This document shows, piece after piece, positions 1 through 64,000 of a DNA stretch of 64,000 bases (the stretch's first letter is position 1; the number at the start of each line of letters is the position of its first letter). The position numbers were made by a program, and so were the translations under genes. This DNA comes from Craspedostauros australis (Eukaryota; Bacillariophyta; Bacillariophyceae; Mastogloiales; Achnanthaceae), in assembly GCA_026770025.1 (NCBI GenBank), contig JAMXDE010000034.1, positions 620,001 to 684,000 on the forward strand. The letters are read 5' to 3'. The notes below the pieces were generated by a model. That model did not search any database. It was given only the letters and a program-made list of their open reading frames with translations, and was not told the DNA's origin.

Positions 1-1782
1 CGGTTGGATTCCACTGCGGCGCCTGTACAAGACCTGGCCCATAGCTGCAACCTTGCGACCGCCATCACAGCCCAAACGGATGGAGCTGCTTCCATGATCA
101 AACGTGGCGGCGATGACGATGGTGATGATGAAAGAGTAGGGACGAGAGTGGTGTTGCAAAAATCCCCAACCGGCAGTGCGGCGAATTCGTATCCAACTCG
201 AGCAGATGATGATGGGACGGAAGAAATCACGAACCAGATGACAGTGGCCAGCCTGCAGGATGGCACGTATCCGAACATGACAGTTATTGGCAACTTTTCG
301 GGTGCCATCTCCGATTCCATGAAGCAGAAGTTCATGAACCAGAACGGCAAGTCGGCTGTGCCGCCGTTGGTGTTCCTGCGTCCAACTTGCGTATCCGATT
401 CCTGGTTCATCCTGAACCTCCTGTCGGCGGTGCCATTCTTCTCAACACTATCGTATGCTCACACTATGGAGATCTTGGAAATTGCGCAGATCGAGATGTA
501 TGCCGCCGGTGAGACCGTCGTCGAGGGATATCGCCGACCTGACAAGCTGTGCGTGTTTTGGGAAGGAACGTGCGTTGAGCGCGATTCTCGCAGTATGGAT
601 GATTTGAGCGAATCGTACCACACACGGCAGGAACCGACCATTTGGCATGCGGGAGACTGGACAGGCCCGATTTCGCTGCAACCGGATGCGAATCTGGCAG
701 CGGCAACCACGGATCGGCTATCGCAGGACGACATTATCGCAGTCTCGTCGGAGGGTATCAAGGTCATCGTCCTCATGATGAACGATCTGCACAAGATCCT
801 CAAAACTGGATCAGCCCTCTATCGCAAATTCCTGGAAGAGCAGGAGAAGGAAATACGAAAGAGTACGCAGCAGGAAACCTACAGCGCCGTCGTCAAGCGG
901 AGCTTCCTGAGGACGACCATCTTCGATGGCGTTATCGACGTTGTTCGCTGCAATTCAGTCCTTGGGAGATTGCCGGCCGTTCAAAAGCGACACCTCGAGT
1001 CGCTGGCGGAAGGTCCGAACTACTTCGAGCCATTTTGCAGCATGTGGATGGTCGGACAGCCCGTGGAGCATGCCTACCTCATCGTTAAAGGCACTGCCAC
1101 GTTTGGGATGCCTCGAATGCCGCAGCAAAAAACGCGTCGCAAGACGAATCGACGCGGCAGCACAGGCGCAATCGGTGGCGGCGCCAGCATGGCCATGCTA
1201 CAATTGCAGTCCAGCGGCAGCACGCGCAGCCTCGTTCCGTCCGACCAGGCTCACGCCGACAAGGTGCTCCAGAACGTCCATCCGGACAGCGAGTATTCCA
1301 AACTGGCGGTCTCGCTGCAGCTGCGCCGGCAGGAGGTGGAGGACGAGCTCAACATGATGGAGGACTCCGTTGCAGTCAGCGGTAATTCCAGCATGTACTT
1401 TGGCAAGACGGATTCCACCGACACGGGTCGCACCAACCAGGACAGGCATGCCAACAAGGTGCTCGCGAGGTTGTATTCGAGACGCGCGCTTGCGGATGGC
1501 CTGGTGTTCAGCCGCGGCATGTTCCTTTCCGATTCTTCCCGCATGATCAGCGACGATTTGGCGCGCATTCACCATCCATCACACCAGAGCAGCGTCTTCG
1601 CGGAGCATCGAGACAGTGTGAAGACTTCATCTGCGTTTGATCAGCACTGTCACACATCCAATCTCATTGCCGGTGCCAGTGGTTGCATCGTGTTCACCTT
1701 TCCAAGGGGCAGCCTGCTTCCCTTCCTCGATGGCAATCCCGGTGTCCTCCTGGCGTTGCTGGGCACACAGGTGGTGGTCTAG
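1..1782 (+). CDS. Protein with two cyclic-nucleotide-binding-like domains, 3' part
   Basis: The frame is open at the left window edge, so the true start lies outside; 592 codons are visible. Residues about 145-270 read as a first cyclic-nucleotide-binding (CNB) fold: a helix before YAAGETVVEG, then VFWEGTCVE, and a late strand ending in KVIVLMMNDL. Residues about 325-368 begin a second CNB domain (helix, then VGQPVEHAYLIVKGTATFG). That domain is interrupted by about 190 low-complexity, Ser/Arg/Gln-rich residues and resumes near the end with FPRGSLLPFLDGNPG. In known proteins such tandem CNB domains sense cAMP or cGMP in kinases, channels or exchangers. No kinase or channel part is visible here, so the parent family is unknown. 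The frame stops soon after the second domain; a helical tail in another frame (to 1949) could belong to the gene. Confidence 0.6.
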   Translation, partial: RLDSTAAPVQDLAHSCNLATAITAQTDGAASMIKRGGDDDGDDERVGTRVVLQKSPTGSAANSYPTRADDDGTEEITNQMTVASLQDGTYPNMTVIGNFSGAISDSMKQKFMNQNGKSAVPPLVFLRPTCVSDSWFILNLLSAVPFFSTLSYAHTMEILEIAQIEMYAAGETVVEGYRRPDKLCVFWEGTCVERDSRSMDDLSESYHTRQEPTIWHAGDWTGPISLQPDANLAAATTDRLSQDDIIAVSSEGIKVIVLMMNDLHKILKTGSALYRKFLEEQEKEIRKSTQQETYSAVVKRSFLRTTIFDGVIDVVRCNSVLGRLPAVQKRHLESLAEGPNYFEPFCSMWMVGQPVEHAYLIVKGTATFGMPRMPQQKTRRKTNRRGSTGAIGGGASMAMLQLQSSGSTRSLVPSDQAHADKVLQNVHPDSEYSKLAVSLQLRRQEVEDELNMMEDSVAVSGNSSMYFGKTDSTDTGRTNQDRHANKVLARLYSRRALADGLVFSRGMFLSDSSRMISDDLARIHHPSHQSSVFAEHRDSVKTSSAFDQHCHTSNLIAGASGCIVFTFPRGSLLPFLDGNPGVLLALLGTQVVV

Positions 1783-2276
1783 TCGATGGTGCAGAAGAAG
1801 GTGGCATCCGTGCCTTGATGGAGCGCTTCGAGCACCGCCTGGCAGCAATGGCAGCAGCAGAAGAAGAAGAAGCAATCGCGCGAGCATGTCGCAGACTCAG
1901 GGAACCACCGAATCACGTCGGAAAACCTTCGTCCATAGACACGTATTAGATCCCAGGAATGTCAAATGGTGGTGCTGTCAATCAATTGCATTCGCAACAT
2001 CCTCGTTCCACCTTCATGTTGATTATGGCATGCAGATCGTGATGGCGTACCTATTACCATGTGAGTATTCTGTTAGACTTTTGGAATGATGGAATTCGAA
2101 CAAGATATTTCGCGGCAGTGTACGAAAATCAAAGGAAGAGATTCATTCGCCTAACTCGTGATTCATACCATAACGTGACTGAGAACACGGTTTTACTCCC
2201 AAGAACCGATTGACAAAAACACGATGCCCATCACTCCTCCAGCTACAATTCACGCGAAGTCACAGAATAGAGACCA
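1783..2276. other. Intergenic region with a possible missed C-terminal tail
   Basis: About 490 bases lie between the CNB-domain gene and the glycosyltransferase gene. In frame 3 the stretch to 1949 encodes a Glu/Ala/Arg-rich, helical-looking tail (RALMERFEHRLAAMAAAEEEE) ending at a TAG. It may be the displaced end of the upstream gene. I see nothing else beyond likely untranslated and promoter sequence. Confidence 0.4.
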
Positions 2277-4127
2277 ATGACAACACGCGAACGCAGACAT
2301 CACAGGAGGCTCCGACATGCCGATACTGCGAGAAGCAAGCAAGGTGGCCGTTCGAAGCGCCAAGTGCTGATTCTGTCGGTCGCCTGCGCCATTGTCGTCG
2401 CCTCATGGTGGCTGAATCGTCGTTTACTCGGGACGTTTGATGTTGGGGTGTCCAAGCGGGAAAGCGGTGTGCCACGTCAACACGCTGTTGGCGTTGGTGC
2501 AAGTGGTGGCGATTTGAAGAAACAAAAACAAGAGGGTCTGCCAACACGAGAGCCAGAGCGACGGCAAAAGCTCGCTTCGCAACATGATCAAGGGGACGGG
2601 AACCATGACAATGATGCAGTCGCACTCCATGGAACGAACGCACAACCATTGCCGACAACGGCATCATCATCGCATTTGTCGCCACAGAATGGTTCCGCTC
2701 AGACTACGAGTGAGAGGCACCACATGATCTTCTCCAGCAGCTGCGGGAATAAGCAGGATTGGCAAGCGTATCTGTTTTTCTTCCAAGCGAAGCATGTCCA
2801 ACAACCTGGATCCGTCACGAGGATCGTCTCCGGTTGCACTGAGACCGAGCAAAAGACTCTGCAAGCCAAGTTCGAGAAGGAGATTGCCATCATGTCGACC
2901 GAATTCCACATCCATTTCACACCACCGCTCCATCTTCACCAGGATGGCAAGGCCGAGAAGAACTGGGAGGATACGAAGTACTGGAACAAACCATTCGGTG
3001 CCAAGCATTGGCTCGAGGCGACGTTCGGATACAGCGAGGACACCCGTGAGACCGCTCATGATCATGACATTGTTATCTTGGTAGATCCCGACATGCTCTT
3101 GCAACGACCGATCGTCAATGACTTTCGTAACATCGATCCCCAATTCTGGTTGGATACCCACGTGGAAAGGCCGAATGATATTGTGGTGTCCATGGGCAAT
3201 CCTGTCGGTCAGACGTATGCCTTCGGCGATGATTGGTTCGTCCAAGCCAGCAAGAATATGTCTCATGTTGTGGGCGATGCGTCGCCCGTTCATGATCTCA
3301 CGAATGACCATGACTCGATGCGATTCTACGCCGTCGGGCCGCCGTACATTCTCACCCTGCACGTAAGTCTTTGGAAGGAGGTGCAAGCTGTCAGGAAGGT
3401 TGGGCGTCACCTCAACTTTGCGCTCACGTCGTCTCTTTTTGCATTCATGCCTTCGTCTCATCATGCAACGCTCCACCCACGGAATGCAACCATCGAACTG
3501 CGCAACTCTGGATCGTTTCGCCGATCCCCCACCTCGCCCCGTCAGGATATGTACAAGGTCAGCGAGTTATGGTGCGAGTATTTGCCACGTTTGTGGGATA
3601 TCTATTCGCATTTCATGGCGGAGATGTACGCATACTGTCTCGCCACCGCGCATTTGGGATTGAAGCACAATCGAGCGCAAGGCTTGATGATGTCGCATCC
3701 TCAAGCGTGGGGAGAAGGTTGGTACGCTTTGAGGAACGCCACCAAAGGCAGCGTGTGCCAACAAGCCATGGACTTGAGCATAGCCAACCGCCCGCACGTG
3801 CTGCATTACTGCCAGCGGTATTCCATTGGTGAATTCTTCTTTTCCAAGTACCGGACGCATCACCGATTCCTTCAATGCGATCAACCGTTGGTGCGGCTGC
3901 CATCCGTCGATGTCGCCAAGCGCTCCAAGGTGTCGAAGTTCGGTGACGGGACGACCCAGCGGTGGGAGCGTGGCCACCAGATTGGGCACGCGTACGCTGT
4001 TTGCGCGATTTATCCTGCGATGAACAGAGCGGCTCGGTACTTCAAGCAGACGCAATGCGGATCCGATGCCAACTTGAATGAGACGTGGAACTTCTTTGAG
4101 ACTGAATATGTCGAGGAGGATGACTGA
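2277..4127 (+). CDS. Type II membrane O-glycosyltransferase, peptidyl-Ser galactosyl-/Hyp arabinosyltransferase-like
   Basis: Modelled as two exons, 2277-3362 and 3546-4127, giving about 555 residues. The N-terminus is Arg/His-rich and followed by one hydrophobic anchor at about residues 29-47, typical of Golgi type II enzymes. A Ser/Gln/His-rich stem follows to about residue 145. The catalytic region starts IFSSSCGNKQDWQAYLFFFQ and continues with QPGSVTRIVSGCT, YWNKPFGAKHWLE and the metal-binding VDPDMLLQRP (Asp270/Asp272). This order matches the family containing plant peptidyl-serine galactosyltransferase and hydroxyproline arabinosyltransferase, which add sugars to extracellular glycoproteins in the Golgi. 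After the intron, EMYAYCLATAHLGLKHN is also family-like. Which sugar is transferred cannot be read from the sequence. ATG at 2277 is the first methionine ahead of the anchor. Confidence 0.75.
   Translation: MTTRERRHHRRLRHADTARSKQGGRSKRQVLILSVACAIVVASWWLNRRLLGTFDVGVSKRESGVPRQHAVGVGASGGDLKKQKQEGLPTREPERRQKLASQHDQGDGNHDNDAVALHGTNAQPLPTTASSSHLSPQNGSAQTTSERHHMIFSSSCGNKQDWQAYLFFFQAKHVQQPGSVTRIVSGCTETEQKTLQAKFEKEIAIMSTEFHIHFTPPLHLHQDGKAEKNWEDTKYWNKPFGAKHWLEATFGYSEDTRETAHDHDIVILVDPDMLLQRPIVNDFRNIDPQFWLDTHVERPNDIVVSMGNPVGQTYAFGDDWFVQASKNMSHVVGDASPVHDLTNDHDSMRFYAVGPPYILTLHVSLWKEVQAVRKVGRHLNFALTSSLFAFMPSSHHATLHPRNATIELRNSGSFRRSPTSPRQDMYKVSELWCEYLPRLWDIYSHFMAEMYAYCLATAHLGLKHNRAQGLMMSHPQAWGEGWYALRNATKGSVCQQAMDLSIANRPHVLHYCQRYSIGEFFFSKYRTHHRFLQCDQPLVRLPSVDVAKRSKVSKFGDGTTQRWERGHQIGHAYAVCAIYPAMNRAARYFKQTQCGSDANLNETWNFFETEYVEEDD
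3363..3545 (+). other. Predicted intron in the glycosyltransferase gene (183 nt, multiple of three)
   Basis: A GTAAGT donor at 3363 follows YILTLH and a GTCAG acceptor ends at 3545 before DMYKVSELW. Removing it restores the family-like join. The intron is 183 nt and has no stop in frame, so it can be mistaken for coding sequence: its translation is Ser/Arg/His-rich and unlike the flanking domain. Confidence 0.7.
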
Positions 4128-4249
4128 TATGTAGAGCAGAAAAGTTCTCGCATGCCAGCCGCTCATGCTGTTTTGCTATGGTTGCCATCGTTGCCGTTGT
4201 CGTTGGTGGTGTCGACATTGTTAAGATCCAAACAAGTATTTGTTTCAAC

Positions 4250-5317
4250 TTACTTCATGCGCAAGATCTCTGATATCATCTCCTGCGCCTGCCTCATGTA
4301 GCCGCCTCCACACAGTACCTGATGATTCAGAATATGATATAGATTGTAGATAACGCGACGCTGCGCGTGCCCATCCGGCAGCGGCCATTCCGACTCGTAC
4401 CCATCGTAAAAGCTTGGCTCGAAACCACCAAAGAGATACGTGAGCGCAATGTCTGCTTCCCGATCGCCGTAGTAGGCTGCAGGATCAAAGATGACGGGCA
4501 CAACGACGGTGTCATCGTCGTCGTCCTTGCGTTTGCGTTTGCAAAAGCCCTTGTTGCCACCCCAGAGATCACCATGAAGGAGGCTGGCAGGAGGATCGTG
4601 GGACAGCAGCTCCCGTGTCTTGACGCGCAACTCTTGAACCTTCGCGTCCTTCAATCGTGCATTGTTGGTGAGCCGCAGCATGTGCCCCAGCCGATGCTCA
4701 TCCCAAAAGTTCGCCCAATCCTCCTTCCACGGCAGGTTGGGTTGGAAGGTCGCACCGATAGTATTGTCCACGAGAAACCCAAACGCACCATCCGCGCTGC
4801 TGTGACGATGCAGCTGCGCCAACTGGACGCCCAACTCGAATTGATTCTTGGGACCCTTGCAGAATTCCAAATACTCGAAGATGCAAAATGCCTGACCCGT
4901 GAGATCGTGCTGACCAACGGCAATGGGCGTCGGCACCTGGATCGTGTTGGTCTGTGCCATGGTTTGGACGCCAATGTATTCGGCGTGGAGCATGTCGAAC
5001 TTGTTCCGGGCGGACTTGATGAAGTATTTGTCACCCGTTTCTGAATCGAGCACGGCGCTGGTCATAGCGCCACCACCGCCAGACGCACCGCCTCCCGATG
5101 TTGGCACAAGGGTCACCTTTCGCCCCAGAGCGTCTGATGCCGCCTTTGACATGACCTCCATCGTGGAGGCTGCCGCGAGGCTGGATCTTGTATGACGTTC
5201 GACATACGATGTGGCTGGGAATGCGGATGCGAATGCGATAGGTTGTGCTAAAGCAGTGCGTGATAAGAGCAAAGACGGTGCAGATGTGGCCAGCACCAGT
5301 TGGATTAGCAGGCGCAT
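4250..5317 (-). CDS. Fructosamine/ketosamine-3-kinase-like protein, predicted plastid-targeted
   Basis: The 355-residue protein belongs to the fructosamine kinase (APH-like) family, which phosphorylates ketosamines on glycated proteins and thereby reverses glycation. Visible motifs are the ATP-lid region GGGASGGGGAM (about 76-86), YFIKSARNK with the candidate ATP-binding Lys, the catalytic-loop HGDLWGGN (248-255), and IFDPAAYYGDREAD (276-289), which supplies the second metal-binding Asp. An acidic-basic insert (KRKRKDDDDD) follows the catalytic loop. I start at the ATG at 5317 because the protein then opens with a hydrophobic leader ending near Ala24 and an ASAFP motif at 30-34, the bipartite plastid signal of diatoms with cleavage expected before Phe33. 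The open frame extends 96 codons further upstream, but that part has no family features. Targeting is inferred; family membership is solid. Confidence 0.85.
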   Translation of the reverse strand: MRLLIQLVLATSAPSLLLSRTALAQPIAFASAFPATSYVERHTRSSLAAASTMEVMSKAASDALGRKVTLVPTSGGGASGGGGAMTSAVLDSETGDKYFIKSARNKFDMLHAEYIGVQTMAQTNTIQVPTPIAVGQHDLTGQAFCIFEYLEFCKGPKNQFELGVQLAQLHRHSSADGAFGFLVDNTIGATFQPNLPWKEDWANFWDEHRLGHMLRLTNNARLKDAKVQELRVKTRELLSHDPPASLLHGDLWGGNKGFCKRKRKDDDDDTVVVPVIFDPAAYYGDREADIALTYLFGGFEPSFYDGYESEWPLPDGHAQRRVIYNLYHILNHQVLCGGGYMRQAQEMISEILRMK

Positions 5318-8300
5318 CACGGCGCGCTCTCTGCAAGGAGTAGACGCAGCTGATTGGTTGGGGTCATGGAATGGAGATACCTGCTCTTTCATCGGCCATT
5401 CATGGGGGAAGGATCTCTCTGACGTTTGGGATCTTTGGATTTGTGGTCTTCGTTCCTCCTGGAGGTTGCGGTATTGTTGGAAATCGCACCGCAGACTTCG
5501 GTGCGCACAAAAATCCGACGTATGCACGACAGACGACCAATGTCTACCCAAAGTAGACACAAAGTTAGACTTCTGAAAACGCAGTCCTGAGTTTGATTGG
5601 CACAATACTGTACATCGTACTTAGGCACACACTTGGTTGCACTGTTCCAAGTTAAGATCATAATTCCATCGCATGTTCCTCCACCATAAAATCACCTGAA
5701 CTGCTTATTGTAGAGTATACTTGATGGCAAAGAGCATCAATGGCCTCATTCTCGTTGCTACATTCACACTTCTTCCAACAATTGACATCGTTGAATGGAA
5801 TAACAAGCACACCAGTCATTGTGAGATGCCTGCTTTAAGGTTGGCTATTCGTCGGAAACAAGTAATTGAGACACCTATGCGATTCATGATATTGATAGCG
5901 TTGAAGATGTTTGCAATCAGAGTTCTATCTTCGAATGCTGGACATGTAAGGCACCACCCGGATCGGTCAACATTGATCATGGTATTGAATCTACTATAAA
6001 TATGGAACAACTTGTGCTGCATTCGCTCTCTGACATTTGACAAGTGAGCCATTTCGGATGTTTGTCACGGATATTCTCTGCACGTTTTCTCTTTGTTGCC
6101 GCGCGGACGAGATACCAGACTCTCCATACTACATACAATGGAGAAGGGGTGTTGTGACAGACATGCAATACCCTTGCTGCATGCGATTGCCTGGTGATGA
6201 ATTGTATTCCAAATCACAAGATACACGAAGCACAGCAGGTTCCTCTCTATCCCGATACCCCTTTTGTCGCGTATAATAGCTGGCTGTGGTCGCAACAGTT
6301 CGCGGAAGTCACCGATTCACAGGCACACTACATGTTCGTAGATTCCCTGTGGCTTCGACATTGCCGATGTGAGATTGCATGATTACACGACCACATGAGA
6401 AAGGGCGTCTGAACAGGTCTTGTTGCTAACACACACCACATCACACGTAACACACAACGCAAGCGCATCACGTTGTAGTGCCGAACAAACATGTCCGTCA
6501 CAGAATTTGTTCCTTGCTGATGGTCATTGTGTGTGGGCATTGATGGTAGCGGAGATACACGCAATGGAAACAATTGTTGTCACAAGCACCTGTTGTGACC
6601 ATGATAAATGTCTCGTAGTCGTACATCTGCGAACAAAATTCCAACTTAGTACGTCAATGTACAGAAAGACGGTCATTCTTTGTCAACAGAAGTTCGCACA
6701 GCGACCACCACTTCTGTCCGTTACCATCGAACCAGTGTCAAGTTCACGCACGCGTTGTTGGATACTGGCTGTCTGCTGCTTCGTGTTTCTTGGATGTGTG
6801 TGATGTTGGTGTACCGCGCCTTTCCAACACACTGCGTGGGGAAGACGATGTCGTTGCAACATCCGACCAAAGTCGTACCTCCGTCGGATCATGTCATCTC
6901 AACAACCAGCCTACGTCATCTGATGTCTGATCAATGTTTGACCAATGTAAGACCAATGTTACCGTAAAGTATGACATTGCGGCAGCAGGGTTTTTCCATG
7001 TTTCGAAGGCGCAACTTGCCACCCCCCTCTGCGATCACTCAGAATGATTAGTTCGCAACTAGACACATAGAATGACCAAAGGAGGCCTCCCCTATCACGT
7101 AATGGAACTTTTGTTGCCATTAATATTATAGTTATCTCTACAGGGGGTGTCTAAATTGGTGTGACTAGCCTTACTCCTAGCAAAAATGTCAATTACGTCA
7201 TTCACATGTCAGACATACATCATACCAATGTATGATGTTTGTCAGCTGATTGCATACTGACGTCGGATGTTGATCAGCTTGCTGTGCATGCTGGTCCGAC
7301 CAACGTCGTACGACGTCGACTGGACCTCATATCGACATGACTGTTTGCCACAACAACGCGCTTGTGTCTGTCTAGTGCGGAAACATGCCTACATACACAA
7401 CATCAACGAAGCAGCGATGTTCATCATCCTCGCGGTAGCAAACGAGTTGTCCTTGCGTGAGACATGTCCGTTCTGTTCCACACCAAGCAAGCACAACAAT
7501 TAACCATTCACGTCTCGCCACCACCGCAGCGGAGGATTCGCTACTCACAAGGTCGAGCAGAAACTGGCATTCTCTTGCGGTATGACATTCGACGGCAGTC
7601 ACGGCAAACCAACAGAAGTAAAAGTGCTTTATCTTTACGACCATTTGTTTTTTGTTTCTATCAATAGTCATAGGTCAGCAGTGGTGGGCGACCCCTGTTT
7701 GCGCACGTCACTTCGGCGCAGAACGGGGGTTGCTCAGGAAGACCTGAACTGCGCACGTGTCAACGAACTGGGCGCTATCATACCGATACCAGAAAGGGGG
7801 ATGCGCGCAAGATCTATCATCCACAACATCACAAGCAACATCGATTACCAGACAGGTGTATCACCAGGCAACTACATTTGCGGTACGACTGCGAACGACC
7901 ACGAGCAGCACTCCTCTCTCCAACAACGCTGTACTCGAGACACGATCATTCGTATTCTGGCGAAACAGTAGGACGACAGTCATCTCACGAGACACAGCGA
8001 TGAACACGACAGCGCGCTGCTGCCTTTGCAACCACTGTTGTGTGCTTTGCAGTCCTCAGTCGCACAAGATGCTCCGTTCGCCTGTGTTGTTGCCACCTGT
8101 TTACGTGGACAACTCCGCTTCCGCAGGTGATGGCGCTGTGGCGGTCACAGTGACATTCCCCCTACCACTGATGCAATGGCTCCTGCGTGGTTCACTCAAG
8201 AATGATACAAGCATTGTGTGGGCACGGTATGACTTGACATTTCCTCTGTGTTGTGTAAAGACATTTTTGGTCCGGCAAAACCACGGTCCGATTGTATGAC

Positions 8301-8806
8301 GTGTTGCGTTTCACTTGATTTGCTTGCTCGATGGATTCTGGCACAGCATCAATCTACGCAATCATTGGTGCGGTGGCGATGTGCGTTCCCTCAGACATGG
8401 TGTGGTTGGCCACACAGAGAACTCCTATCAATCGACACGTCGGATGATGATGGTGTTGTTGATGTCGTGGTGGAAATCATGAAACACATCCTACTTTGGT
8501 CAGCAGTTCGAAACCAGGAGTCTCGGCATAAACTGATATTCATTGAACGGACAAACGAACATGATGTAGGACCAACGCTGGACAACGTGCTATTTTGCAA
8601 TGTCCGATATTCGCACAACTGTTAACTAAAGTACGATCAATGTGTATTCAAAATCGGACAATACGGCATAATGTCCGAAATACGGTGCGATATCCCAACA
8701 ATACCGCAACCTCCCTGTGTGTTTGTTGTTGATGGATGACAGGCGACGGGTCGGCAACGACGCCAAGAGGAGGCTTCAGTCACGTGCCAATCCCGAGGCT
8801 GATGTG
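5318..8806. other. Long intergenic region, no gene supported
   Basis: About 3.5 kb holds only short open frames on both strands, none with recognisable domains or long ATG-initiated runs. A 78-codon minus-strand frame at 5816-6052 has protein-like composition, but I cannot identify it. The stretch is rich in short inverted pairs and dispersed TGTCCG/CGGACA words (for example near 6490, 7460, 8600, 8655 and 8671), which could be remnants of old transposons. A hairpin at 7212-7243 is listed separately. Confidence 0.5.
7212..7243. repeat. Short inverted repeat (hairpin)
   Basis: Two 14-base arms (GACATACATCATAC and the reverse complement of GACAAACATCATAC) with one mismatch enclose a 4-base CAAT loop. 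Its function is unknown; it may be a transposon remnant. Confidence 0.5.
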
Positions 8807-8837
8807 AAGATACCTTCTCACAGGATTGGATTGAGTC
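8807..8837 (+). promoter_or_regulatory. Conserved block upstream of SDR gene 1
   Basis: This block of about 31 bases, with core GGATTGGATTGAGTC, recurs almost unchanged at 11108-11140 and 13181-13213, ahead of each of the three dehydrogenase genes (260-370 bases before the start codon). The surrounding upstream DNA is far less alike. It is either a shared control or 5'-UTR element or simply a better-preserved part of the duplication. Confidence 0.4.
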
Positions 8838-9030
8838 AAGAGTTCAATTCGACGATGGTGGCGCGACGCTTCACCACCACAAAAAAGAAGAGAGGCCACC
8901 CCATCAACGGACACAGTCCGAGGCATCATTGATCGCGGTCTTTTTTATCATCGCCATTCTGTGGGACCAGCAATCGCTCATCAGTTTAGCATTTATTATT
9001 CGTATCTCATGGTCGTAGAAACAGACTGGG

Positions 9031-9080
9031 CAAGGCAAGCCAAGTTAAGTACAGCCAAGCCAAGCCAAGTCAAGTCAAGC
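9031..9080 (+). repeat. CAAG-type short tandem repeat
   Basis: A run of variants of CAAGC/CAAGT (for example GCCAAGCCAAGTCAAGTCAA) lies 130-180 bases upstream of the first dehydrogenase start codon, probably in its promoter or 5' UTR. Confidence 0.6.
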
Positions 9081-9206
9081 GCGTGTATTGCAAGTGTATT
9101 ACTCGTACATCCAACAACAGAGGTGCACCGACGACTCTCCCATACTTTTCGCTCCAGCCCTCTTGCTCCACACTCGCGCAAGTACCACTGCCTTTAGCAG
9201 AACACC

Positions 9207-10853
9207 ATGGGCAAAGGCGGCGAAGCTCCTCCGCCAGCGTTGGTTGACAAGCAACCACGGAAGACTTTCAGCTCCGCATCAGCATGGACTTGGATAAAGT
9301 ACGGCACAGCATCGGTGGTGCTGTTCTATGCCATCATCTTTGCCACGCCCCAACCTACCACCGATTGGGAAGGCAACGTCATCCCACGAGCACACAAGTT
9401 GATGGGACATGATGCGGCCGACATCGAAAGCAAGCCGCCGCTCGATGGGCTCGTCATTGCCGTCACTGGAGCAACATCCGGCATTGGCCTGAGCTTCACG
9501 CGCAAGCTCTCATCGATGGGTGCGCACGTCATTGCCATCGGTCGGTCATCTTCCAAGTTGGAGCGTCTGGCGCAGGAGAATGAAGGCGTGTCGACCGTGC
9601 TTGCCGATTTCGGCGATTTGGATTCAGTTGCCAAGGGAGCAGACGATATGTTGCAACGATTTGATCATGTGGACATACTCGTGAACAATGCAGGCGTCAT
9701 TGGCTTCGCGCAGAAAGAGCGTGTGTCCAAACAGGGCTACGAACAAGTCTTTGCCGGTGAGTTGAGCTTCAAATGAAGATTTGACGTGAATTTGTACTGT
9801 TGATGAGGAAGCACCTGGTTGTCTGGGCCAAACTGTTGGTGTCGACGCAACAAAAAGACGAGAACAGTCAACTTTTGCGCTTTCTCATGTCGGTACGACA
9901 ACATCTCAGCCACGGATCCCACTCCTGCGCTCGATTTGGATGATGATGACGCAGAAGTCGCGACGACGGGGGCCAAACAATCTCTGCTCGCCGTTGTCCC
10001 TCTTCTATCCACGCGATCAAACTCCTGACACTTGCATCCACCACAATCACCAACACACAACAACAACACACAATCAAATAAATCTGCCATTCTACTATGC
10101 GCTACGTTTGATACCATCAACGCACAAACAAAAGTCAACTACTTGTCCCACTTTCTCCTCACCGAGAAGCTGATGCCGTTACTGGAAAAGTCGACCCAAC
10201 CAAAAACGAAGATCATCCAAGTGTCCTCGCTGTATCACTTCGGAGCTGGCATCTCTGACCTTCGTCCTTCCAAACAGCGCGACCTCCCCGCCTCCGCTGC
10301 TCCGAGTCCCATCGCCAGCCGACCCGGTGGTGGGCACGGATTCTTCTTCTATCGTGACATTCGCTCCTACACGAACTCCAAGCTTGCACAGGTCTTACAT
10401 GCAGAAGCGTTGAACCGACGCTTCGCCAAGAGCGAGGGTCAACCCATGGAGGCAGTCAGCATCTGCCCCTCGTGCGTAGCCACGCAACTTGGGGGTCCCA
10501 TTGTCACCGAAATCATGAAGTTCATCGCGCTCGAATCGGATGATTACGGATTGGCCTCACTTTTTGAGGCCATGCTGGATGATGATACCAACACCAGCAC
10601 CGTTCCGAAGTTCTACAGCAACACAGTACATCCGGAATTGCTTGTCCAGAGCATGAATGCGTTGCCAGAATGGACCTTCACCATGATTCCTTTGCGTGAT
10701 ATCGTCGGCAATTCATTCGCGGGATATATTCTGACCACGCAGCGCCTGATGCTCAGGGTGGGACGGACGGTGCCATCTGTGCATGCCAGCGACGTCGAGG
10801 CACAGGAAGAGTTGTACGAATGGAGTCGCGGGGCAGTGCAAGGGTGGCTCTAG
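9207..10853 (+). CDS. Membrane-anchored short-chain dehydrogenase/reductase, tandem copy 1
   Basis: Two exons, 9207-9756 and 10135-10853, give 422 residues. The donor GTGAG follows ...QVFAG and the acceptor precedes VNYLSHFLLTEKL, restoring the normal SDR run A-V-N-Y. A hydrophobic anchor lies at about residues 33-48. The NAD(P)-binding TGATSGIG is at 87-94 and NNAG at 160-163. Exon 2 holds the catalytic Ser (IIQVSSLYHFG) and the Tyr-x-x-x-Lys pair in SYTNSKLAQ. The layout resembles retinol-dehydrogenase/WWOX-type SDRs that reduce or oxidise lipid-like alcohols and carbonyls at membranes; the substrate is unknown. Copy 1 differs from its siblings after the active site, with CPSCVATQLGG where copies 2 and 3 have CPSWVGT/CPTWVGT. 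Confidence 0.85.
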
Positions 10854-11107
10854 AGAGAGAGAGAGACAGAGATACTCGTTGGGACGAGCATCGATACAGT
10901 GTCTACAAGCGTACTCGTAGTGTAATACAATAGGACGAAAGTGAACAATACAAGAAGGTTTCCCGCCGATGTGCTTTTGTAAAGTGATCGCTCACCGCCA
11001 CCAACCTCTCCCTCGTCGATGGGGGAGGGGATGATACCTGATCGGCTGCATCATTGTTGAGTTTACATCGAAGAGGAAGCCTAACGCAAGGGCTGGTAGG
11101 CTATGGT
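10854..11107. other. Spacer between SDR genes 1 and 2
   Basis: It begins with a short GA-rich run directly after the stop codon. Otherwise I see only untranslated or intergenic sequence up to the conserved block at 11108. Confidence 0.4.
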
Positions 11108-11140
11108 CGAAGATACGTTCTCACGGGATTGGATTGAGTC
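11108..11140 (+). promoter_or_regulatory. Conserved block upstream of SDR gene 2
   Basis: Second occurrence of the block described at 8807-8837, with core GGATTGGATTGAGTC, about 260 bases before the ATG. Confidence 0.4.
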
Positions 11141-11397
11141 GTGTGACGGGGGACTGGGGCACTCGCGGCCAAAAGATGATGACACGCGCGAAACAAGAGG
11201 AAAATCGCCACGTAACGAACCAGTCCACCGATCAGTTCCACGCATCAGCTCATACACACAGACCAGCCAAGTCCGCAGACACAACGTACGAAAAGCAATA
11301 TTCTCCGACCTCATACATCCAGCGGGAGTAGCTCACACTGCTCTCCAGAATACTCTATTCTATCCAACTATTTTAGTCAGAAAGGTGACAGAACATC

Positions 11398-12997
11398 ATG
11401 GGCAAAGGTGGCGAAGCTCCTCCGTCAGCCTCGGCTGCGAGACCATCACGAAAGGCTTCCGTTTCCGTATGGACGTTGATGATGTACGGCACAGCATTGC
11501 TGGTGCTGATCTGCGCCATCATCCTGGCCATGCCCAAGCCCACCGTCGATTGGGAAGGAAACGTCATTCCACGAGCTCACAAGTTGATGGGACATGATGC
11601 GACCGACATCGCAAACAAGGCGCCACTGGACGGGCTCGTCATTGCTGTCACTGGAGCAACGTCTGGGATTGGTCTGGGGCTCACACGCAGGCTGTCATCG
11701 ATGGGTGCGCATGTCATCGCTATTGGTCGGTCGCCTTCCAAGTTGGAGCGTCTGGCGCAGGAGAATGAAGGCGTGTCGACTGTCCTTGTGGATCTCAACG
11801 ATTTGGATTCGGTCGCCAAGGGGGCAGACGATATGCTGCAACGATTCGATCGGGTGGATATGCTCGTGAATAATGCTGGCATCCATGGTGCGGTGCAGGG
11901 CATGGATGTATCAAAGCAGGGCTACGAGCAGGTGTTTGCTGGTGAGTGAACCATCAATGTTTGCCTTTTGGTGCTTTGCATCATCTTGAGAACTCTGCGA
12001 TCACTGCGCCATCTCAAGTCGCAACGACAACAACAGAAACGATGAAAACGAATGATATTGCAATTGCGGAAAAGGAAAGGATGCAAGGGTGGAGCTGCCA
12101 TTGTGCGTTCCTTGGTTCTTGATTCTGTGCACCTCATCCTTGGTCGCACCTGCTCTCCTCGGACAATCGTGGAACGGTGTCTATCATGCGAGTGCCATAC
12201 AAACTCTGCTAACCACTCTCCCTCTTCTATCCGTCCACACGCAATCAAACGGACTTATCATCATTACACAAACAAAAGTCAACTACTTGTCCCACTTCCT
12301 TCTCACCGAGAAGCTGATGCCGTTACTGGAAAAGTCTACCCAACCAAAAACGAAGATCATCCAAGTGTCCTCGCTGTATCACTTCGGAGCTGGCATCTCT
12401 GACCTTCGTCCTTCCAAACAGCGCGACCTCCCCGCTTCCGCTGCTCCGAGCCCCATCGCCAGCCGACCCGGTGGCGCGCATGGATTCCTCCTGTTTCGTG
12501 ACATTCGCTCCTACACGAACTCCAAGCTTGCACAAGTTCTGCATGCAGAAGCGTTGAACCGACGCTTCGCCAAGAGCGAGGGTCAACCCATGGAGGTCGT
12601 CAGCATCTGCCCCTCGTGGGTTGGCACGAGCATCGCGGGTGACGGTCTAGCCAACTTATTTGAGTTTATCGCCTTCGAATCGGATGATTACGGATTGGCT
12701 TCATTTTTTGAGGCCATGCTGGATGATGATACCAACACCAGCGCTGTTCCCAAGTTCTACAGCAACACTGCACACCCGGAATTGCTTGTCCAGAGCATGA
12801 ATGCGTTGCCGGAATGGGCCTACAGCATGCTTCCTTTGCGTGATATCGTCGGCAATATATTCGCGGGATATTTGTTGATCATGCAGCGTCTGATACCCAA
12901 GGTGGGACGAAGAGCACCCTCCGCGTGTGTAGGTGACATCGAAGCACAGGAAGAGTTGTACGAATGGAGTCGTGGGGCAGTGCAAGCGTGGCTCTAG
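11398..12997 (+). CDS. Membrane-anchored short-chain dehydrogenase/reductase, tandem copy 2 (hybrid)
   Basis: Exons 11398-11941 and 12279-12997 give 420 residues with the same anchor, TGATSGIG, NNAG, Ser and SYTNSK motifs as copy 1. The intron sits at the same codon and phase. Exon 1 is nearly identical to exon 1 of copy 3 (shared ASAARPSRKAS, then VWTLMMYGTALLVLICAI). Exon 2 is nearly identical to exon 2 of copy 1 (shared LYHFGAGISDLRPSKQRDL). The gene therefore looks like the recombinant expected from unequal crossing over between copies 3 and 1, with the breakpoint in or near the intron. Both halves are intact, so it is probably functional. Confidence 0.85.
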
Positions 12998-13180
12998 AGA
13001 AAGAGCGTATCGATACAGTGTGTACAAGTATATTCGTAATGAAATCATAGAACGGAGAGAAAACAGATGCTACAAGATTGTGTCTTGCCGAAGTATGGTA
13101 GTACTTGCGGATTGGAGAAGTGATCGCCCAGTCATGGTGGCGATCTGCAGAACCAGTATTTCGAAGTACGTGGACTCTCA
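12998..13180. other. Spacer between SDR genes 2 and 3
   Basis: Short 3'-flanking region, with sequence after the stop codon resembling that of copy 1 (CGATACAGTGT...). Nothing coding is seen. Confidence 0.4.
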
Positions 13181-13213
13181 CGAAGATACCTTTCCACGGG
13201 ATTGGATTGAGTC
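13181..13213 (+). promoter_or_regulatory. Conserved block upstream of SDR gene 3
   Basis: Third occurrence of the GGATTGGATTGAGTC-centred block, about 285 bases before the ATG of copy 3. Confidence 0.4.
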
Positions 13214-13495
13214 GTCCTTGCCACGAGAACAAGATGACGCAACCACAACACAGAAGAACGATCACAACCACAACACAGAAACGCGGCCCGAAAGGTTGTA
13301 GATGCCACGAGGTTGACGTCTCCCTGATCAGTTCCATCATCATCTCATTAGTCGTACATCAAGTCCAGTGACAGCACATACGCGCACTGCATCTGCCCAT
13401 ACTGTCACAGAAAGAGGAATACCCCAAGGCGGAGAGTCCTCCATTCCATCCATTCCACTCTCACGTCACGATTTTCAGAATACCGAAGGAACACC

Positions 13496-15116
13496 ATGAG
13501 CAAAGGTGGCGAAACTTCCCGGTCAGCCTCGGCTGCGAGACCATCACGAAAGGCTTCCATTTCCGTATGGACGTTAATGATGTACGGCACAGCATTGCTG
13601 GTGCTGATCTGCGCCATCATCCTGGCCATGCCCAAGCCCACAGTCGATTGGGAAGGAAACGTCATTCCACGAGCGCACAAGTTGATGAGACATGATGCGG
13701 CCGACATCGCAAACAAGGCGCCACTCGATGGGCTCGTCATTGCCGTCACTGGAGCAACGTCTGGAATTGGTCTGGGGCTCACACGCAGGCTGTCATCGAT
13801 GGGTGCGCATGTCATCGCCATTGGTCGGTCATCTTCCAAGTTGGAGCGTCTGGCGCAGGAGAATAAAGGCGTGTCGACCGTCATTGCCGATCTCAACGAT
13901 TTGGATTCGGTCGCCAAGGGGGCAGACGATATGCTGCAACGATTCGATCGGGTGGATATGCTCGTGAACAATGCTGGCATCCATGGTGCAGCGAGCGGAG
14001 TAGATTTGTCAAAGCAAGGCTATGAGCAGGTGTTTGCTGGTGAGTGAAGCATCAATGCGTGATGAAGTTGCGACGGAGTTCTGAGGGGGATGCACAAGTT
14101 GCATGAGGCCTCGATGTTCAGAGAAGCAATGGCAAAAGAAGAAGCGTTTGCTTTTTGCGGCCGAGCTGTCAGTGCCATCCCAACAAAGAGATGACGGTAA
14201 GCTGGACTGCAGCAGCTTGCTCATTCGCTCTTTCCTTTATTCGTCTCGGCTCTCCTCAAACAATTCTGGAACGGCACCTACAACTAAATGCTCGACTGTT
14301 CAGGCTCACCAACCGTCTTCTTCGATCTGCATTGCATACCAAACACACAACGCCCGCATCCACTTCCACCCACTGCCATCCACTACGATGAAAGTCAACT
14401 ACTTGTCCCATTTCCTGCTCACGGAAAAGCTGATGCCGCTGCTGGAAAAGTCCACCCAACCAAAAACGAAGATCATCCAGATTTCTTCGCTGTTCCACTT
14501 CGGAGCCGACGTCACCGAGCTGCGCCCCTCCCCACACGACGACGTCCCTGCCTTCGCCGCGCGCAACCCCATCGCCAGCCGACCCGGCGGTGCGCACGGC
14601 TTCTTCGTGTTCCGTGTGAATCGTTCCTACGCCAATTCCAAGCTGGCGCAGATCCTGCATGCAGAGGCCTTGAACCGTCGCTTTGCAAACAAGGACGGGC
14701 AACCCATGGAGGCCGTCAGCATCTGCCCCACGTGGGTCGGCACGCGGATCGCAGGCAGCGAGCCTGCCATCCAGGCCTTGAAGTTCATGGCGTATGATTC
14801 GGATGATTACGGGTTGGCGTCGATCTTCGAAGCCATGCTGGATGATGATACCAACGCCAGCACCGTTCCCAAGTTCTACACCAACACGCAGCATCCAGAA
14901 TGGATGATCAACATCATGAACGTTTTGCCGGAATGGGCCTACAGCATGCTGCCCGTGCGCGACGCTATCGCCCAAGGCTTCGCGCTGTTCCTGCTGGTGG
15001 CACAGCGTCTGATGCCCAACTTGCGGCGGATGGCGCCCTCCGTGCGCACTGGCAACGTGGCGGTGCAGGAGGCGCTGTACGAATGGAGCCACGAGGCCGT
15101 GCAGAAGTGGCTGTAG
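13496..15116 (+). CDS. Membrane-anchored short-chain dehydrogenase/reductase, tandem copy 3
   Basis: Exons 13496-14039 and 14395-15116 give 421 residues. The N-terminal anchor, TGATSGIG, NNAG, the catalytic Ser (IIQISSLFHFG) and the Tyr/Lys pair in SYANSKLAQ are all present. Exon 2 is clearly more GC-rich and more diverged than in copies 1 and 2 (LFHFGADVTELRPSPHDD). Exon 1 is almost the same as in copy 2. Together with the conserved intron position this makes copy 3 one of the two parents of the hybrid copy 2. The enzyme type is as for copy 1; the substrate is unknown. Confidence 0.85.
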
Positions 15117-16321
15117 GCAACGAGCTAGAAGACTCGTGTAGTTGACTCGGACGGTGCGAGTATCTGTATGTATGGGATGGCACAAGCATTATGTGATATA
15201 ATACAATTTAGAGTAACGCAAGCGGATGATACAAAGTGGTAGTGCTACTCTGCTTCTGCATACTACCCCCTCTCCTCCTGCCTCTCGTTGCGCCGCACTC
15301 GATGCGAGGTCACGAAACATCATCTCATCTGTTCCTCCTCGCAAAGCAGCGACACTGCCGAGTGCGAGGTTCTCATGACCTCTGGTCGTAGTATTGACAA
15401 ATTGGCATCATGTCTTGCAGGAGGAATTGTTCCATGATGTTGATTGGTGGATTCGTTCATGGGAAGCGACGTGATGTGATGGAGACATCAAACCCGAGCG
15501 GGCTGGAGAACACTCTTTCCTGTCACTCACCGCAGAGCGCCACAGCCAAGTTGCTGTCTCCACCTGAAGCCGCGCTTTGGTGTGTTGTTGTGTAGAGCAT
15601 ACGTGATTGTATTGTGCTATATTATTATATTATGGTATGGTATGATGTGTTATGGTATGGCATGGTAGATGAGACCTCTTCCTGAAGCAGAGCATCAGCC
15701 TCGCATGCCTGGTGCCGAGACTGTAGAGCTCGTTGCGCCTTCCCTCAAAGCCATGTCATGTCATGCCATGTTCTGTCATTCCATTGCGTTGCGTCGGAGA
15801 GAGTAATTCCGAGGCAGGGCTTTCCCGCCTCCCAAGAGGTGAAAAGCCGGCCCTTGGTGGGTTGCGGAGCGCGGTGTTGCGATCCTCTGCCATGAAATTG
15901 TTTGGCGTGTGTGCGTGTTTTCGGCTGAGCGCAAACGAGCGTTGGTGGGCCGAGCGGCGGAGCGATTGAGCTGTGCCGACTTGGGACAGAGCCAAAAGGA
16001 GGTGGGCTGATGCTGTGTTGTTGCAGAATGCTCTACTCGTGCTGGTAGTCGGTATGGAAGAGGAATGGAGATGATGGATTTGTTTGAGATGTGAAGAGGA
16101 CTTGAAACACGATCGTGCAACGCATGGCGCGAAGTGTGCGCGACATGACTGTTGCTGTTGGTGAGGACAATGAGGCGTTCGTGTCAGCGCCTGCGCGGGT
16201 GTGTGTGTGTTGTGACTTGATTGAGTGGAGTTGAGAGAAGGCGAGGATGATCATACTCATACTCATACCCACGCTCATAGATCATGTCCATAGATCATAC
16301 TCATACTCATAGATCATGATA
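15117..16321. other. Intergenic region with simple repeats
   Basis: No gene is supported. An AT-rich stretch at about 15600-15670 is built from TATTA and TATGG words. A run of CATACT/CATAGAT units lies at about 16250-16320, next to the end of the minus-strand gene. Frames of 60-114 codons here look random. Confidence 0.45.
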
Positions 16322-17065
16322 CTATATGTCATGTATCGTGTGCGTGATTCTGGGAGGCTGGTAGATCTTGGGACGCGTCTGGTTCATGTACGTTTTTGGC
16401 AGACTCCTGGCCTTGGAGGGATTTGAATTCCTCTTGTGCCTCGATCTCGTGCGGCCGAAGCTCTTGGATTGGGCCACCTTGGGTGATGTGTAGGGAAGCG
16501 GCGCGCGGACGGTGTCCGTCGACTCCGTGGTGTCGTTGACGTTGATGGACTTGACCTCCCTGGCCACGCGCATCCCCCGTTCGAGCGCCTGCGACTCGCT
16601 GACGCAGCATGCCTCGAAGTAGACGTCGGCTATCATGTCGTGGTCGATTCTGCCGTCCTCCTCGATCTGCACCTCCTGCTCCGAGAGCACGGACTCCAGA
16701 ACGTCGCTGATGGTCGTCCTTCGCAGGCAGGATTCGTCGTCCGTGAGGAGGCCGTCGCTGCAGTGCTGTTCGGAGTCGATGGGGAAGGAGCCGACGGTGT
16801 TGAGCAGGCGGACGGTGTCGTAGCGCTCCTTCTTCATGACCGCGAGCTCCCCTCTGCTGTACCATGCCGCCTGGACCTCCTCCTCCGAGTAGTCCCTGGA
16901 GGGCGGGATGATGCGGTGCTGCAGGAAGGAAACGAAGCGGACGCTGCCGGTCTTGTTGTTGTTGGTTGTGTTGTCGCATTCACCAACTCCATCGTTGACG
17001 CAGTGGCTGGAGTCCCCGCTGTCTGGCTCGTTGATCATGTTCAGTGCCGTCATCAGTGGTGCCAT
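16322..17065 (-). CDS. Uncharacterised protein, possibly of a diatom-expanded family
   Basis: The 247-residue protein has no signal peptide or membrane segment. After an Asn/Asp/Ser-rich start there is a compact segment, SVRFVSFLQHRIIPPSRDYS followed by EEEVQAAWYSRGELAVMKKE and an RYDTVRLLNTVG helix. Then comes a middle rich in acidic residues and a basic tail (FGRTRSRHKRNSNPSKARSL). The pattern V-R-F, then E-E-x-x-A-x-W-Y-S-x-x-E, is one I remember from many small diatom proteins of unknown function; this is unverified recall. The basic tail may bind nucleic acid or act as a nuclear signal, which is inference only. The shadow frame on the same strand (16329-16979) is GC-driven and is ignored. 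Confidence 0.6.
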   Translation of the reverse strand: MAPLMTALNMINEPDSGDSSHCVNDGVGECDNTTNNNKTGSVRFVSFLQHRIIPPSRDYSEEEVQAAWYSRGELAVMKKERYDTVRLLNTVGSFPIDSEQHCSDGLLTDDESCLRRTTISDVLESVLSEQEVQIEEDGRIDHDMIADVYFEACCVSESQALERGMRVAREVKSINVNDTTESTDTVRAPLPYTSPKVAQSKSFGRTRSRHKRNSNPSKARSLPKTYMNQTRPKIYQPPRITHTIHDI

Positions 17066-19005
17066 GCTGTTGCTGCTTCTGCAATTGCCCGAATGCGCTG
17101 TCTTTCAACACTCTCTGTCTGGTTATATGATGCTTTTGATGATGCTTACGATGGCGATGCCTATGATGATGCTTCTGATGACGATGTGGATATATCTGCT
17201 GGAGGCTCCGAATGGATCGCGAGGGCAAAGATGGGACTGGGAAGGCAGGAGGGAGAGATCGGAGTCGCTGCGGGTCTTCTCGGTGGCTTCCTTCCGCTAT
17301 CTGTCGTCTGTGCTATGCGCTATGCGCTGTCTGCCGTCTTCTGTCTGTTCTGAATTCTGTCTTGTTTCGTGAAGCCGCAGGTCTCTTGATCAAGTTGCCT
17401 TGGTGCTTTTGGTAGTTCTGGTGCCTTTGGTTCTGCTCTACTCTCCTCTGCTCTGCTTTGTGATGTTGTGTTATGTTGTGTTGCGACTACGGATACGGAT
17501 ACGGATACGATGATGCCTTCTTGCTCCAGTCTTGGTCGGGGTTGAACGAGCTTCGGATACAAGGTCGTGGGTGCGGATGCTGATCGTTGTGTCCCTGTTG
17601 TGGTCGTTCCAGGAGACGTCTGTCTGTGGGAGTACGCAAGATGGGTTGGGCTCTGTGATGTGGTCTCTCTTTGGTGTTGTTGTGATGTTGCTGGTCGTGG
17701 TTGTGTCGCAATCACTCTTTGTTGCTGTTGTTGTTGCTGCTGTTGTTACTGCTGTTGTTGGCGCTTCACTTGCCTTTGCTCTGCTTTTGTTTTGCCTCCG
17801 TGTTGTGTCTTGTTTCGTTTCACCAATACCCGCACAACTACCGGCACTCTCGTGCTCCGCTCGGCTCCGTGTCGCTGCTGTGCTGATTCTGATGTCGGTT
17901 TCCGTCGCTGTGTTCCTCCGCGATTGCCGTGTCGATGTTGTGCCTCCTTCCTTCCTTGTTGTCCCTCTCTGCTATCGCGCGTCTTGTAGCGCTTCTTCGC
18001 GCGTGCAGCCGTTTTTCGTGCTTTCGTTGTTGACTCGCAAAGTCCTCTCGCGAAGCAAAAGGCACTTGCCAGCGCCAGCGCCCAATCGATCCAATGTGCT
18101 CGGTCTTCAATGACCCGTGCTTCCATTGTCCTTGCGGTACCCGTTTTCGTTAAGCGTCAAGAACCAGGGAAGCATGGCCGGGGCGCTTGTGTCATTTTGC
18201 TTCCACTTCTGATTGGCTCTCGACATCAAAACCAAGATTCACGCTTCATCGACAACTGCCGCAGAGTCACACGTTGGATTTGTCCAGACATGAGATCGAA
18301 TCAGTCGACAGAACCAATTCATCCCTGCGGAAAATCTTGGAATTCAAAAGCGTGATTGGATCACGATTACTGACGATACATTCGAATCAAAGTGGATTCT
18401 GATCCGATGGACCGCTTCGATCACAAAAGGGGAAAAACACAAGAAACGGGATTGGACACGTCAAATCGTGTTTCCACATTTTGTGGCGACGAAAATGTCG
18501 AAGGCCAAAGCGATGTCGCGACTCATTTCGTGTCTCTTCCTTTGGATGGAGGCAACTAACACGATTGGGAGGCGAAGAATGACGAGAGAGGGCATCGTGA
18601 GGATCCATCTTCTCGGCGGTTGTTCCCACACACCAATGCAGTGCTCTATTTGCACCCAACGACAGCCTCATCATCATCATCATCATCAGCAACAGTTGTG
18701 TAAAAGAGAGTGTCATTGGCAGCCCAACTGCCTGGAGAGATAGGCACTCAGAGCACAGCATCGAACACGGAAACTGCAGAAGCATCACTCCGATCAACTG
18801 CTCGGCATTGGCAGACGAAGAATCGAACGAGAGGCTTGATCAATTCTGCAAGGGCCAGCCGTCGTTTTGGGGGATCCGTTGATTGGATCCTGGAATAGCA
18901 ATACTGACAATCAACATTGCGCCACCGGATTGCGTCAGAGAAAGCGGGAGTGAATCATGTAAGGCGACTCTTGCGCAAAGCGCAGCCGATGTGGCCGTGT
19001 TGCGA
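17066..19005. other. Intergenic region rich in simple repeats
   Basis: About 1.9 kb separates the minus-strand gene from the next plus-strand gene and may hold both promoters. It contains runs of ATGATG words (about 17125-17195), GGATAC repeats (about 17487-17510), TGTTGC repeats (17719-17760) and a CATCAT run (about 18668-18690). The 100-190-codon frames here consist of these repeats; no domain is visible. Confidence 0.45.
17719..17760. repeat. TGT/TGC trinucleotide repeat
   Basis: A run of TTG and CTG triplets about 42 bases long within the intergenic stretch. Confidence 0.7.
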
Positions 19006-20951
19006 ATGAAGGTTCGGACGCTGCGACGTTCTCATCTTCCGTCTTCCTCACCTACATGTCTCTCCTTGCATTCCTCCTCATACATTCATCTTCATGAACT
19101 CGGCCAACACTCAATTACACTCAACACACAACGCACATCGCAACGCAACGCAACAACGGGCTTGATCAGGAACTTCCTTTCCAGCATCTTCGGGACAGCG
19201 GCAGAGGTCGAGATCTCCGACGATGCTGCTGTTGCAAAAGGATCGAGTGACGGAAGTGGGAAGAAAGCTGCGACGACACCCTCCTCCAAGGTGAGTCCTT
19301 CATTTGCGACTCAAGAACGATGGCGTTTTCGGTCAAAGGCAACCATCATCTCTCATCTGTTCCTTCTGCCGTGACATCAGCATTGCGAGTATGCATGCCA
19401 ATACCGTCGCATTCTGCTCAGCTTTATTGCAACACCTACCACACGTTGTTACTCTGCCTATGTATGCATCTCTCTCACATGTTATTTCATGCCATTCCGT
19501 TCCATCTCGATGTCCACTCCCACACGGAAACCCAACAGACAACAAGAGCACCCACGATGCACGACATTCCCACACTGCTCTCTGCCATGGTCAACCAGCA
19601 AGGCGACGAGGCAACGGAAGCGGCCAAGCAGCTGTACGACCTCTGCGATGTGGCGCACAAGCATAATCGCGTCCCCATGGTGTGCAGCGGCAAGTACGAT
19701 GTCCTCACGCCGCTCACCAAATGCCTCCTTCACTTCGACAATGAAGAAAAGCTGCATTTCGTCTGCCTCACGCTCAACAATATATCCATTCCGGCAGAAA
19801 ATAAAAAGATCATGGCGCTGGAACGGGGATTGGCGCAACGCCTCATGCAGAATCTGTGCACTATCATCGCGGCGGGCAAGAAGGACACCTACCTCTGCCT
19901 CATCATCCTGCTCAATCTTTCCTATCTCGATCTCGCCGTCAAGGCGATCGGACAATTCTCGCCGAAAGAACGAGGGCAGACTGCTACCGCACCGCTAGAG
20001 AATCCGGATTCCCTCCTGCGCATCCTGCAGGATCTGCTGGCGCATGCTGCGCGAGGCACGGCGGATTTCCGCTGGGCCTTCGGACTGCTGGCCAGCTTGG
20101 CGCGCAACCCAGAAACCGCGTCCCTCATCGGTCTGACAGCCGCCCCGCGACAGGCGGTGGGGACCCTGAAGGTCTCGACCGTTCCTGCCAAGGAGTGGAA
20201 GATGAATTCGCTGGAAGACTTTTCTCTGTTTCTCATCCTGCATCTGGCCGAGCACACGCCGGAATCGCTGGCGGATACGGGAGCGACGCAGGTGTGTCAG
20301 GAGATCATGGAGCTGGAGGGCACGTTGCAGGGACTGAAGGCGACCATGGTCTGCGCCATGCTCAATGTTCCGTGGTCCACGTACTCGGGGCATGGCTATC
20401 CAGCGACGGCGTCAGTTTCGGAACTCATGGGCAAGACTTTCGAGCGGGAAGGCAAGAAGCACGTGTACCTGGATAACACCTTCCGATTGTCGACGGCGAC
20501 GAAGGCCTTCGCGTCCCTGGCTCGGTCGGCAGTGAAGGAGGACCTCAACAACGATGATGGAGAATCCAAAACCAAGGTGGTGGCGTTGCCAACGGCGGTC
20601 GCCCAGCTATTCCAAATCGTCGCGGATGTGGCGCTGGAAGGGTACGATGACGCCGAGGAAGACGCTTACACACCCGATGAGATTGCGGCGGAGCATGCCG
20701 TGGCCGCCATCGTCGCCTTGTTGCCGACGCTGACCAAGCGCGAACAACCTGCACGGCGATCGCGATTGACGGAAACCGCTTGCAACCATCTCATGCAGGT
20801 GCTCAAATCGTATTCTGTCAAGACAAAGTCGGTGGCAACGAAGGCCAAGGCGAAGGAGATCAGCGAGAAGCTCAAGGAAAACGGTGATTCTGCTCTGCCA
20901 GTGCTGGAGGCGTCGTACGAACTATGGGTTCACTACAACTCCTCAATATGA
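19006..20951 (+). CDS. Armadillo/HEAT-like helical repeat protein
   Basis: Modelled as exons 19006-19290 and 19539-20951 (about 565 residues). The donor GTGAGT follows the Lys of TTPSSK and the acceptor CCAACAG joins it in frame to TTRAPTMHDIPTLLSAMV. Exon 1 encodes a Ser/Arg-rich start and FLSSIFGTAAEVEISDD. Exon 2 is a long all-helical solenoid with short armadillo/HEAT-like hairpins, for example EEKLHFVCLTLNNISIPAEN followed by KDTYLCLIILLNLSYLD, and RWAFGLLASLARNPETA. Such proteins are scaffolds for protein interactions; no enzyme motif is seen. The start is uncertain: 19006 is the first in-frame ATG, and an in-frame ATG within exon 2 (19558, MHDIPTLL) would give a protein lacking exon 1. 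Confidence 0.65.
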
Positions 20952-22704
20952 CGAGAGCATGGTCGCAGAATCGCGTGCACCGTGGAGAGCGGAAGGCGAA
21001 CTGTTGAATCGCAACGGGGCGACAAGGCGCTTGCGTTTTTGCAACCTTCTTGTGCCTGAATGTGTTGGCGGGCCAAGCTAACTTGCGGGGAGTACTCATT
21101 TTTACGAGATATTGTGGTGGCGAAGGTGATCAGGATTGATGAAAGATTGTTCCAGAGTCATCGCAGCGGCGCCACCTGCAAACGCAGGACAACTGTTGGA
21201 ACGAACACCTTTGGTTGCTGCAACGATGTCAAAAGGACCACTCTACCCTTTTAACCGTGTCAGGGTTAGCGCCTTGGTTCATTCCATTCCACCACACTTT
21301 GCATCAATTGTACCACATGCTCTTCTTGTTGCGAAATGGTATGTTGTGGATCTGGTTGGATGGTGTTTCTGAGGAGACGAAACACGCGCAGAATGGAACA
21401 AACAGCTTCACACTTCGACGACGGGTGAGACTGTACCAGGCCGTGGGATGCCCGCACTCTGTGTAAGTACATATACAGGTGCGCCACAGCACTAGTAGCT
21501 CATAGTGCTGTATCCAAGAAACAAAATATCATGCAAGAGGGAGGCATCACCAACAGCAGCCAAAGACGCACTCGGCGCAACGCAGCACACTCCGCGCGCC
21601 ATAGTTTTCGACCACCATGATACTCGTACGAGCACACTGCCCTCTACTCGTGCGACTATTGGTACAAACACCTCTGAGATGATGAGCCCGGTCTTCGCTG
21701 CTTCAATTCCGCCAACTGAACTAGGCAGGCACACGTGTTGCGCGGAAAAGTGCAGGTGACGGACGAGAGAGCTGAGGTCGGACCACGCATCATGTGGAAG
21801 ATGCGCGCGATATCTTGGTGTCGACTTCGGTTCCGCGTATCTGTTGACAGATGATGCCAATCCCCAAGTCGTCAAGCTGGAGCACTGAACAAGACTCCCA
21901 CTCTGCAGCGAATTCGCCCTGAGGTGCGGAAAGCAACGGCTTGGCAGCGAAGCATCACATGGCACCAATGCACTGCGCATGAGACCCATCGCTTTGGACG
22001 CCAGAGTAGTCGCCAACCCAGCCAAGTGGTTGGACCGCATCAAGCCTCGCGCACTCCGCCGGCGGCGAGCGATCGCATTCAGCATGACCAAAGCGCAATT
22101 GGCGAGGCACATGGTCCTTGCTTCGTTGCTTGACTCATCTGCTGCCCTAACGGCTGGCCCGAACAACAGAGCAAACGCTCGCGTATCAACAGACACCAAT
22201 GGTAAAGGTGACGAATATGAGCGTGAATCCAGCGGAGGCTCTACGGCGCTGGCTCCACGGCGCTCATATTCCATGGTCCTCGCCCACCTACATTAACACT
22301 CACATTCACAACCATCTTGTCTCCCCATCACAACAAAACGCGGCGCAACTGAACTTAACAATGATCGAGTGATTGTTTGATGTCGTGGCAGTTCCGCTTG
22401 CGGCACTCTCTTCGGCACATGCGGCCCAACTTTCGTCTTTTCACTCGACAGGTGCGTTGGCGTTGACAGATGCATGACTCGACAGGTGCGATGCGGCATT
22501 GGATTGATCACTCGTCATCTCCTTGCACTGTGACTGCGCGGCGACTACTCGTGCAGGTCCCACAACATACGAGTCTAAAGGCTCTCTTGAGAAAGTAATA
22601 TAGAGAATATTTAATTGACATCTAATTGTTCAGACTTCGCCATCTGCACTCCTCCACTGCATGAAGCGTTCGCTCCTCAAGCGCCGTTGCTGGAGTGAAC
22701 TACT
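20952..22704. other. Intergenic region
   Basis: About 1.75 kb. A 260-codon minus-strand frame (21492-22274) and an overlapping 105-codon plus-strand frame (21979-22296) are the longest, but neither shows domains or convincing composition. The 13-base word CTCGACAGGTGCG occurs twice near 22445-22495. No gene is supported. Confidence 0.4.
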
Positions 22705-22819
22705 TCACTCCTCTTCCTCGGCAGTGCCGTCCACCTCAATCACTTCGGATCAATTGGTTCTCACAGAGTTGGTTCTCATTGAGCGGACGAAGTCCATCAG
22801 TGTTGCCCGATCCATATAT
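22705..22819 (-). pseudogene. Detached 3' end of ankyrin-BTB gene A
   Basis: Reverse-strand sequence reads MDRATLMDFVRSMRTNS and on to an acidic VDGTAEEEE end. It is homologous to the last 31 residues of the intact paralogues (MDCATLVNFVRSLSTKS, ending AAEEE). It is separated from the rest of the gene at 32658-34466 by about 9.8 kb of transposon DNA. It also has its own early TGA after RTN, so it has decayed since. Confidence 0.85.
22816..22819. other. Target-site duplication ATAT, copy 1
   Basis: First of three ATAT copies flanking and separating the two transposons. The intact paralogues carry one GTAT at this codon, so deleting both elements and two ATAT copies restores their exact length. 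Confidence 0.8.
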
Positions 22820-23010
22820 CCGTAAGGAATTTTTTGTGTGGGCGTTTTCGTAAGTGGACTGGTGAGTCCACTTACGACCCCCTTGCATTTTTGGGCTCCG
22901 TAAGTGGACTCCTCAATCCAGTTACCGTAAGTGGACTGAGGAGTCCACTTACGACCACAAAAAAAGTAGTCGAATTTCGCTCATCTGAGAAAAGACTACT
23001 TTGACCACTC
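22820..23010. repeat. Left inverted-repeat region of transposon 1
   Basis: It contains palindromes at 22849-22876 and 22926-22953 (12-base arms CGTAAGTGGACT around GGTG or GAGG) plus a degenerate one at 22899-22930. The inner block matches 27200-27249 in inverted orientation. Confidence 0.85.
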
Positions 23011-23279
23011 CACCTCCTCCAAATTGCCTGTTTGTCTCGGTTGCGTTCTGGTTGTGATGGTGGCTTCGTATTTTGTCGCGTTGATTTACGTGTTGTCAAC
23101 GGCATCCTTGGACTTCAATAGACTTGTAAACGGTAACACAACAACTTTGTGTGTAACCACAAGCTTTTTATCGTAATTGCCATCCCCTTCAGTACCATCA
23201 ACGTCTTTCGTCATCAAATGTTCCTCTAATATAACACTGTTTAGGTTCCCACCAGCTTCAAGAAGCTTGTTTCATCGTG

Positions 23280-26200
23280 AGTACTTTGCCTGACATTGCA
23301 TCCCTCATCGAGCACATAGCAGACACCACCAACCACAGCGATAATGACACCAACAGTTCATACGAAGACTAGGTTATTGATACCCCAATTGATCTTGACA
23401 GTGACAACAATGATGACATCCTTGGTGTCCACAATGAAAGCAATGTTGACACCAACAACGTCGATACTGGAGTCTACCCTGTTGGCAATGCTCATGTGGC
23501 CAACGATGCACCAGCAGCCATGCTGATTGCTGCCATTGTTGCTGCCGCCAACATCATCATCCCCAATGATGCTGGATCCCAACATGACAGAGTTTGTGTT
23601 GCTGTGGGAAAGGCCTTGCTTGATGCAAAGGTGCACTACAAGCAGCTCACAAATGAACAAGACAACTCATCAAAATTGGAGGCCAACCTACGAGCCTCTG
23701 TTGTGCAATGGTCAGAGGATGACTGCTCAGCAGAAAGTCTGCACCTGTCTGTGCTCGCGCAACGGAAACAAGCGTCCAGCCAAGACGTTGCAAAACAAGC
23801 TCAGCCTCACCCTGAGCACCCATGGGAAGGCAAATCGCAAGCACTGCACAATGCTGCCAAACCGTTTTCAATGGCTGTGCATGAAGCAGCTTTCAAAGGA
23901 CATGGACATCCTCTACAAGACTGCAATGATGGCTGCATCGACCAATGCAAACCATTCCATCCCATCTCCTAGCCAGAAAAAACAACTGCAGGACCCGCAC
24001 GGCATCGCCCATGAGAAGGGAGTCAGTGTTGCCCAGGCTGCTGCAACCCAGCAGTCAAGTGATGCTGCAGCCAGCATCAACCGCGACTCTGGCAGGTATA
24101 CAATTGCACCTAGTACATGCAGTTGTTGTGCCTCCCCTTCATTCACATCGTCCGCACTGATGTCTGCCATATCAGCTCCTCCTCCATCCACATCTACAAT
24201 GCACAGCACAAGGTCATCTGCTTCTAGATGGACGAGGCCATCTCGACTCACACCAGCATTAAGGTGCACAAAGTCTGTCCACTGCCATCAAGGACAATCT
24301 TTATCTGCTCGGCAGACTTGAACATCTACAACCTCAGTCGCCAGCACTTTCGCTCTCCCTTCATCTCCAGCTCAATCCTCCATATCTTCAAACTTCGGCA
24401 TGCAACACACACCCCACTGAAGAAGCCGCAGCTGCGGCATCTGCGCCCAGGACTTCAGGCTCACCTGCCTCACAATCCACATCGTCCACATTCAACACAC
24501 CAGCCCCTTGCACATCAGGCACACCAGCTTCCGAAACTGCAGCATCGAGCACATCTGCCTCTGGTCCACCCACTACTGCCACATCCGTGTCGAATGCAGG
24601 TGCTTCCAGTAGAGCAGAGGCTGCAGACACATCAGTATTCACTGACACATGCCTACCAGATAATAGCACAGCTGCACGTGAAAATAGAGGTAGCTCAGAG
24701 CACAGCACTCTGTCATCCCTGTCCATCAATGCAGAAGAAGCCACGGCAGCAACAAGGAACAGTAGCTCCAGTCTCAAGACTGATACACAAGGAGAATGCA
24801 ACGAAAATGATGTGCCCAGCAAAGGAAGTGATGGCACCGCATCACCCCAGTTTCTGGAACTGCAGCAATGGCTTGCAAAGACAGCTTTGCAGGCATGGTT
24901 CATGAAGGCCTGGCATGGTAAATCCTATGCCTACACACATCTGGGACACGCAAATGAGGAACTACTGATGAGAGCAGCCATGGACTGCGAACATGTGAGT
25001 GGAATCAACACGACCATCAAGGCCGCATTTCATGCTGGCCTTGTCCAGAAACAGAGCAAAACCTACGTACATGCCTCCATCGATTTCCTGAGCATTGTGG
25101 GGGATCCAACCAATGATGCACACAATGAGGTATTCATTGTAGAGATGAAGACGAGAACAACTCAGAACACAAAACTGAAAGGGGAGTCGCATCGGAAATG
25201 TGGAACATGTGCACAATTTCCCAACTAGCACCCATCTATATCTGAATGCACAAGATGAAACGTATCGCTCACTCTTCCGGGCAGACGAAGAAATGATTCA
25301 GGTGCTTCACCATGCATATGTGTCTATGGTGTGAGAGGAGCTCTGATTGTGATCGGTAAGTGCGCCTTGTGGCAAATGCAACACAGGTTCTCCATGTCCG
25401 AATGGCTTCACTTTGTTCCGTACCAACCTCATCTGTCTTCTCACACAACTGTGGATCCCATTTCCACAACCACTGACTCACATGAACGCTCGATTGGGTG
25501 ACAGGAAACATAAAGGGAAACATCTTGTGCATTGTAGGAACGAGGTTTTCCCTTGGCCTCTTGCATCATTCCGAGAACGTTCCTGAAGATGCATCCCATT
25601 TGCTCTTGGCGTTTGCCTTCCCCGAAATTCCAGAGGCAGATCAGCAATCATCCAAGGTGCTCGATACAGAGTTTCTCAAGCTGAACCCAAAGACGAACAA
25701 GTTCTGCAGGTCAAGCAAGAACCTGCGGAACATCACAGGGGATGGTGTATTCTGTCACAAGAAGACTTGACAAACCCACCACAACATTCTTGCTTCCCAG
25801 TACCTCCAGTGAAGACGTTCCTCCCCTGAACTGTGCTGTATGGAACTGCCTGAATGGTGGGTCTGACATAACAACAAAGCTCATCCAGCAGCACAAAGTG
25901 TCCCCACTCATTGCAACAATCCATTGCATAGCAGTCGGTTGACAGCTACAAACCATGTTTGTGGCACTGCATTGATTGATTCACTACGCAACAGAGGCAC
26001 ACTCCGAGCGTGAAATTGAAGCAGGCCACACTGGCACCATCGAACATTATCCCAGCAGAGTAAATCATGAGTGAAGCCTGAACAAGTTGATGGGATGAAT
26101 CATTGCTCAGTTGCGCAAGTTGCTCGCAGTCATGGCTGCAGACGAAAGAAAGGGCAAGAAACAAAAGGGAGGCACGGAGACAGCGACCCACAACACTGAT

Positions 26201-26930
26201 ATCATTCCAGCAGGCGGGTCAGCCATCGAAGATGGCGAGATGCAGCCACGGGGATGCCCTGAGGACCGTCAAAATAAAAAGGAATGCTTGCCAGCCTATC
26301 CACGATGGATCCCAAGGAGGAGATCAAAATGACCAAATGATTGCGGCAGGGTGAGCATGCAGCAAGGTACTGTCCAGATGTGAGGAGAACCTGTGTTGCC
26401 TGTTCAGTGTGTAGACACTGGATCTGTCCATGATGCAACTTGTATGCTTGCTGATACATCGAAGCTGACAAACAGGAGTGGCTCATGACATGTGGCATTG
26501 CCCTAACCATGGCATTAAGAAACATTGCAAAAGGAGCGGACGCAATCATTGTTCACAACTTATGTCATCGAATTGTGCACAAGGAGCCTGTCGAATGGGT
26601 AGAGAAGGTGAAGGCCCAGCATCAATGAGAGAAGCCACCACAATGAATGCCTTTATCAGCGCAAACACAGATGAGACAACCGCCAAAGCTACAAATGCAG
26701 CAACAGAGCTAGCAAGAGAGGTGAGCAACGAAAGCAATGACAACGCCGACGGTGAAGCCACCACTGCCAAGGCACATCAAACAAACACGGCCACAATAAT
26801 TAGCTCAAGGGTGCCTGTCCTGAATCTGGAAGCAGCAATACAAGCTGCGCACAAGGCAGACGCCGAAGCCAGGATCCAGAGCAGAGATACAGAGGTCATA
26901 ACTCACGGTCTGCATGGAAGGAAGTAGAAA
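23280..26930 (+). pseudogene. Remnant transposase/nuclease gene of transposon 1
   Basis: Pieces in different frames match the neighbouring element's protein. 24842-25228 holds QAWFMKAWHGKSY, then HASIDFLSIVGD and EVFIVEMKTR (the PD-(D/E)XK nuclease core). 25237-25355 holds LYLNAQDETYRSLFR and GALIVIG with the conserved splice donor GGTAAG at 25355-25360. 25840-25940 holds WNCLNGGSDITTKLIQQHKV, the counterpart of the third catalytic Asp region. Frameshifts or stops occur at about 25228 and 25320. I could not find the first two catalytic Asp motifs in 23280-24580, where the frames (23496-23972, 23527-24321) are unrelated or too decayed. The nuclease core is the best-preserved part. Confidence 0.65.
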
Positions 26931-27199
26931 CGATGATATGCAATACGAATTATGTACACCAACGTATTCCACGCACAAGAGGCTCGCAAGGATGACTGTA
27001 GCATAACAGTAGCACAACAGTATCATAACAGTAGAGAAAGACAATATAATGCAGAGTAGAGTCGGTGTTGATTGCTGTTATTGTAGGGATGGAGAGAGTA
27101 TTTGTGTAAGGAAAGAACGGAGGAGGTGCGTCTCAGTGCAAAATCGCTGTGTGCACAAGTTTACACACAACAACACGAAGAATCCAAAAAATGTGACAG

Positions 27200-27394
27200 G
27201 GTGGGGTGGTCGAAGTAGTCTTTTCTCAGATGAGCGAAATTCGACTACTTTTTTTGTAGTCGTAAGTGGACTCCTCAGTCCACTTACGGTAACTGGACTG
27301 AGGAGTCCACTTACGAAACAACAAAAATGATAAGTGGACTGAGGAATCCACTTAGCCGTAAGTGGACTCCTCAGTCCCGAAAAATTCCTTACGG
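27200..27394. repeat. Right inverted-repeat region of transposon 1
   Basis: Palindromes lie at 27261-27288 (perfect 12-base arms around CCTC), 27288-27315, 27330-27354 and 27357-27378. The end reads AATTCCTTACGG. Confidence 0.85.
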
Positions 27395-27398
27395 ATAT
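27395..27398. other. Target-site duplication ATAT, copy 2 (shared)
   Basis: The single ATAT between the two elements serves as right flank of one and left flank of the other, as expected if one inserted into the target duplication of its predecessor. Confidence 0.75.
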
Positions 27399-30300
27399 CC
27401 ATAAAGAGAGATTCTGTCTGGGGAGACCAAAAATGGCCATTTTGGGCTCAGGAGACAAAGTTACCCGGAGGTTCGCCAAAATCCGGTCTGAGGAGACAAT
27501 TTTCAGTTCCACGTGATAAATCTCCACGATAGGATTTTGCGGTCGAATACTTCGACTAAAAGAAACTCTGCCAGCTCTTCGTTCTGACATCTTCTCCTCC
27601 AAGATTTTCTTCATCGTCATTGTTTCTTCGCTTTCCTCCAGATGGCAACAACCCTCCCTCTCCAACCTCCTTGCCTGCTGTGGTTCATTTCATCCCATCA
27701 TCAACCTCGCACCTCCTTGCTTATCATTCGCAGCATCCCCCATACTGCCTTCTTCTTCCAGCTTGCCTTCTTCGATACGTCACCTTCATCATGGCATCTT
27801 CTCTTCCACCTGATGCTCCCAATGCCAATGACGACTTGCCCACAGCTTCCACTCCAGTTGCAACGACCGTCCATGGCACTGTCTCTCCATCCCAGCAGCT
27901 TCATCCCTTTGGACAAGTTTTGGATGATGGAATGGGTGATGCAGGCAAACACACCCATGAAGAAGAACGAGATGGCATCTGTGTCAACAGTGATGACGAG
28001 GGTGCAGTGCCTACAGTGGTGCCTCCAGATCCTGTTGGCGATTTTGGAGTCCAACTGTGCTCGCTTCCTGGCTACAGCCATCGCATCGTCCTCCCTCCAA
28101 AGAAGGGGAGTAGGGAGATCTCTGTGGAGTGGAAGGTGCTCTCAGCCTACGAGCATGCAACAAAAGTGACTGTTGGAGAAGCACACAAGCTCGCTCTCCT
28201 TCATGCAAAGGAAGAGATTCGTTGACTGCGAACAGCTGTCTTGCAGCGCTTCCCCAAGAGTCCTCCTGGGTCTCCACCATACGTGCCAACACCCCATGAC
28301 TTGATCCACGATGTGCTGGGCCCCACATCTCCCATTTTCATCCGTGCATTTGGCCCAAGTGGGCTGGGTTTCTCATATCCTGAGTACATGGAGTTCCTCT
28401 ATGCCATCACATCACAGATGGTGGAAGGCTGCACCGTTCGTCGGCTCTACGATGGCGGCAACACTACCACGCTTCCCAGCTTTCCCACCAGACAGCACTA
28501 CGTCAATCTCTGGGACCGTATTCGACGCAATGGAAACCCTGTCTCTCGGAATGGCCATCGCTTTGTTTGGACCGAATTGGAAAGTGCTTTCAACTTGACG
28601 CTTGAGATTCTTTGTCTTCGTCATCGTTGCCCGAATCGGATCGTCACATTGGATGATGACAAGGTCCATTGCAGCAGCCGTGCAGAGAGCAGCTATCTGC
28701 TTGGCATGAGACATACTCATGCAAATCGTAATGGGTAAGTGACGAACAGCATTGTGTGTTTTGTTGCAGAGGGGTGGCATCTCCATTTCATATTTCAATT
28801 CCTCACCCCAGGTCTCCGTCTCGTTTTGGTCTTCTGCATTCCTTCAGATTAACCCTGAACACTCTTGTCCAGTCTGCTTCTGGACTTGTTGTGGGGTTGG
28901 TTGCTTGCCGAGATGGGTTCGATGACGACACCTATCGGTTGTTCACCCAACTAAAAGAACCAGATGGTTCTTTTCGAAATCTAACCCTCATGACAGATCG
29001 AGGATACAACTGCCACAGCACTACCGCCTTCCTTACTACCAGGGGTGCCAATCTGGAGGGTACACACATGCGAGCTGGATACCTACCATTCACCTTCGGC
29101 CCATCCATTGGCAAGGGTGCACTCCAGATGAATATTGGGAGGAAGGGGCCAAGGATGGTGCATAGCGCTGTCACCAACAGCATTGGCAAACGACAATTGA
29201 CATGCTATGGATACCGACTTAACGAACAAACTGTACTTGCACTCTCCACAAGATCGAGTGGCTTCGAGTGGGACCTCACCCTCAGCAACGCCAGTGACCA
29301 ACAAAAGTACCAAGACATGGTGGAGAACAAGCATGGGAACAATCAAAGATCCCCACACTACCCACACTTCTTCCAAACATTCACTGTCAATCCAACACGA
29401 TCGTCGGCAGTCAGAGCTGCCATATCCCAAACTCCCCTTGGCACAACCGGTGTTGTGGCTGCCGCATCCAAGAATGTCAAACAGCGTTGGGCAGATATGG
29501 TGTGGGATCTGCCTGTGGATGGACTCACCTGTGGCCAGGGTGACCATCTGTGGTTCGTCCACCGCCGCTTCGCGTTCACGAGCACCTCCACCTACAGCAT
29601 GATACAGAAGGTGCTTGAAAGCGGAGAGTGGTGCAACACCGACAATGCCACCATATTCAATCAAACTGCATGGGAGTGCATTGGCCGCTACTTGGGATAT
29701 GATGTGCTTGGTCGGAAGGCGAAGTACCACAATGCGTTGCAAGCAGAAAAAGCGAGATTGCGCGCACTTGATTTATACTCCAAACTCACAACTCCCACCT
29801 TCGATTCCCGTCATGTTGAAATTGCACTTCTCTCCTCTCTCCGTGACAACGCCCCTGAAGAGGATGCCTTCCCTGACAAAGACTTCATCGAACTCATGGT
29901 TATGTTCTACCGCAGCAAGGCCCAGCGAAGCAGAGCCACACGATGCAAAATGCTCCGCACCATCCTCGCTGATGACGACAAGGTTCGACGGCGATTCGTG
30001 GCCATCAGCGACGCCTCCCTCAAGAAAGACCTCAAGGCTCGTCTCCCCAAAACCAATGTGACAAAAATGCCACGAGAGAAGGTTGTGGAGAGATTGGTTG
30101 CCCTGGGGATGAAGGAGATCGAGCAGGAGCCCGACCATCCATCCAGTTTCCAGGCGGGAAGCACCACTTCAGAGTGGATGCACAAGCTTGACCACGACCT
30201 CACAACTCTCATGTTACAATCGTGGTTCATGAAGTCGGTTCGGGGCAAGGCCGGAAAGCTCGCCAAGCTGGGCCACAAAAACGAAGCTCCCCTCATGAAG

Positions 30301-32663
30301 CAGGCCCTCCACTGTGTTGGAGTGGGCGGCGAGGGAAGGCAAGTGAAGGCGACGTACCAAGTGGGGGTGGTGCGAAACACCGATGCACCGTACGCCCGCG
30401 CCTCCGTCGACTTCCTCGCGATCGTCGGTGATCCAGAGGACGACAGCGACGATGAAGTCTTTGTTGTGGAGATCAAGACTCGGGCAACGACAGACACAGA
30501 AGATCTCGAAAGACGGCACCAGCGGAAGGCCGATTGGGAGCATGGGACAGAGGGAAAGAGCCATGTGTTCGTGGATCTCCAAGACGACAAGTGGAGGGCA
30601 TTATTCGAAAAGAAATCAGAGATGATTCAACTGCTTCATCATGCCTTCGTCTTTGGGGTGACAGGTGCAATGATTGTAATTGGTACGTTCAAGCATGAAA
30701 TGGATGGAGCTCCTGCCATGAATTTCGAAAGTCGATTCGTGGTGCTCACTCAAACTGTTCTTGCGTTTCTCCTCTGATCCACTCGATCCCACCTCCTCCT
30801 ACCATCAGGTGATGCAACCGCTAACACCATAAGATCAATATCCACACAATTCAAACCTGATCTACTTCAATCATATGGAATTGTGCTACAAAATCTGTAT
30901 GAGCTGAAGTTGGAGTTTGCATACGCGGACTCCGCTGCTGCATCCCGCGAGGCAGCGTCAGGCAAGACCCTGCGAAAGCATCTGAATTCGAAACGCAACC
31001 CCCACAGGGGCTCAACCGGGGGGCGACACATTGCGGCATTGACAGAAGAGGATGTATTCCACCAATTGATGATATGGAAGGCATGCCAGGAACTACCAAT
31101 GCCGGTGCCAAAGGTTCACACCTTGGTTCCATCGTTTGTAGCTCGTTGGAATTCATTCAAGGGCGGCTCCGATTTAATCACCAGAATGGTGAGGCAGCAC
31201 AAGGTGCAGCCGCCATTCGCAACCTTCCAATGCCAAGCTGTGGTACGGATTGTGGAAGTCATCCTTCTGTTTCTGCACAAGCTAATGCACTACTGTTGCA
31301 CAGACGATATCCACACAAACAAAGACCTGGAGAACGCAACGGTGCTGCAGACCTACCGTGACATGCTGAATCATCGCAGCAGTGTTGCTGATTCGTTGGA
31401 AACATTGCGAAGGGCATTCGGAGTCATCGTCGCCCAAGCCGCTGGCAGCAACAGAGAAGCAGGTGATGACAGCGAATGCGCAAACTGGTTTATTCAGGGA
31501 GCAATCAACAACACAGGAGACACAGATTCGGATACAGACAATCAAATCTACGATGGTAGACCAACTGTTGAAGGCGAGGAGAGGGACGGAAAGAGCATCC
31601 GGAACCTGCTGTCTGGGAATCCAGCTGCCCCAACACCCGCCATGGCTGCGCTCGAACGACGTCTCCGCACGGGCAGCCATGAGCCCATCTTTTGTGAAAA
31701 CGTGAAGAAACCCTGCGTCGTATGTGGGGTTGTAACGAAATGGATGTGCATGCAGTGTCACTTTTTCGCCTGCGTGCCTCCCACTGCAAATCACAAGAGA
31801 TGGGGAGTTGCAAATGGAGTGCATACCAGCATTTCAATGTCAAATCTACGAAAGAAGGCAAACGAACGAATCATTGCAAGCAACACATGTTTCCGAATGC
31901 TCCACGGAAGCAACAGATCATGGACAAGGAAGACCAAGGCGGATTACACTGAGTGGAGTGCGAAGCAACCAGACAGGAAAGGAGGGAAGCGCAAGACTCC
32001 ATCAGCAGTGCAAACAAGCAAAGATATCCAATCGAGCCAAGGAAGGAAACGAGCGAAACCCTCATCCCAGACACCTGCTGAGACTTCACCAGCACCACAG
32101 AGACGGCGGACGCGCTCGGAGACAACTCCGCAACGACCGCGAACGCGCGCAGCAGCTCAACAAGGAAAGTACAGCCATGGGAATGGGTCGAGATGTAACA
32201 TATAGCAAAGTAATAACACACAAACGTCCATCAAATACGGGGTGGTGTATCGTTCCTGTGAAGAGGCGTGGTCACAAATCATTGTGATGCAAGAGGAAGA
32301 ACGCTGCGGAACGATCATGTCCTGTGAAGAGCGTGGAGGACATGGATAAGCATGCAACGAACATATGTATACGAAGAACTGTGATGAGATGCAAGTGGCT
32401 CAATGCATCCAGGAGAAGCATTGAGCCATAGTAAATAGGAGGGCATGCCAGGATATTGTGAGAAATCGGAAAAAACGATATGAGGGGGGAAAAAAGTGAG
32501 CGCGAACAAATAGTTTTAGTCGAGGTGGTCGAAGAAAATGCCATCGCGATAAAACGTCGCGTTGCTTGATTTTGGTCTGAGGAGACCAATTTTGGCACCC
32601 CTCGAATCCGCTTGGTCTCCTGAGACAATTTTGGACTTTTATCGTGGACGAATTTCTTTATGG
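27399..32663. mobile_element. DNA transposon 2 (piggyBac-like with nuclease domain, 5.3 kb)
   Basis: The ends are CCATAAAGA and its complement, flanked by ATAT on both sides. Subterminal repeats built on GGTCTGAGGAGAC and GGTCTCCTGAGAC, followed by AATTTT, occur near both ends (about 27430-27512 and 32573-32635). One long plus-strand gene fills the interior. It sits inside the last exon of ankyrin-BTB gene A. Superfamily assignment rests on the CC ends, the 4-base target duplication, the three spaced Asp motifs and the Cys-rich C-terminus of the encoded protein. Confidence 0.8.
27791..32205 (+). CDS. PiggyBac-like DDE transposase with embedded PD-(D/E)XK nuclease domain and zinc ribbon
   Basis: Three exons, 27791-28734, 28812-30682 and 30809-32205, keep frame across GTAAGT/CCCCAG and GTACGT/CATCAG introns; total 1,404 codons including one in-frame TGA at 28223-28225. 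In order: an acidic N-terminus; RIVTLDDDKVH (Asp288-290); LMTDRGYNCHSTTAFLTTRG (Asp377) with GTHMR after it; a linker; VDFLAIVGD (Asp848) and EVFVVEIKTR (Glu868, Lys870), the PD-(D/E)XK core; WNSFKGGSDLITRMV (Asp1060); a zinc ribbon with Cys1241, 1244, 1252, 1255 and 1260; a basic tail. The three Asp contexts match piggyBac DDE positions in order and wording (DN...GT.R and MGGVD in the family). The nuclease between the second and third Asp is the unusual part. The TGA may inactivate this copy. The first methionine (MASSLPPDAP) is a guess. Confidence 0.65.
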
Positions 32664-34466
32664 ATATGAATCCACTTGTTCTGTACCCTTGTCCTCATCT
32701 ATGACCTTGTACAGCTCCATCATGGACATGCCACTGTACTCATCATCAAGTCCGTCACTCTCCATTCTACCATGGCAGAGGTCATGAATGACTCCCATTA
32801 GGTGAGGGTGATGAAATAGCTGCTTAGAATCTGGATGAGTGAACAATTTGTTCTCATTTTCAGCTGCCATCCTCATTGCGGTATCCTTCAACACCACGCA
32901 GTTGTGTTGATCGGCGAATATCAACACATCTATCATGGTGTCCTCTGTGAGATGCTTGCGGGCCAACTCTGCTTCAAGAGCAAGCTTGAGTCGCCAGAAG
33001 CCGAACTCGTTGGCCACAAGGATGAGCTGTTGCAGATCGTCCTGTCCATTGAGGGTGGGAGTTGGCTGGTGAGAGGCATTTGTATCGTGGTGTGAGTTGG
33101 AGTGAGCGCCGATGTGAGCGCTGACGTGAGCAGCAGCGTTGTCATTATGAGCGCTGTCATTGAAGGATATCTCGCCTGAGTAGATGCATTGGAGGACATA
33201 TCGGACGTGTTTTGGTTGAAGGTTGGGGAGAGGGATAGTTGTTTCGATGGGGACCGCGCCGTCTTCGGTGTCATCATTCGCGTGCTGATGTTGGATTCCT
33301 TTGTTGATCAGTGTCTGAATGGATGGGACAGTGACCCTGAGGACTCCGGAGTTTGCCTTGATTGCTTGTTGTTCGTCCCCTTGTCCACACAGGAAGGTAA
33401 TGTCTGCGATGGCCTCAGCACGAATAGCGACGAGACGATCTTGGTCGATGCTGATCTTGAGATGTTGTTTCAGCTGCTGTTTCAGCTGTTCTTTCTCCTG
33501 TTGACTTTTCGAGAGCATGTGTTGCATTTCTTCCTTCTGCTGTTCCAACTGTTGTTCCAACTGCTGTTTCAGTTGTTCGTTCTCCTGCTCCTTCTGTGTC
33601 TTCTCTTCCTCCTCTCGTCCCAACTGCTGTTTCAGTTGTTCATTCTCTTGCTCCTTCCGTTCCAACTGCCGTTTCAGTTGTTCATTCTCTTGCTCCTTCT
33701 GCTTCTTCTCTTCCTCCTCTCGTTCCAACTGCTGTTTCAGTTGTTCATTCTCTTCCTCCTTCTGTGTCTTCTCTTCCTCCTTCCATTTCAACTGCTGTTT
33801 CAGTTGTTCATTCTCCTGCTCATTCTCTTTCAACTGCTGCTGCAGTTGTGGGTTGCAGCGACTCAGATGTGTGAGACGGTTTATCTTGATTTGAAGTGTT
33901 GCATCGATCATATCGAGGGGCGTTTTGTTGTCTTTGTTTTGAATGTCGGTATCGGCATTGGCTGATGCAACGAGGTACGCAACACACTCCAGGTGGCCTT
34001 TGGAGCATGCCAGATGAAGGGGAGTGTCACCATCGTTGTTTTTGCAGTTGATGTCCGCCTCACATGATTCGATGAGGTACTTGGCACACTCCAGGTGGCC
34101 GTTGTAGCATGCCAGATGAAGGGGAGTGTCACCATTGTTGTCTTTGCAGTTGATGTCCGCCTCACATGATTCGATGAGGTACTTGGCACACTCCAGGTGG
34201 CCGTTGTAGCATGCGTGATGAAGGGGAGTGGAACCATCGTTGTTTTTGCTGTTGATGTCCGCCTCACATGATTTGATGAGGTACTTGACACACTCCAGCT
34301 GGCCGTTGTAGCATGCCCATTGAAGGGGAGTGAAATCGTGGATGTCTTTGCAGTTGACACCATCTCCTTCATGATGTGTCTTGTTCTGCTTCTTCCACTT
34401 CTTCAACACTGCCAAGTCACCTCTGAAGGAAGCATCAATGAGTTGTGTGTTCGTAACACTCGGCAT
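32658..34466 (-). pseudogene. Ankyrin–coiled-coil–BTB gene A, 3' end cut off by transposon
   Basis: From ATG 34466 (MPSVTNTQLIDASF) the 602-residue product has four 34-residue ankyrin repeats (about 45-180), each with TPLHxAC and LECxKYLI. Then come a partial repeat, a Glu/Gln/Lys coiled coil of ENEQLKQQL units (about 205-335) and a BTB/POZ domain: ADITFLCG, ANSGVLRVTVPS, VRYVLQCIYSGEI, then LQQLILVANEFGFWRLKLAL and MIDVLIFADQHN (about 350-540). BTB proteins usually bring targets to Cul3 ubiquitin ligases; ankyrin repeats would choose the target. The last 31 residues of the paralogues are missing: after DSY the frame enters the transposon end, which reads Pro-stop. A protein may still be made. 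An open extension upstream to 34679 is repeat-derived. Confidence 0.8.
32664..32667. other. Target-site duplication ATAT, copy 3
   Basis: Right-hand ATAT, directly followed by GAATCCACTTGTTC of the ankyrin-BTB coding sequence. Confidence 0.8.
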
Positions 34467-34502
34467 TTTGATAGTGTGGTGGATGGTCGATGGTTGCTGG
34501 AC

Positions 34503-34545
34503 GATAGACGTTGGACGTTGGACGTTGGACGATTTACGTTGGATT
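34503..34545. repeat. TTGGACG heptamer minisatellite
   Basis: Repeated GGACGTT units lie just upstream of the ankyrin-BTB start codon. The arrangement differs between unit A/B and unit C (59676-59726). That changes the reading frame of the upstream extension and argues that translation starts at MPSV. Confidence 0.7.
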
Positions 34546-34679
34546 GGCTGTCGAGGATGTCTGTGGTCGGAGCTGCCTGTGGGAGAGATATCGATGTTTG
34601 TGTATGCAACAGCTTGTATTAGTATTAGTATGAGTATGAGTATGAGTACCATACGCTGTGTGATGAATATGAGTGGCAA

Positions 34680-36577
34680 TTCGATGTCTGTTGTTCACGC
34701 GGTTGAGTATGGTGTTGAGTGGTGTGTGTGTGTTGTTGTCTTGTTCGCATGGTCTCCTCCTTCTGTTTGCCTGTGTTTGTCTCCTCTTGATCAAACGCGT
34801 CTGGTTCGCGCGGATTGGATCTTTCTGTTCCCATCCATCACGAAAATGCGTGCGACCAACAACAAGAAAGAAGCACCACAACAGAGTTCTCGTTTGGCCA
34901 CAATCAACGCAACACCAATCCGAAGCAAACAACGTCAAAGTCTTCGGAAACAGAGAGAGCTGTCATCGTCGCCACCACCGCCGCCACCACCATGTGCACC
35001 ATGGCCCACGCTTGCTTGCGTCATCGTGGCATCTGCAAGACCACTGACCCTCGTCCGCCTGCCATCGCAAGCATCAACTTGAGGTGTGAGCCAATGCCTC
35101 GAACAACCATGAAGCCGCCGATGAAGCCACCAATGTGATTGCCTTCGTTGGTTGCAACCCATCTCATTTGGATTTGGCTGGTTGCCATCCCACCGCATTG
35201 CAACAATCACCATCCGCACAGGCAACAAGAGTCCTCAACATCAAACCAACACCACATTGCGTATTGGGATGAGTTGACACGTTCAGCAATCAACAAGCAG
35301 AGTGATACTGTGCCGCCTCCACTGTTCCTGCCACACGGACCACCAACACACAACACCATGCGCATTCTATCCATAGGCATGAGTGCCGCCGTCTTGGCTC
35401 GTGACTTCCAGAGCATCGATGCTCAACAGAGGTGATCGACAGGAACATCCGCCTCATCAACGAAGTTGGGATCACCACAAAGGAGGACATGTAGGTATAC
35501 GGTATCCATGGGCCATGGATCGCTGACCACGTGCTTCTTGCGCCATATGGAACTCTGTGCCAACCATGATCCGCGATACAGTACTTGCACTCTGCATGGG
35601 GTTGCTTGTTGGTTGGTTGGTTGATTCGTTGGTTTCTTCTGTTGCTCGTCAAACTCTCTGGATGCTTGGACTGCGCTGGCTCGTCGGTTCCTGTCTTTCC
35701 GCCATGCTGGCACTGCTCGCTTCGAAGATTGGAATGGATGGTGACCCTGGCAATTGTTTCTCCAACGGCAAGTGATCGCTCCTCCTCGGACTTGGTAAGG
35801 CTCTCGACTGCAGTGTTGGCACAATGGTGGGAGTGCAACTCCTGGTGAGATGAGGACGATAGCGCGATACGGGACGGTCGATGGAATCGCGTACCAACCA
35901 TGCTCCTCGCGGCTTCTCACCATTTCTCTCTGCCTTGTTCGCCATGTGCTCTTCGTAGATCGTCTCTTCCAGAAACTTGGATCGGCTGGCATCGGCACTA
36001 TCGCTTTGAATCTGCTTGGCAGTGTGACTTGGAGTGGAGTGCTATGTGTGCGAATCCGGCGGCATGGTGACGACCGCACGGCTTGTGATAATGCTGCTGC
36101 CATTCGTCCTTTGTCTGCGCAACGAACCAACAACGATGCTGATGGCAGAGTGCGGATGGAACCACAGATGTCCAATCTGCTCATGAATGGCATCGGCAAC
36201 ATCCTTGTGTGCGTATATACCACAGAGAGCGAACCAGATTAGTCGTAGACAAGGCGGAGGCAGTGTGGGAGCAGTATCCAGCCCTTCAATCTCTTGAAAC
36301 ATCCGGTGCCTTCATCACAGTGTTCTATTGCACAAGCAGATATAGTGTATGCGGTACTGTTCCAAACATACGTAGAGAAGTACAGTTTATTCGTAGGTGT
36401 ATTACATTACAGGGATGTGGATCTACCATACCTCTATGAGTATGATACGAGTACGGAGCGGCCCCTCCATCTCATTCCATCCCATCGTGTCGTGATGCAT
36501 CACGGGGTGGGAGTTTTGGTACCATTCATCAAGGGATGGTGGCACTGAGACGCGCTCTTTCTCCTGACCACTTTCTA
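34680..36577. other. Unassigned stretch of unit A
   Basis: About 1.9 kb between the ankyrin-BTB promoter and the Ser/Arg-rich gene, repeated at 42485-44382 and 59863-61762. Frames exist on both strands, but changes between copies (an extra C after 60155 in unit C, stops gained in A and B) do not favour any one frame. One minus-strand frame at 36042-36302 is listed separately. A promoter for the divergent ankyrin gene is likely at the left end. Confidence 0.4.
36042..36302 (-). pseudogene. Possible gene fragment MFQEIEGL..., unit A
   Basis: The 86-codon frame (MFQEIEGLDTAPTLPPP, then CGIYAHKDVADAIHEQIGH and LWFHPHSAISIV) ends at a TAG where unit C reads on to a 208-codon frame (60862-61488). 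Unit B has the same stop (43847). The high proportion of amino-acid changes between copies suggests weak or no selection, so it may not be a gene. Function unknown. Confidence 0.3.
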
Positions 36578-38913
36578 TTATGTGAGTTGCAGTGGCTTTG
36601 TGCCAGACAGCTTCTCATGGTAGACAGCATCGCGAGTTGACGATCTGCTTCGTCCACAACGATTTGATTGAAGGGCCTCGTGTTATGACGAACGTTTGTT
36701 GCCATGTTGTTGTTTGCCATGCCGTCCATTCTCATCTCTCTCATTGCTATGCCGTTCGACGCTGTAATTTCGATATCCTCTTGATCTGTTTCGTTGTCGC
36801 GCCGATGATGATCGTTCATGGGAGAACTTCCTTCGCCGATCTTCGCCACGTGGTGTCGATTGGCCATGGCCACGTTGATTTGGCCTTTGCGAACTTCCTC
36901 GGTCATGCTTTCGGGAACGTGAGCCCTTGTGCCGTTGCAAACCAGTACCGGTGGAGTGCGCATTTGAGTTGGTTTCGCGTGAACGCGAGGCTGCGTTCAC
37001 ATCATCCGAACTGCCAGATGCTCGTTGGCGTCGCGATGATGGCGATGAGTCCATCGATACTTGCGCAGTCTTCTGCGGCCGCGATCGGACGGACTTCGAC
37101 GACTCCGCGCCGATGACGAGCAGCGGCTTCTTCCAGAGGAGGAAGTGTGAATTGCTCCGTCACGACGATGGCACAATGATGTTGAATGCAGCTTGCCACT
37201 GGTGTGCTATGCGCTTCTCCGCCAATGCCGTGGCGACGGTGATCTCGATGGTAATATCAATGGTGATGACACACCTCTTGTTTTGCTGGAATGGTGACGT
37301 CGGGACCCATTGCCAAGCACCTTGGAGATCCTTTCCTTGATCGCGTCGCGCAGACCACCCGTGCTTCGTCCGCGTGAATGTCGTTGCTTTGAGTCTTCGC
37401 TTGGGCGCAACGAACTGCATGCAGATCTGTTGCGGGAAGGGGACGCCCGGTCCTTCTTGCTTGATTGCAATTCGATTCCCAAACTCAAGGCTCCAGGACT
37501 GGATGGGGCTTGGGGTTGTGGCCGAGACACCTCTGTGTTCGTGTTCGCGTTCGAACTGTTGAAGATTGAGTTTGGATTTGGACTGTGATGATGACAGCGA
37601 TGATGATGGCGATGATGACGATGATGGCGCCTTTGCGGATGATTTAGTCAAGGAAAGATCGGCCAATTGCGATGGTCGGGATTCGAGAGATGGTCGTTGC
37701 TTCGATTTGGGAGGATTGGTCGACGACACTTCATGTCATGATGATGGTTTGATCTTGAGGATGCTTGCCAACGTCGACCTGCGCTTGTTCAACGACCAAG
37801 ACTGTTGTCTCTCTTCATGTATGTGGCTGAACGGGGCTGGTGTAGATGCCGCGCTCCGACCTCCAGGCGTGACAGGGGCCACAGAGCTTCTCCCACCGTT
37901 CGTTGCAGCAACACTTGTCGCAACGTCGACGCTGCCATCGTCGTCGTCGTAGAGACTTGGCAGATTGAACAGTCACTCCAGGCTCTTGCTGCGTGACTTC
38001 TTCGTTGTCGCAACCCGGGATAGAGCCGGGGTGCTGGCTGCACTTATCGCGCCTATTGTGCCTGGCATGTGGTGTCCGTCCTTCGAGAATTCCAAACTCT
38101 TGCTCCTCGATTTGGCGCTGCTGGTCGTTCCGTTGGAATTCGTTTGTGTCCTTGGCCTGCGTCTCCGACTCTGCGCAAGCTTCGTCTGGTCTTGGCTGCT
38201 CCATTCGCGGGTTGCGCCGAGTGCTGGGGCTGTGGCGAAGCTGAGTCCACCTGGGGTGATTGGCGCCGGCATCGATTCGTTGTTGTTGAACTTGTTGGGA
38301 TCAAAGGAGCTGAATGACATCTCATGAGCTTGCATGTCGAGCATCTCCAGACTCTTTGCATGTGATCGTTTCACAGCCGAAGCTTTCGCATCTTTGGCTG
38401 CACTTCTGTTGGCGCTGCTTGGTGTATCTGTGCTGACACTGGCACGACCACCTGATTTTGCAGCTGCTTTGGCCTCTTTGGCGACGCTTGTGGGCTTGCT
38501 CACCTTCGATTTCGTGTCGGTCTGTTGCGGTTGTTTGGTCTCCGTTTGCTTCTCTGCTATCAGTCTGACACCGTCCTCTTCCAGCAACTTCGATCGTCAT
38601 GATCACATGACCGCACGGGCTGGACGAAGGTTCGAACAGAGTATCTATCAGGCTCGACGCTTGGCTGTGACAACTCCCAGAGTAGATCATACTCATGGGA
38701 GGTCCCATACTCATAGTTGTACAACGGGTGGGTCAAGATGCGGAGCAACTGGCAAGCCTTCCCACAGTTCCTCTTGGATGTCGATGTCTCATCATCTTGT
38801 CTGATTGTCTGATTGTTTGTGCTTGTGTTGTTGGTGGTGGTACCAATTGTGAAGGGATGCGGCTTCATTGGAGGGGTCGCCATCGCCATCACCATCGTCG
38901 AACAGAGTTGCAT
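36578..38913 (-). pseudogene. Ser/Arg-rich (RS-like) gene, unit A, broken
   Basis: Reading from MQLCSTMVMAMATPP at 38913, a first exon-like frame holds KRNCGKACQLLRILTHP and YDLLWELSQPSV. A second frame (38587-37973) is Lys/Ala/Ser-rich (AKEAKAAAKSGGRASVST, SRSKSLE). Downstream frames are Ser/Arg-rich (SRSPSPRHWRRS; ERSSSARQRNRSRGYRNYS). RS-rich proteins are commonly nuclear and RNA-related. Compared with the other two copies, unit A has a TGA at 37973-37975 where B and C have a sense codon, a second TGA after KIKPSS, a TAG in the PRHWRRSA region, a 1-base shift near 37080 and a TAA near 36688. Introns may explain some frame changes but not the copy-specific stops. The 3' end is set by homology to unit C. 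Confidence 0.5.
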
Positions 38914-39089
38914 TGCGCGAAGACAACACATTGGTGATGTTCGTTGTGAGTGTTTGTGTGCGTCATTGGTTGAATGAACAACGGATGACAGACAGACGAG
39001 TACTCAACAAACGCGCCAACAATTCTCGATGTCACCCAAACCAACGAATCTTCGATTTCGCACGATGGCCCATCAAACAACATCAACAC

Positions 39090-39113
39090 AGAGAGAGAGA
39101 GAGAGAGCAAGAG
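39090..39113. repeat. GA-rich dinucleotide repeat
   Basis: AGAGAG run just upstream of gene X in unit A; a shorter version is at about 56071-56089 in unit B. Confidence 0.7.
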
Positions 39114-39234
39114 AGATGAAGTGGTATGACTATGTTTGCATTGATGGAGGTATCAGCCAACACTGAGACGTTGTCCGTCAAGCAGCAAAGCAATGAAGCA
39201 ATGAAGTAATCAAGCAAGCAGCGGCTGCGCAAAT

Positions 39235-39411
39235 ATGGCATGCCAACCAGAATCAACGAAGGCGGCCATGGCAAGAGACGATGATGATGATGATGATGAT
39301 GACGCTGATACAGATGATGAATGGCAAGCGGCGACGAACAGCGATCTCCAACGTGCCGCATCGCTCAGAAACATCAGAAAGGAAGATATCACACAAACTG
39401 CTCCGGAGTAG
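39235..39411 (+). CDS. Small acidic protein (gene X part 1), unit A
   Basis: The 58-residue frame from ATG 39235 has a run of eight Asp (five in the unit B copy), then ADTDDEWQAATNSDLQRA and LRNIRKEDITQTAPE. The Asp run differs by whole GAT codons, so frame is kept. It ends at TAG; after five more codons in the same frame comes ATG of part 2. The unit B copy has TAA at the same place. It may be a separate small protein, an upstream frame, or the first exon of one gene. Function unknown. Confidence 0.4.
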   Translation: MACQPESTKAAMARDDDDDDDDDADTDDEWQAATNSDLQRAASLRNIRKEDITQTAPE

Positions 39412-39426
39412 AGAATATCTTGGGAC

Positions 39427-39978
39427 ATGGGCAATGGCAGCGCCAACAGTAGAACCAACAGTAATGGCAAGACATGTCATGGCCCATGGTGCGGTCTGGA
39501 TTCAAGTCATCAGCAGCCGCGCGCACGCACAGAAACGTACGATGCGTTGTCTGAAACGGAGATTCAGCACATGGTGGACGGGTGCATCCGTGAGATCAAA
39601 CGCAGCGACTTTCCCGAGACCTGCAGAGCCATCAGTTTGGAAATGTTCCTCAGTTTCCACAACACGAACCACAACCAGCCACGCCTGTTCATACCGATGC
39701 TCAAAGAGATGCATCTCCGCCACAAACCGCGAACGATGAGACAGAGGCACTGTCTCCTTGGATCCACCATTACTGAAATCGTGTGCAATGACATCGGCAA
39801 CTTCTCCCATGGCTCGTCATCTTTGTCCGCCATATCGAAAACCATGCAGCTGTTGGCATGCGCTTGTGCCCTGCGCGACATCATGCACGAACTGCAGTAC
39901 CACCACCACCAACAAGCTGACAGCCGTAGTACATCCCGCTCCGTCACGTTGGATTCAAGTTCTACAAGCCATGCATGA
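39427..39978 (+). CDS. Unknown protein (gene X part 2), unit A
   Basis: This is a 183-codon frame whose middle looks like a folded helical domain (TETYDALSETEIQHMVDGCI, FPETCRAISLEMFLSFHNTN, MLKEMHLRHKP, ISKTMQLLACACALRDIMHE). It is followed by a His-rich stretch and a Ser-rich end. The unit B copy (56399-56950) has the same length with substitutions only, which supports coding. I do not recognise the family. From 39979 to 40456 only a further frame (DASGVCHRF..., broken by a TGA in unit B) and the spacer to the convergent ankyrin-BTB gene are seen. Confidence 0.45.
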   Translation: MGNGSANSRTNSNGKTCHGPWCGLDSSHQQPRARTETYDALSETEIQHMVDGCIREIKRSDFPETCRAISLEMFLSFHNTNHNQPRLFIPMLKEMHLRHKPRTMRQRHCLLGSTITEIVCNDIGNFSHGSSSLSAISKTMQLLACACALRDIMHELQYHHHQQADSRSTSRSVTLDSSSTSHA

Positions 39979-40456
39979 CGCCAGCGGGGTCTGCCATCGT
40001 TTCCCACGCACCTCCTTCCACACCAACGAAACAAACAAATGCGGAAACCATATGATCGGCAATGACGACCACGACGATGACAGCGGTGGCTGGACCATCT
40101 TCGTCATGTCGCATTGGCAAATGATGATGCACAGCAGCGTGCCGTACGCCAACCGGGATCATCTGCAATTCATTCACAGAAGATCATGCGTATCTCGCGG
40201 CCCAGCCAGACCGCGCTGTGAACGATACGGGACTGCATGGAGCAGCATGCGGTGCGCATCACCAAAGGCAACGGTGAAGGCATGCCGGACGCACCATTGA
40301 ATGAATGGATTACGAATTGCTCCACCTCCTTTCACACAGATTCTATCCTAATGACTATTCTGACGACTATTTTTATCAATCAACTCAATTCCACCAGGCG
40401 TTCACTTGTGGAAGATTTCTGGTACGGTATGGCATGGTATGAAATGGTCTGACACT

Positions 40457-42283
40457 TCACTCCTCTTCTGCAGCAGCACCGTCCGTCTCAACCACTATGG
40501 ATGATTTGGTACTCAGAGAGCGGACGAAGTTCACCAATGTCGCACAATCCATGTATGAATCCACTTGTTCTGTACCCTTGTCCTCATCTATGACCTTGTA
40601 CAGCTCCATCATGGACATGCCACTGTACTCATCATCAAATCCGTCACTCTCCATTCTACCATGGCAGAGGTCATGAATGACTCCCATTAGGTGAGGGTGA
40701 TGAAATAGCTGCTTGGAATCTGGATGACTGAACAATTTGTTCTCATTTTCAGCTGCCATTCTCATTGCGGTATCCTTCAACACCACACAGTTGTGTTGAT
40801 GGGCGAATATCAACACATCTATCATGGTGTCCTCTGTGAGATGCTTGCGGGCCAACTCTGCTTCAAGAGCAAGCTTGAGTCGCCAGAAGCCGAACTCGTT
40901 GGCCACAAGGATGAGCTGTTGCAGATCATCCTGTCCATTGAGGGTGTGAGTTGGCTGGTGAGAGGCATTTGTATCGTGGTGTGAGTTGGAGTGAGCGCCC
41001 ATGTGAGCGCTGACGTGAGCAGCAGCGTTGCCATTATGAGCGTTGTTGTTGAAGGATATCTCGCCTGCGTAGATGCATTGGAGAACATATCGGACGTGTT
41101 TTGGTTGAAGGTTGGGGAGAGGGATGGTTGTTTCGATGGGGACCGCGCCGTCTTCGGTGTCATCATTCGCGTGCTGATGTTGGATTCCTTTGTTGATCAG
41201 TGTCTGAATGGATGGAACAGTGACCCTGAGGACTCCGGAGTTGGCCTTGATTGCTTGTTGTTCGTCTCCTTGTCCACACAGGAAGGTAATGTCTGCGATG
41301 GCCTCAGCACGAATAGCGACGAGACGATCTTGGTCGATGCTGATCTTGAGATGTTGTTTCAGCTGCTGTTTCAGTTGTTCGTTCTCCTGTTGACTTTTCG
41401 AGAGCATGTGCTGCATTTCTTCCTTCTGCTGTTCCAACTGCTGTTTCAGTTGTTCGTTCTCCTGCTCCTTCTGGGTCTTCTCTTGCTCCTTCTGTTCCGA
41501 CTGCCGTTTCAGTTGTTCGTTTTCTTGCTCCTTCTGCTTCTTCTCTTCCTCCTCTCGTCCCAACTGCTGTTTCAGTTGTTCGTTTTCTTGCTCCTTCTGT
41601 GTCTTCTCTTCCTCCTTCCGTTCCAACTGCCGTTTCAGTTGTTCGTTTTCTTGCTCCTTCTGCTTCTTCTCTTCCTCCTCCCGTTCCAACTGCTGTTTCA
41701 GTTGTTCATGCTCTTCCTCCTTCTGTGTCTTCTCTTCCTCCTTCCATTTCAACTGCTGTTTCAGTTGTGAGTTGCAGCGACTCAGATGTGTGAGACGGTT
41801 TATCTTGATTTGAAGTGTTGCATCGATCACATCGAGGGGCGTTTTGTTGTTGTTGTTTTCAATGTCGGTATCGGCATTGGCTGATGCAACGAGGTACACA
41901 ACACACTCCAGCTGGCCTTTGGAGCATGCATCATGAAGGGGAGTGGAACCATCGTTGCTTTTGCAGTTGATGTCCGCCTCACATGATTCGATGAGGTACT
42001 TGGCACACTCCAGGTGGCCGTTGTAGCATGCCCAATGAAGGGGAGTGTAACCATAGTTGGTTTTGCAGTTGATGTCCGCCTCACATGATTCGATGAGGTA
42101 CTTGACACACTCCAGGTGGCCGTAGCAGCATGCCCATTGAAGGGGAGTGAAATCGTGGATGTCTTTGCAGTTGACACCATCTCCTTCATGATGTGTCTTG
42201 TTCTGCTTCTTCCACTTCTTCAACACTGCCAAGTCACCTCTGAAGGAAGCATCAATGAGTTGTTGGTTGGTAACACTCGGCAT
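40457..42283 (-). CDS. Ankyrin–coiled-coil–BTB protein B
   Basis: The intact 608-residue paralogue starts at MPSVTNQQLIDASF (ATG 42283). It has three full 34-residue ankyrin repeats plus a partial one (about 45-150), a longer coiled coil of ENEQLKQQL/QKEQENEQLKRQ units (about 170-340), then the BTB domain (ADITFLCGQGDEQ, YVLQCIYAGEISF, LQQLILVANEFGFWRLKLAL) and the acidic C-terminus AAEEE that copy A has lost. The predicted role is a Cul3-type substrate adaptor, from the architecture only. An open upstream extension to 42484 begins with a hydrophobic run encoded by an AGTATG microsatellite; unit C cannot use it, so it is probably untranslated. Confidence 0.8.
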   Translation of the reverse strand: MPSVTNQQLIDASFRGDLAVLKKWKKQNKTHHEGDGVNCKDIHDFTPLQWACCYGHLECVKYLIESCEADINCKTNYGYTPLHWACYNGHLECAKYLIESCEADINCKSNDGSTPLHDACSKGQLECVVYLVASANADTDIENNNNKTPLDVIDATLQIKINRLTHLSRCNSQLKQQLKWKEEEKTQKEEEHEQLKQQLEREEEEKKQKEQENEQLKRQLERKEEEKTQKEQENEQLKQQLGREEEEKKQKEQENEQLKRQSEQKEQEKTQKEQENEQLKQQLEQQKEEMQHMLSKSQQENEQLKQQLKQHLKISIDQDRLVAIRAEAIADITFLCGQGDEQQAIKANSGVLRVTVPSIQTLINKGIQHQHANDDTEDGAVPIETTIPLPNLQPKHVRYVLQCIYAGEISFNNNAHNGNAAAHVSAHMGAHSNSHHDTNASHQPTHTLNGQDDLQQLILVANEFGFWRLKLALEAELARKHLTEDTMIDVLIFAHQHNCVVLKDTAMRMAAENENKLFSHPDSKQLFHHPHLMGVIHDLCHGRMESDGFDDEYSGMSMMELYKVIDEDKGTEQVDSYMDCATLVNFVRSLSTKSSIVVETDGAAAEEE

Positions 42284-42484
42284 TTTGAGAGTATGGTGGA
42301 TGGTCGATGGTTGCTGGACGATAGACGTTGGACGTTGGACGTTGGACGATTTACGTTGGATTGGCTGTCGAGGATGTCTGTGGTCGGAGCTGCCTATGGA
42401 AGAGATATCGATGTTTGTGTATGCAACAGCTTGTATTAGTATGAGTATGAGTACCATACGCTGTGTGATGAATATGAGTGGCAA

Positions 42485-44382
42485 TTCGATGTCTGTTGTT
42501 CACGCGGTTGAGTATGGTGTTGAGTGGTGTGTGTGTGTTGTTGTCTTGTTCGCATGGTCTCCTCCTTCTGTTTGCCTGTGTTTGTCTCCTCTTGATCAAA
42601 CGCGTCTGGTTCGCGCGGATTGGATCTTTCTGTTCCCATCCATCACGAAAATGCGTGCGACCAACAACAAGAAAGAAGCACCACAACAGAGTTCTCGTTT
42701 GGCCACAATCAACGCAACACCAATCCGAAGCAAACAACGTCAAAGTCTTCGGAAACAGAGAGAGCTGTCATCGTCGCCACCACCGCCGCCACCACCATGT
42801 GCACCATGGCCCACGCTTGCTTGCGTCATCGTGGCATCTGCAAGACCACTGACCCTCGTCCGCCTGCCATCGCAAGCATCAACTTGAGGTGTGAGCCAAT
42901 GCCTCGAACAACCATGAAGCCGCCGATGAAGCCACCAATGTGATTGCCTTCGTTGGTTGCAACCCATCTCATTTGGATTTGGCTGGTTGCCATCCCACCG
43001 CATTGCAACAATCACCATCCGCACAGGCAACAAGAGTCCTCAACATCAAACCAACACCACATTGCGTATTGGGATGAGTTGACACGTTCAGCAATCAACA
43101 AGCAGAGTGATACTGTGCCGCCTCCACTGTTCCTGCCACACGGACCACCAACACACAACACCATGCGCATTCTATCCATAGGCATGAGTGCCGCCGTCTT
43201 GGCTCGTGACTTCCAGAGCATCGATGCTCAACAGAGGTGATCGACAGGAACATCCGCCTCATCAACGAAGTTGGGATCACCACAAAGGAGGACATGTAGG
43301 TATACGGTATCCATGGGCCATGGATCGCTGACCACGTGCTTCTTGCGCCATATGGAACTCTGTGCCAACCATGATCCGCAATACAGTACTTGCACTCTGC
43401 ATGGGGTTGCTTGTTGGTTGGTTGGTTGATTCGTTGGTTTCTTCTGTTGCTCGTCAAACTCTCTGGATGCTTGGACTGCGCTGGCTCGTCGGTTCCTGTC
43501 TTTCCGCCATGCTGGCACTGCTCGCTTCGAAGATTGGAATGGATGGTGACCCTGGCAATTGTTTCTCCAACGGCAAGTGATCGCTCCTCCTCGGACTTGG
43601 TAAGGCTCTCGACTGCAGTGTTGGCACAATGGTGGGAGTGCAACTCCTGGTGAGATGAGGACGATAGCGCGATACGGGACGGTCGATGGAATCGCGTACC
43701 AACCATGCTCCTCGCGGCTTCTCACCATTTCTCTCTGCCTTGTTCGCCATGTGCTCTTCGTAGATCGTCTCTTCCAGAAACTTGGATCGGCTGGCATCGG
43801 CACTATCGCTTTGAATCTGCTTGGCAGTGTGACTTGGAGTGGAGTGCTATGTGTGCGAATCCGGCGGCATGGTGACGACCGCACGGCTTGTGATAATGCT
43901 GCTGCCATTCGTCCTTTGTCTGCGCAACGAACCAACAACGATGCTGATGGCAGAGTGCGGATGGAACCACAGATGTCCAATCTGCTCATGAATGGCATCG
44001 GCAACATCCTTGTGTGCGTATATACCACAGAGAGCGAACCAGATTAGTCGTAGACAAGGCGGAGGCAGTGTGGGAGCAGTATCCAGCCCTTCAATCTCTT
44101 GAAACATCCGGTGCCTTCATCACAGTGTTCTATTGCACAAGCAGATATAGTGTATGCGGTACTGTTCCAAACATACGTAGAGAAGTACAGTTTATTCGTA
44201 GGTGTATTACATTACAGGGATGTGGATCTACCATACCTCTATGAGTATGATACGAGTACGGAGCGGCCCCTCCATCTCATTCCATCCCATCGTGTCGTGA
44301 TGCATCACGGGGTGGGAGTTTTGGTACCATTCATCAAGGGATGGTGGCACTGAGACGCGCTCTTTCTCCTGACCACTTTCTA
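42485..44382. other. Unassigned stretch of unit B
   Basis: Nearly identical to 34680-36577; I noticed one base change (43380 A against 35575 G). The content and doubts are the same, including the stop at 43847-43849 that ends the MFQEIEGL frame. Confidence 0.4.
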
Positions 44383-46745
44383 TTATGTGAGTTGCAGTGG
44401 CTTTGTGCCAGACAGCTTCTCATGGTAGACAGCATCGCGAGTTGACGATCTGCTTCGTCCACAACGATTTGATTGAAGGGCCTCGTGTTATGACGAACGT
44501 TTGTTGCCATGTTGTTGTTTGCCATGCCGTCCATTCTCATCTCTCTCATTGCTATGCCGTTCGACGCTGTAATTTCGATATCCTCTTGATCTGTTTCGTT
44601 GTCGCGCCGATGATGATCGTTCATGGGAGAACTTCCTTCGCCGATCTTCGCCACGTGGTGTCGATTGGCCATGGCCACGTTGATTTGGCCTTTGCGAACT
44701 TCCTCGGTCATGCTTTCGGGAACGTGAGCCCTTGTGCCGTTGCAAACCAGTACCGGTGGAGTGCGCATTTGAGTTGGTTTCGCGTGAACGCGAGGCTGCG
44801 TTCACATCATCCGAACTGCCAGATGCTCGTTGGCGTCGCGATGATGGCGATGAGTCCATCGATACTTGCGCAGTCTTCTGCGGCCGCGATCGGACGGACT
44901 TCGACGACTCCGCGCCGATGACGAGCAGCGGCTTCTTCCAGAGGAGGAAGTGTGAATTGCTCCGTCACGACGATGGCACAATGATGTTGAATGCAGCTTG
45001 CCACTGGTGTGCTATGCGCTTCTCCGCCAATGCCGTGGCGACGGTGATCTCGATGGTAATATCAATGGTGATGACACACCTCTTGTTTTGCTGGAATGGT
45101 GACGTCGGGACCCATTGCCAAGCACCTTGGAGATCCTTTCCTTGATCGCGTCGCGCAGACCACCCGTGCTTCGTCCGCGTGAATGTCGTTGCTTTGAGTC
45201 TTCGCTTGGGCGCAACGAACTGCATGCAGATCTGTTGCGGGAAGGGGACGCCCGGTCCTTCTTGCTTGATTGCAATTCGATTCCCAAACTCAAGGCTCCA
45301 GGACTGGATGGGGCTTGGGGTTGTGGCCGAGACACCTCTGTGTTCGTGTTCGCGTTCGAACTGTTGAAGATTGAGTTTGGATTTGGACTGTGATGATGAC
45401 AGCGATGATGATGGCGATGATGACGATGATGGCGCCTTTGCGGATGATTTAGTCAAGGAAAGATCGGCCAATTGCGATGGTCGGGATTCGAGAGATGGTC
45501 GTTGCTTCGATTTGGGAGGATTGGTCAACGACACTTCACGTAATGATGATGATTTGATCTTGAGGATGCTTGCCAACGTCGACCTGCGCTTGTTCAACGA
45601 CGAAGACTATTGTCTCTCTTCATGTGTGCGGCTGAAGGGAAAGGGGGCTGGTGTAGATGCCGCGCTCCGACCTCCAGGCGTGACAGGGGCCACAGAGCTT
45701 CTCCCACCGTTCGTTGCAGCAGCACTTGTCGCAACGTCGACGCTGCCATCGTCGTCGTCGTAGAGACATGGCAGATTCGACAGTAACTCCGGGCGCTTGC
45801 TGCGAGACGTCTCCGTTGTCGCAACTCGAGGTAGGGCCGGGGTGCTGGCTGCGCTCATCGCGCCTGATGTGTCTGATGTGACTGGCATGTTGCGTCCGTC
45901 ATTCGAGAATTCCAAGAATTCCAAACTCTTGCTCCTCGATTCGGCGCTGCTGGTCGTTCCGTTGGAATTCGGTTGTGTCCTTGGCCTGCGTCTCCGACTC
46001 TGGGCAAGCTTCGTCTTGTCTTGACTGCTCCATTCGCGGGTTGCGCCAAGTGCTGGGGCTGTGGCGAAGCTGAGTCCACCTGGGGTGTTTGGCACCGGTA
46101 TCGGTTCGTTGTTGATGAACTTGCTGGGATCAAGGGAGCTGAATGACATCTCGTGAGGTTGCAAGTCGAGCATGTCCAGACTCTTTGCATGTGATCGTTT
46201 CACAGCCGAAGCTTTCGCATCTTTGGCTGTACTTCTGTTGGCACTGCTTGGTGCATCTGTGCTGACACTCGCACGACGACCTGATTTTGCAGCTGCTTTG
46301 GCCTCTTTGGCGACGCTTGTGGGCTTGCTCGCCTTCGATTTCATGTCTGCCTGTTGCGGTTGCTTGGTCTCCGTTTGTTTCTCTGCTATCAGTCTGACAC
46401 CGTCCTCTTCCAGCAACTTCGATCGTCATGATCACATGACCGCACGGGCTGGACGAAGGTTCGAACAGAGTACCTATCAGGCTGGACGCTTGGCTGTGAC
46501 AACTCCCAGAGTAGATCGCACTCATGGAAGGTTCCATAGTAATACTCATAGTCGTAGGACGGGTGGGTCAAGGTGCAGAGCAACTGGCGAGCCTTCCCAC
46601 AGTTCCTCTTGGATGTCGATGACTCATCATCTTGTCTGATTGTCTGATTGTTGGTGTTTGCGTTTGCGTCGGTGGTACCAATGAAGGGATGCGGCGTCAT
46701 TGGAGTGGTTGCCATCGCCATTGCCATCATCGAACAGAGTTGCAT
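44383..46745 (-). pseudogene. Ser/Arg-rich (RS-like) gene, unit B, broken
   Basis: It starts at MQLCSMMAMAMATTP (46745). The middle frame runs unbroken from 46416 to a TAG at 45607-45609, where unit A has CAG. The next frame (45597-44965, NKRRSTLASILKIKSSSLRE) continues in the same frame, so only that stop separates them. Downstream it shares the RS-region nonsense changes of unit A (PRHWRRSA-stop; HGNKRSS-stop). In-frame differences from unit A near the N-terminus (YEYYYG against YEYG) suggest it was once coding. Confidence 0.5.
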
Positions 46746-46868
46746 TGCACGAAGACAACACAGAGGTGATGTTCATCGTGAGTGTTTGTGTGCGTCACTG
46801 GTTGAATGAACAACGGATGGCAGACAGACGAGTACTCAACAAACGTGCCAACAATTCTTGATGTCACC

Positions 46869-46873
46869 CAAAC
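46869..46873. other. Target-site duplication CAAAC, left
   Basis: CAAAC precedes the left LTR and recurs at 56018-56022. Unit A shows the empty site CACCCAAACCAACG. Confidence 0.9.
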
Positions 46874-47558
46874 AGTTAGGATTCGGGCGTAGGCGTCGCG
46901 AATCGGTGGAGAATGCCTCGTGAATCTGCCGGCTTCGGGATAGCCGTGTGATGCAGTTCAAGAGAGGTGTGCTGGTTGAAGAGTTATAACTTGCAACGAT
47001 GAGTAGTAGAGTGCTTTGTAGCTAATCCTTGTCTGTTATTATGAGTTAGCTTATTGGTGTTAGTAGGGTGAAGAAACGATGCCACACAACTTGGCGAGAC
47101 CCCACACTGATGCACTTGATTCAGTGCAACAGAGTAGACAATCAATACAGTACTTTGCTCTCCGCACATGTAGTTACACTGCAGTGTAGGTCATGACAAT
47201 CAGTGATGACGGTCATGAAGCAGTGGCTGTGGCTGAAGCTGACCCTCGGATTCCATTGCTTGAGTTGAAGCAGGTTGGATATACATGTTGAGACTACGGT
47301 GGTAGTGTGGTGGTCATCAGCATGAAGGAATCGAGGTATGTTGTAGTAAGGAGGATCTGAAGAGCATATAGTTCCCAGGTGGGGTGTGAGTCAGGTCGGT
47401 CAGGTTTTAGTCATGATGGATTCGTGAATGGAGGAGAGAAAGGAGGAGAAAAGATTTGGTGGTCGATCAAGTCGGAAGATTTCGCGCCAAAACAGGAATT
47501 TCTCCCATCGGGTTGATACCGTGTTCGGTAATAGTCTGTCCCTCATTGAATCTCAACT
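46874..47558 (-). repeat. 3' LTR of the Copia element
   Basis: 685 bases, left-hand copy on the plus strand. Ends are AGTT...AACT on either strand rather than TG...CA. It lies downstream of gag-pol, which is on the minus strand. Confidence 0.9.
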
Positions 47559-47567
47559 CTCCCTCTC
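47559..47567 (-). other. Polypurine tract
   Basis: On the minus strand GAGAGGGAG directly abuts the 3' LTR, the expected position for plus-strand DNA priming. Confidence 0.7.
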
Positions 47568-47641
47568 AGTGTTGGGTCGGGATTGGAGTTGTGGTATCGA
47601 TGAAAACTTCATCCTTCGTTGTTGTTGTTTGTTGTTGGTTG

Positions 47642-50600
47642 TTACCAACCCATGATCTTGAATCGTAGGTATTCGAAGACTGCGATAGACAATCCTTTGG
47701 TGAAGATGTCGGCCAGTTGCTCCGGTGTTGCAATGTGCTGGATGTAGATGAATCCTGCCTTGACCCAGTACCAAAAGAAGTGCCACTTAGTCAGAAAGTG
47801 TTTGGTGCGCGCGGTTGGTTGATGATTGGTGGCGAGGGAAATGCAAGCTTGGTTGTCCTCAAAAACCGTGCACTGGAGGTTGGTATGCAGCGGCATGGTG
47901 GTCCCTGCGTTGTTGATGACTTGGCGGATGAGCTGTTGGATGGGAATCAGCGTGCGCATTGCGAGAGAGAGAGCGGCGTACTCGGACTCCATCGTAGATA
48001 GAGCAATCTCAGTTTGGAGTTTGGACTTCCAAATGAGGGGACACCCTCCCAATGTGATTAGGTAGCCGGTGCGCGACTTGACGGAGACGGGGTCCTTGCT
48101 GTCTTCTCGTCCGTAGAGCCCTGCGAAATCTGCATCCACGTAGCATTTGAGATCGAGCTGCCCGGTGGGACGCACGATGGTGCCCTTATCCTCAGTGTGC
48201 TTGAGGTAGCGCATGATGCGCTTGATGGCCTTGGCGTGTGAGCGGCGAGGGTCGCTTCCGAAGCGAGCGACTTGGGAGACTGCGAACGCTAGGTCTGGGC
48301 GAGTATTGGTCGTGAGATACAACAACATGCCGACGACGGAGCGGTAGTTCCATGGTTCGTTCATGGGTGGCTCATCCTTGCACTGTCCAAGTGCAAGCTG
48401 TGTAGTTGGTACGGGGCACGGACTGCAGTTTGCCATTTTCGTTGTGGCGAGGATCTTCTTGATCAACCCTGGCTGGCGGAGATGGACCGTGTCTGCTTTT
48501 GGGTCACGGCTGAGCTCGATTCCCAGGAACTCGTTGAAGCTTCCTTCTTGGGTGAGCTCGAAGCCGAGGTCACGCATTGACTTGATAAAGTCGTCGGCGG
48601 CTTGCTTAGTCTTGGAGGCGATGCCCGCATCGTCAACGTAGAGGACGATCATGATGTCTTGCTTGATGAACAAGCACTGCTCTTGGTCGCAGGCCTTGAA
48701 GCCGATTGTAGTGAGAGCTCGGATAAGGTGTTCATACCAGAGGCGAGGAGCAATCGTCAAGCCGTACAGGCTCTTGCGGAGCTTGAGGCAGGTGTCGGGA
48801 CCCTTCGTTGATTTGAATCCGCGAGGGAGATGAAGGTAGACGGGCTTGTGGATGGATGCTTGCACGAAAGCGTTCGTGAAGTCGATGGAAGTTGTTGTCC
48901 AGCCCATGACGATGGAAGTGCTGAGGAAGATGCGGACGGATGACCATGCGACGACTGGTGCGTAGGTGGAGGCGTCCTCATGCATGAGGTCTCCACGGCA
49001 ACACCAGCGTCCCTTGTATTTCTTGATGGTTCCGTCGGGGAGTCGCTTGCGGCGAAAGACCCAGGTTCCTGGAAAGATGCGATCGTTGACAACGTCGATC
49101 TTCTTCACTTCCTCCCACGTGCCCTTTTCCGTGAGATCTCGAATCTCCTTTTCGGCGGCTTGCATCCACTCGTCCTTGTTGTCGTCGCGAATGGCTTCGT
49201 CGAAGGAGAGAGTATCCGGGTCGGTGTTGGATGCCTTGTACACCGAGGTGCGTTCGGCGATCTCCAAGTCGCCACCTGCGGCAAAGTAGCTGATCATGCG
49301 ATTATCGACGTAGGTGGGGTAGTTTGTTGCATCCTTCTGTGGCTCGATGATTGCGACAGAGTAGGCATGCTGCTCGATGTTCGCCCATGTAGTTGATGGA
49401 ATGCACTTCGCTGTGTCAAGGATGAATGACGGATTGATTTCGAGTGTGGATGACGAGTCGATATCGAGCATGGATCCTTGGTTGGCAGAACGGGTCGCTG
49501 GGGCCGAAGTGAGTGGCGCCGTGTTCGACTCAATCATGCCTTGGACGAATTGCTCAATCTCATATTCGCTTGGGCGTAGCCAGGGTCCTGGTCGGATCGT
49601 CGTCACCTGGCGACGGAGCAGCTCGAATGCGAGACGGTAGTGATGATTTTCGATCATCGCGTTCCACACGGAGCGAGTCCTTTGGACGAACGCTTCTGCG
49701 CTGTACGCAGATTTGGGTGGAAGGTACCCTTGGTTCATCAAGTGCTCGGGATCTTGGTAGTACCATGGCCCTGATTTGGCCTTGGACATGAAGTCGAGAG
49801 CGTCGAAGCGAGGTTCCATCGTGCCAGTGCTGATAAAGGTGCTCAGCTTCTCCACGAACTGCTCGACGGCGTGGTCAGTGGCCAGTCGGAGGAGGTCTTC
49901 GTTGAGAAAGACACTGTTGAGGTCTTTCTCGAAGTGGTCCTCCATGTCCGAGTGGAAGTTGTTGTACGTCTCCTGAAATGGAGTCGCTCCTTCCTTGGTC
50001 ATGTCGTCGGGGTCCGGTTGCCACCAGTCGGCCATGTTGATGCTTGCTTCTTCTGCTTCAGCCGGCTTTGGAGCAAACGTTGGAAGGACGACGTTGGTTG
50101 GCTGTGGATTCAATGTGTTGAATCGACCTCGAAGTCTGCGCAACAAGTAGTGGGCGTCCACCTTGAATTGGTGTAGATCGATGGAGAGAGAGTCGCTGCC
50201 TTTGCGTTGGAGAGGTTCAATTGTATGTAGGCAATCGACGACAGCTTGTGAGAATTTGATGATCGATGATGAATCGGGGTGCAATTCCCTGGGTGTGGTG
50301 GCCTGTTCGATTTCTTCCAAGGTAGCTACTGCAGGGCAGAAGTAGTAATCATCGGTGTCCTCGTCGTCCAACCAGGCTGCTTTGCCTCCCATACGCGCGT
50401 ACGTGAATCGCTTTGGTTGTTTGCGACTTCTCGTGCTTCGAGGTCTTGATGGCGTTGACTCGGGCTTCGGCGTGGTTGTTGTCGTGGACTTAGTATCAAC
50501 TGGCGTTGGAGCTAAAGGTGGTAATGGAGTTGCCTGTTCTGAAATTGGCGACTCTCGGAGAGGTGAACTCAATTGCGGTTGAAGTGTTCGCTGATCCGGT

Positions 50601-53600
50601 GACTCTATAGTAGGGTCAGGTACCGGGGACTCATAGGGAGCTCCCTCTGTCGAAGACATTTGCTTGTTGGCTCCCTCTGAAGTTGGCATCGGAGGGGCGA
50701 GAGTTTCACTCATGAGATCCGGGATCTGTTGTGTCGTTGGTTGCGACTCTTTCGCCAATACCTGTGGCGCTCTTTCACGGATGGTTCGTTGGTTTCGCGT
50801 CTCAGTTATCGGTGGTGGAGTATTGTCGTCGTTGCGTTGTAACCGGTTGTGGTCTCGCGTGTCTGATGCGAAGATGTCGTCCTGCTCCATTGATTCCACA
50901 TCGTCTTCGTCGAATGGGTATTGAAAGGTGGTATCACCAAACATGCGAGTCCATTCTTCCGATTGATAGCTTGGAAGTTGCTTCAAGTCGGTAGCAATCG
51001 TTGCGAACCAGTCATCGAACACAACATGGAACTGGGGTGTGATTGAACCTGTCCGTGGTGATAGGACCAGAGGTACGGTTGAGGCATGCTTCGTAGAGAG
51101 ACCCATGTTCACGTATCTTTCTCCTCTTGGTTCCCATCGGGGTATTTTGCGTCCATCAGCCAGTGCTTTGTTAAGGACATAGACTGGACTGCCCCATACG
51201 TGCAGGTTATGAAGTTGCTTGAGGGGAAGACGGATGCGTGACAGAACATCATAAGGTGTGAGGCCGGTGGCGGGATTAGGCACGCGATTATAGATGTACG
51301 CGGCGTGTACGACGGCCATTGGCCATAGTTGAGCGTCAAACATCGTTGGCCAGTGGATGCTTTGATGCATCATCATGGTTCGGGCCATTGAGACAATTGT
51401 TCGAATGCTTTGCTCGGCGATTCCATTGTGGTGATGTGCGCCGACACCTGCGAATCGATGGACTTGATGGAATATCTCAAGGTGTTTGGAGTATTCGGGT
51501 GAGGTGAAGGTGGTGGCGTTATCGGATAGATACGATCGTACGGGGACTCCAACATCACGACACATCAATTCGAACCGTTCCTTGGCTTCGAGGGTGGCGT
51601 GCGTAGTTAGCGCTGCCACAGGTTCCACATGGATGTATCCTGATGCGTGATCGACGAAGATGGCTCCGCCTTTGTACATTTCGTTTGGATCGCCTTTGCC
51701 TCGTCCTGAGAAGAGGCGTCCTGGTGTTCGACCGACGAAGTGGTCCACTGATACTTGTTGTCCTGGGAACAAGTGATCGGTGCGCAAAACTCCTTGTTTG
51801 TCACGGACGACATGTTGAGTTATTCCTGGGGAAGGGCGACGGTGCAGCTTTCCGAATTGGCATGCGGCGCAGAGCGGAAGGCTTGTGACCCTTGCCGCAG
51901 CTGTGTGCATCTTTCTAGACGATTCTGACCCAGTGAGCGTACCCGAACGCAGCAGGAACTTCACTCGACTGAAGGATAAGTGTCCGAGACGATAGTGCCA
52001 CCGAAGAAGTTCCTTTTGCGGTTGGGTGAGGTTCACGTTGTGGTCCGACACGGTAGAGACGATGGACGTTAGTGCAGCTGGCACGTCATGGATGTTGTCG
52101 GCGCTGTAGCCGACTGATGTTGGCAGCCTTGTGGACTTCTTGTAGTTCGCTACGATTGCATTGCGATCGTCGTTTCCCAGGATTCCGCTGAGTTTGCAGG
52201 AGGACTTGTCGAACACGATTGTTTCGCCCTGATACTCTTCGAGGAGACTGGAAGTGCTGATTAGCTTGACCTTTGATTCGGGAACATGGAAAGCAGGCAG
52301 TCGCAATTTGCGAGGGCTTCCAGTTACATCAAGGACATACCATTCGACGGTCCCCAACGCATTCACTTGGATTTTCTTGAGGAATCCGTTGAGAAAGGTC
52401 GGTCTTGGTGGAGGACTTGGAGTAGAACAGAAATCGTTGAGGTCATTTGTCACAGAAATTGATGCTCCGCTGTCCCATACGAGTTCGAATGGAGCATCGG
52501 GTGAGAGATAACTCTCAGCTTTAGCTGGGGATGCGAAGGCGTTGCGATTGGAGAAGTAGGAGGCTAGACCTTGCAGAGTGAGTAGTGCGGGCATGTCATT
52601 GTCACATTGTTGTTTTTGGTTTCGATCACACATCAAGTCGATTCCACGAGTTGGGTACAGGCTCCAGAGGTTTCGTGAGATGGATGAGGTGCGACCTTCC
52701 TGGCGGGGCAATTTTGCTGTCGTGAGTGTTTGGTTTTTACCATAAGTGGAATTTTTCGATTGATTCCAGTGACGACGTTTTGATCTGTGATTGCGGGATT
52801 TGGTCCGAGCCTGGGGATGCCACACACGTTTTGTTCGTGGGGAGTTTCCTCTCGACACGTTCACGGGTTTGGGTGCATCTGGGTCGAGACTTTCCATTAC
52901 GAGATCGTAGAGACTGCGTTTCACGGCTCCATTGAAGTGTGTTGGACGTTTGTGCACTTGCTTGTATCGTTCTTTGACTCGTGCTTTGTTGTAGACTAGG
53001 TCAACAGAGTTGATTGAGTCAGGTCTTCGTGGAACGTTCGTGTGGAGGAGTAGTAGAGTTACGGCGATTAGCATCCAGGCATTAGCTGCCGCGATGTACC
53101 ACCCATACTCTACTCCGATAGTGATGACTTGGAGTGAGGCGAATAGGAGAACCATTCCAACGATGCTACTGAAGTAGTTGAAGGAGGTAAAGAGGTTCCA
53201 GACGAGAGACCACCAAGTGTCTTCGTCTTGACTGGAGGTGGCTGTGAAGCATGTCCATGCAGCCATGTCAATGGAGAGGTTGTCCTGTTTGGGAACGTTC
53301 TTGCCCTTTGCCTTCGCCTTGAACTTGAAGTTGTCCTGGTGGCTCTCGGTGTTGTGCGAGAGACGCCAGCGGCGGCACTTGGCGCACCACATGAACGTCT
53401 TGTCGTTGACAAGCTTGCGTTGTGGCTCACCGGGCTTGGGAGCTTTGGACGACCAGCCCTGGCCGGCGTTGCGTTTGGCGTCGCGTTCCTTGGGCTTCTT
53501 GAAGTTGTTTCTTTTTCCATCGTTCTTGGAGAAACCCTTGTGTTGCTCGAGAACGTTGGCGCTTGGATTCTGGACGACGTTGTTGGCGTACGAGTACTTG

Positions 53601-54907
53601 GGCACGTTGCTATCTCTAGTACGCCTGATGGCATGCCAGCGATTTCCGCGCACTTCGTTTTCGTACGACGACTCGGCCTTGTTGCAGATTGCCATCCATG
53701 TGAGATCTTTTGCGGCAAGCTGGGGGCGAGCGTACTCGTACGTGAAGACGGGGAGACGCATGAGGATTTCCTCAAGGTCATCCTTCATCACATAGAGAGG
53801 ACGTCGGTACTGTTCACCAGACCGGATCTGTCCTCCAGCCTGTAGGAAGACATCGAGGATCGTTCGGAGGAGACGAAGGTCGAAGCGACCGGCGTCATCG
53901 AGGCGCTTGCAAAGGGCACGAAGGTGGACTGCCATGAGACCAACGTTCTCGTTTGGAAAACGTCTGCAGTTGACTTCGCGGATCTTGGCTGCGAGGGCGT
54001 CTTGTTCATCCAAGGAGTTGGCCGAGTTGCTGTTCATGAACTCAACGAAGAGAGTGATGAAGTTATCGTGGAACTTCGGCTCAATTCGGTTCATGAGCTG
54101 GTCTTCGAGGACTGGATCAAGACTGTCACGGAAGAACGCTGAGGCTGTCTCGTTGTTCTGGACGTCGTAGTGATCCCACTTCAGATGGAACTCTTCGAAG
54201 TGCTTGGTGGCATCTTCAAGAGTGAAGGCGGCTGGTGAATCCAGGACGCAAGTCATCCCTGACTCTACGTTGGCGTCAGCGATGTACGCCATGGTGAGGA
54301 GTCCGGTTCTTGCCATGTGGTTTCGCACCAGGCGGATGAACTGCTGGATGTTCCCTCCTTTCTTGAACTTGTCGGTGAGTCCTTGCTCTCGCTTGGACTG
54401 GTTGGTGGAGTCAGCACCGTTATGGAGGATTCTCTGTTGTTGAGAGTTGGTCCACCTGGTGTGTGACTCGTCTTGGAGGCCCGTCCAATGTCCGTTTGGT
54501 GCGCCTGCGGTCCAGGGCACCCAGTTGCGTCCTTGCTTGAGGATACCTCCCATGATGGGAACGGTTGGTTTCCCAGAGAGGTCGTGGTCGTCGTCTTCGC
54601 TATCCTCTTCTGACTTTCTGCTCTTCTTGGGCATGGGAGTTCCCATGTCGAAGATGCTGTCGTTGAGGAAGGACTGGTCCGTCCGGGTTCTTGTGTCGCC
54701 AGCGGAGCGGCTGCGCTCGAGTCCGGGACGGCTTGGGGTCGTGGTGGCTGTCGCCGCTGCTTGGGCAGTGGCTATAGCCGCGTTTGCTGCTTCTGCAGCG
54801 GCTTCGGCCGCCAACGTCGCCTGTGTGAGGCGGGCGTTCTCGACCGTGATCGCTTCGAGCTGCGCTTGCAGCTCTTCCAGCGTGGCAGGGGTTGTCACTT
54901 CCGCCAT
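47642..54907 (-). CDS. Copia gag-pol polyprotein, 2,421 residues
   Basis: One frame holds every part in Ty1/Copia order. Gag has a zinc-knuckle-like CAKCRRWRLSHNTESH (508-523). A hydrophobic region with two or three potential membrane spans follows (about 566-622). The protease has WDSGAS (811-816). The pre-integrase zinc site is HYRLGH with CAAC (971-1016). Integrase has Asp1055, Asp1129 and Glu1165, giving D-35-E. A long Pro/Ser/Thr- and acidic linker follows (about 1310-1900). Reverse transcriptase has LYVDDAGIAS (2089-2098), and RNase H has CYVDADFAG (2255-2263), ALSTMESEY and EDNQACI. The integrase-before-RT order defines Copia; wording such as VKSRTGYLITLGGCP resembles diatom CoDi elements. 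No stop or frameshift is present, so all products should be makeable. Confidence 0.95.
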   Translation of the reverse strand: MAEVTTPATLEELQAQLEAITVENARLTQATLAAEAAAEAANAAIATAQAAATATTTPSRPGLERSRSAGDTRTRTDQSFLNDSIFDMGTPMPKKSRKSEEDSEDDDHDLSGKPTVPIMGGILKQGRNWVPWTAGAPNGHWTGLQDESHTRWTNSQQQRILHNGADSTNQSKREQGLTDKFKKGGNIQQFIRLVRNHMARTGLLTMAYIADANVESGMTCVLDSPAAFTLEDATKHFEEFHLKWDHYDVQNNETASAFFRDSLDPVLEDQLMNRIEPKFHDNFITLFVEFMNSNSANSLDEQDALAAKIREVNCRRFPNENVGLMAVHLRALCKRLDDAGRFDLRLLRTILDVFLQAGGQIRSGEQYRRPLYVMKDDLEEILMRLPVFTYEYARPQLAAKDLTWMAICNKAESSYENEVRGNRWHAIRRTRDSNVPKYSYANNVVQNPSANVLEQHKGFSKNDGKRNNFKKPKERDAKRNAGQGWSSKAPKPGEPQRKLVNDKTFMWCAKCRRWRLSHNTESHQDNFKFKAKAKGKNVPKQDNLSIDMAAWTCFTATSSQDEDTWWSLVWNLFTSFNYFSSIVGMVLLFASLQVITIGVEYGWYIAAANAWMLIAVTLLLLHTNVPRRPDSINSVDLVYNKARVKERYKQVHKRPTHFNGAVKRSLYDLVMESLDPDAPKPVNVSRGNSPRTKRVWHPQARTKSRNHRSKRRHWNQSKNSTYGKNQTLTTAKLPRQEGRTSSISRNLWSLYPTRGIDLMCDRNQKQQCDNDMPALLTLQGLASYFSNRNAFASPAKAESYLSPDAPFELVWDSGASISVTNDLNDFCSTPSPPPRPTFLNGFLKKIQVNALGTVEWYVLDVTGSPRKLRLPAFHVPESKVKLISTSSLLEEYQGETIVFDKSSCKLSGILGNDDRNAIVANYKKSTRLPTSVGYSADNIHDVPAALTSIVSTVSDHNVNLTQPQKELLRWHYRLGHLSFSRVKFLLRSGTLTGSESSRKMHTAAARVTSLPLCAACQFGKLHRRPSPGITQHVVRDKQGVLRTDHLFPGQQVSVDHFVGRTPGRLFSGRGKGDPNEMYKGGAIFVDHASGYIHVEPVAALTTHATLEAKERFELMCRDVGVPVRSYLSDNATTFTSPEYSKHLEIFHQVHRFAGVGAHHHNGIAEQSIRTIVSMARTMMMHQSIHWPTMFDAQLWPMAVVHAAYIYNRVPNPATGLTPYDVLSRIRLPLKQLHNLHVWGSPVYVLNKALADGRKIPRWEPRGERYVNMGLSTKHASTVPLVLSPRTGSITPQFHVVFDDWFATIATDLKQLPSYQSEEWTRMFGDTTFQYPFDEDDVESMEQDDIFASDTRDHNRLQRNDDNTPPPITETRNQRTIRERAPQVLAKESQPTTQQIPDLMSETLAPPMPTSEGANKQMSSTEGAPYESPVPDPTIESPDQRTLQPQLSSPLRESPISEQATPLPPLAPTPVDTKSTTTTTPKPESTPSRPRSTRSRKQPKRFTYARMGGKAAWLDDEDTDDYYFCPAVATLEEIEQATTPRELHPDSSSIIKFSQAVVDCLHTIEPLQRKGSDSLSIDLHQFKVDAHYLLRRLRGRFNTLNPQPTNVVLPTFAPKPAEAEEASINMADWWQPDPDDMTKEGATPFQETYNNFHSDMEDHFEKDLNSVFLNEDLLRLATDHAVEQFVEKLSTFISTGTMEPRFDALDFMSKAKSGPWYYQDPEHLMNQGYLPPKSAYSAEAFVQRTRSVWNAMIENHHYRLAFELLRRQVTTIRPGPWLRPSEYEIEQFVQGMIESNTAPLTSAPATRSANQGSMLDIDSSSTLEINPSFILDTAKCIPSTTWANIEQHAYSVAIIEPQKDATNYPTYVDNRMISYFAAGGDLEIAERTSVYKASNTDPDTLSFDEAIRDDNKDEWMQAAEKEIRDLTEKGTWEEVKKIDVVNDRIFPGTWVFRRKRLPDGTIKKYKGRWCCRGDLMHEDASTYAPVVAWSSVRIFLSTSIVMGWTTTSIDFTNAFVQASIHKPVYLHLPRGFKSTKGPDTCLKLRKSLYGLTIAPRLWYEHLIRALTTIGFKACDQEQCLFIKQDIMIVLYVDDAGIASKTKQAADDFIKSMRDLGFELTQEGSFNEFLGIELSRDPKADTVHLRQPGLIKKILATTKMANCSPCPVPTTQLALGQCKDEPPMNEPWNYRSVVGMLLYLTTNTRPDLAFAVSQVARFGSDPRRSHAKAIKRIMRYLKHTEDKGTIVRPTGQLDLKCYVDADFAGLYGREDSKDPVSVKSRTGYLITLGGCPLIWKSKLQTEIALSTMESEYAALSLAMRTLIPIQQLIRQVINNAGTTMPLHTNLQCTVFEDNQACISLATNHQPTARTKHFLTKWHFFWYWVKAGFIYIQHIATPEQLADIFTKGLSIAVFEYLRFKIMGW

Positions 54908-55333
54908 GATGGATGACGGGGACTTCTCGAATTGTCTTCGGACTTCGAGTGGATCGATCTGTTTGCCTTCTCTTGCCTTTGCTCGACTTCACTTCGTTGG
55001 GAAGGTGTGCACTGAAGTTCGATGCAGGCTTGGAGAGGCTCGCACTCGGTTGGCGAGTGCGGTTATTGCTTGCTTTGGCAGAGGCTACTGAGGTTCGACC
55101 TTGGGTCGCTTACCTTCAGCTGGGACTTTGTCCTCTTGAGTGGCTCGGTTTTCGAGCGGTGGGGATCTGATCTCAGATCAGATGCATGCGGTGAGGACGT
55201 GGTCCTTGTTGGAAGCTCGGTCTGCGAGCTGTGCCTTTTGGCTTCGTCTCAGTGAGACTCTTGCGATCGGTTGGCAGAGGAAGATGCTCGGTGAAGTTGA
55301 TTAGAGAGTATTTGGCAACCACTCGCAGCTATC
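54908..55333 (-). other. Copia 5' leader
   Basis: 426 bases between the 5' LTR and the gag start. It should hold the primer-binding and packaging signals; none can be identified with confidence. A plus-strand frame here is a shadow. Confidence 0.5.
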
Positions 55334-56017
55334 AGTTAGGATTCGGGCGTAGGCGTCGCGAATCGGTGGAGAATGCCTCGTGAATCTGCCGGCTTCGGGA
55401 TAGCCGTGTGATGCAGTTCAAGAGAGGTGTGCTGGTTGAAGAGTTATAACTTGCAACGATGAGTAGTAGAGTGCTTTGTAGCTAATCCTTGTCTGTTATT
55501 ATGAGTTAGCTTATTGGTGTTAGTAGGGTGAAGAAACGATGCCACACAACTTGGCGAGACCCCACACTGATGCACTTGATTCAGTGCAACAGAGTAGACA
55601 ATCAATACAGTACTTTGCTCTCCGCACATGTAGTTACACTGCAGTGTAGGTCATGACAATCAGTGATGACGGTCATGAAGCAGTGGCTGTGGCTGAAGCT
55701 GACCCTCGGATTCCATTGCTTGAGTTGAAGCAGGTTGGATATACATGTTGAGACTACGGTGGTAGTGTGGTGGTCATCAGCATGAAGGAATCGAGGTATG
55801 TTGTAGTAAGGAGGATCTGAAGAGCATATAGTTCCCAGGTGGGGTGTGAGTCAGGTCGGTCAGGTTTTAGTCATGATGGATTCGTGAATGGAGGAGAGAA
55901 AGGAGGAGAAAAGATTTGGTGGTCGATCAAGTCGGAAGATTTCGCGCCAAAACAGGAATTTCTCCATCGGGTTGATACCGTGTTCGGTAATAGTCTGTCC
56001 CTCATTGAATCTCAACT
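55334..56017 (-). repeat. 5' LTR of the Copia element
   Basis: 684 bases, right-hand copy on the plus strand, one base shorter than the other LTR. It should carry the promoter for the minus-strand transcript. Confidence 0.9.
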
Positions 56018-56022
56018 CAAAC
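56018..56022. other. Target-site duplication CAAAC, right
   Basis: Matches 46869-46873; followed by CAACGAATCTTCG as in unit A (39043 onward). Confidence 0.9.
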
Positions 56023-56218
56023 CAACGAATCTTCGATTTCGCACCATGATCCATCAAACAACATCAACACAAAGAGAGAGAGAGAGCAAGAGAGATGAAA
56101 TGGCTTGACTATGTTTGCATTGATGGAGGTATCAGCCAACACTGAGACATTGTCTGTCAAGCAACAAAGAAATGAAGCAATGAAGTAATCAATCAAGCAA
56201 GTGGCGGCTGCGCAAAAT

Positions 56219-56383
56219 ATGGTACGCCAACCAGAATCAACGAAGGCCACCATTGCAAGAGACGATGATGATGACGCTGATACAGATGATCAATGGCAAG
56301 CGACGACGAACAGCGATCTCCAACGTGCCACATCGCTCAGAAACATCAGAAAGGAAGATATCACACCAATTGTTCTGGAGTAA
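56219..56383 (+). CDS. Small acidic protein (gene X part 1), unit B
   Basis: 54-residue counterpart of 39235-39411: MVRQPESTKATIARDDDDDA, then QWQATTNSDLQRATSLRNIR and a TAA stop. The Asp run is three codons shorter. The retrotransposon lies about 200 bases upstream, so the promoter of this copy is probably separated from the gene. Confidence 0.4.
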   Translation: MVRQPESTKATIARDDDDDADTDDQWQATTNSDLQRATSLRNIRKEDITPIVLE

Positions 56384-56398
56384 AGATGGGCTTGGGAC

Positions 56399-56950
56399 AT
56401 GGGAAATCGCAGCGCCAACAGTAGAACCATCAGTCATGGCAAGACATGTCATGGCCCATGGTGCGGTCTGGATTCAAGTCATCAGCAGCCGCGCGCACGC
56501 ACAGAAACGTACGATGCGTTGTCTGAAACGGAGATTCAGCACATGTTGGACAGGTACATCCGTGAGATCAAACGCAGCGACTTTCCCGAGACCTGCAGAG
56601 CCATCAGTTTGGAAATGTTCCTCAGTTTCCACAACACGAACCACAACCAGCCACGCCTGTTCATACCGATGCTCAAAGAGATGCATCTCCGCCACAAACC
56701 GCAAACGATGAGACAGAGGCACTGTCTCACCGGATCCACCATTACTGAAATCGTGTGCAATGACATCGGCAACTTCTCCCATGGCTCGTCATCTTGGTCC
56801 GCCATATCGAAAACCATGCAGCTGTTGGCATGCGCTTGTGCCCTGCGCGACATCATGCACGAACTGCAGCACCACCACCACCAACATGCTGACAGCCGTA
56901 GTACATCCCGCTCCGTCACGTTGGATTCGAGTTCTACAAGCCATGCATGA
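56399..56950 (+). CDS. Unknown protein (gene X part 2), unit B
   Basis: 183-codon counterpart of 39427-39978, same length, with substitutions such as HMVDGC to HMLDRY and LLGST to LTGST. It lies in the same frame as the preceding small frame. Function unknown. The stretch 56951-57428 holds only the decayed DASGVCHRF frame, which has a TGA near 57063, and the spacer to the convergent ankyrin-BTB gene. Confidence 0.45.
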   Translation: MGNRSANSRTISHGKTCHGPWCGLDSSHQQPRARTETYDALSETEIQHMLDRYIREIKRSDFPETCRAISLEMFLSFHNTNHNQPRLFIPMLKEMHLRHKPQTMRQRHCLTGSTITEIVCNDIGNFSHGSSSWSAISKTMQLLACACALRDIMHELQHHHHQHADSRSTSRSVTLDSSSTSHA

Positions 56951-57428
56951 CGCCAGCGGGGTCTGCCATCGTTTCCCACACACCTCCTTCCACACCAACG
57001 AAACAAACAAATGCGGAAACCATATGATCGGCAATGACGACCACGACGATGACAGCGGTGGCTGAATCATCTTCTTCATGTCGCATTGGCAAATGATGAT
57101 GCACAGCAGCGTGCCATACGCCAACCAGGATCATCTGCAATTCATTCCCAGAAGATTATGCGTATCTCGCGGCCCAGCCAGACCGCGCTGTGAACGATAC
57201 GGGACTGCATGGAGCAGCATGCGGTGCGCATCACCAAAGGCGACGGTGAAGGCATGCCGAACGCACCATTGAATGAATGGATTACGAATTGCTCCACCTC
57301 CTTTCACACAGATTGTATCCTAATGACTATTCTGACAACTATTTTTATCAATCAACTCAATTCCACCAGGCGTTCACTTGTGGAAGATTTCTGGTACGGT
57401 ATGGCATGGTATGAAATGGTCTGACACT

Positions 57429-59642
57429 TCACTCCTCTTCTGCAGCAGCACCGTCCGTCTCAACCACTATGGATGATTTGGTACTCAGAGAGCGGACGAA
57501 GTCCACCAATGTCGCACAATCCATGTATGAATCCACTTGTTCTGTACCCTTGTCCTCATCTATGACCTTGTACAGCTCCATCATGGACATGCCACTGTAC
57601 TCATCATCAAGTCCGTCACTCTCCATTCTACCATGGCAGAGGTCATGAATGACTCCCATTAGGTGAGGGTGATGAAATAGCTGCTTGGAATCTGGATGAC
57701 TGAACAATTTGTTCTCATTTTCAGCTGCCATCCTCATTGTTGCATCCTTCAACACCACACAGTTGTGTTGATCGGCGAATATCAACACATCTATCATGCT
57801 GTCCTCTGTGAGATGCTTGCGGGTCAACTCTGCTTCAAGAGCAAGCTTGAGTCGCCAGAAGCCGAACTCGTTGGCCACAAAGATGAGCTGTTGCAGATCA
57901 TCCTGTCCATTGAGGGTGTGAGTTGGCTGGTGAGAGGCATTTGTATCGTGGTGTGAGTTGGAGTGAGCGCCCATGTGAGCGCTGACGTGAGCAGCAGCGT
58001 TGCCATTATGAGCGTTGTTGTTGAAGGATATCTCGCCTGCGTAGATGCATTGGAGAACATATCGGACGTGTTTTGGTTGAAGGTTGGGGAGAGGGATAGT
58101 TGTTTCGATGGGGACCGCGCCGTCTTTGGTGTCATCATTCGTGTGCTGATGTTGGATTCCTTTGTTGATCAGTGTCTGAATGGATGGAACAGTGACCCTG
58201 AGGACTCCGGAGTTGGCCTTGATTGCTTGTTGTTCGTCTCCTTGTCCACACAGGAAGGTAATGTCTGCGATGGCCTCAGCACGAATAGCGACGAGACGAT
58301 CTTGGTCGATGCTGATCTTGAGATGTTGTTTCAGCTGCTGTTTCAGTTGTTCGTTCTCCTGTTGACTTTTCGAGAGCATGTGCTGCATTTCTTCCTTCTG
58401 CTGTTCCAACTGCTGTTTCAGTTGTTCGTTCTCCTGCTCCTTCTGGGTCTTCTCTTGCTCCTTCTGTTCCGACTGCCGTTTCAGTTGTTCGTTTTCTTGC
58501 TCCTTCTGCTTCTTCTCTTCCTCCTCTTGTCCCAACTGCTGTTTCAGTTGTTCGTTTTCTTGCTCCTTCTGTGTCTTCTCTTCCTCCTTCCGTTCCAACT
58601 GCCGTTTCAGTTGTTCGTTTTCTTGCTCCTTCTGCTTCTTCTCTTCCTCCTTCCATTTCAACTGCTGTTTCAGTTGTTCGTTCTCCTGCTCATTCTCTTT
58701 CAACTGCTGCTGCAGTTGTGAGTTGCAGCGACTCAGATGTGTGAGACGGTTTATCTTGATTTGAAGTGTTGCATCGATCACATCGAGGGGCGTTTTGTTG
58801 TTGTTGTTTTCAATGTCGGTATCGGCATTGGCTGATGCAACGAGGTACACAACACACTCCAGCTGGCCTTTGGAGCATGCATCATGAAGGGGAGTGGAAC
58901 CATCGTTGCTTTTGCAGTTGATGTCCGCCTCACATGATTCGATGAGGTACTTGGCACACTCCAGGTGGCCGTTGTAGCATGCCCAATGAAGGGGAGTGTA
59001 ACCATATTTGTCTTTGCAGTTGATGTCCGCCTCACATGATTCGATGAGGTACTTGACACACTCCAGGTGGCCGTTGATGCATGCCCGATGAAGGGGAGTG
59101 TAACCATCGTTGTTTTTGCAATGGATGTTTGCCTCACATGATCTGATGAGGTACTTCACACACTCCAGGCAGCCGGCGGAGCATGCCAGATGAAGGGGAG
59201 TGTTGCCCTTGTTGGTTTTGCAGTTGATGTCTGCCTCACATGATTCGATGAGGTACTTGGCACACTCCAGCTGGCCGTTTATGCATGCATGATGAAGGGG
59301 AGTCCAACCAGAGTTGTCTTTGCAGTTGATGTCCGCCTCACATGATTCGATGAGGTACTTGACACACTCCAGGCAGCCGTTTATGCATGCATGATGAAGG
59401 GGAGTGCAACCATCGTTGTTTTTGCAATGGATGTTTGCCTCACATGATCTGATGAGGTACTTGACACACTCCAGGCAGCCGGCGGAGCATGCGTAATGAA
59501 GGAGAATGTTGCCATTGTGGGTTTTGAAGTTGACACCATCTCCTTCATTCTGCGTCTTGTTCTGCCTCTTCCACTCCTTCAACACTGACAAGTCACCTGC
59601 TATGGCAGCATCAATGAGTTGTTGGTTGGTAACACTCGGCAT
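57429..59642 (-). CDS. Ankyrin–coiled-coil–BTB protein C (expanded ankyrin array)
   Basis: The 737-residue protein starts at MPSVTNQQLIDAAIAGDLSV. It has seven full 34-residue ankyrin repeats plus a partial one (about 43-290), more than copies A (four) and B (three). The repeat with SAGCLECVKYLIRSCEANIH occurs twice, three repeats apart, showing that a three-repeat block was duplicated. The coiled coil (about 300-450), BTB domain and AAEEE C-terminus follow as in copy B. An upstream extension is out of frame here, which supports this start. Predicted role: substrate-selecting adaptor with a changeable recognition surface; this is inference from architecture. Confidence 0.85.
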   Translation of the reverse strand: MPSVTNQQLIDAAIAGDLSVLKEWKRQNKTQNEGDGVNFKTHNGNILLHYACSAGCLECVKYLIRSCEANIHCKNNDGCTPLHHACINGCLECVKYLIESCEADINCKDNSGWTPLHHACINGQLECAKYLIESCEADINCKTNKGNTPLHLACSAGCLECVKYLIRSCEANIHCKNNDGYTPLHRACINGHLECVKYLIESCEADINCKDKYGYTPLHWACYNGHLECAKYLIESCEADINCKSNDGSTPLHDACSKGQLECVVYLVASANADTDIENNNNKTPLDVIDATLQIKINRLTHLSRCNSQLQQQLKENEQENEQLKQQLKWKEEEKKQKEQENEQLKRQLERKEEEKTQKEQENEQLKQQLGQEEEEKKQKEQENEQLKRQSEQKEQEKTQKEQENEQLKQQLEQQKEEMQHMLSKSQQENEQLKQQLKQHLKISIDQDRLVAIRAEAIADITFLCGQGDEQQAIKANSGVLRVTVPSIQTLINKGIQHQHTNDDTKDGAVPIETTIPLPNLQPKHVRYVLQCIYAGEISFNNNAHNGNAAAHVSAHMGAHSNSHHDTNASHQPTHTLNGQDDLQQLIFVANEFGFWRLKLALEAELTRKHLTEDSMIDVLIFADQHNCVVLKDATMRMAAENENKLFSHPDSKQLFHHPHLMGVIHDLCHGRMESDGLDDEYSGMSMMELYKVIDEDKGTEQVDSYMDCATLVDFVRSLSTKSSIVVETDGAAAEEE

Positions 59643-59862
59643 TTTTAGAGTATGGTGGATGGTCGATGGTTGCTGGACGTTGGACGATAGACGTTGGACG
59701 TTGGACGTTGGACGATAGACGTTGGATTGGCTGTCGAGGATGTCTGTGGTCGGAGCTGCCTATGGAAGAGATATCGATGTTTGTGTATGCAACAGCTTGT
59801 ATTAGTATTAGTATGAGTATGAGTATGAGTACCATACGCTGTGTGATGAATATGAGTGGCAA

Positions 59863-61762
59863 TTCGATGTCTGTTGTTCACGCGGTTGAGTATGGTGTTG
59901 AGTGGTGTGTGTGTGTTGTTGTCTTGTTCGCATGGTCTCCTCCTTCTGTTTGCCTGTGTTTGTCTCCTCTTGATCAAACGCGTCTGGTTCGCGCGGATTG
60001 GATCTTTCTGTTCCCATCCATCACGAAAATGCGTGCGACCAACAACAAGAAAGAAGCACCACAACAGAGTTCTCGTTTGGCCACAATCAACGCAACACCA
60101 ATCCGAAGCAAACAACGTCAAAGTCTTCGGAAACAGAGAGAGCTGTCATCGTCGCCCACCACCGCCGCCACCACCATGTGCACCATGGCCCACGCTTGCT
60201 TGCGTCATCGTGGCATCTGCAAGACCACTGACCCTCGTCCGCCTGCCATCGCAAGCATCAACTTGAGGTGTGAGCCAATGCCTCGAACAACCATGAAGCC
60301 GCCGATGAAGCCACCAATGTGATTGCCTTCGTTGGTTGCAACCCATCTCATTTGGATTTGGCTGGTTGCCATCCCACCGCATTGCAACAATCACCATCCG
60401 CACAGGCAACAAGAGTCCTCAACATCAAACCAACACCACATTGCGTATTGGGATGAGTTGACACGTTCAGCAATCAACAAGCAGAGTGATACTGTGCCGC
60501 CTCCACTGTTCCTGCCACACGGACCACCAACACACAACACCATGCGCATTCTATCCATAGGCATGAGTGCCGCCGTCTTGGCTCGTGACTTCCAGAGCAT
60601 CGATGCTCAACAGAGGTGATCGACAGGAACATCCGCCTCACGAACGAAGTTGGGAGCACCACAAAGGAGGATATGTAGGTGTACGGTATCCATGGACCAT
60701 GGATTGCTGGCCGTGTGATTCTTGTACCAAAATGGATCTCTGTGTCAGCCATGATCCGCAATACAATATTCGCACTCTGCATGGGGTTTGCTCGTTGGTT
60801 CGTTGGTTGATTCGTTGGTCTCTTCTTTTGCTCGCCAAGCTGGTTGGATGTTTGGACTGCGCTAGCTCGTTGGTTCCTGTCTTTCCGCCACGCTGACTCT
60901 GGTCGCTTCGAAGATTGGAATGGATGGTGACCCTGGCATTTGTTGCTGTAACCGTGAGTGATGGCTCCTCCTGAGACTTGGTGAGGGTCTCGACTGCAGT
61001 TCTGGCACAATGGCGGGAGTGCAACTCCTGGTGAGATGAGAACGATAGCGTGATACGAGACGGTCGATGGAACCGCACAGCAACCATGCTCCTTGCGGCT
61101 TCTCACCATTTCTCTCTGCCTTGCTCGCCATGTGTTCTTCGTAGATCGTCTCTTCCAGAAACTTGGATCGGCTGGCATCGGCACTATCGCTTTGAATCTG
61201 CTTGGCAGTGTGACTTGGAGTAGAGTGCACTGGGTGTGAATCCGGCGGCATGGTGACGACCGCACGGCTTGTGATAATGCTGCTGCCATTCGTCCTTTGT
61301 CTGCGCAACGAACCAACAACGATGCTCATGGCAGAGTGCGGATGGAACCACGGACGTCCAATCTGCTTGTGAATGACATCGGCAACATCCTTGTGTGCGT
61401 TTGTACCGCAGAGGGCGCACCAGACTAGTCGTAGACAAGGCGGAGGCAGTGTGGGAGCAGTATCCAGCCCTTCAATCTCTTGAAACATCCGGTGCCTTCA
61501 TCACAGTGTTCTATTGCACAAGCAGATATAGTGTATGCGGTACTGTTCCAAACATACGTAGAGAAGTACAGTTTATTCGTAGGTGTATTACATACAGGGA
61601 TGTGGATCTACCATACCTCTATGAGTATGATACGAGTACGGAGCGGCCCCTCCATCTCATTCCATCCCATCGTGTCGTGATGCATCACGGGGTGGGAGTT
61701 TTGGTACCATTCATCAAGGGATGGTGGCACTGAGACGCGCTCTTTCTCCTGACCACTTTCTA
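59863..61762. other. Unassigned stretch of unit C
   Basis: Counterpart of 34680-36577. One extra C near 60157 changes the plus-strand frame. From 60640 it diverges strongly from units A and B, then becomes alike again after 61200. Apart from the frame at 60862-61488, no coding call is made. Confidence 0.4.
60862..61488 (-). CDS. Possible unknown protein MFQEIEGL..., unit C
   Basis: The 208-codon frame is open here but cut by a TAG in units A and B. It includes CALCGTNAHKDVADVIHKQI, WFHPHSAMSIVVGSL, ASRSKFLEETIYEEHM and a Ser/Arg/Pro-rich end. Aligned with the other copies, most changes alter the amino acid, so selection on this frame is doubtful. No family is recognised. Confidence 0.3.
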   Translation of the reverse strand: MFQEIEGLDTAPTLPPPCLRLVWCALCGTNAHKDVADVIHKQIGRPWFHPHSAMSIVVGSLRRQRTNGSSIITSRAVVTMPPDSHPVHSTPSHTAKQIQSDSADASRSKFLEETIYEEHMASKAERNGEKPQGAWLLCGSIDRLVSRYRSHLTRSCTPAIVPELQSRPSPSLRRSHHSRLQQQMPGSPSIPIFEATRVSVAERQEPTS

Positions 61763-64000
61763 TTATGTGAGTTGCAGTGGCTTTGTGCCAGACATCTTCT
61801 CATGGTAGACAGCATCGCGAGTTGACGATCTGCTTCGTCCACGGCGATTTGATTGAAGGGCCCCGCGTGATGACGAATGTTTGTTGCAATGCCGTCCATC
61901 TTCATCTCTCTCATTGCTATGCCGTTCGACGCTGTAATTTCGATATCCTCTTGATCTGTTTCGTTGTCGCGCCGATGGTGATCGTTCATCGGAGAACCTC
62001 CTTCGCTGATCTTCGCCCATCTTCGCCACGTGGTGTCGATTGGCTATGGCCACATTGATTTGGTCTTCGTGAACTTCCTCGGTCATGCTTTCGGGAAGGT
62101 GAGCCCTTGCGCCGTTGCAAAACAGTACCGGTGGAATGCGCATTTGAGTTGGTTTCGCGTGAACGTGAGGCTGCGTTCATATCATCCGAACTGCCAGATG
62201 TTCGTTGTCGCCGTGATGATGGCGATGAGTCCATCGATACTTGCGCAGTTCTTCTGCGGCCGCGATCGGACGAGCTTCGACGACTCCGCGCCGATGGCGA
62301 GCGGCAGCTTCTTCCAGAGGAGGATGTGTGAATTTCTCTGTCGCGACGATGACTCAATGATGTCGAATGCTCCACACTCTTTGATCTTGACGATGTTGAA
62401 TGCAGCTTGCCGCTGGTGTGCAGTGCGCTTCTCCGCCGATGCCGTGGAGACGGTGATCTCGATGGTAATATCAATGGCGATGACACGTCTCTTGTTTTGC
62501 TGGAGTGGTGACGTCGGGGCCCCATCGCCAAGCACCTTGGAGATCCTTTCCTTGATCTCATCGCGCAGAGCATCCGTGCTTCATTCGCGTGAACGTCGTT
62601 GCTTTGAGTCTTCACTTGAGCGCAACGAACTGCATGCAGATCTGTTGCGAGAAGGAGCCCTCGTTCCTTCTTGCTCGATTGCAATTCGATTCCCAAACTC
62701 AAGGCTCCAGGACTGGATGGGCTTGGGGTTGTGGCCGGAGACACCTCCGTGGTTGCGTTCGAACTGTTGCAGATTGAGTTTGGATTTGGACTGTGATGAT
62801 GATGACGGTGGCGACGGCGATGATGGCGCCTTTGCGGATGCTTCAGTCAAGGCAAGATCGGCCAATTGCAATGGTCGGGATTCGAGAGATGGCCGTTGCT
62901 TCGATTTGGGAGGACTGGTCAACGATACTTCACGTAATGATGATGATTTGATCTTGAGGATGCTTGCCAACGTCGACCTGCGCTTGTTCAACGACGAAGA
63001 CTGTTGCCTCTTTCATGTATGTGGCTGAAGGGAAAGGAGGCTGGTGTAGATGCCGCGCTCCGACCTCCAGGCGTGACAGGGGCCACAGAGCTTCTCCCAC
63101 CGTTCGTTGCAGCAGCACTTGTCGCAACGCCGGCGCTGTCGTCATCGTTGTGGAGACTTGGCAGATTGGTCAGTGACTCCAGGCTCTTGCTGCGAGACGT
63201 CTCCGTTGTCGCAACTAGAGATACAGCCAGGGTGCTGGCTGCACTCATCGAACCTGTTGTGACTGGTGTATCTGATGTGCCTGGCATGTGGTGTCCCGTC
63301 CTGAGAGAATTCCAAACTGTTGCTCCTCGATGTGGCGCTGCTGGTCGTTCCGTTGGAATTCGTTTGTGTCCTTGGCCTGCGTCTCCGACTCTGGGCAAGC
63401 TTCGTCTTGTCTTGACTGCTCCATTCGCGGGTTGCGCCAAGTGCTGGGGCTGTGGCGAAGCTGAGTCCACCTGGGGTGTTTGGCACCGGTATCGGTTCGT
63501 TGTTGATGAACTTGCTGGGATCAAGGGAGCTGAATGACATCTCGTGAGCTTGCATGTTGAGCATGTCCAGACTCTTCGCATGTGATCGTTTCACAGCCGA
63601 AGCTTTCGCATCTTTGGCTGTACTTCTGTTGGCGCTGCTTGGTGTATCTGTGCTGACACTCGCACGACGACCTGATTTTGCAGCTGCTTTGGCCTCTTTG
63701 GCGACGCTTGTGGGCTTGCTCGCCTTCGATTTCGTGTTGGCCTGTTGCGGTTGCTTGGTCTCCGTTTGTTTCTCTGCTATCAGTTTGACACCGTCCTCTT
63801 CCAGCAACTTCGATCGTCATGATCACATGACCGCACGGGCTGGACGAAGGTTCGAACAGAGTGTCAGGCTGGACGCTTTGCTGTGGCAACTCCCAGAGTA
63901 GATCATACTCAAGGGAGGTTCCATACTCATAGTTGTACAACGGGTGGGTCAAGATGCGGAGCAACTGGCGAGCCTTCCCACAGATCCTCTTGGATGTCGA
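61763..64000 (-). pseudogene. Ser/Arg-rich (RS-like) gene, unit C, partial
   Basis: The gene runs off the right edge. The RS region is the best preserved of the three copies: 62744-61986 reads unbroken through SRSPSPRHRRRSALHTSGKL, SGRSCRSPSARSRRSSSDRG and SRETNSNAHSTG, and the terminal frame RRGRSRSSTRDAVYHEKMSG is intact to the TAA at 61763. It has its own lesions: a 10-base duplication near 62012-62025 (GAAGATGGGC...GAAGATC), a 1-base insertion near 63296 and a frame change near 63010 (HERGNSLRR-stop). Confidence 0.5.

Follow-up and report, generated by a model that had tools for sequence, protein, structure and literature searches.

A probable piggyBac-related, ATAT-flanked transposon of Craspedostauros australis with a predicted lambda-exonuclease-type nuclease inside its transposase

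Does one transposon gene of Craspedostauros australis encode a DDD transposase with a nuclease lodged between its catalytic residues, and is that transposase a piggyBac? A preliminary description of positions 27399-32663 had proposed both, reading a piggyBac-like transposase with a PD-(D/E)XK nuclease between Asp2 and Asp3. We examined the question in a window of 64,000 nt (contig JAMXDE010000034.1, 620,001 to 684,000, forward strand), whose positions serve as coordinates here (Table 1). The described interval proved to be the complete element less the ATAT at both ends.

Table 1. Features of the element in window coordinates.
Feature	Position	Strand	Remark
Whole element, family A, one ATAT per end counted in	27395..32667	+	
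Left ATAT target-site duplication	27395..27398	.	doubles as right-hand ATAT of an older element, B
Left terminal inverted repeat CCATAAAGA	27399..27407	+	
Three left subterminal near-palindromes, GTCTCAGGAGAC-like	27416..27497	+	at 27416, 27445, 27486
Exon 1: N-terminal region, Asp1 triplet (DDD 288-290)	27791..28734	+	start codon chosen by us
D288-D290, putative catalytic Asp1 region	28652..28660	+	
Intron 1	28735..28847	+	position common to models L038, L040, L041, L042
Exon 2: Asp2, predicted three-strand segment, most of nuclease	28848..30682	+	one open frame
D365, putative catalytic Asp2 (TDRGY)	28996..28998	+	
Predicted lambda-exonuclease-type nuclease, residues ~545-965, with inserted helical segment	29536..30922	+	crosses intron 2; fold modelled on homologue P0001
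E856-I-K858, nuclease ExK motif	30469..30477	+	
Intron 2	30683..30808	+	inside nuclease end
Exon 3: nuclease end, Asp3, Cys ribbon, basic tail	30809..32205	+	stop 32203-32205
D1048, candidate catalytic Asp3 (WNSFKGGSD)	31171..31173	+	
Cys ribbon C-x2-C-x7-C-x2-C-x4-C ... C-x4-H	31714..31905	+	
Two right subterminal near-palindromes	32575..32626	+	at 32575, 32615
Right terminal inverted repeat TCTTTATGG	32655..32663	+	
Right ATAT target-site duplication	32664..32667	.	

The element belongs to a family (family A) with 12 essentially complete copies in the C. australis assembly, and the family shows signs of recent movement. ATAT flanks both ends in all 11 copies having both ends in hand, and each of the six empty sites read carries a single ATAT. 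The termini of family A and related elements read CCAT, CCAC or CCGT. With up to two mismatches allowed, the near-palindrome has six matches in the element, one site scoring on each strand, and every match is subterminal; 300 base shuffles gave 0.44 on average and never more than 4. The layout of three on the left and two on the right recurs in elements L042, L038 and L040. The alignment pieces of one copy, L012, imply an insertion of about 610 bp. The element is best explained as an autonomous cut-and-paste DNA transposon with one recognised protein.

Intron 1 was placed as in Table 1, at the junction used by four models that represent three other subfamilies; an alternative ending at 28811 was rejected, since those models join at 28847 instead. 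Its GT...AG, like the splice sites generally, is conserved in all 12 family-A copies. Residue numbers downstream of it are consequently 12 lower than in the preliminary description, which was also silent on an in-frame stop in the window copy (codon 145, 28223-28225). The full frame is free of stops in four of the 12 aligned copies (L009, L015, L016 and L018), the other eight having at least one. The five motif blocks (DDD, TDRGY, the nuclease motif, KGGSD and the Cys ribbon) all lie in the order proposed in one spliced frame. They are not chance resemblances, because the catalytic letters of every block are invariant in all 11 full-length homologues, namely six C. australis models (including two pairs of close relatives) and five database proteins (P0001-P0005); P0006, which is N-terminally truncated, agrees at these letters from D365 onward. 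Asp1 and Asp2 are 77 residues apart in the C. australis models and 83-94 in P0001-P0005, and Asp2 and Asp3 are 643-719 apart in the full-length homologues, the window family having 683. The CxxC-CxxC-C...CxxxxH order of the Cys ribbon (residues 1229-1248 plus C1287/H1292) is likewise present and invariant, its fold being modelled at low confidence.

The case for piggyBac kinship comes from the surroundings of Asp2 and Asp3, the order of the Cys ribbon and the palindromic subterminal repeats. Windows of 38 and 54 residues around the piggyBac Asp2 and Asp3, tested on one set of 5 sequences and a separate one of 4, match without gaps at scores that none of 1000 shuffles reached, and the Asp3 window scores D1048 best of all offsets; by this comparison of sequences D1048 is the best candidate for the third catalytic Asp. 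For Asp1 the DDD is invariant, but the window score was reached by 78 to 816 of 1000 shuffles. The Asp2 pattern D-x20-GT-x7-P of piggyBac (Trichoplusia ni, 6x67) and piggyBat (9c0f) is complete in the window family and partial elsewhere, the YN-x2-KGGVD around Asp3 of 6x67 corresponds to WN-x2-KGGSD, and the piggyBac D268-D346 spacing of 78 is close to 77. A C-terminal CxxC-CxxC-C ribbon, a 4-bp AT-only duplication, CC ends and palindromic internal repeats are shared as well. In contrast, piggyBac and piggyBat have about 100 residues between Asp2 and Asp3, enclose no lambda-exonuclease-type domain, match PF13843 (DDE_Tnp_1_7), carry YN rather than WN, and are marked by TTAA and CC[C/T]T ends (PMC2872659, in part), whereas the present element has ATAT in all copies and empty sites read and agrees with those ends in the first two letters only.

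The profile searches gave no support to this kinship. The expectation that DDE_Tnp_1_7 would match the flanking segments failed: PF13843 was absent from the spliced protein, its exons, the homologues and the 4 of 12 nuclease-excised transposase segments searched, and Pfam otherwise returned a few unrelated families at E above 0.01. Elsewhere in the C. australis genome PF13843 has at least 160 matches, and among the matches listed none lies on the element. Against six C. australis piggyBac proteins, hhalign scored the transposase segments (11 sequences) at 15.5 and their reversed alignment at 15.4, and the whole family, no better, at 16.0 and 18.6 reversed. One PDB profile search for piggyBac kinship was empty; another gave three weak matches (E 0.43, 2.1 and 3.7), the last two being PHD-type Peregrin chains over the ribbon. 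The Foldseek and VIA matches listed include no DDE transposase, which says little because the RNase-H core has no confident model (pLDDT below 50 in both models, at P0001 200-404 and 913-967); neither model therefore shows the three Asp together, the second being the poorer (mean pLDDT 47.2). A profile search of the protein database returned no match and missed P0001 itself, the candidate limit being decisive, and 94 pattern matches in viral contigs included no relative. Copies L025 and L026 were considered as a bridge to ordinary piggyBac and rejected: the PF13843 match near L025 lies outside the repeated unit 2639-6277.

These searches, together with the ATAT target and the CCAT, CCAC or CCGT ends, would suit a separate DDD superfamily whose Asp2 and Asp3 surroundings and 4-bp AT duplication arose by convergence. 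We consider this unlikely given the two gapless matches, the near-identical Asp1-Asp2 spacing in the C. australis models, and a Cys ribbon and palindromes at piggyBac-like positions. The proposed piggyBac identity keeps its two windows, ribbon order and subterminal repeats. With PF13843, hhalign and the PDB profile all silent, and with ATAT in place of TTAA as the target, "piggyBac-related" is the safer term.

The PD-(D/E)XK assignment held, and a narrower one is possible: the lambda-exonuclease/YqaJ type, the fold predicted for the middle segment of homologue P0001 (pLDDT mostly 60-90, below 50 at 439-453 and 674-694). The residues run Q545, W550, R554, S560, then E794, D836, E856-x-K858 and Q909; the latter group, aligning with the E, D, ExK and Q of that family's active site, is invariant in all 11 full-length homologues. 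In neither library did a Foldseek match reach E<=0.001, and Pfam found neither YqaJ nor any other nuclease family in the 3 of 12 nuclease segments searched. The domain differs from lambda exonuclease, YqaJ and LHK-Exo in this Pfam result, in having a long helical stretch inserted at about P0001 458-680, and in being embedded in a transposase, between Asp2 and the best candidate for Asp3. That it occupies the insertion-domain position is suggested by three strands predicted ahead of it at low confidence in both models, resembling the three-stranded insertion domain of piggyBac (PMC7351741, in part). That domain contributes loops lining the DNA channel (PMC7351741, in part), which would fit an inserted domain here that is catalytically dead and serves for DNA binding or structure alone. 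We regard this as distinctly unlikely: its active-site letters are invariant, and dN/dS in the nuclease core is 0.16, like that of the transposase core, so that by this measure purifying selection is acting on both enzyme parts. Residues and selection support two putative cutting centres at the level of sequence.

A layout like that of KolobokE, which shares a 4-bp duplication with the element (PMC9587614, in part), would put all three catalytic acids before the nuclease and make KGGSD a conserved non-catalytic helix. This is decidedly improbable: between D365 and the nuclease the 11 full-length homologues have no invariant acid column, the single column acidic throughout (L009 457) being D/E-mixed, and no invariant C/DxxH; the best offset for Asp3 is D1048; and Kolobok has 5'-RR termini and TTAA, against 5'-CC and ATAT. 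In KolobokP, too, a single element carries a nuclease beside its DDD/E transposase, but the nuclease is a His-Me finger and the element has long terminal direct repeats (PMC9587614, in part). ISL2EU (PHIS superfamily) also pairs a transposase with a YqaJ exonuclease (PMC4482050, in part), but in two separate ORFs, as the preliminary description had noted for the proteins, and its transposase bears THAP/HTH; here one reading frame or predicted protein has both. A pair of adjacent genes, or an error of assembly or gene modelling, could account for the in-frame stop and the need for two predicted introns, yet is vanishingly improbable, since exon 2 joins Asp2 to the nuclease up to Q909, the splice sites persist in 12 copies with four fully open, and P0001-P0005 each span all blocks as single predicted proteins.

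The analysis shows a single gene with a conserved order, a nuclease fold (on the homologue), an ATAT duplication of 4 bp, mobility in the recent past, and purifying selection on both enzyme parts. The element is probably a piggyBac-related, ATAT-specific cut-and-paste transposon whose DDD transposase (D288, D365, D1048) has a lambda-exonuclease/YqaJ-type nuclease between Asp2 and Asp3. From what is known of the family, cutting the ends and joining them at ATAT would fall to the RNase-H-like core, and docking on the subterminal palindromes to the Cys ribbon. The nuclease, in the least certain step, may resect the broken donor ends, which would block seamless rejoining and send the gap into homology-directed repair; by copying the element back, this repair would turn cut-and-paste into a copy-increasing process. 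Only tentatively, and on balance doubtfully, might this be a new superfamily-level eukaryotic DDD lineage with an active site split by a working lambda-type exonuclease, in which excision is followed by donor-end resection, each jump gains a copy through recombination, and the target has shifted from TTAA to ATAT with the central TA kept.

We found no description of a piggyBac-type transposase with a lambda-exonuclease-type nuclease built in between its catalytic residues. Placed there, the nuclease should act in physical coupling with transposition, so that a direct test of its role is possible, and cell assays are realistic because open-frame copies with signs of recent movement exist. The lineage is also a natural test of piggyBac target choice, the central TA being common to TTAA and ATAT: piggyBac N440, the residue touching A-2 in the TTAA hairpin (PMC7351741, in part), aligns with an invariant Asn in the homologues, and its neighbour Y439 with an invariant Trp. 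A built-in exonuclease could alter how such elements multiply.

A 381-base nuclease query matched the assembly holding the window (74.8 Mb, 90 contigs; apparently eukaryotic, given its spliced genes) at 34 places; in 14 of these the match covers the full query, with 87-100% identity. The alignable extent among the fetched copies of the window element's family (family A) is window 27395-32667, and 12 essentially complete copies (the window copy, L009-L013 and L015-L020) align at 95.2-100% identity. This set includes L012, whose left tip lies beyond the fetched stretch and which carries an insertion of ~610 bp, and excludes L014 and L021, truncated by contig ends. Since L016 and L018 differ by one substitution and no gap while their flanks do not match, family A has moved recently. 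A further relative, L023 (C8:1130500-1139000), is 64-65% similar at the DNA level in the regions of the nuclease and of Asp3.

Spliced, the three exons (see table) give 1,391 codons plus a stop, counted from a start codon of our choice. The splice dinucleotides are kept in all 12 copies; L009, L015, L016 and L018 have no internal stops, the window copy contains a single stop, and each of the remaining seven contains at least one. The placement of intron 1 was re-set using four stop-free models from three other subfamilies (L038, L042, and L040 and L041, which are 98% alike). In L039, a copy of the L040/L041 subfamily, exon 3 is broken after 5549 by other sequence, possibly another insertion.

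Exons of the window-element gene (window coordinates) and places of the deleted copies
Feature	Location	Strand	Remark
Exon 1	27791-28734	+	start codon chosen by author
Exon 2	28848-30682	+	
Exon 3	30809-32205	+	
Internally deleted family-A derivatives	L027 (one), L028 (two), L043 (one), 10 further places		

A protein search with the family protein returned P0001 as its sole relative, 21% identical across 97% of the queried part, and a search from P0001 returned five more proteins, P0002-P0006 (30-42% identity to P0001); we take all six, whose sources are given as ena and lgn, to be metagenomic in origin. In a joint alignment they are 19-20% identical to L009. P0006 begins downstream of Asp1, and P0001-P0005 are single predicted proteins in which Asp1, Asp2, the nuclease, Asp3 and the C-terminal Cys-rich ribbon are all present, bearing out the preliminary description of transposase and nuclease as one protein. 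Across 11 full-length sequences (numbered as in the window family), the invariant acids are E70, E142, D288-290, D337 and D365 before the nuclease, D600, E794, D836, E851, E856, E869, E906 and D928 within the nuclease region, and D1048 after it. Between D365 and the nuclease only L009 column 457, adjacent to an invariant Trp, is acidic throughout, and it is mixed D/E. As this interval holds no invariant single acid, the third catalytic acid should be D1048, downstream of the nuclease, in agreement with the earlier placement of the nuclease between catalytic Asp 2 and Asp 3.

Both enzyme parts have been kept by selection. Between two family-A sub-lineages (20 non-independent pairs from 9 of the 12 copies, omitting residues 457-539 and 701-759), dN/dS stands at 0.15 across Asp1-Asp2 and 0.20 in the Asp3 region; the nuclease gives 0.30 in its first part (540-700) and 0.16 in its core (760-965), the ribbon 0.28 (up to 1.08 in single pairs, with few changes) and the linker 0.78.

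The proposed piggyBac-like character of the transposase held in part. Windows around the three Asp residues of piggyBac (6x67), piggyBat (9c0f) and one piggyBac protein of the same genome, those for Asp2 coming from the latter two, were slid ungapped along the family, with database proteins and models from this genome scored separately. In both sets D365 and D1048, or the residues corresponding to them, gave the best of all offsets for the full-length Asp2 and Asp3 windows respectively, with scores that 1000 column shuffles never reached. The shortest Asp2 window (20 residues) came only second in this genome's set, and the Asp1 window had no stand-out score in this ungapped test against 1000 column shuffles. 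Asp1 and Asp2 lie 77 apart in each of this genome's six models and 83-94 apart in P0001-P0005; in piggyBac, D268 and D346 are 78 apart (PMC7351741, available part). However, PF13843 (DDE_Tnp_1_7), hhalign and PDB profiles gave no signal for the family, so the predicted DDE_Tnp_1_7 match to the segments flanking the nuclease did not appear, and the element has neither the TTAA target (here ATAT) nor the CC[C/T]T termini of the superfamily. We therefore call it piggyBac-related without filing it in the superfamily. Within open-access titles and visible abstracts, a scope outside which Repbase reports fall, we found no piggyBac-type transposase described with an embedded lambda-exonuclease/YqaJ nuclease, as the preliminary description had supposed. 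Ordinary piggyBac-like elements are abundant in the assembly (at least 160 PF13843 matches); among the matches listed, many span model positions 104-349 within ~790 nt, and those elements thus have no nuclease insertion there.

Where both ends of a family-A copy were available (11 copies), the left end always shows ATAT followed by CCAT and the right end ATGG followed by ATAT. The genome was searched with the flanks of 12 insertions joined together, and the six junction-spanning matches read were paralogous empty sites serving four insertions in three subfamilies (L011 and L013, two each; L038; L042); all six carry a single ATAT, so the duplication is the 4-bp ATAT. In other subfamilies the first bases after ATAT are CCATGG (L038), CCACGAGG (L042) and CCACAAGG (L041). 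Short palindromes lie near the ends of the window element, L042, L038 and L040: the left side has three, at ~20, 50 and 75-90 bp from the terminus, and the right side two, which begin ~94 and 54 bp before it; L041 has one on the left and two on the right. Two subfamilies have GTCTCAGGAGAC-like palindromes and another two have TTGCGTCAGGACGCAA-like ones; L042 has one extra match, internal and with 2 mismatches. This layout fits ribbon binding, because the piggyBac ribbon binds TGCGT/ACGCA (PMC8086355, available part) and dimerises on a palindromic internal repeat (PMC7351741, available part); by analogy, the ribbon of the window-element transposase may bind the subterminal palindromes.

A related nuclease, KGGSD and a Cys ribbon also occur in element B, whose ends are ATAT followed by CCGTAAGGAATTTTT, plus long palindromes; no Asp1/Asp2 part was recognisable in its three copies (window 22816-27398, L025 2639-6277 and L026 2475-6111). 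Its right-hand ATAT is the exact insertion point of the window element. An ankyrin-repeat gene with internal tandem repeats (window 32658-34694, minus strand) adjoins the window element, and stretches resembling its repeats lie at window ~41.0-42.3 kb and 58.0-59.6 kb.

Some family-A derivatives lack 30390-32086, with CACC at both breakpoints (junction aligned in L027 and L028). At 14 places the match to the nuclease query stops at 30389, and 12 of these also have the right-hand piece. The derivatives keep Asp1 and Asp2 but are missing Asp3, the ribbon and the part of the nuclease that starts at D836; ATAT stands at both ends in all three whose two ends were read.

In the piggyBac model, as set out in the available part of PMC7351741, excision proceeds via end hairpins, 4-nt overhangs permit seamless repair, joining occurs at an unpaired 4-bp target, and N440 contacts A-2. 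Such chemistry could also use ATAT, which is likewise self-complementary; N440 corresponds to an invariant Asn in this family, and Y439 to a Trp. The main alternative for the nuclease is that it processes ends or hairpins ahead of integration. Our own tentative proposal, which we hold to be possible though rather unlikely, is that it resects donor ends and that repair restores the element. The deletion derivatives, with CACC at their breakpoints, are as expected of aborted gap repair and are compatible, if weakly, with donor-end resection. A lambda-type exonuclease acting at the donor break would strip the 5' ends, making seamless rejoining impossible, and repair templated by a sister copy would put the element back.
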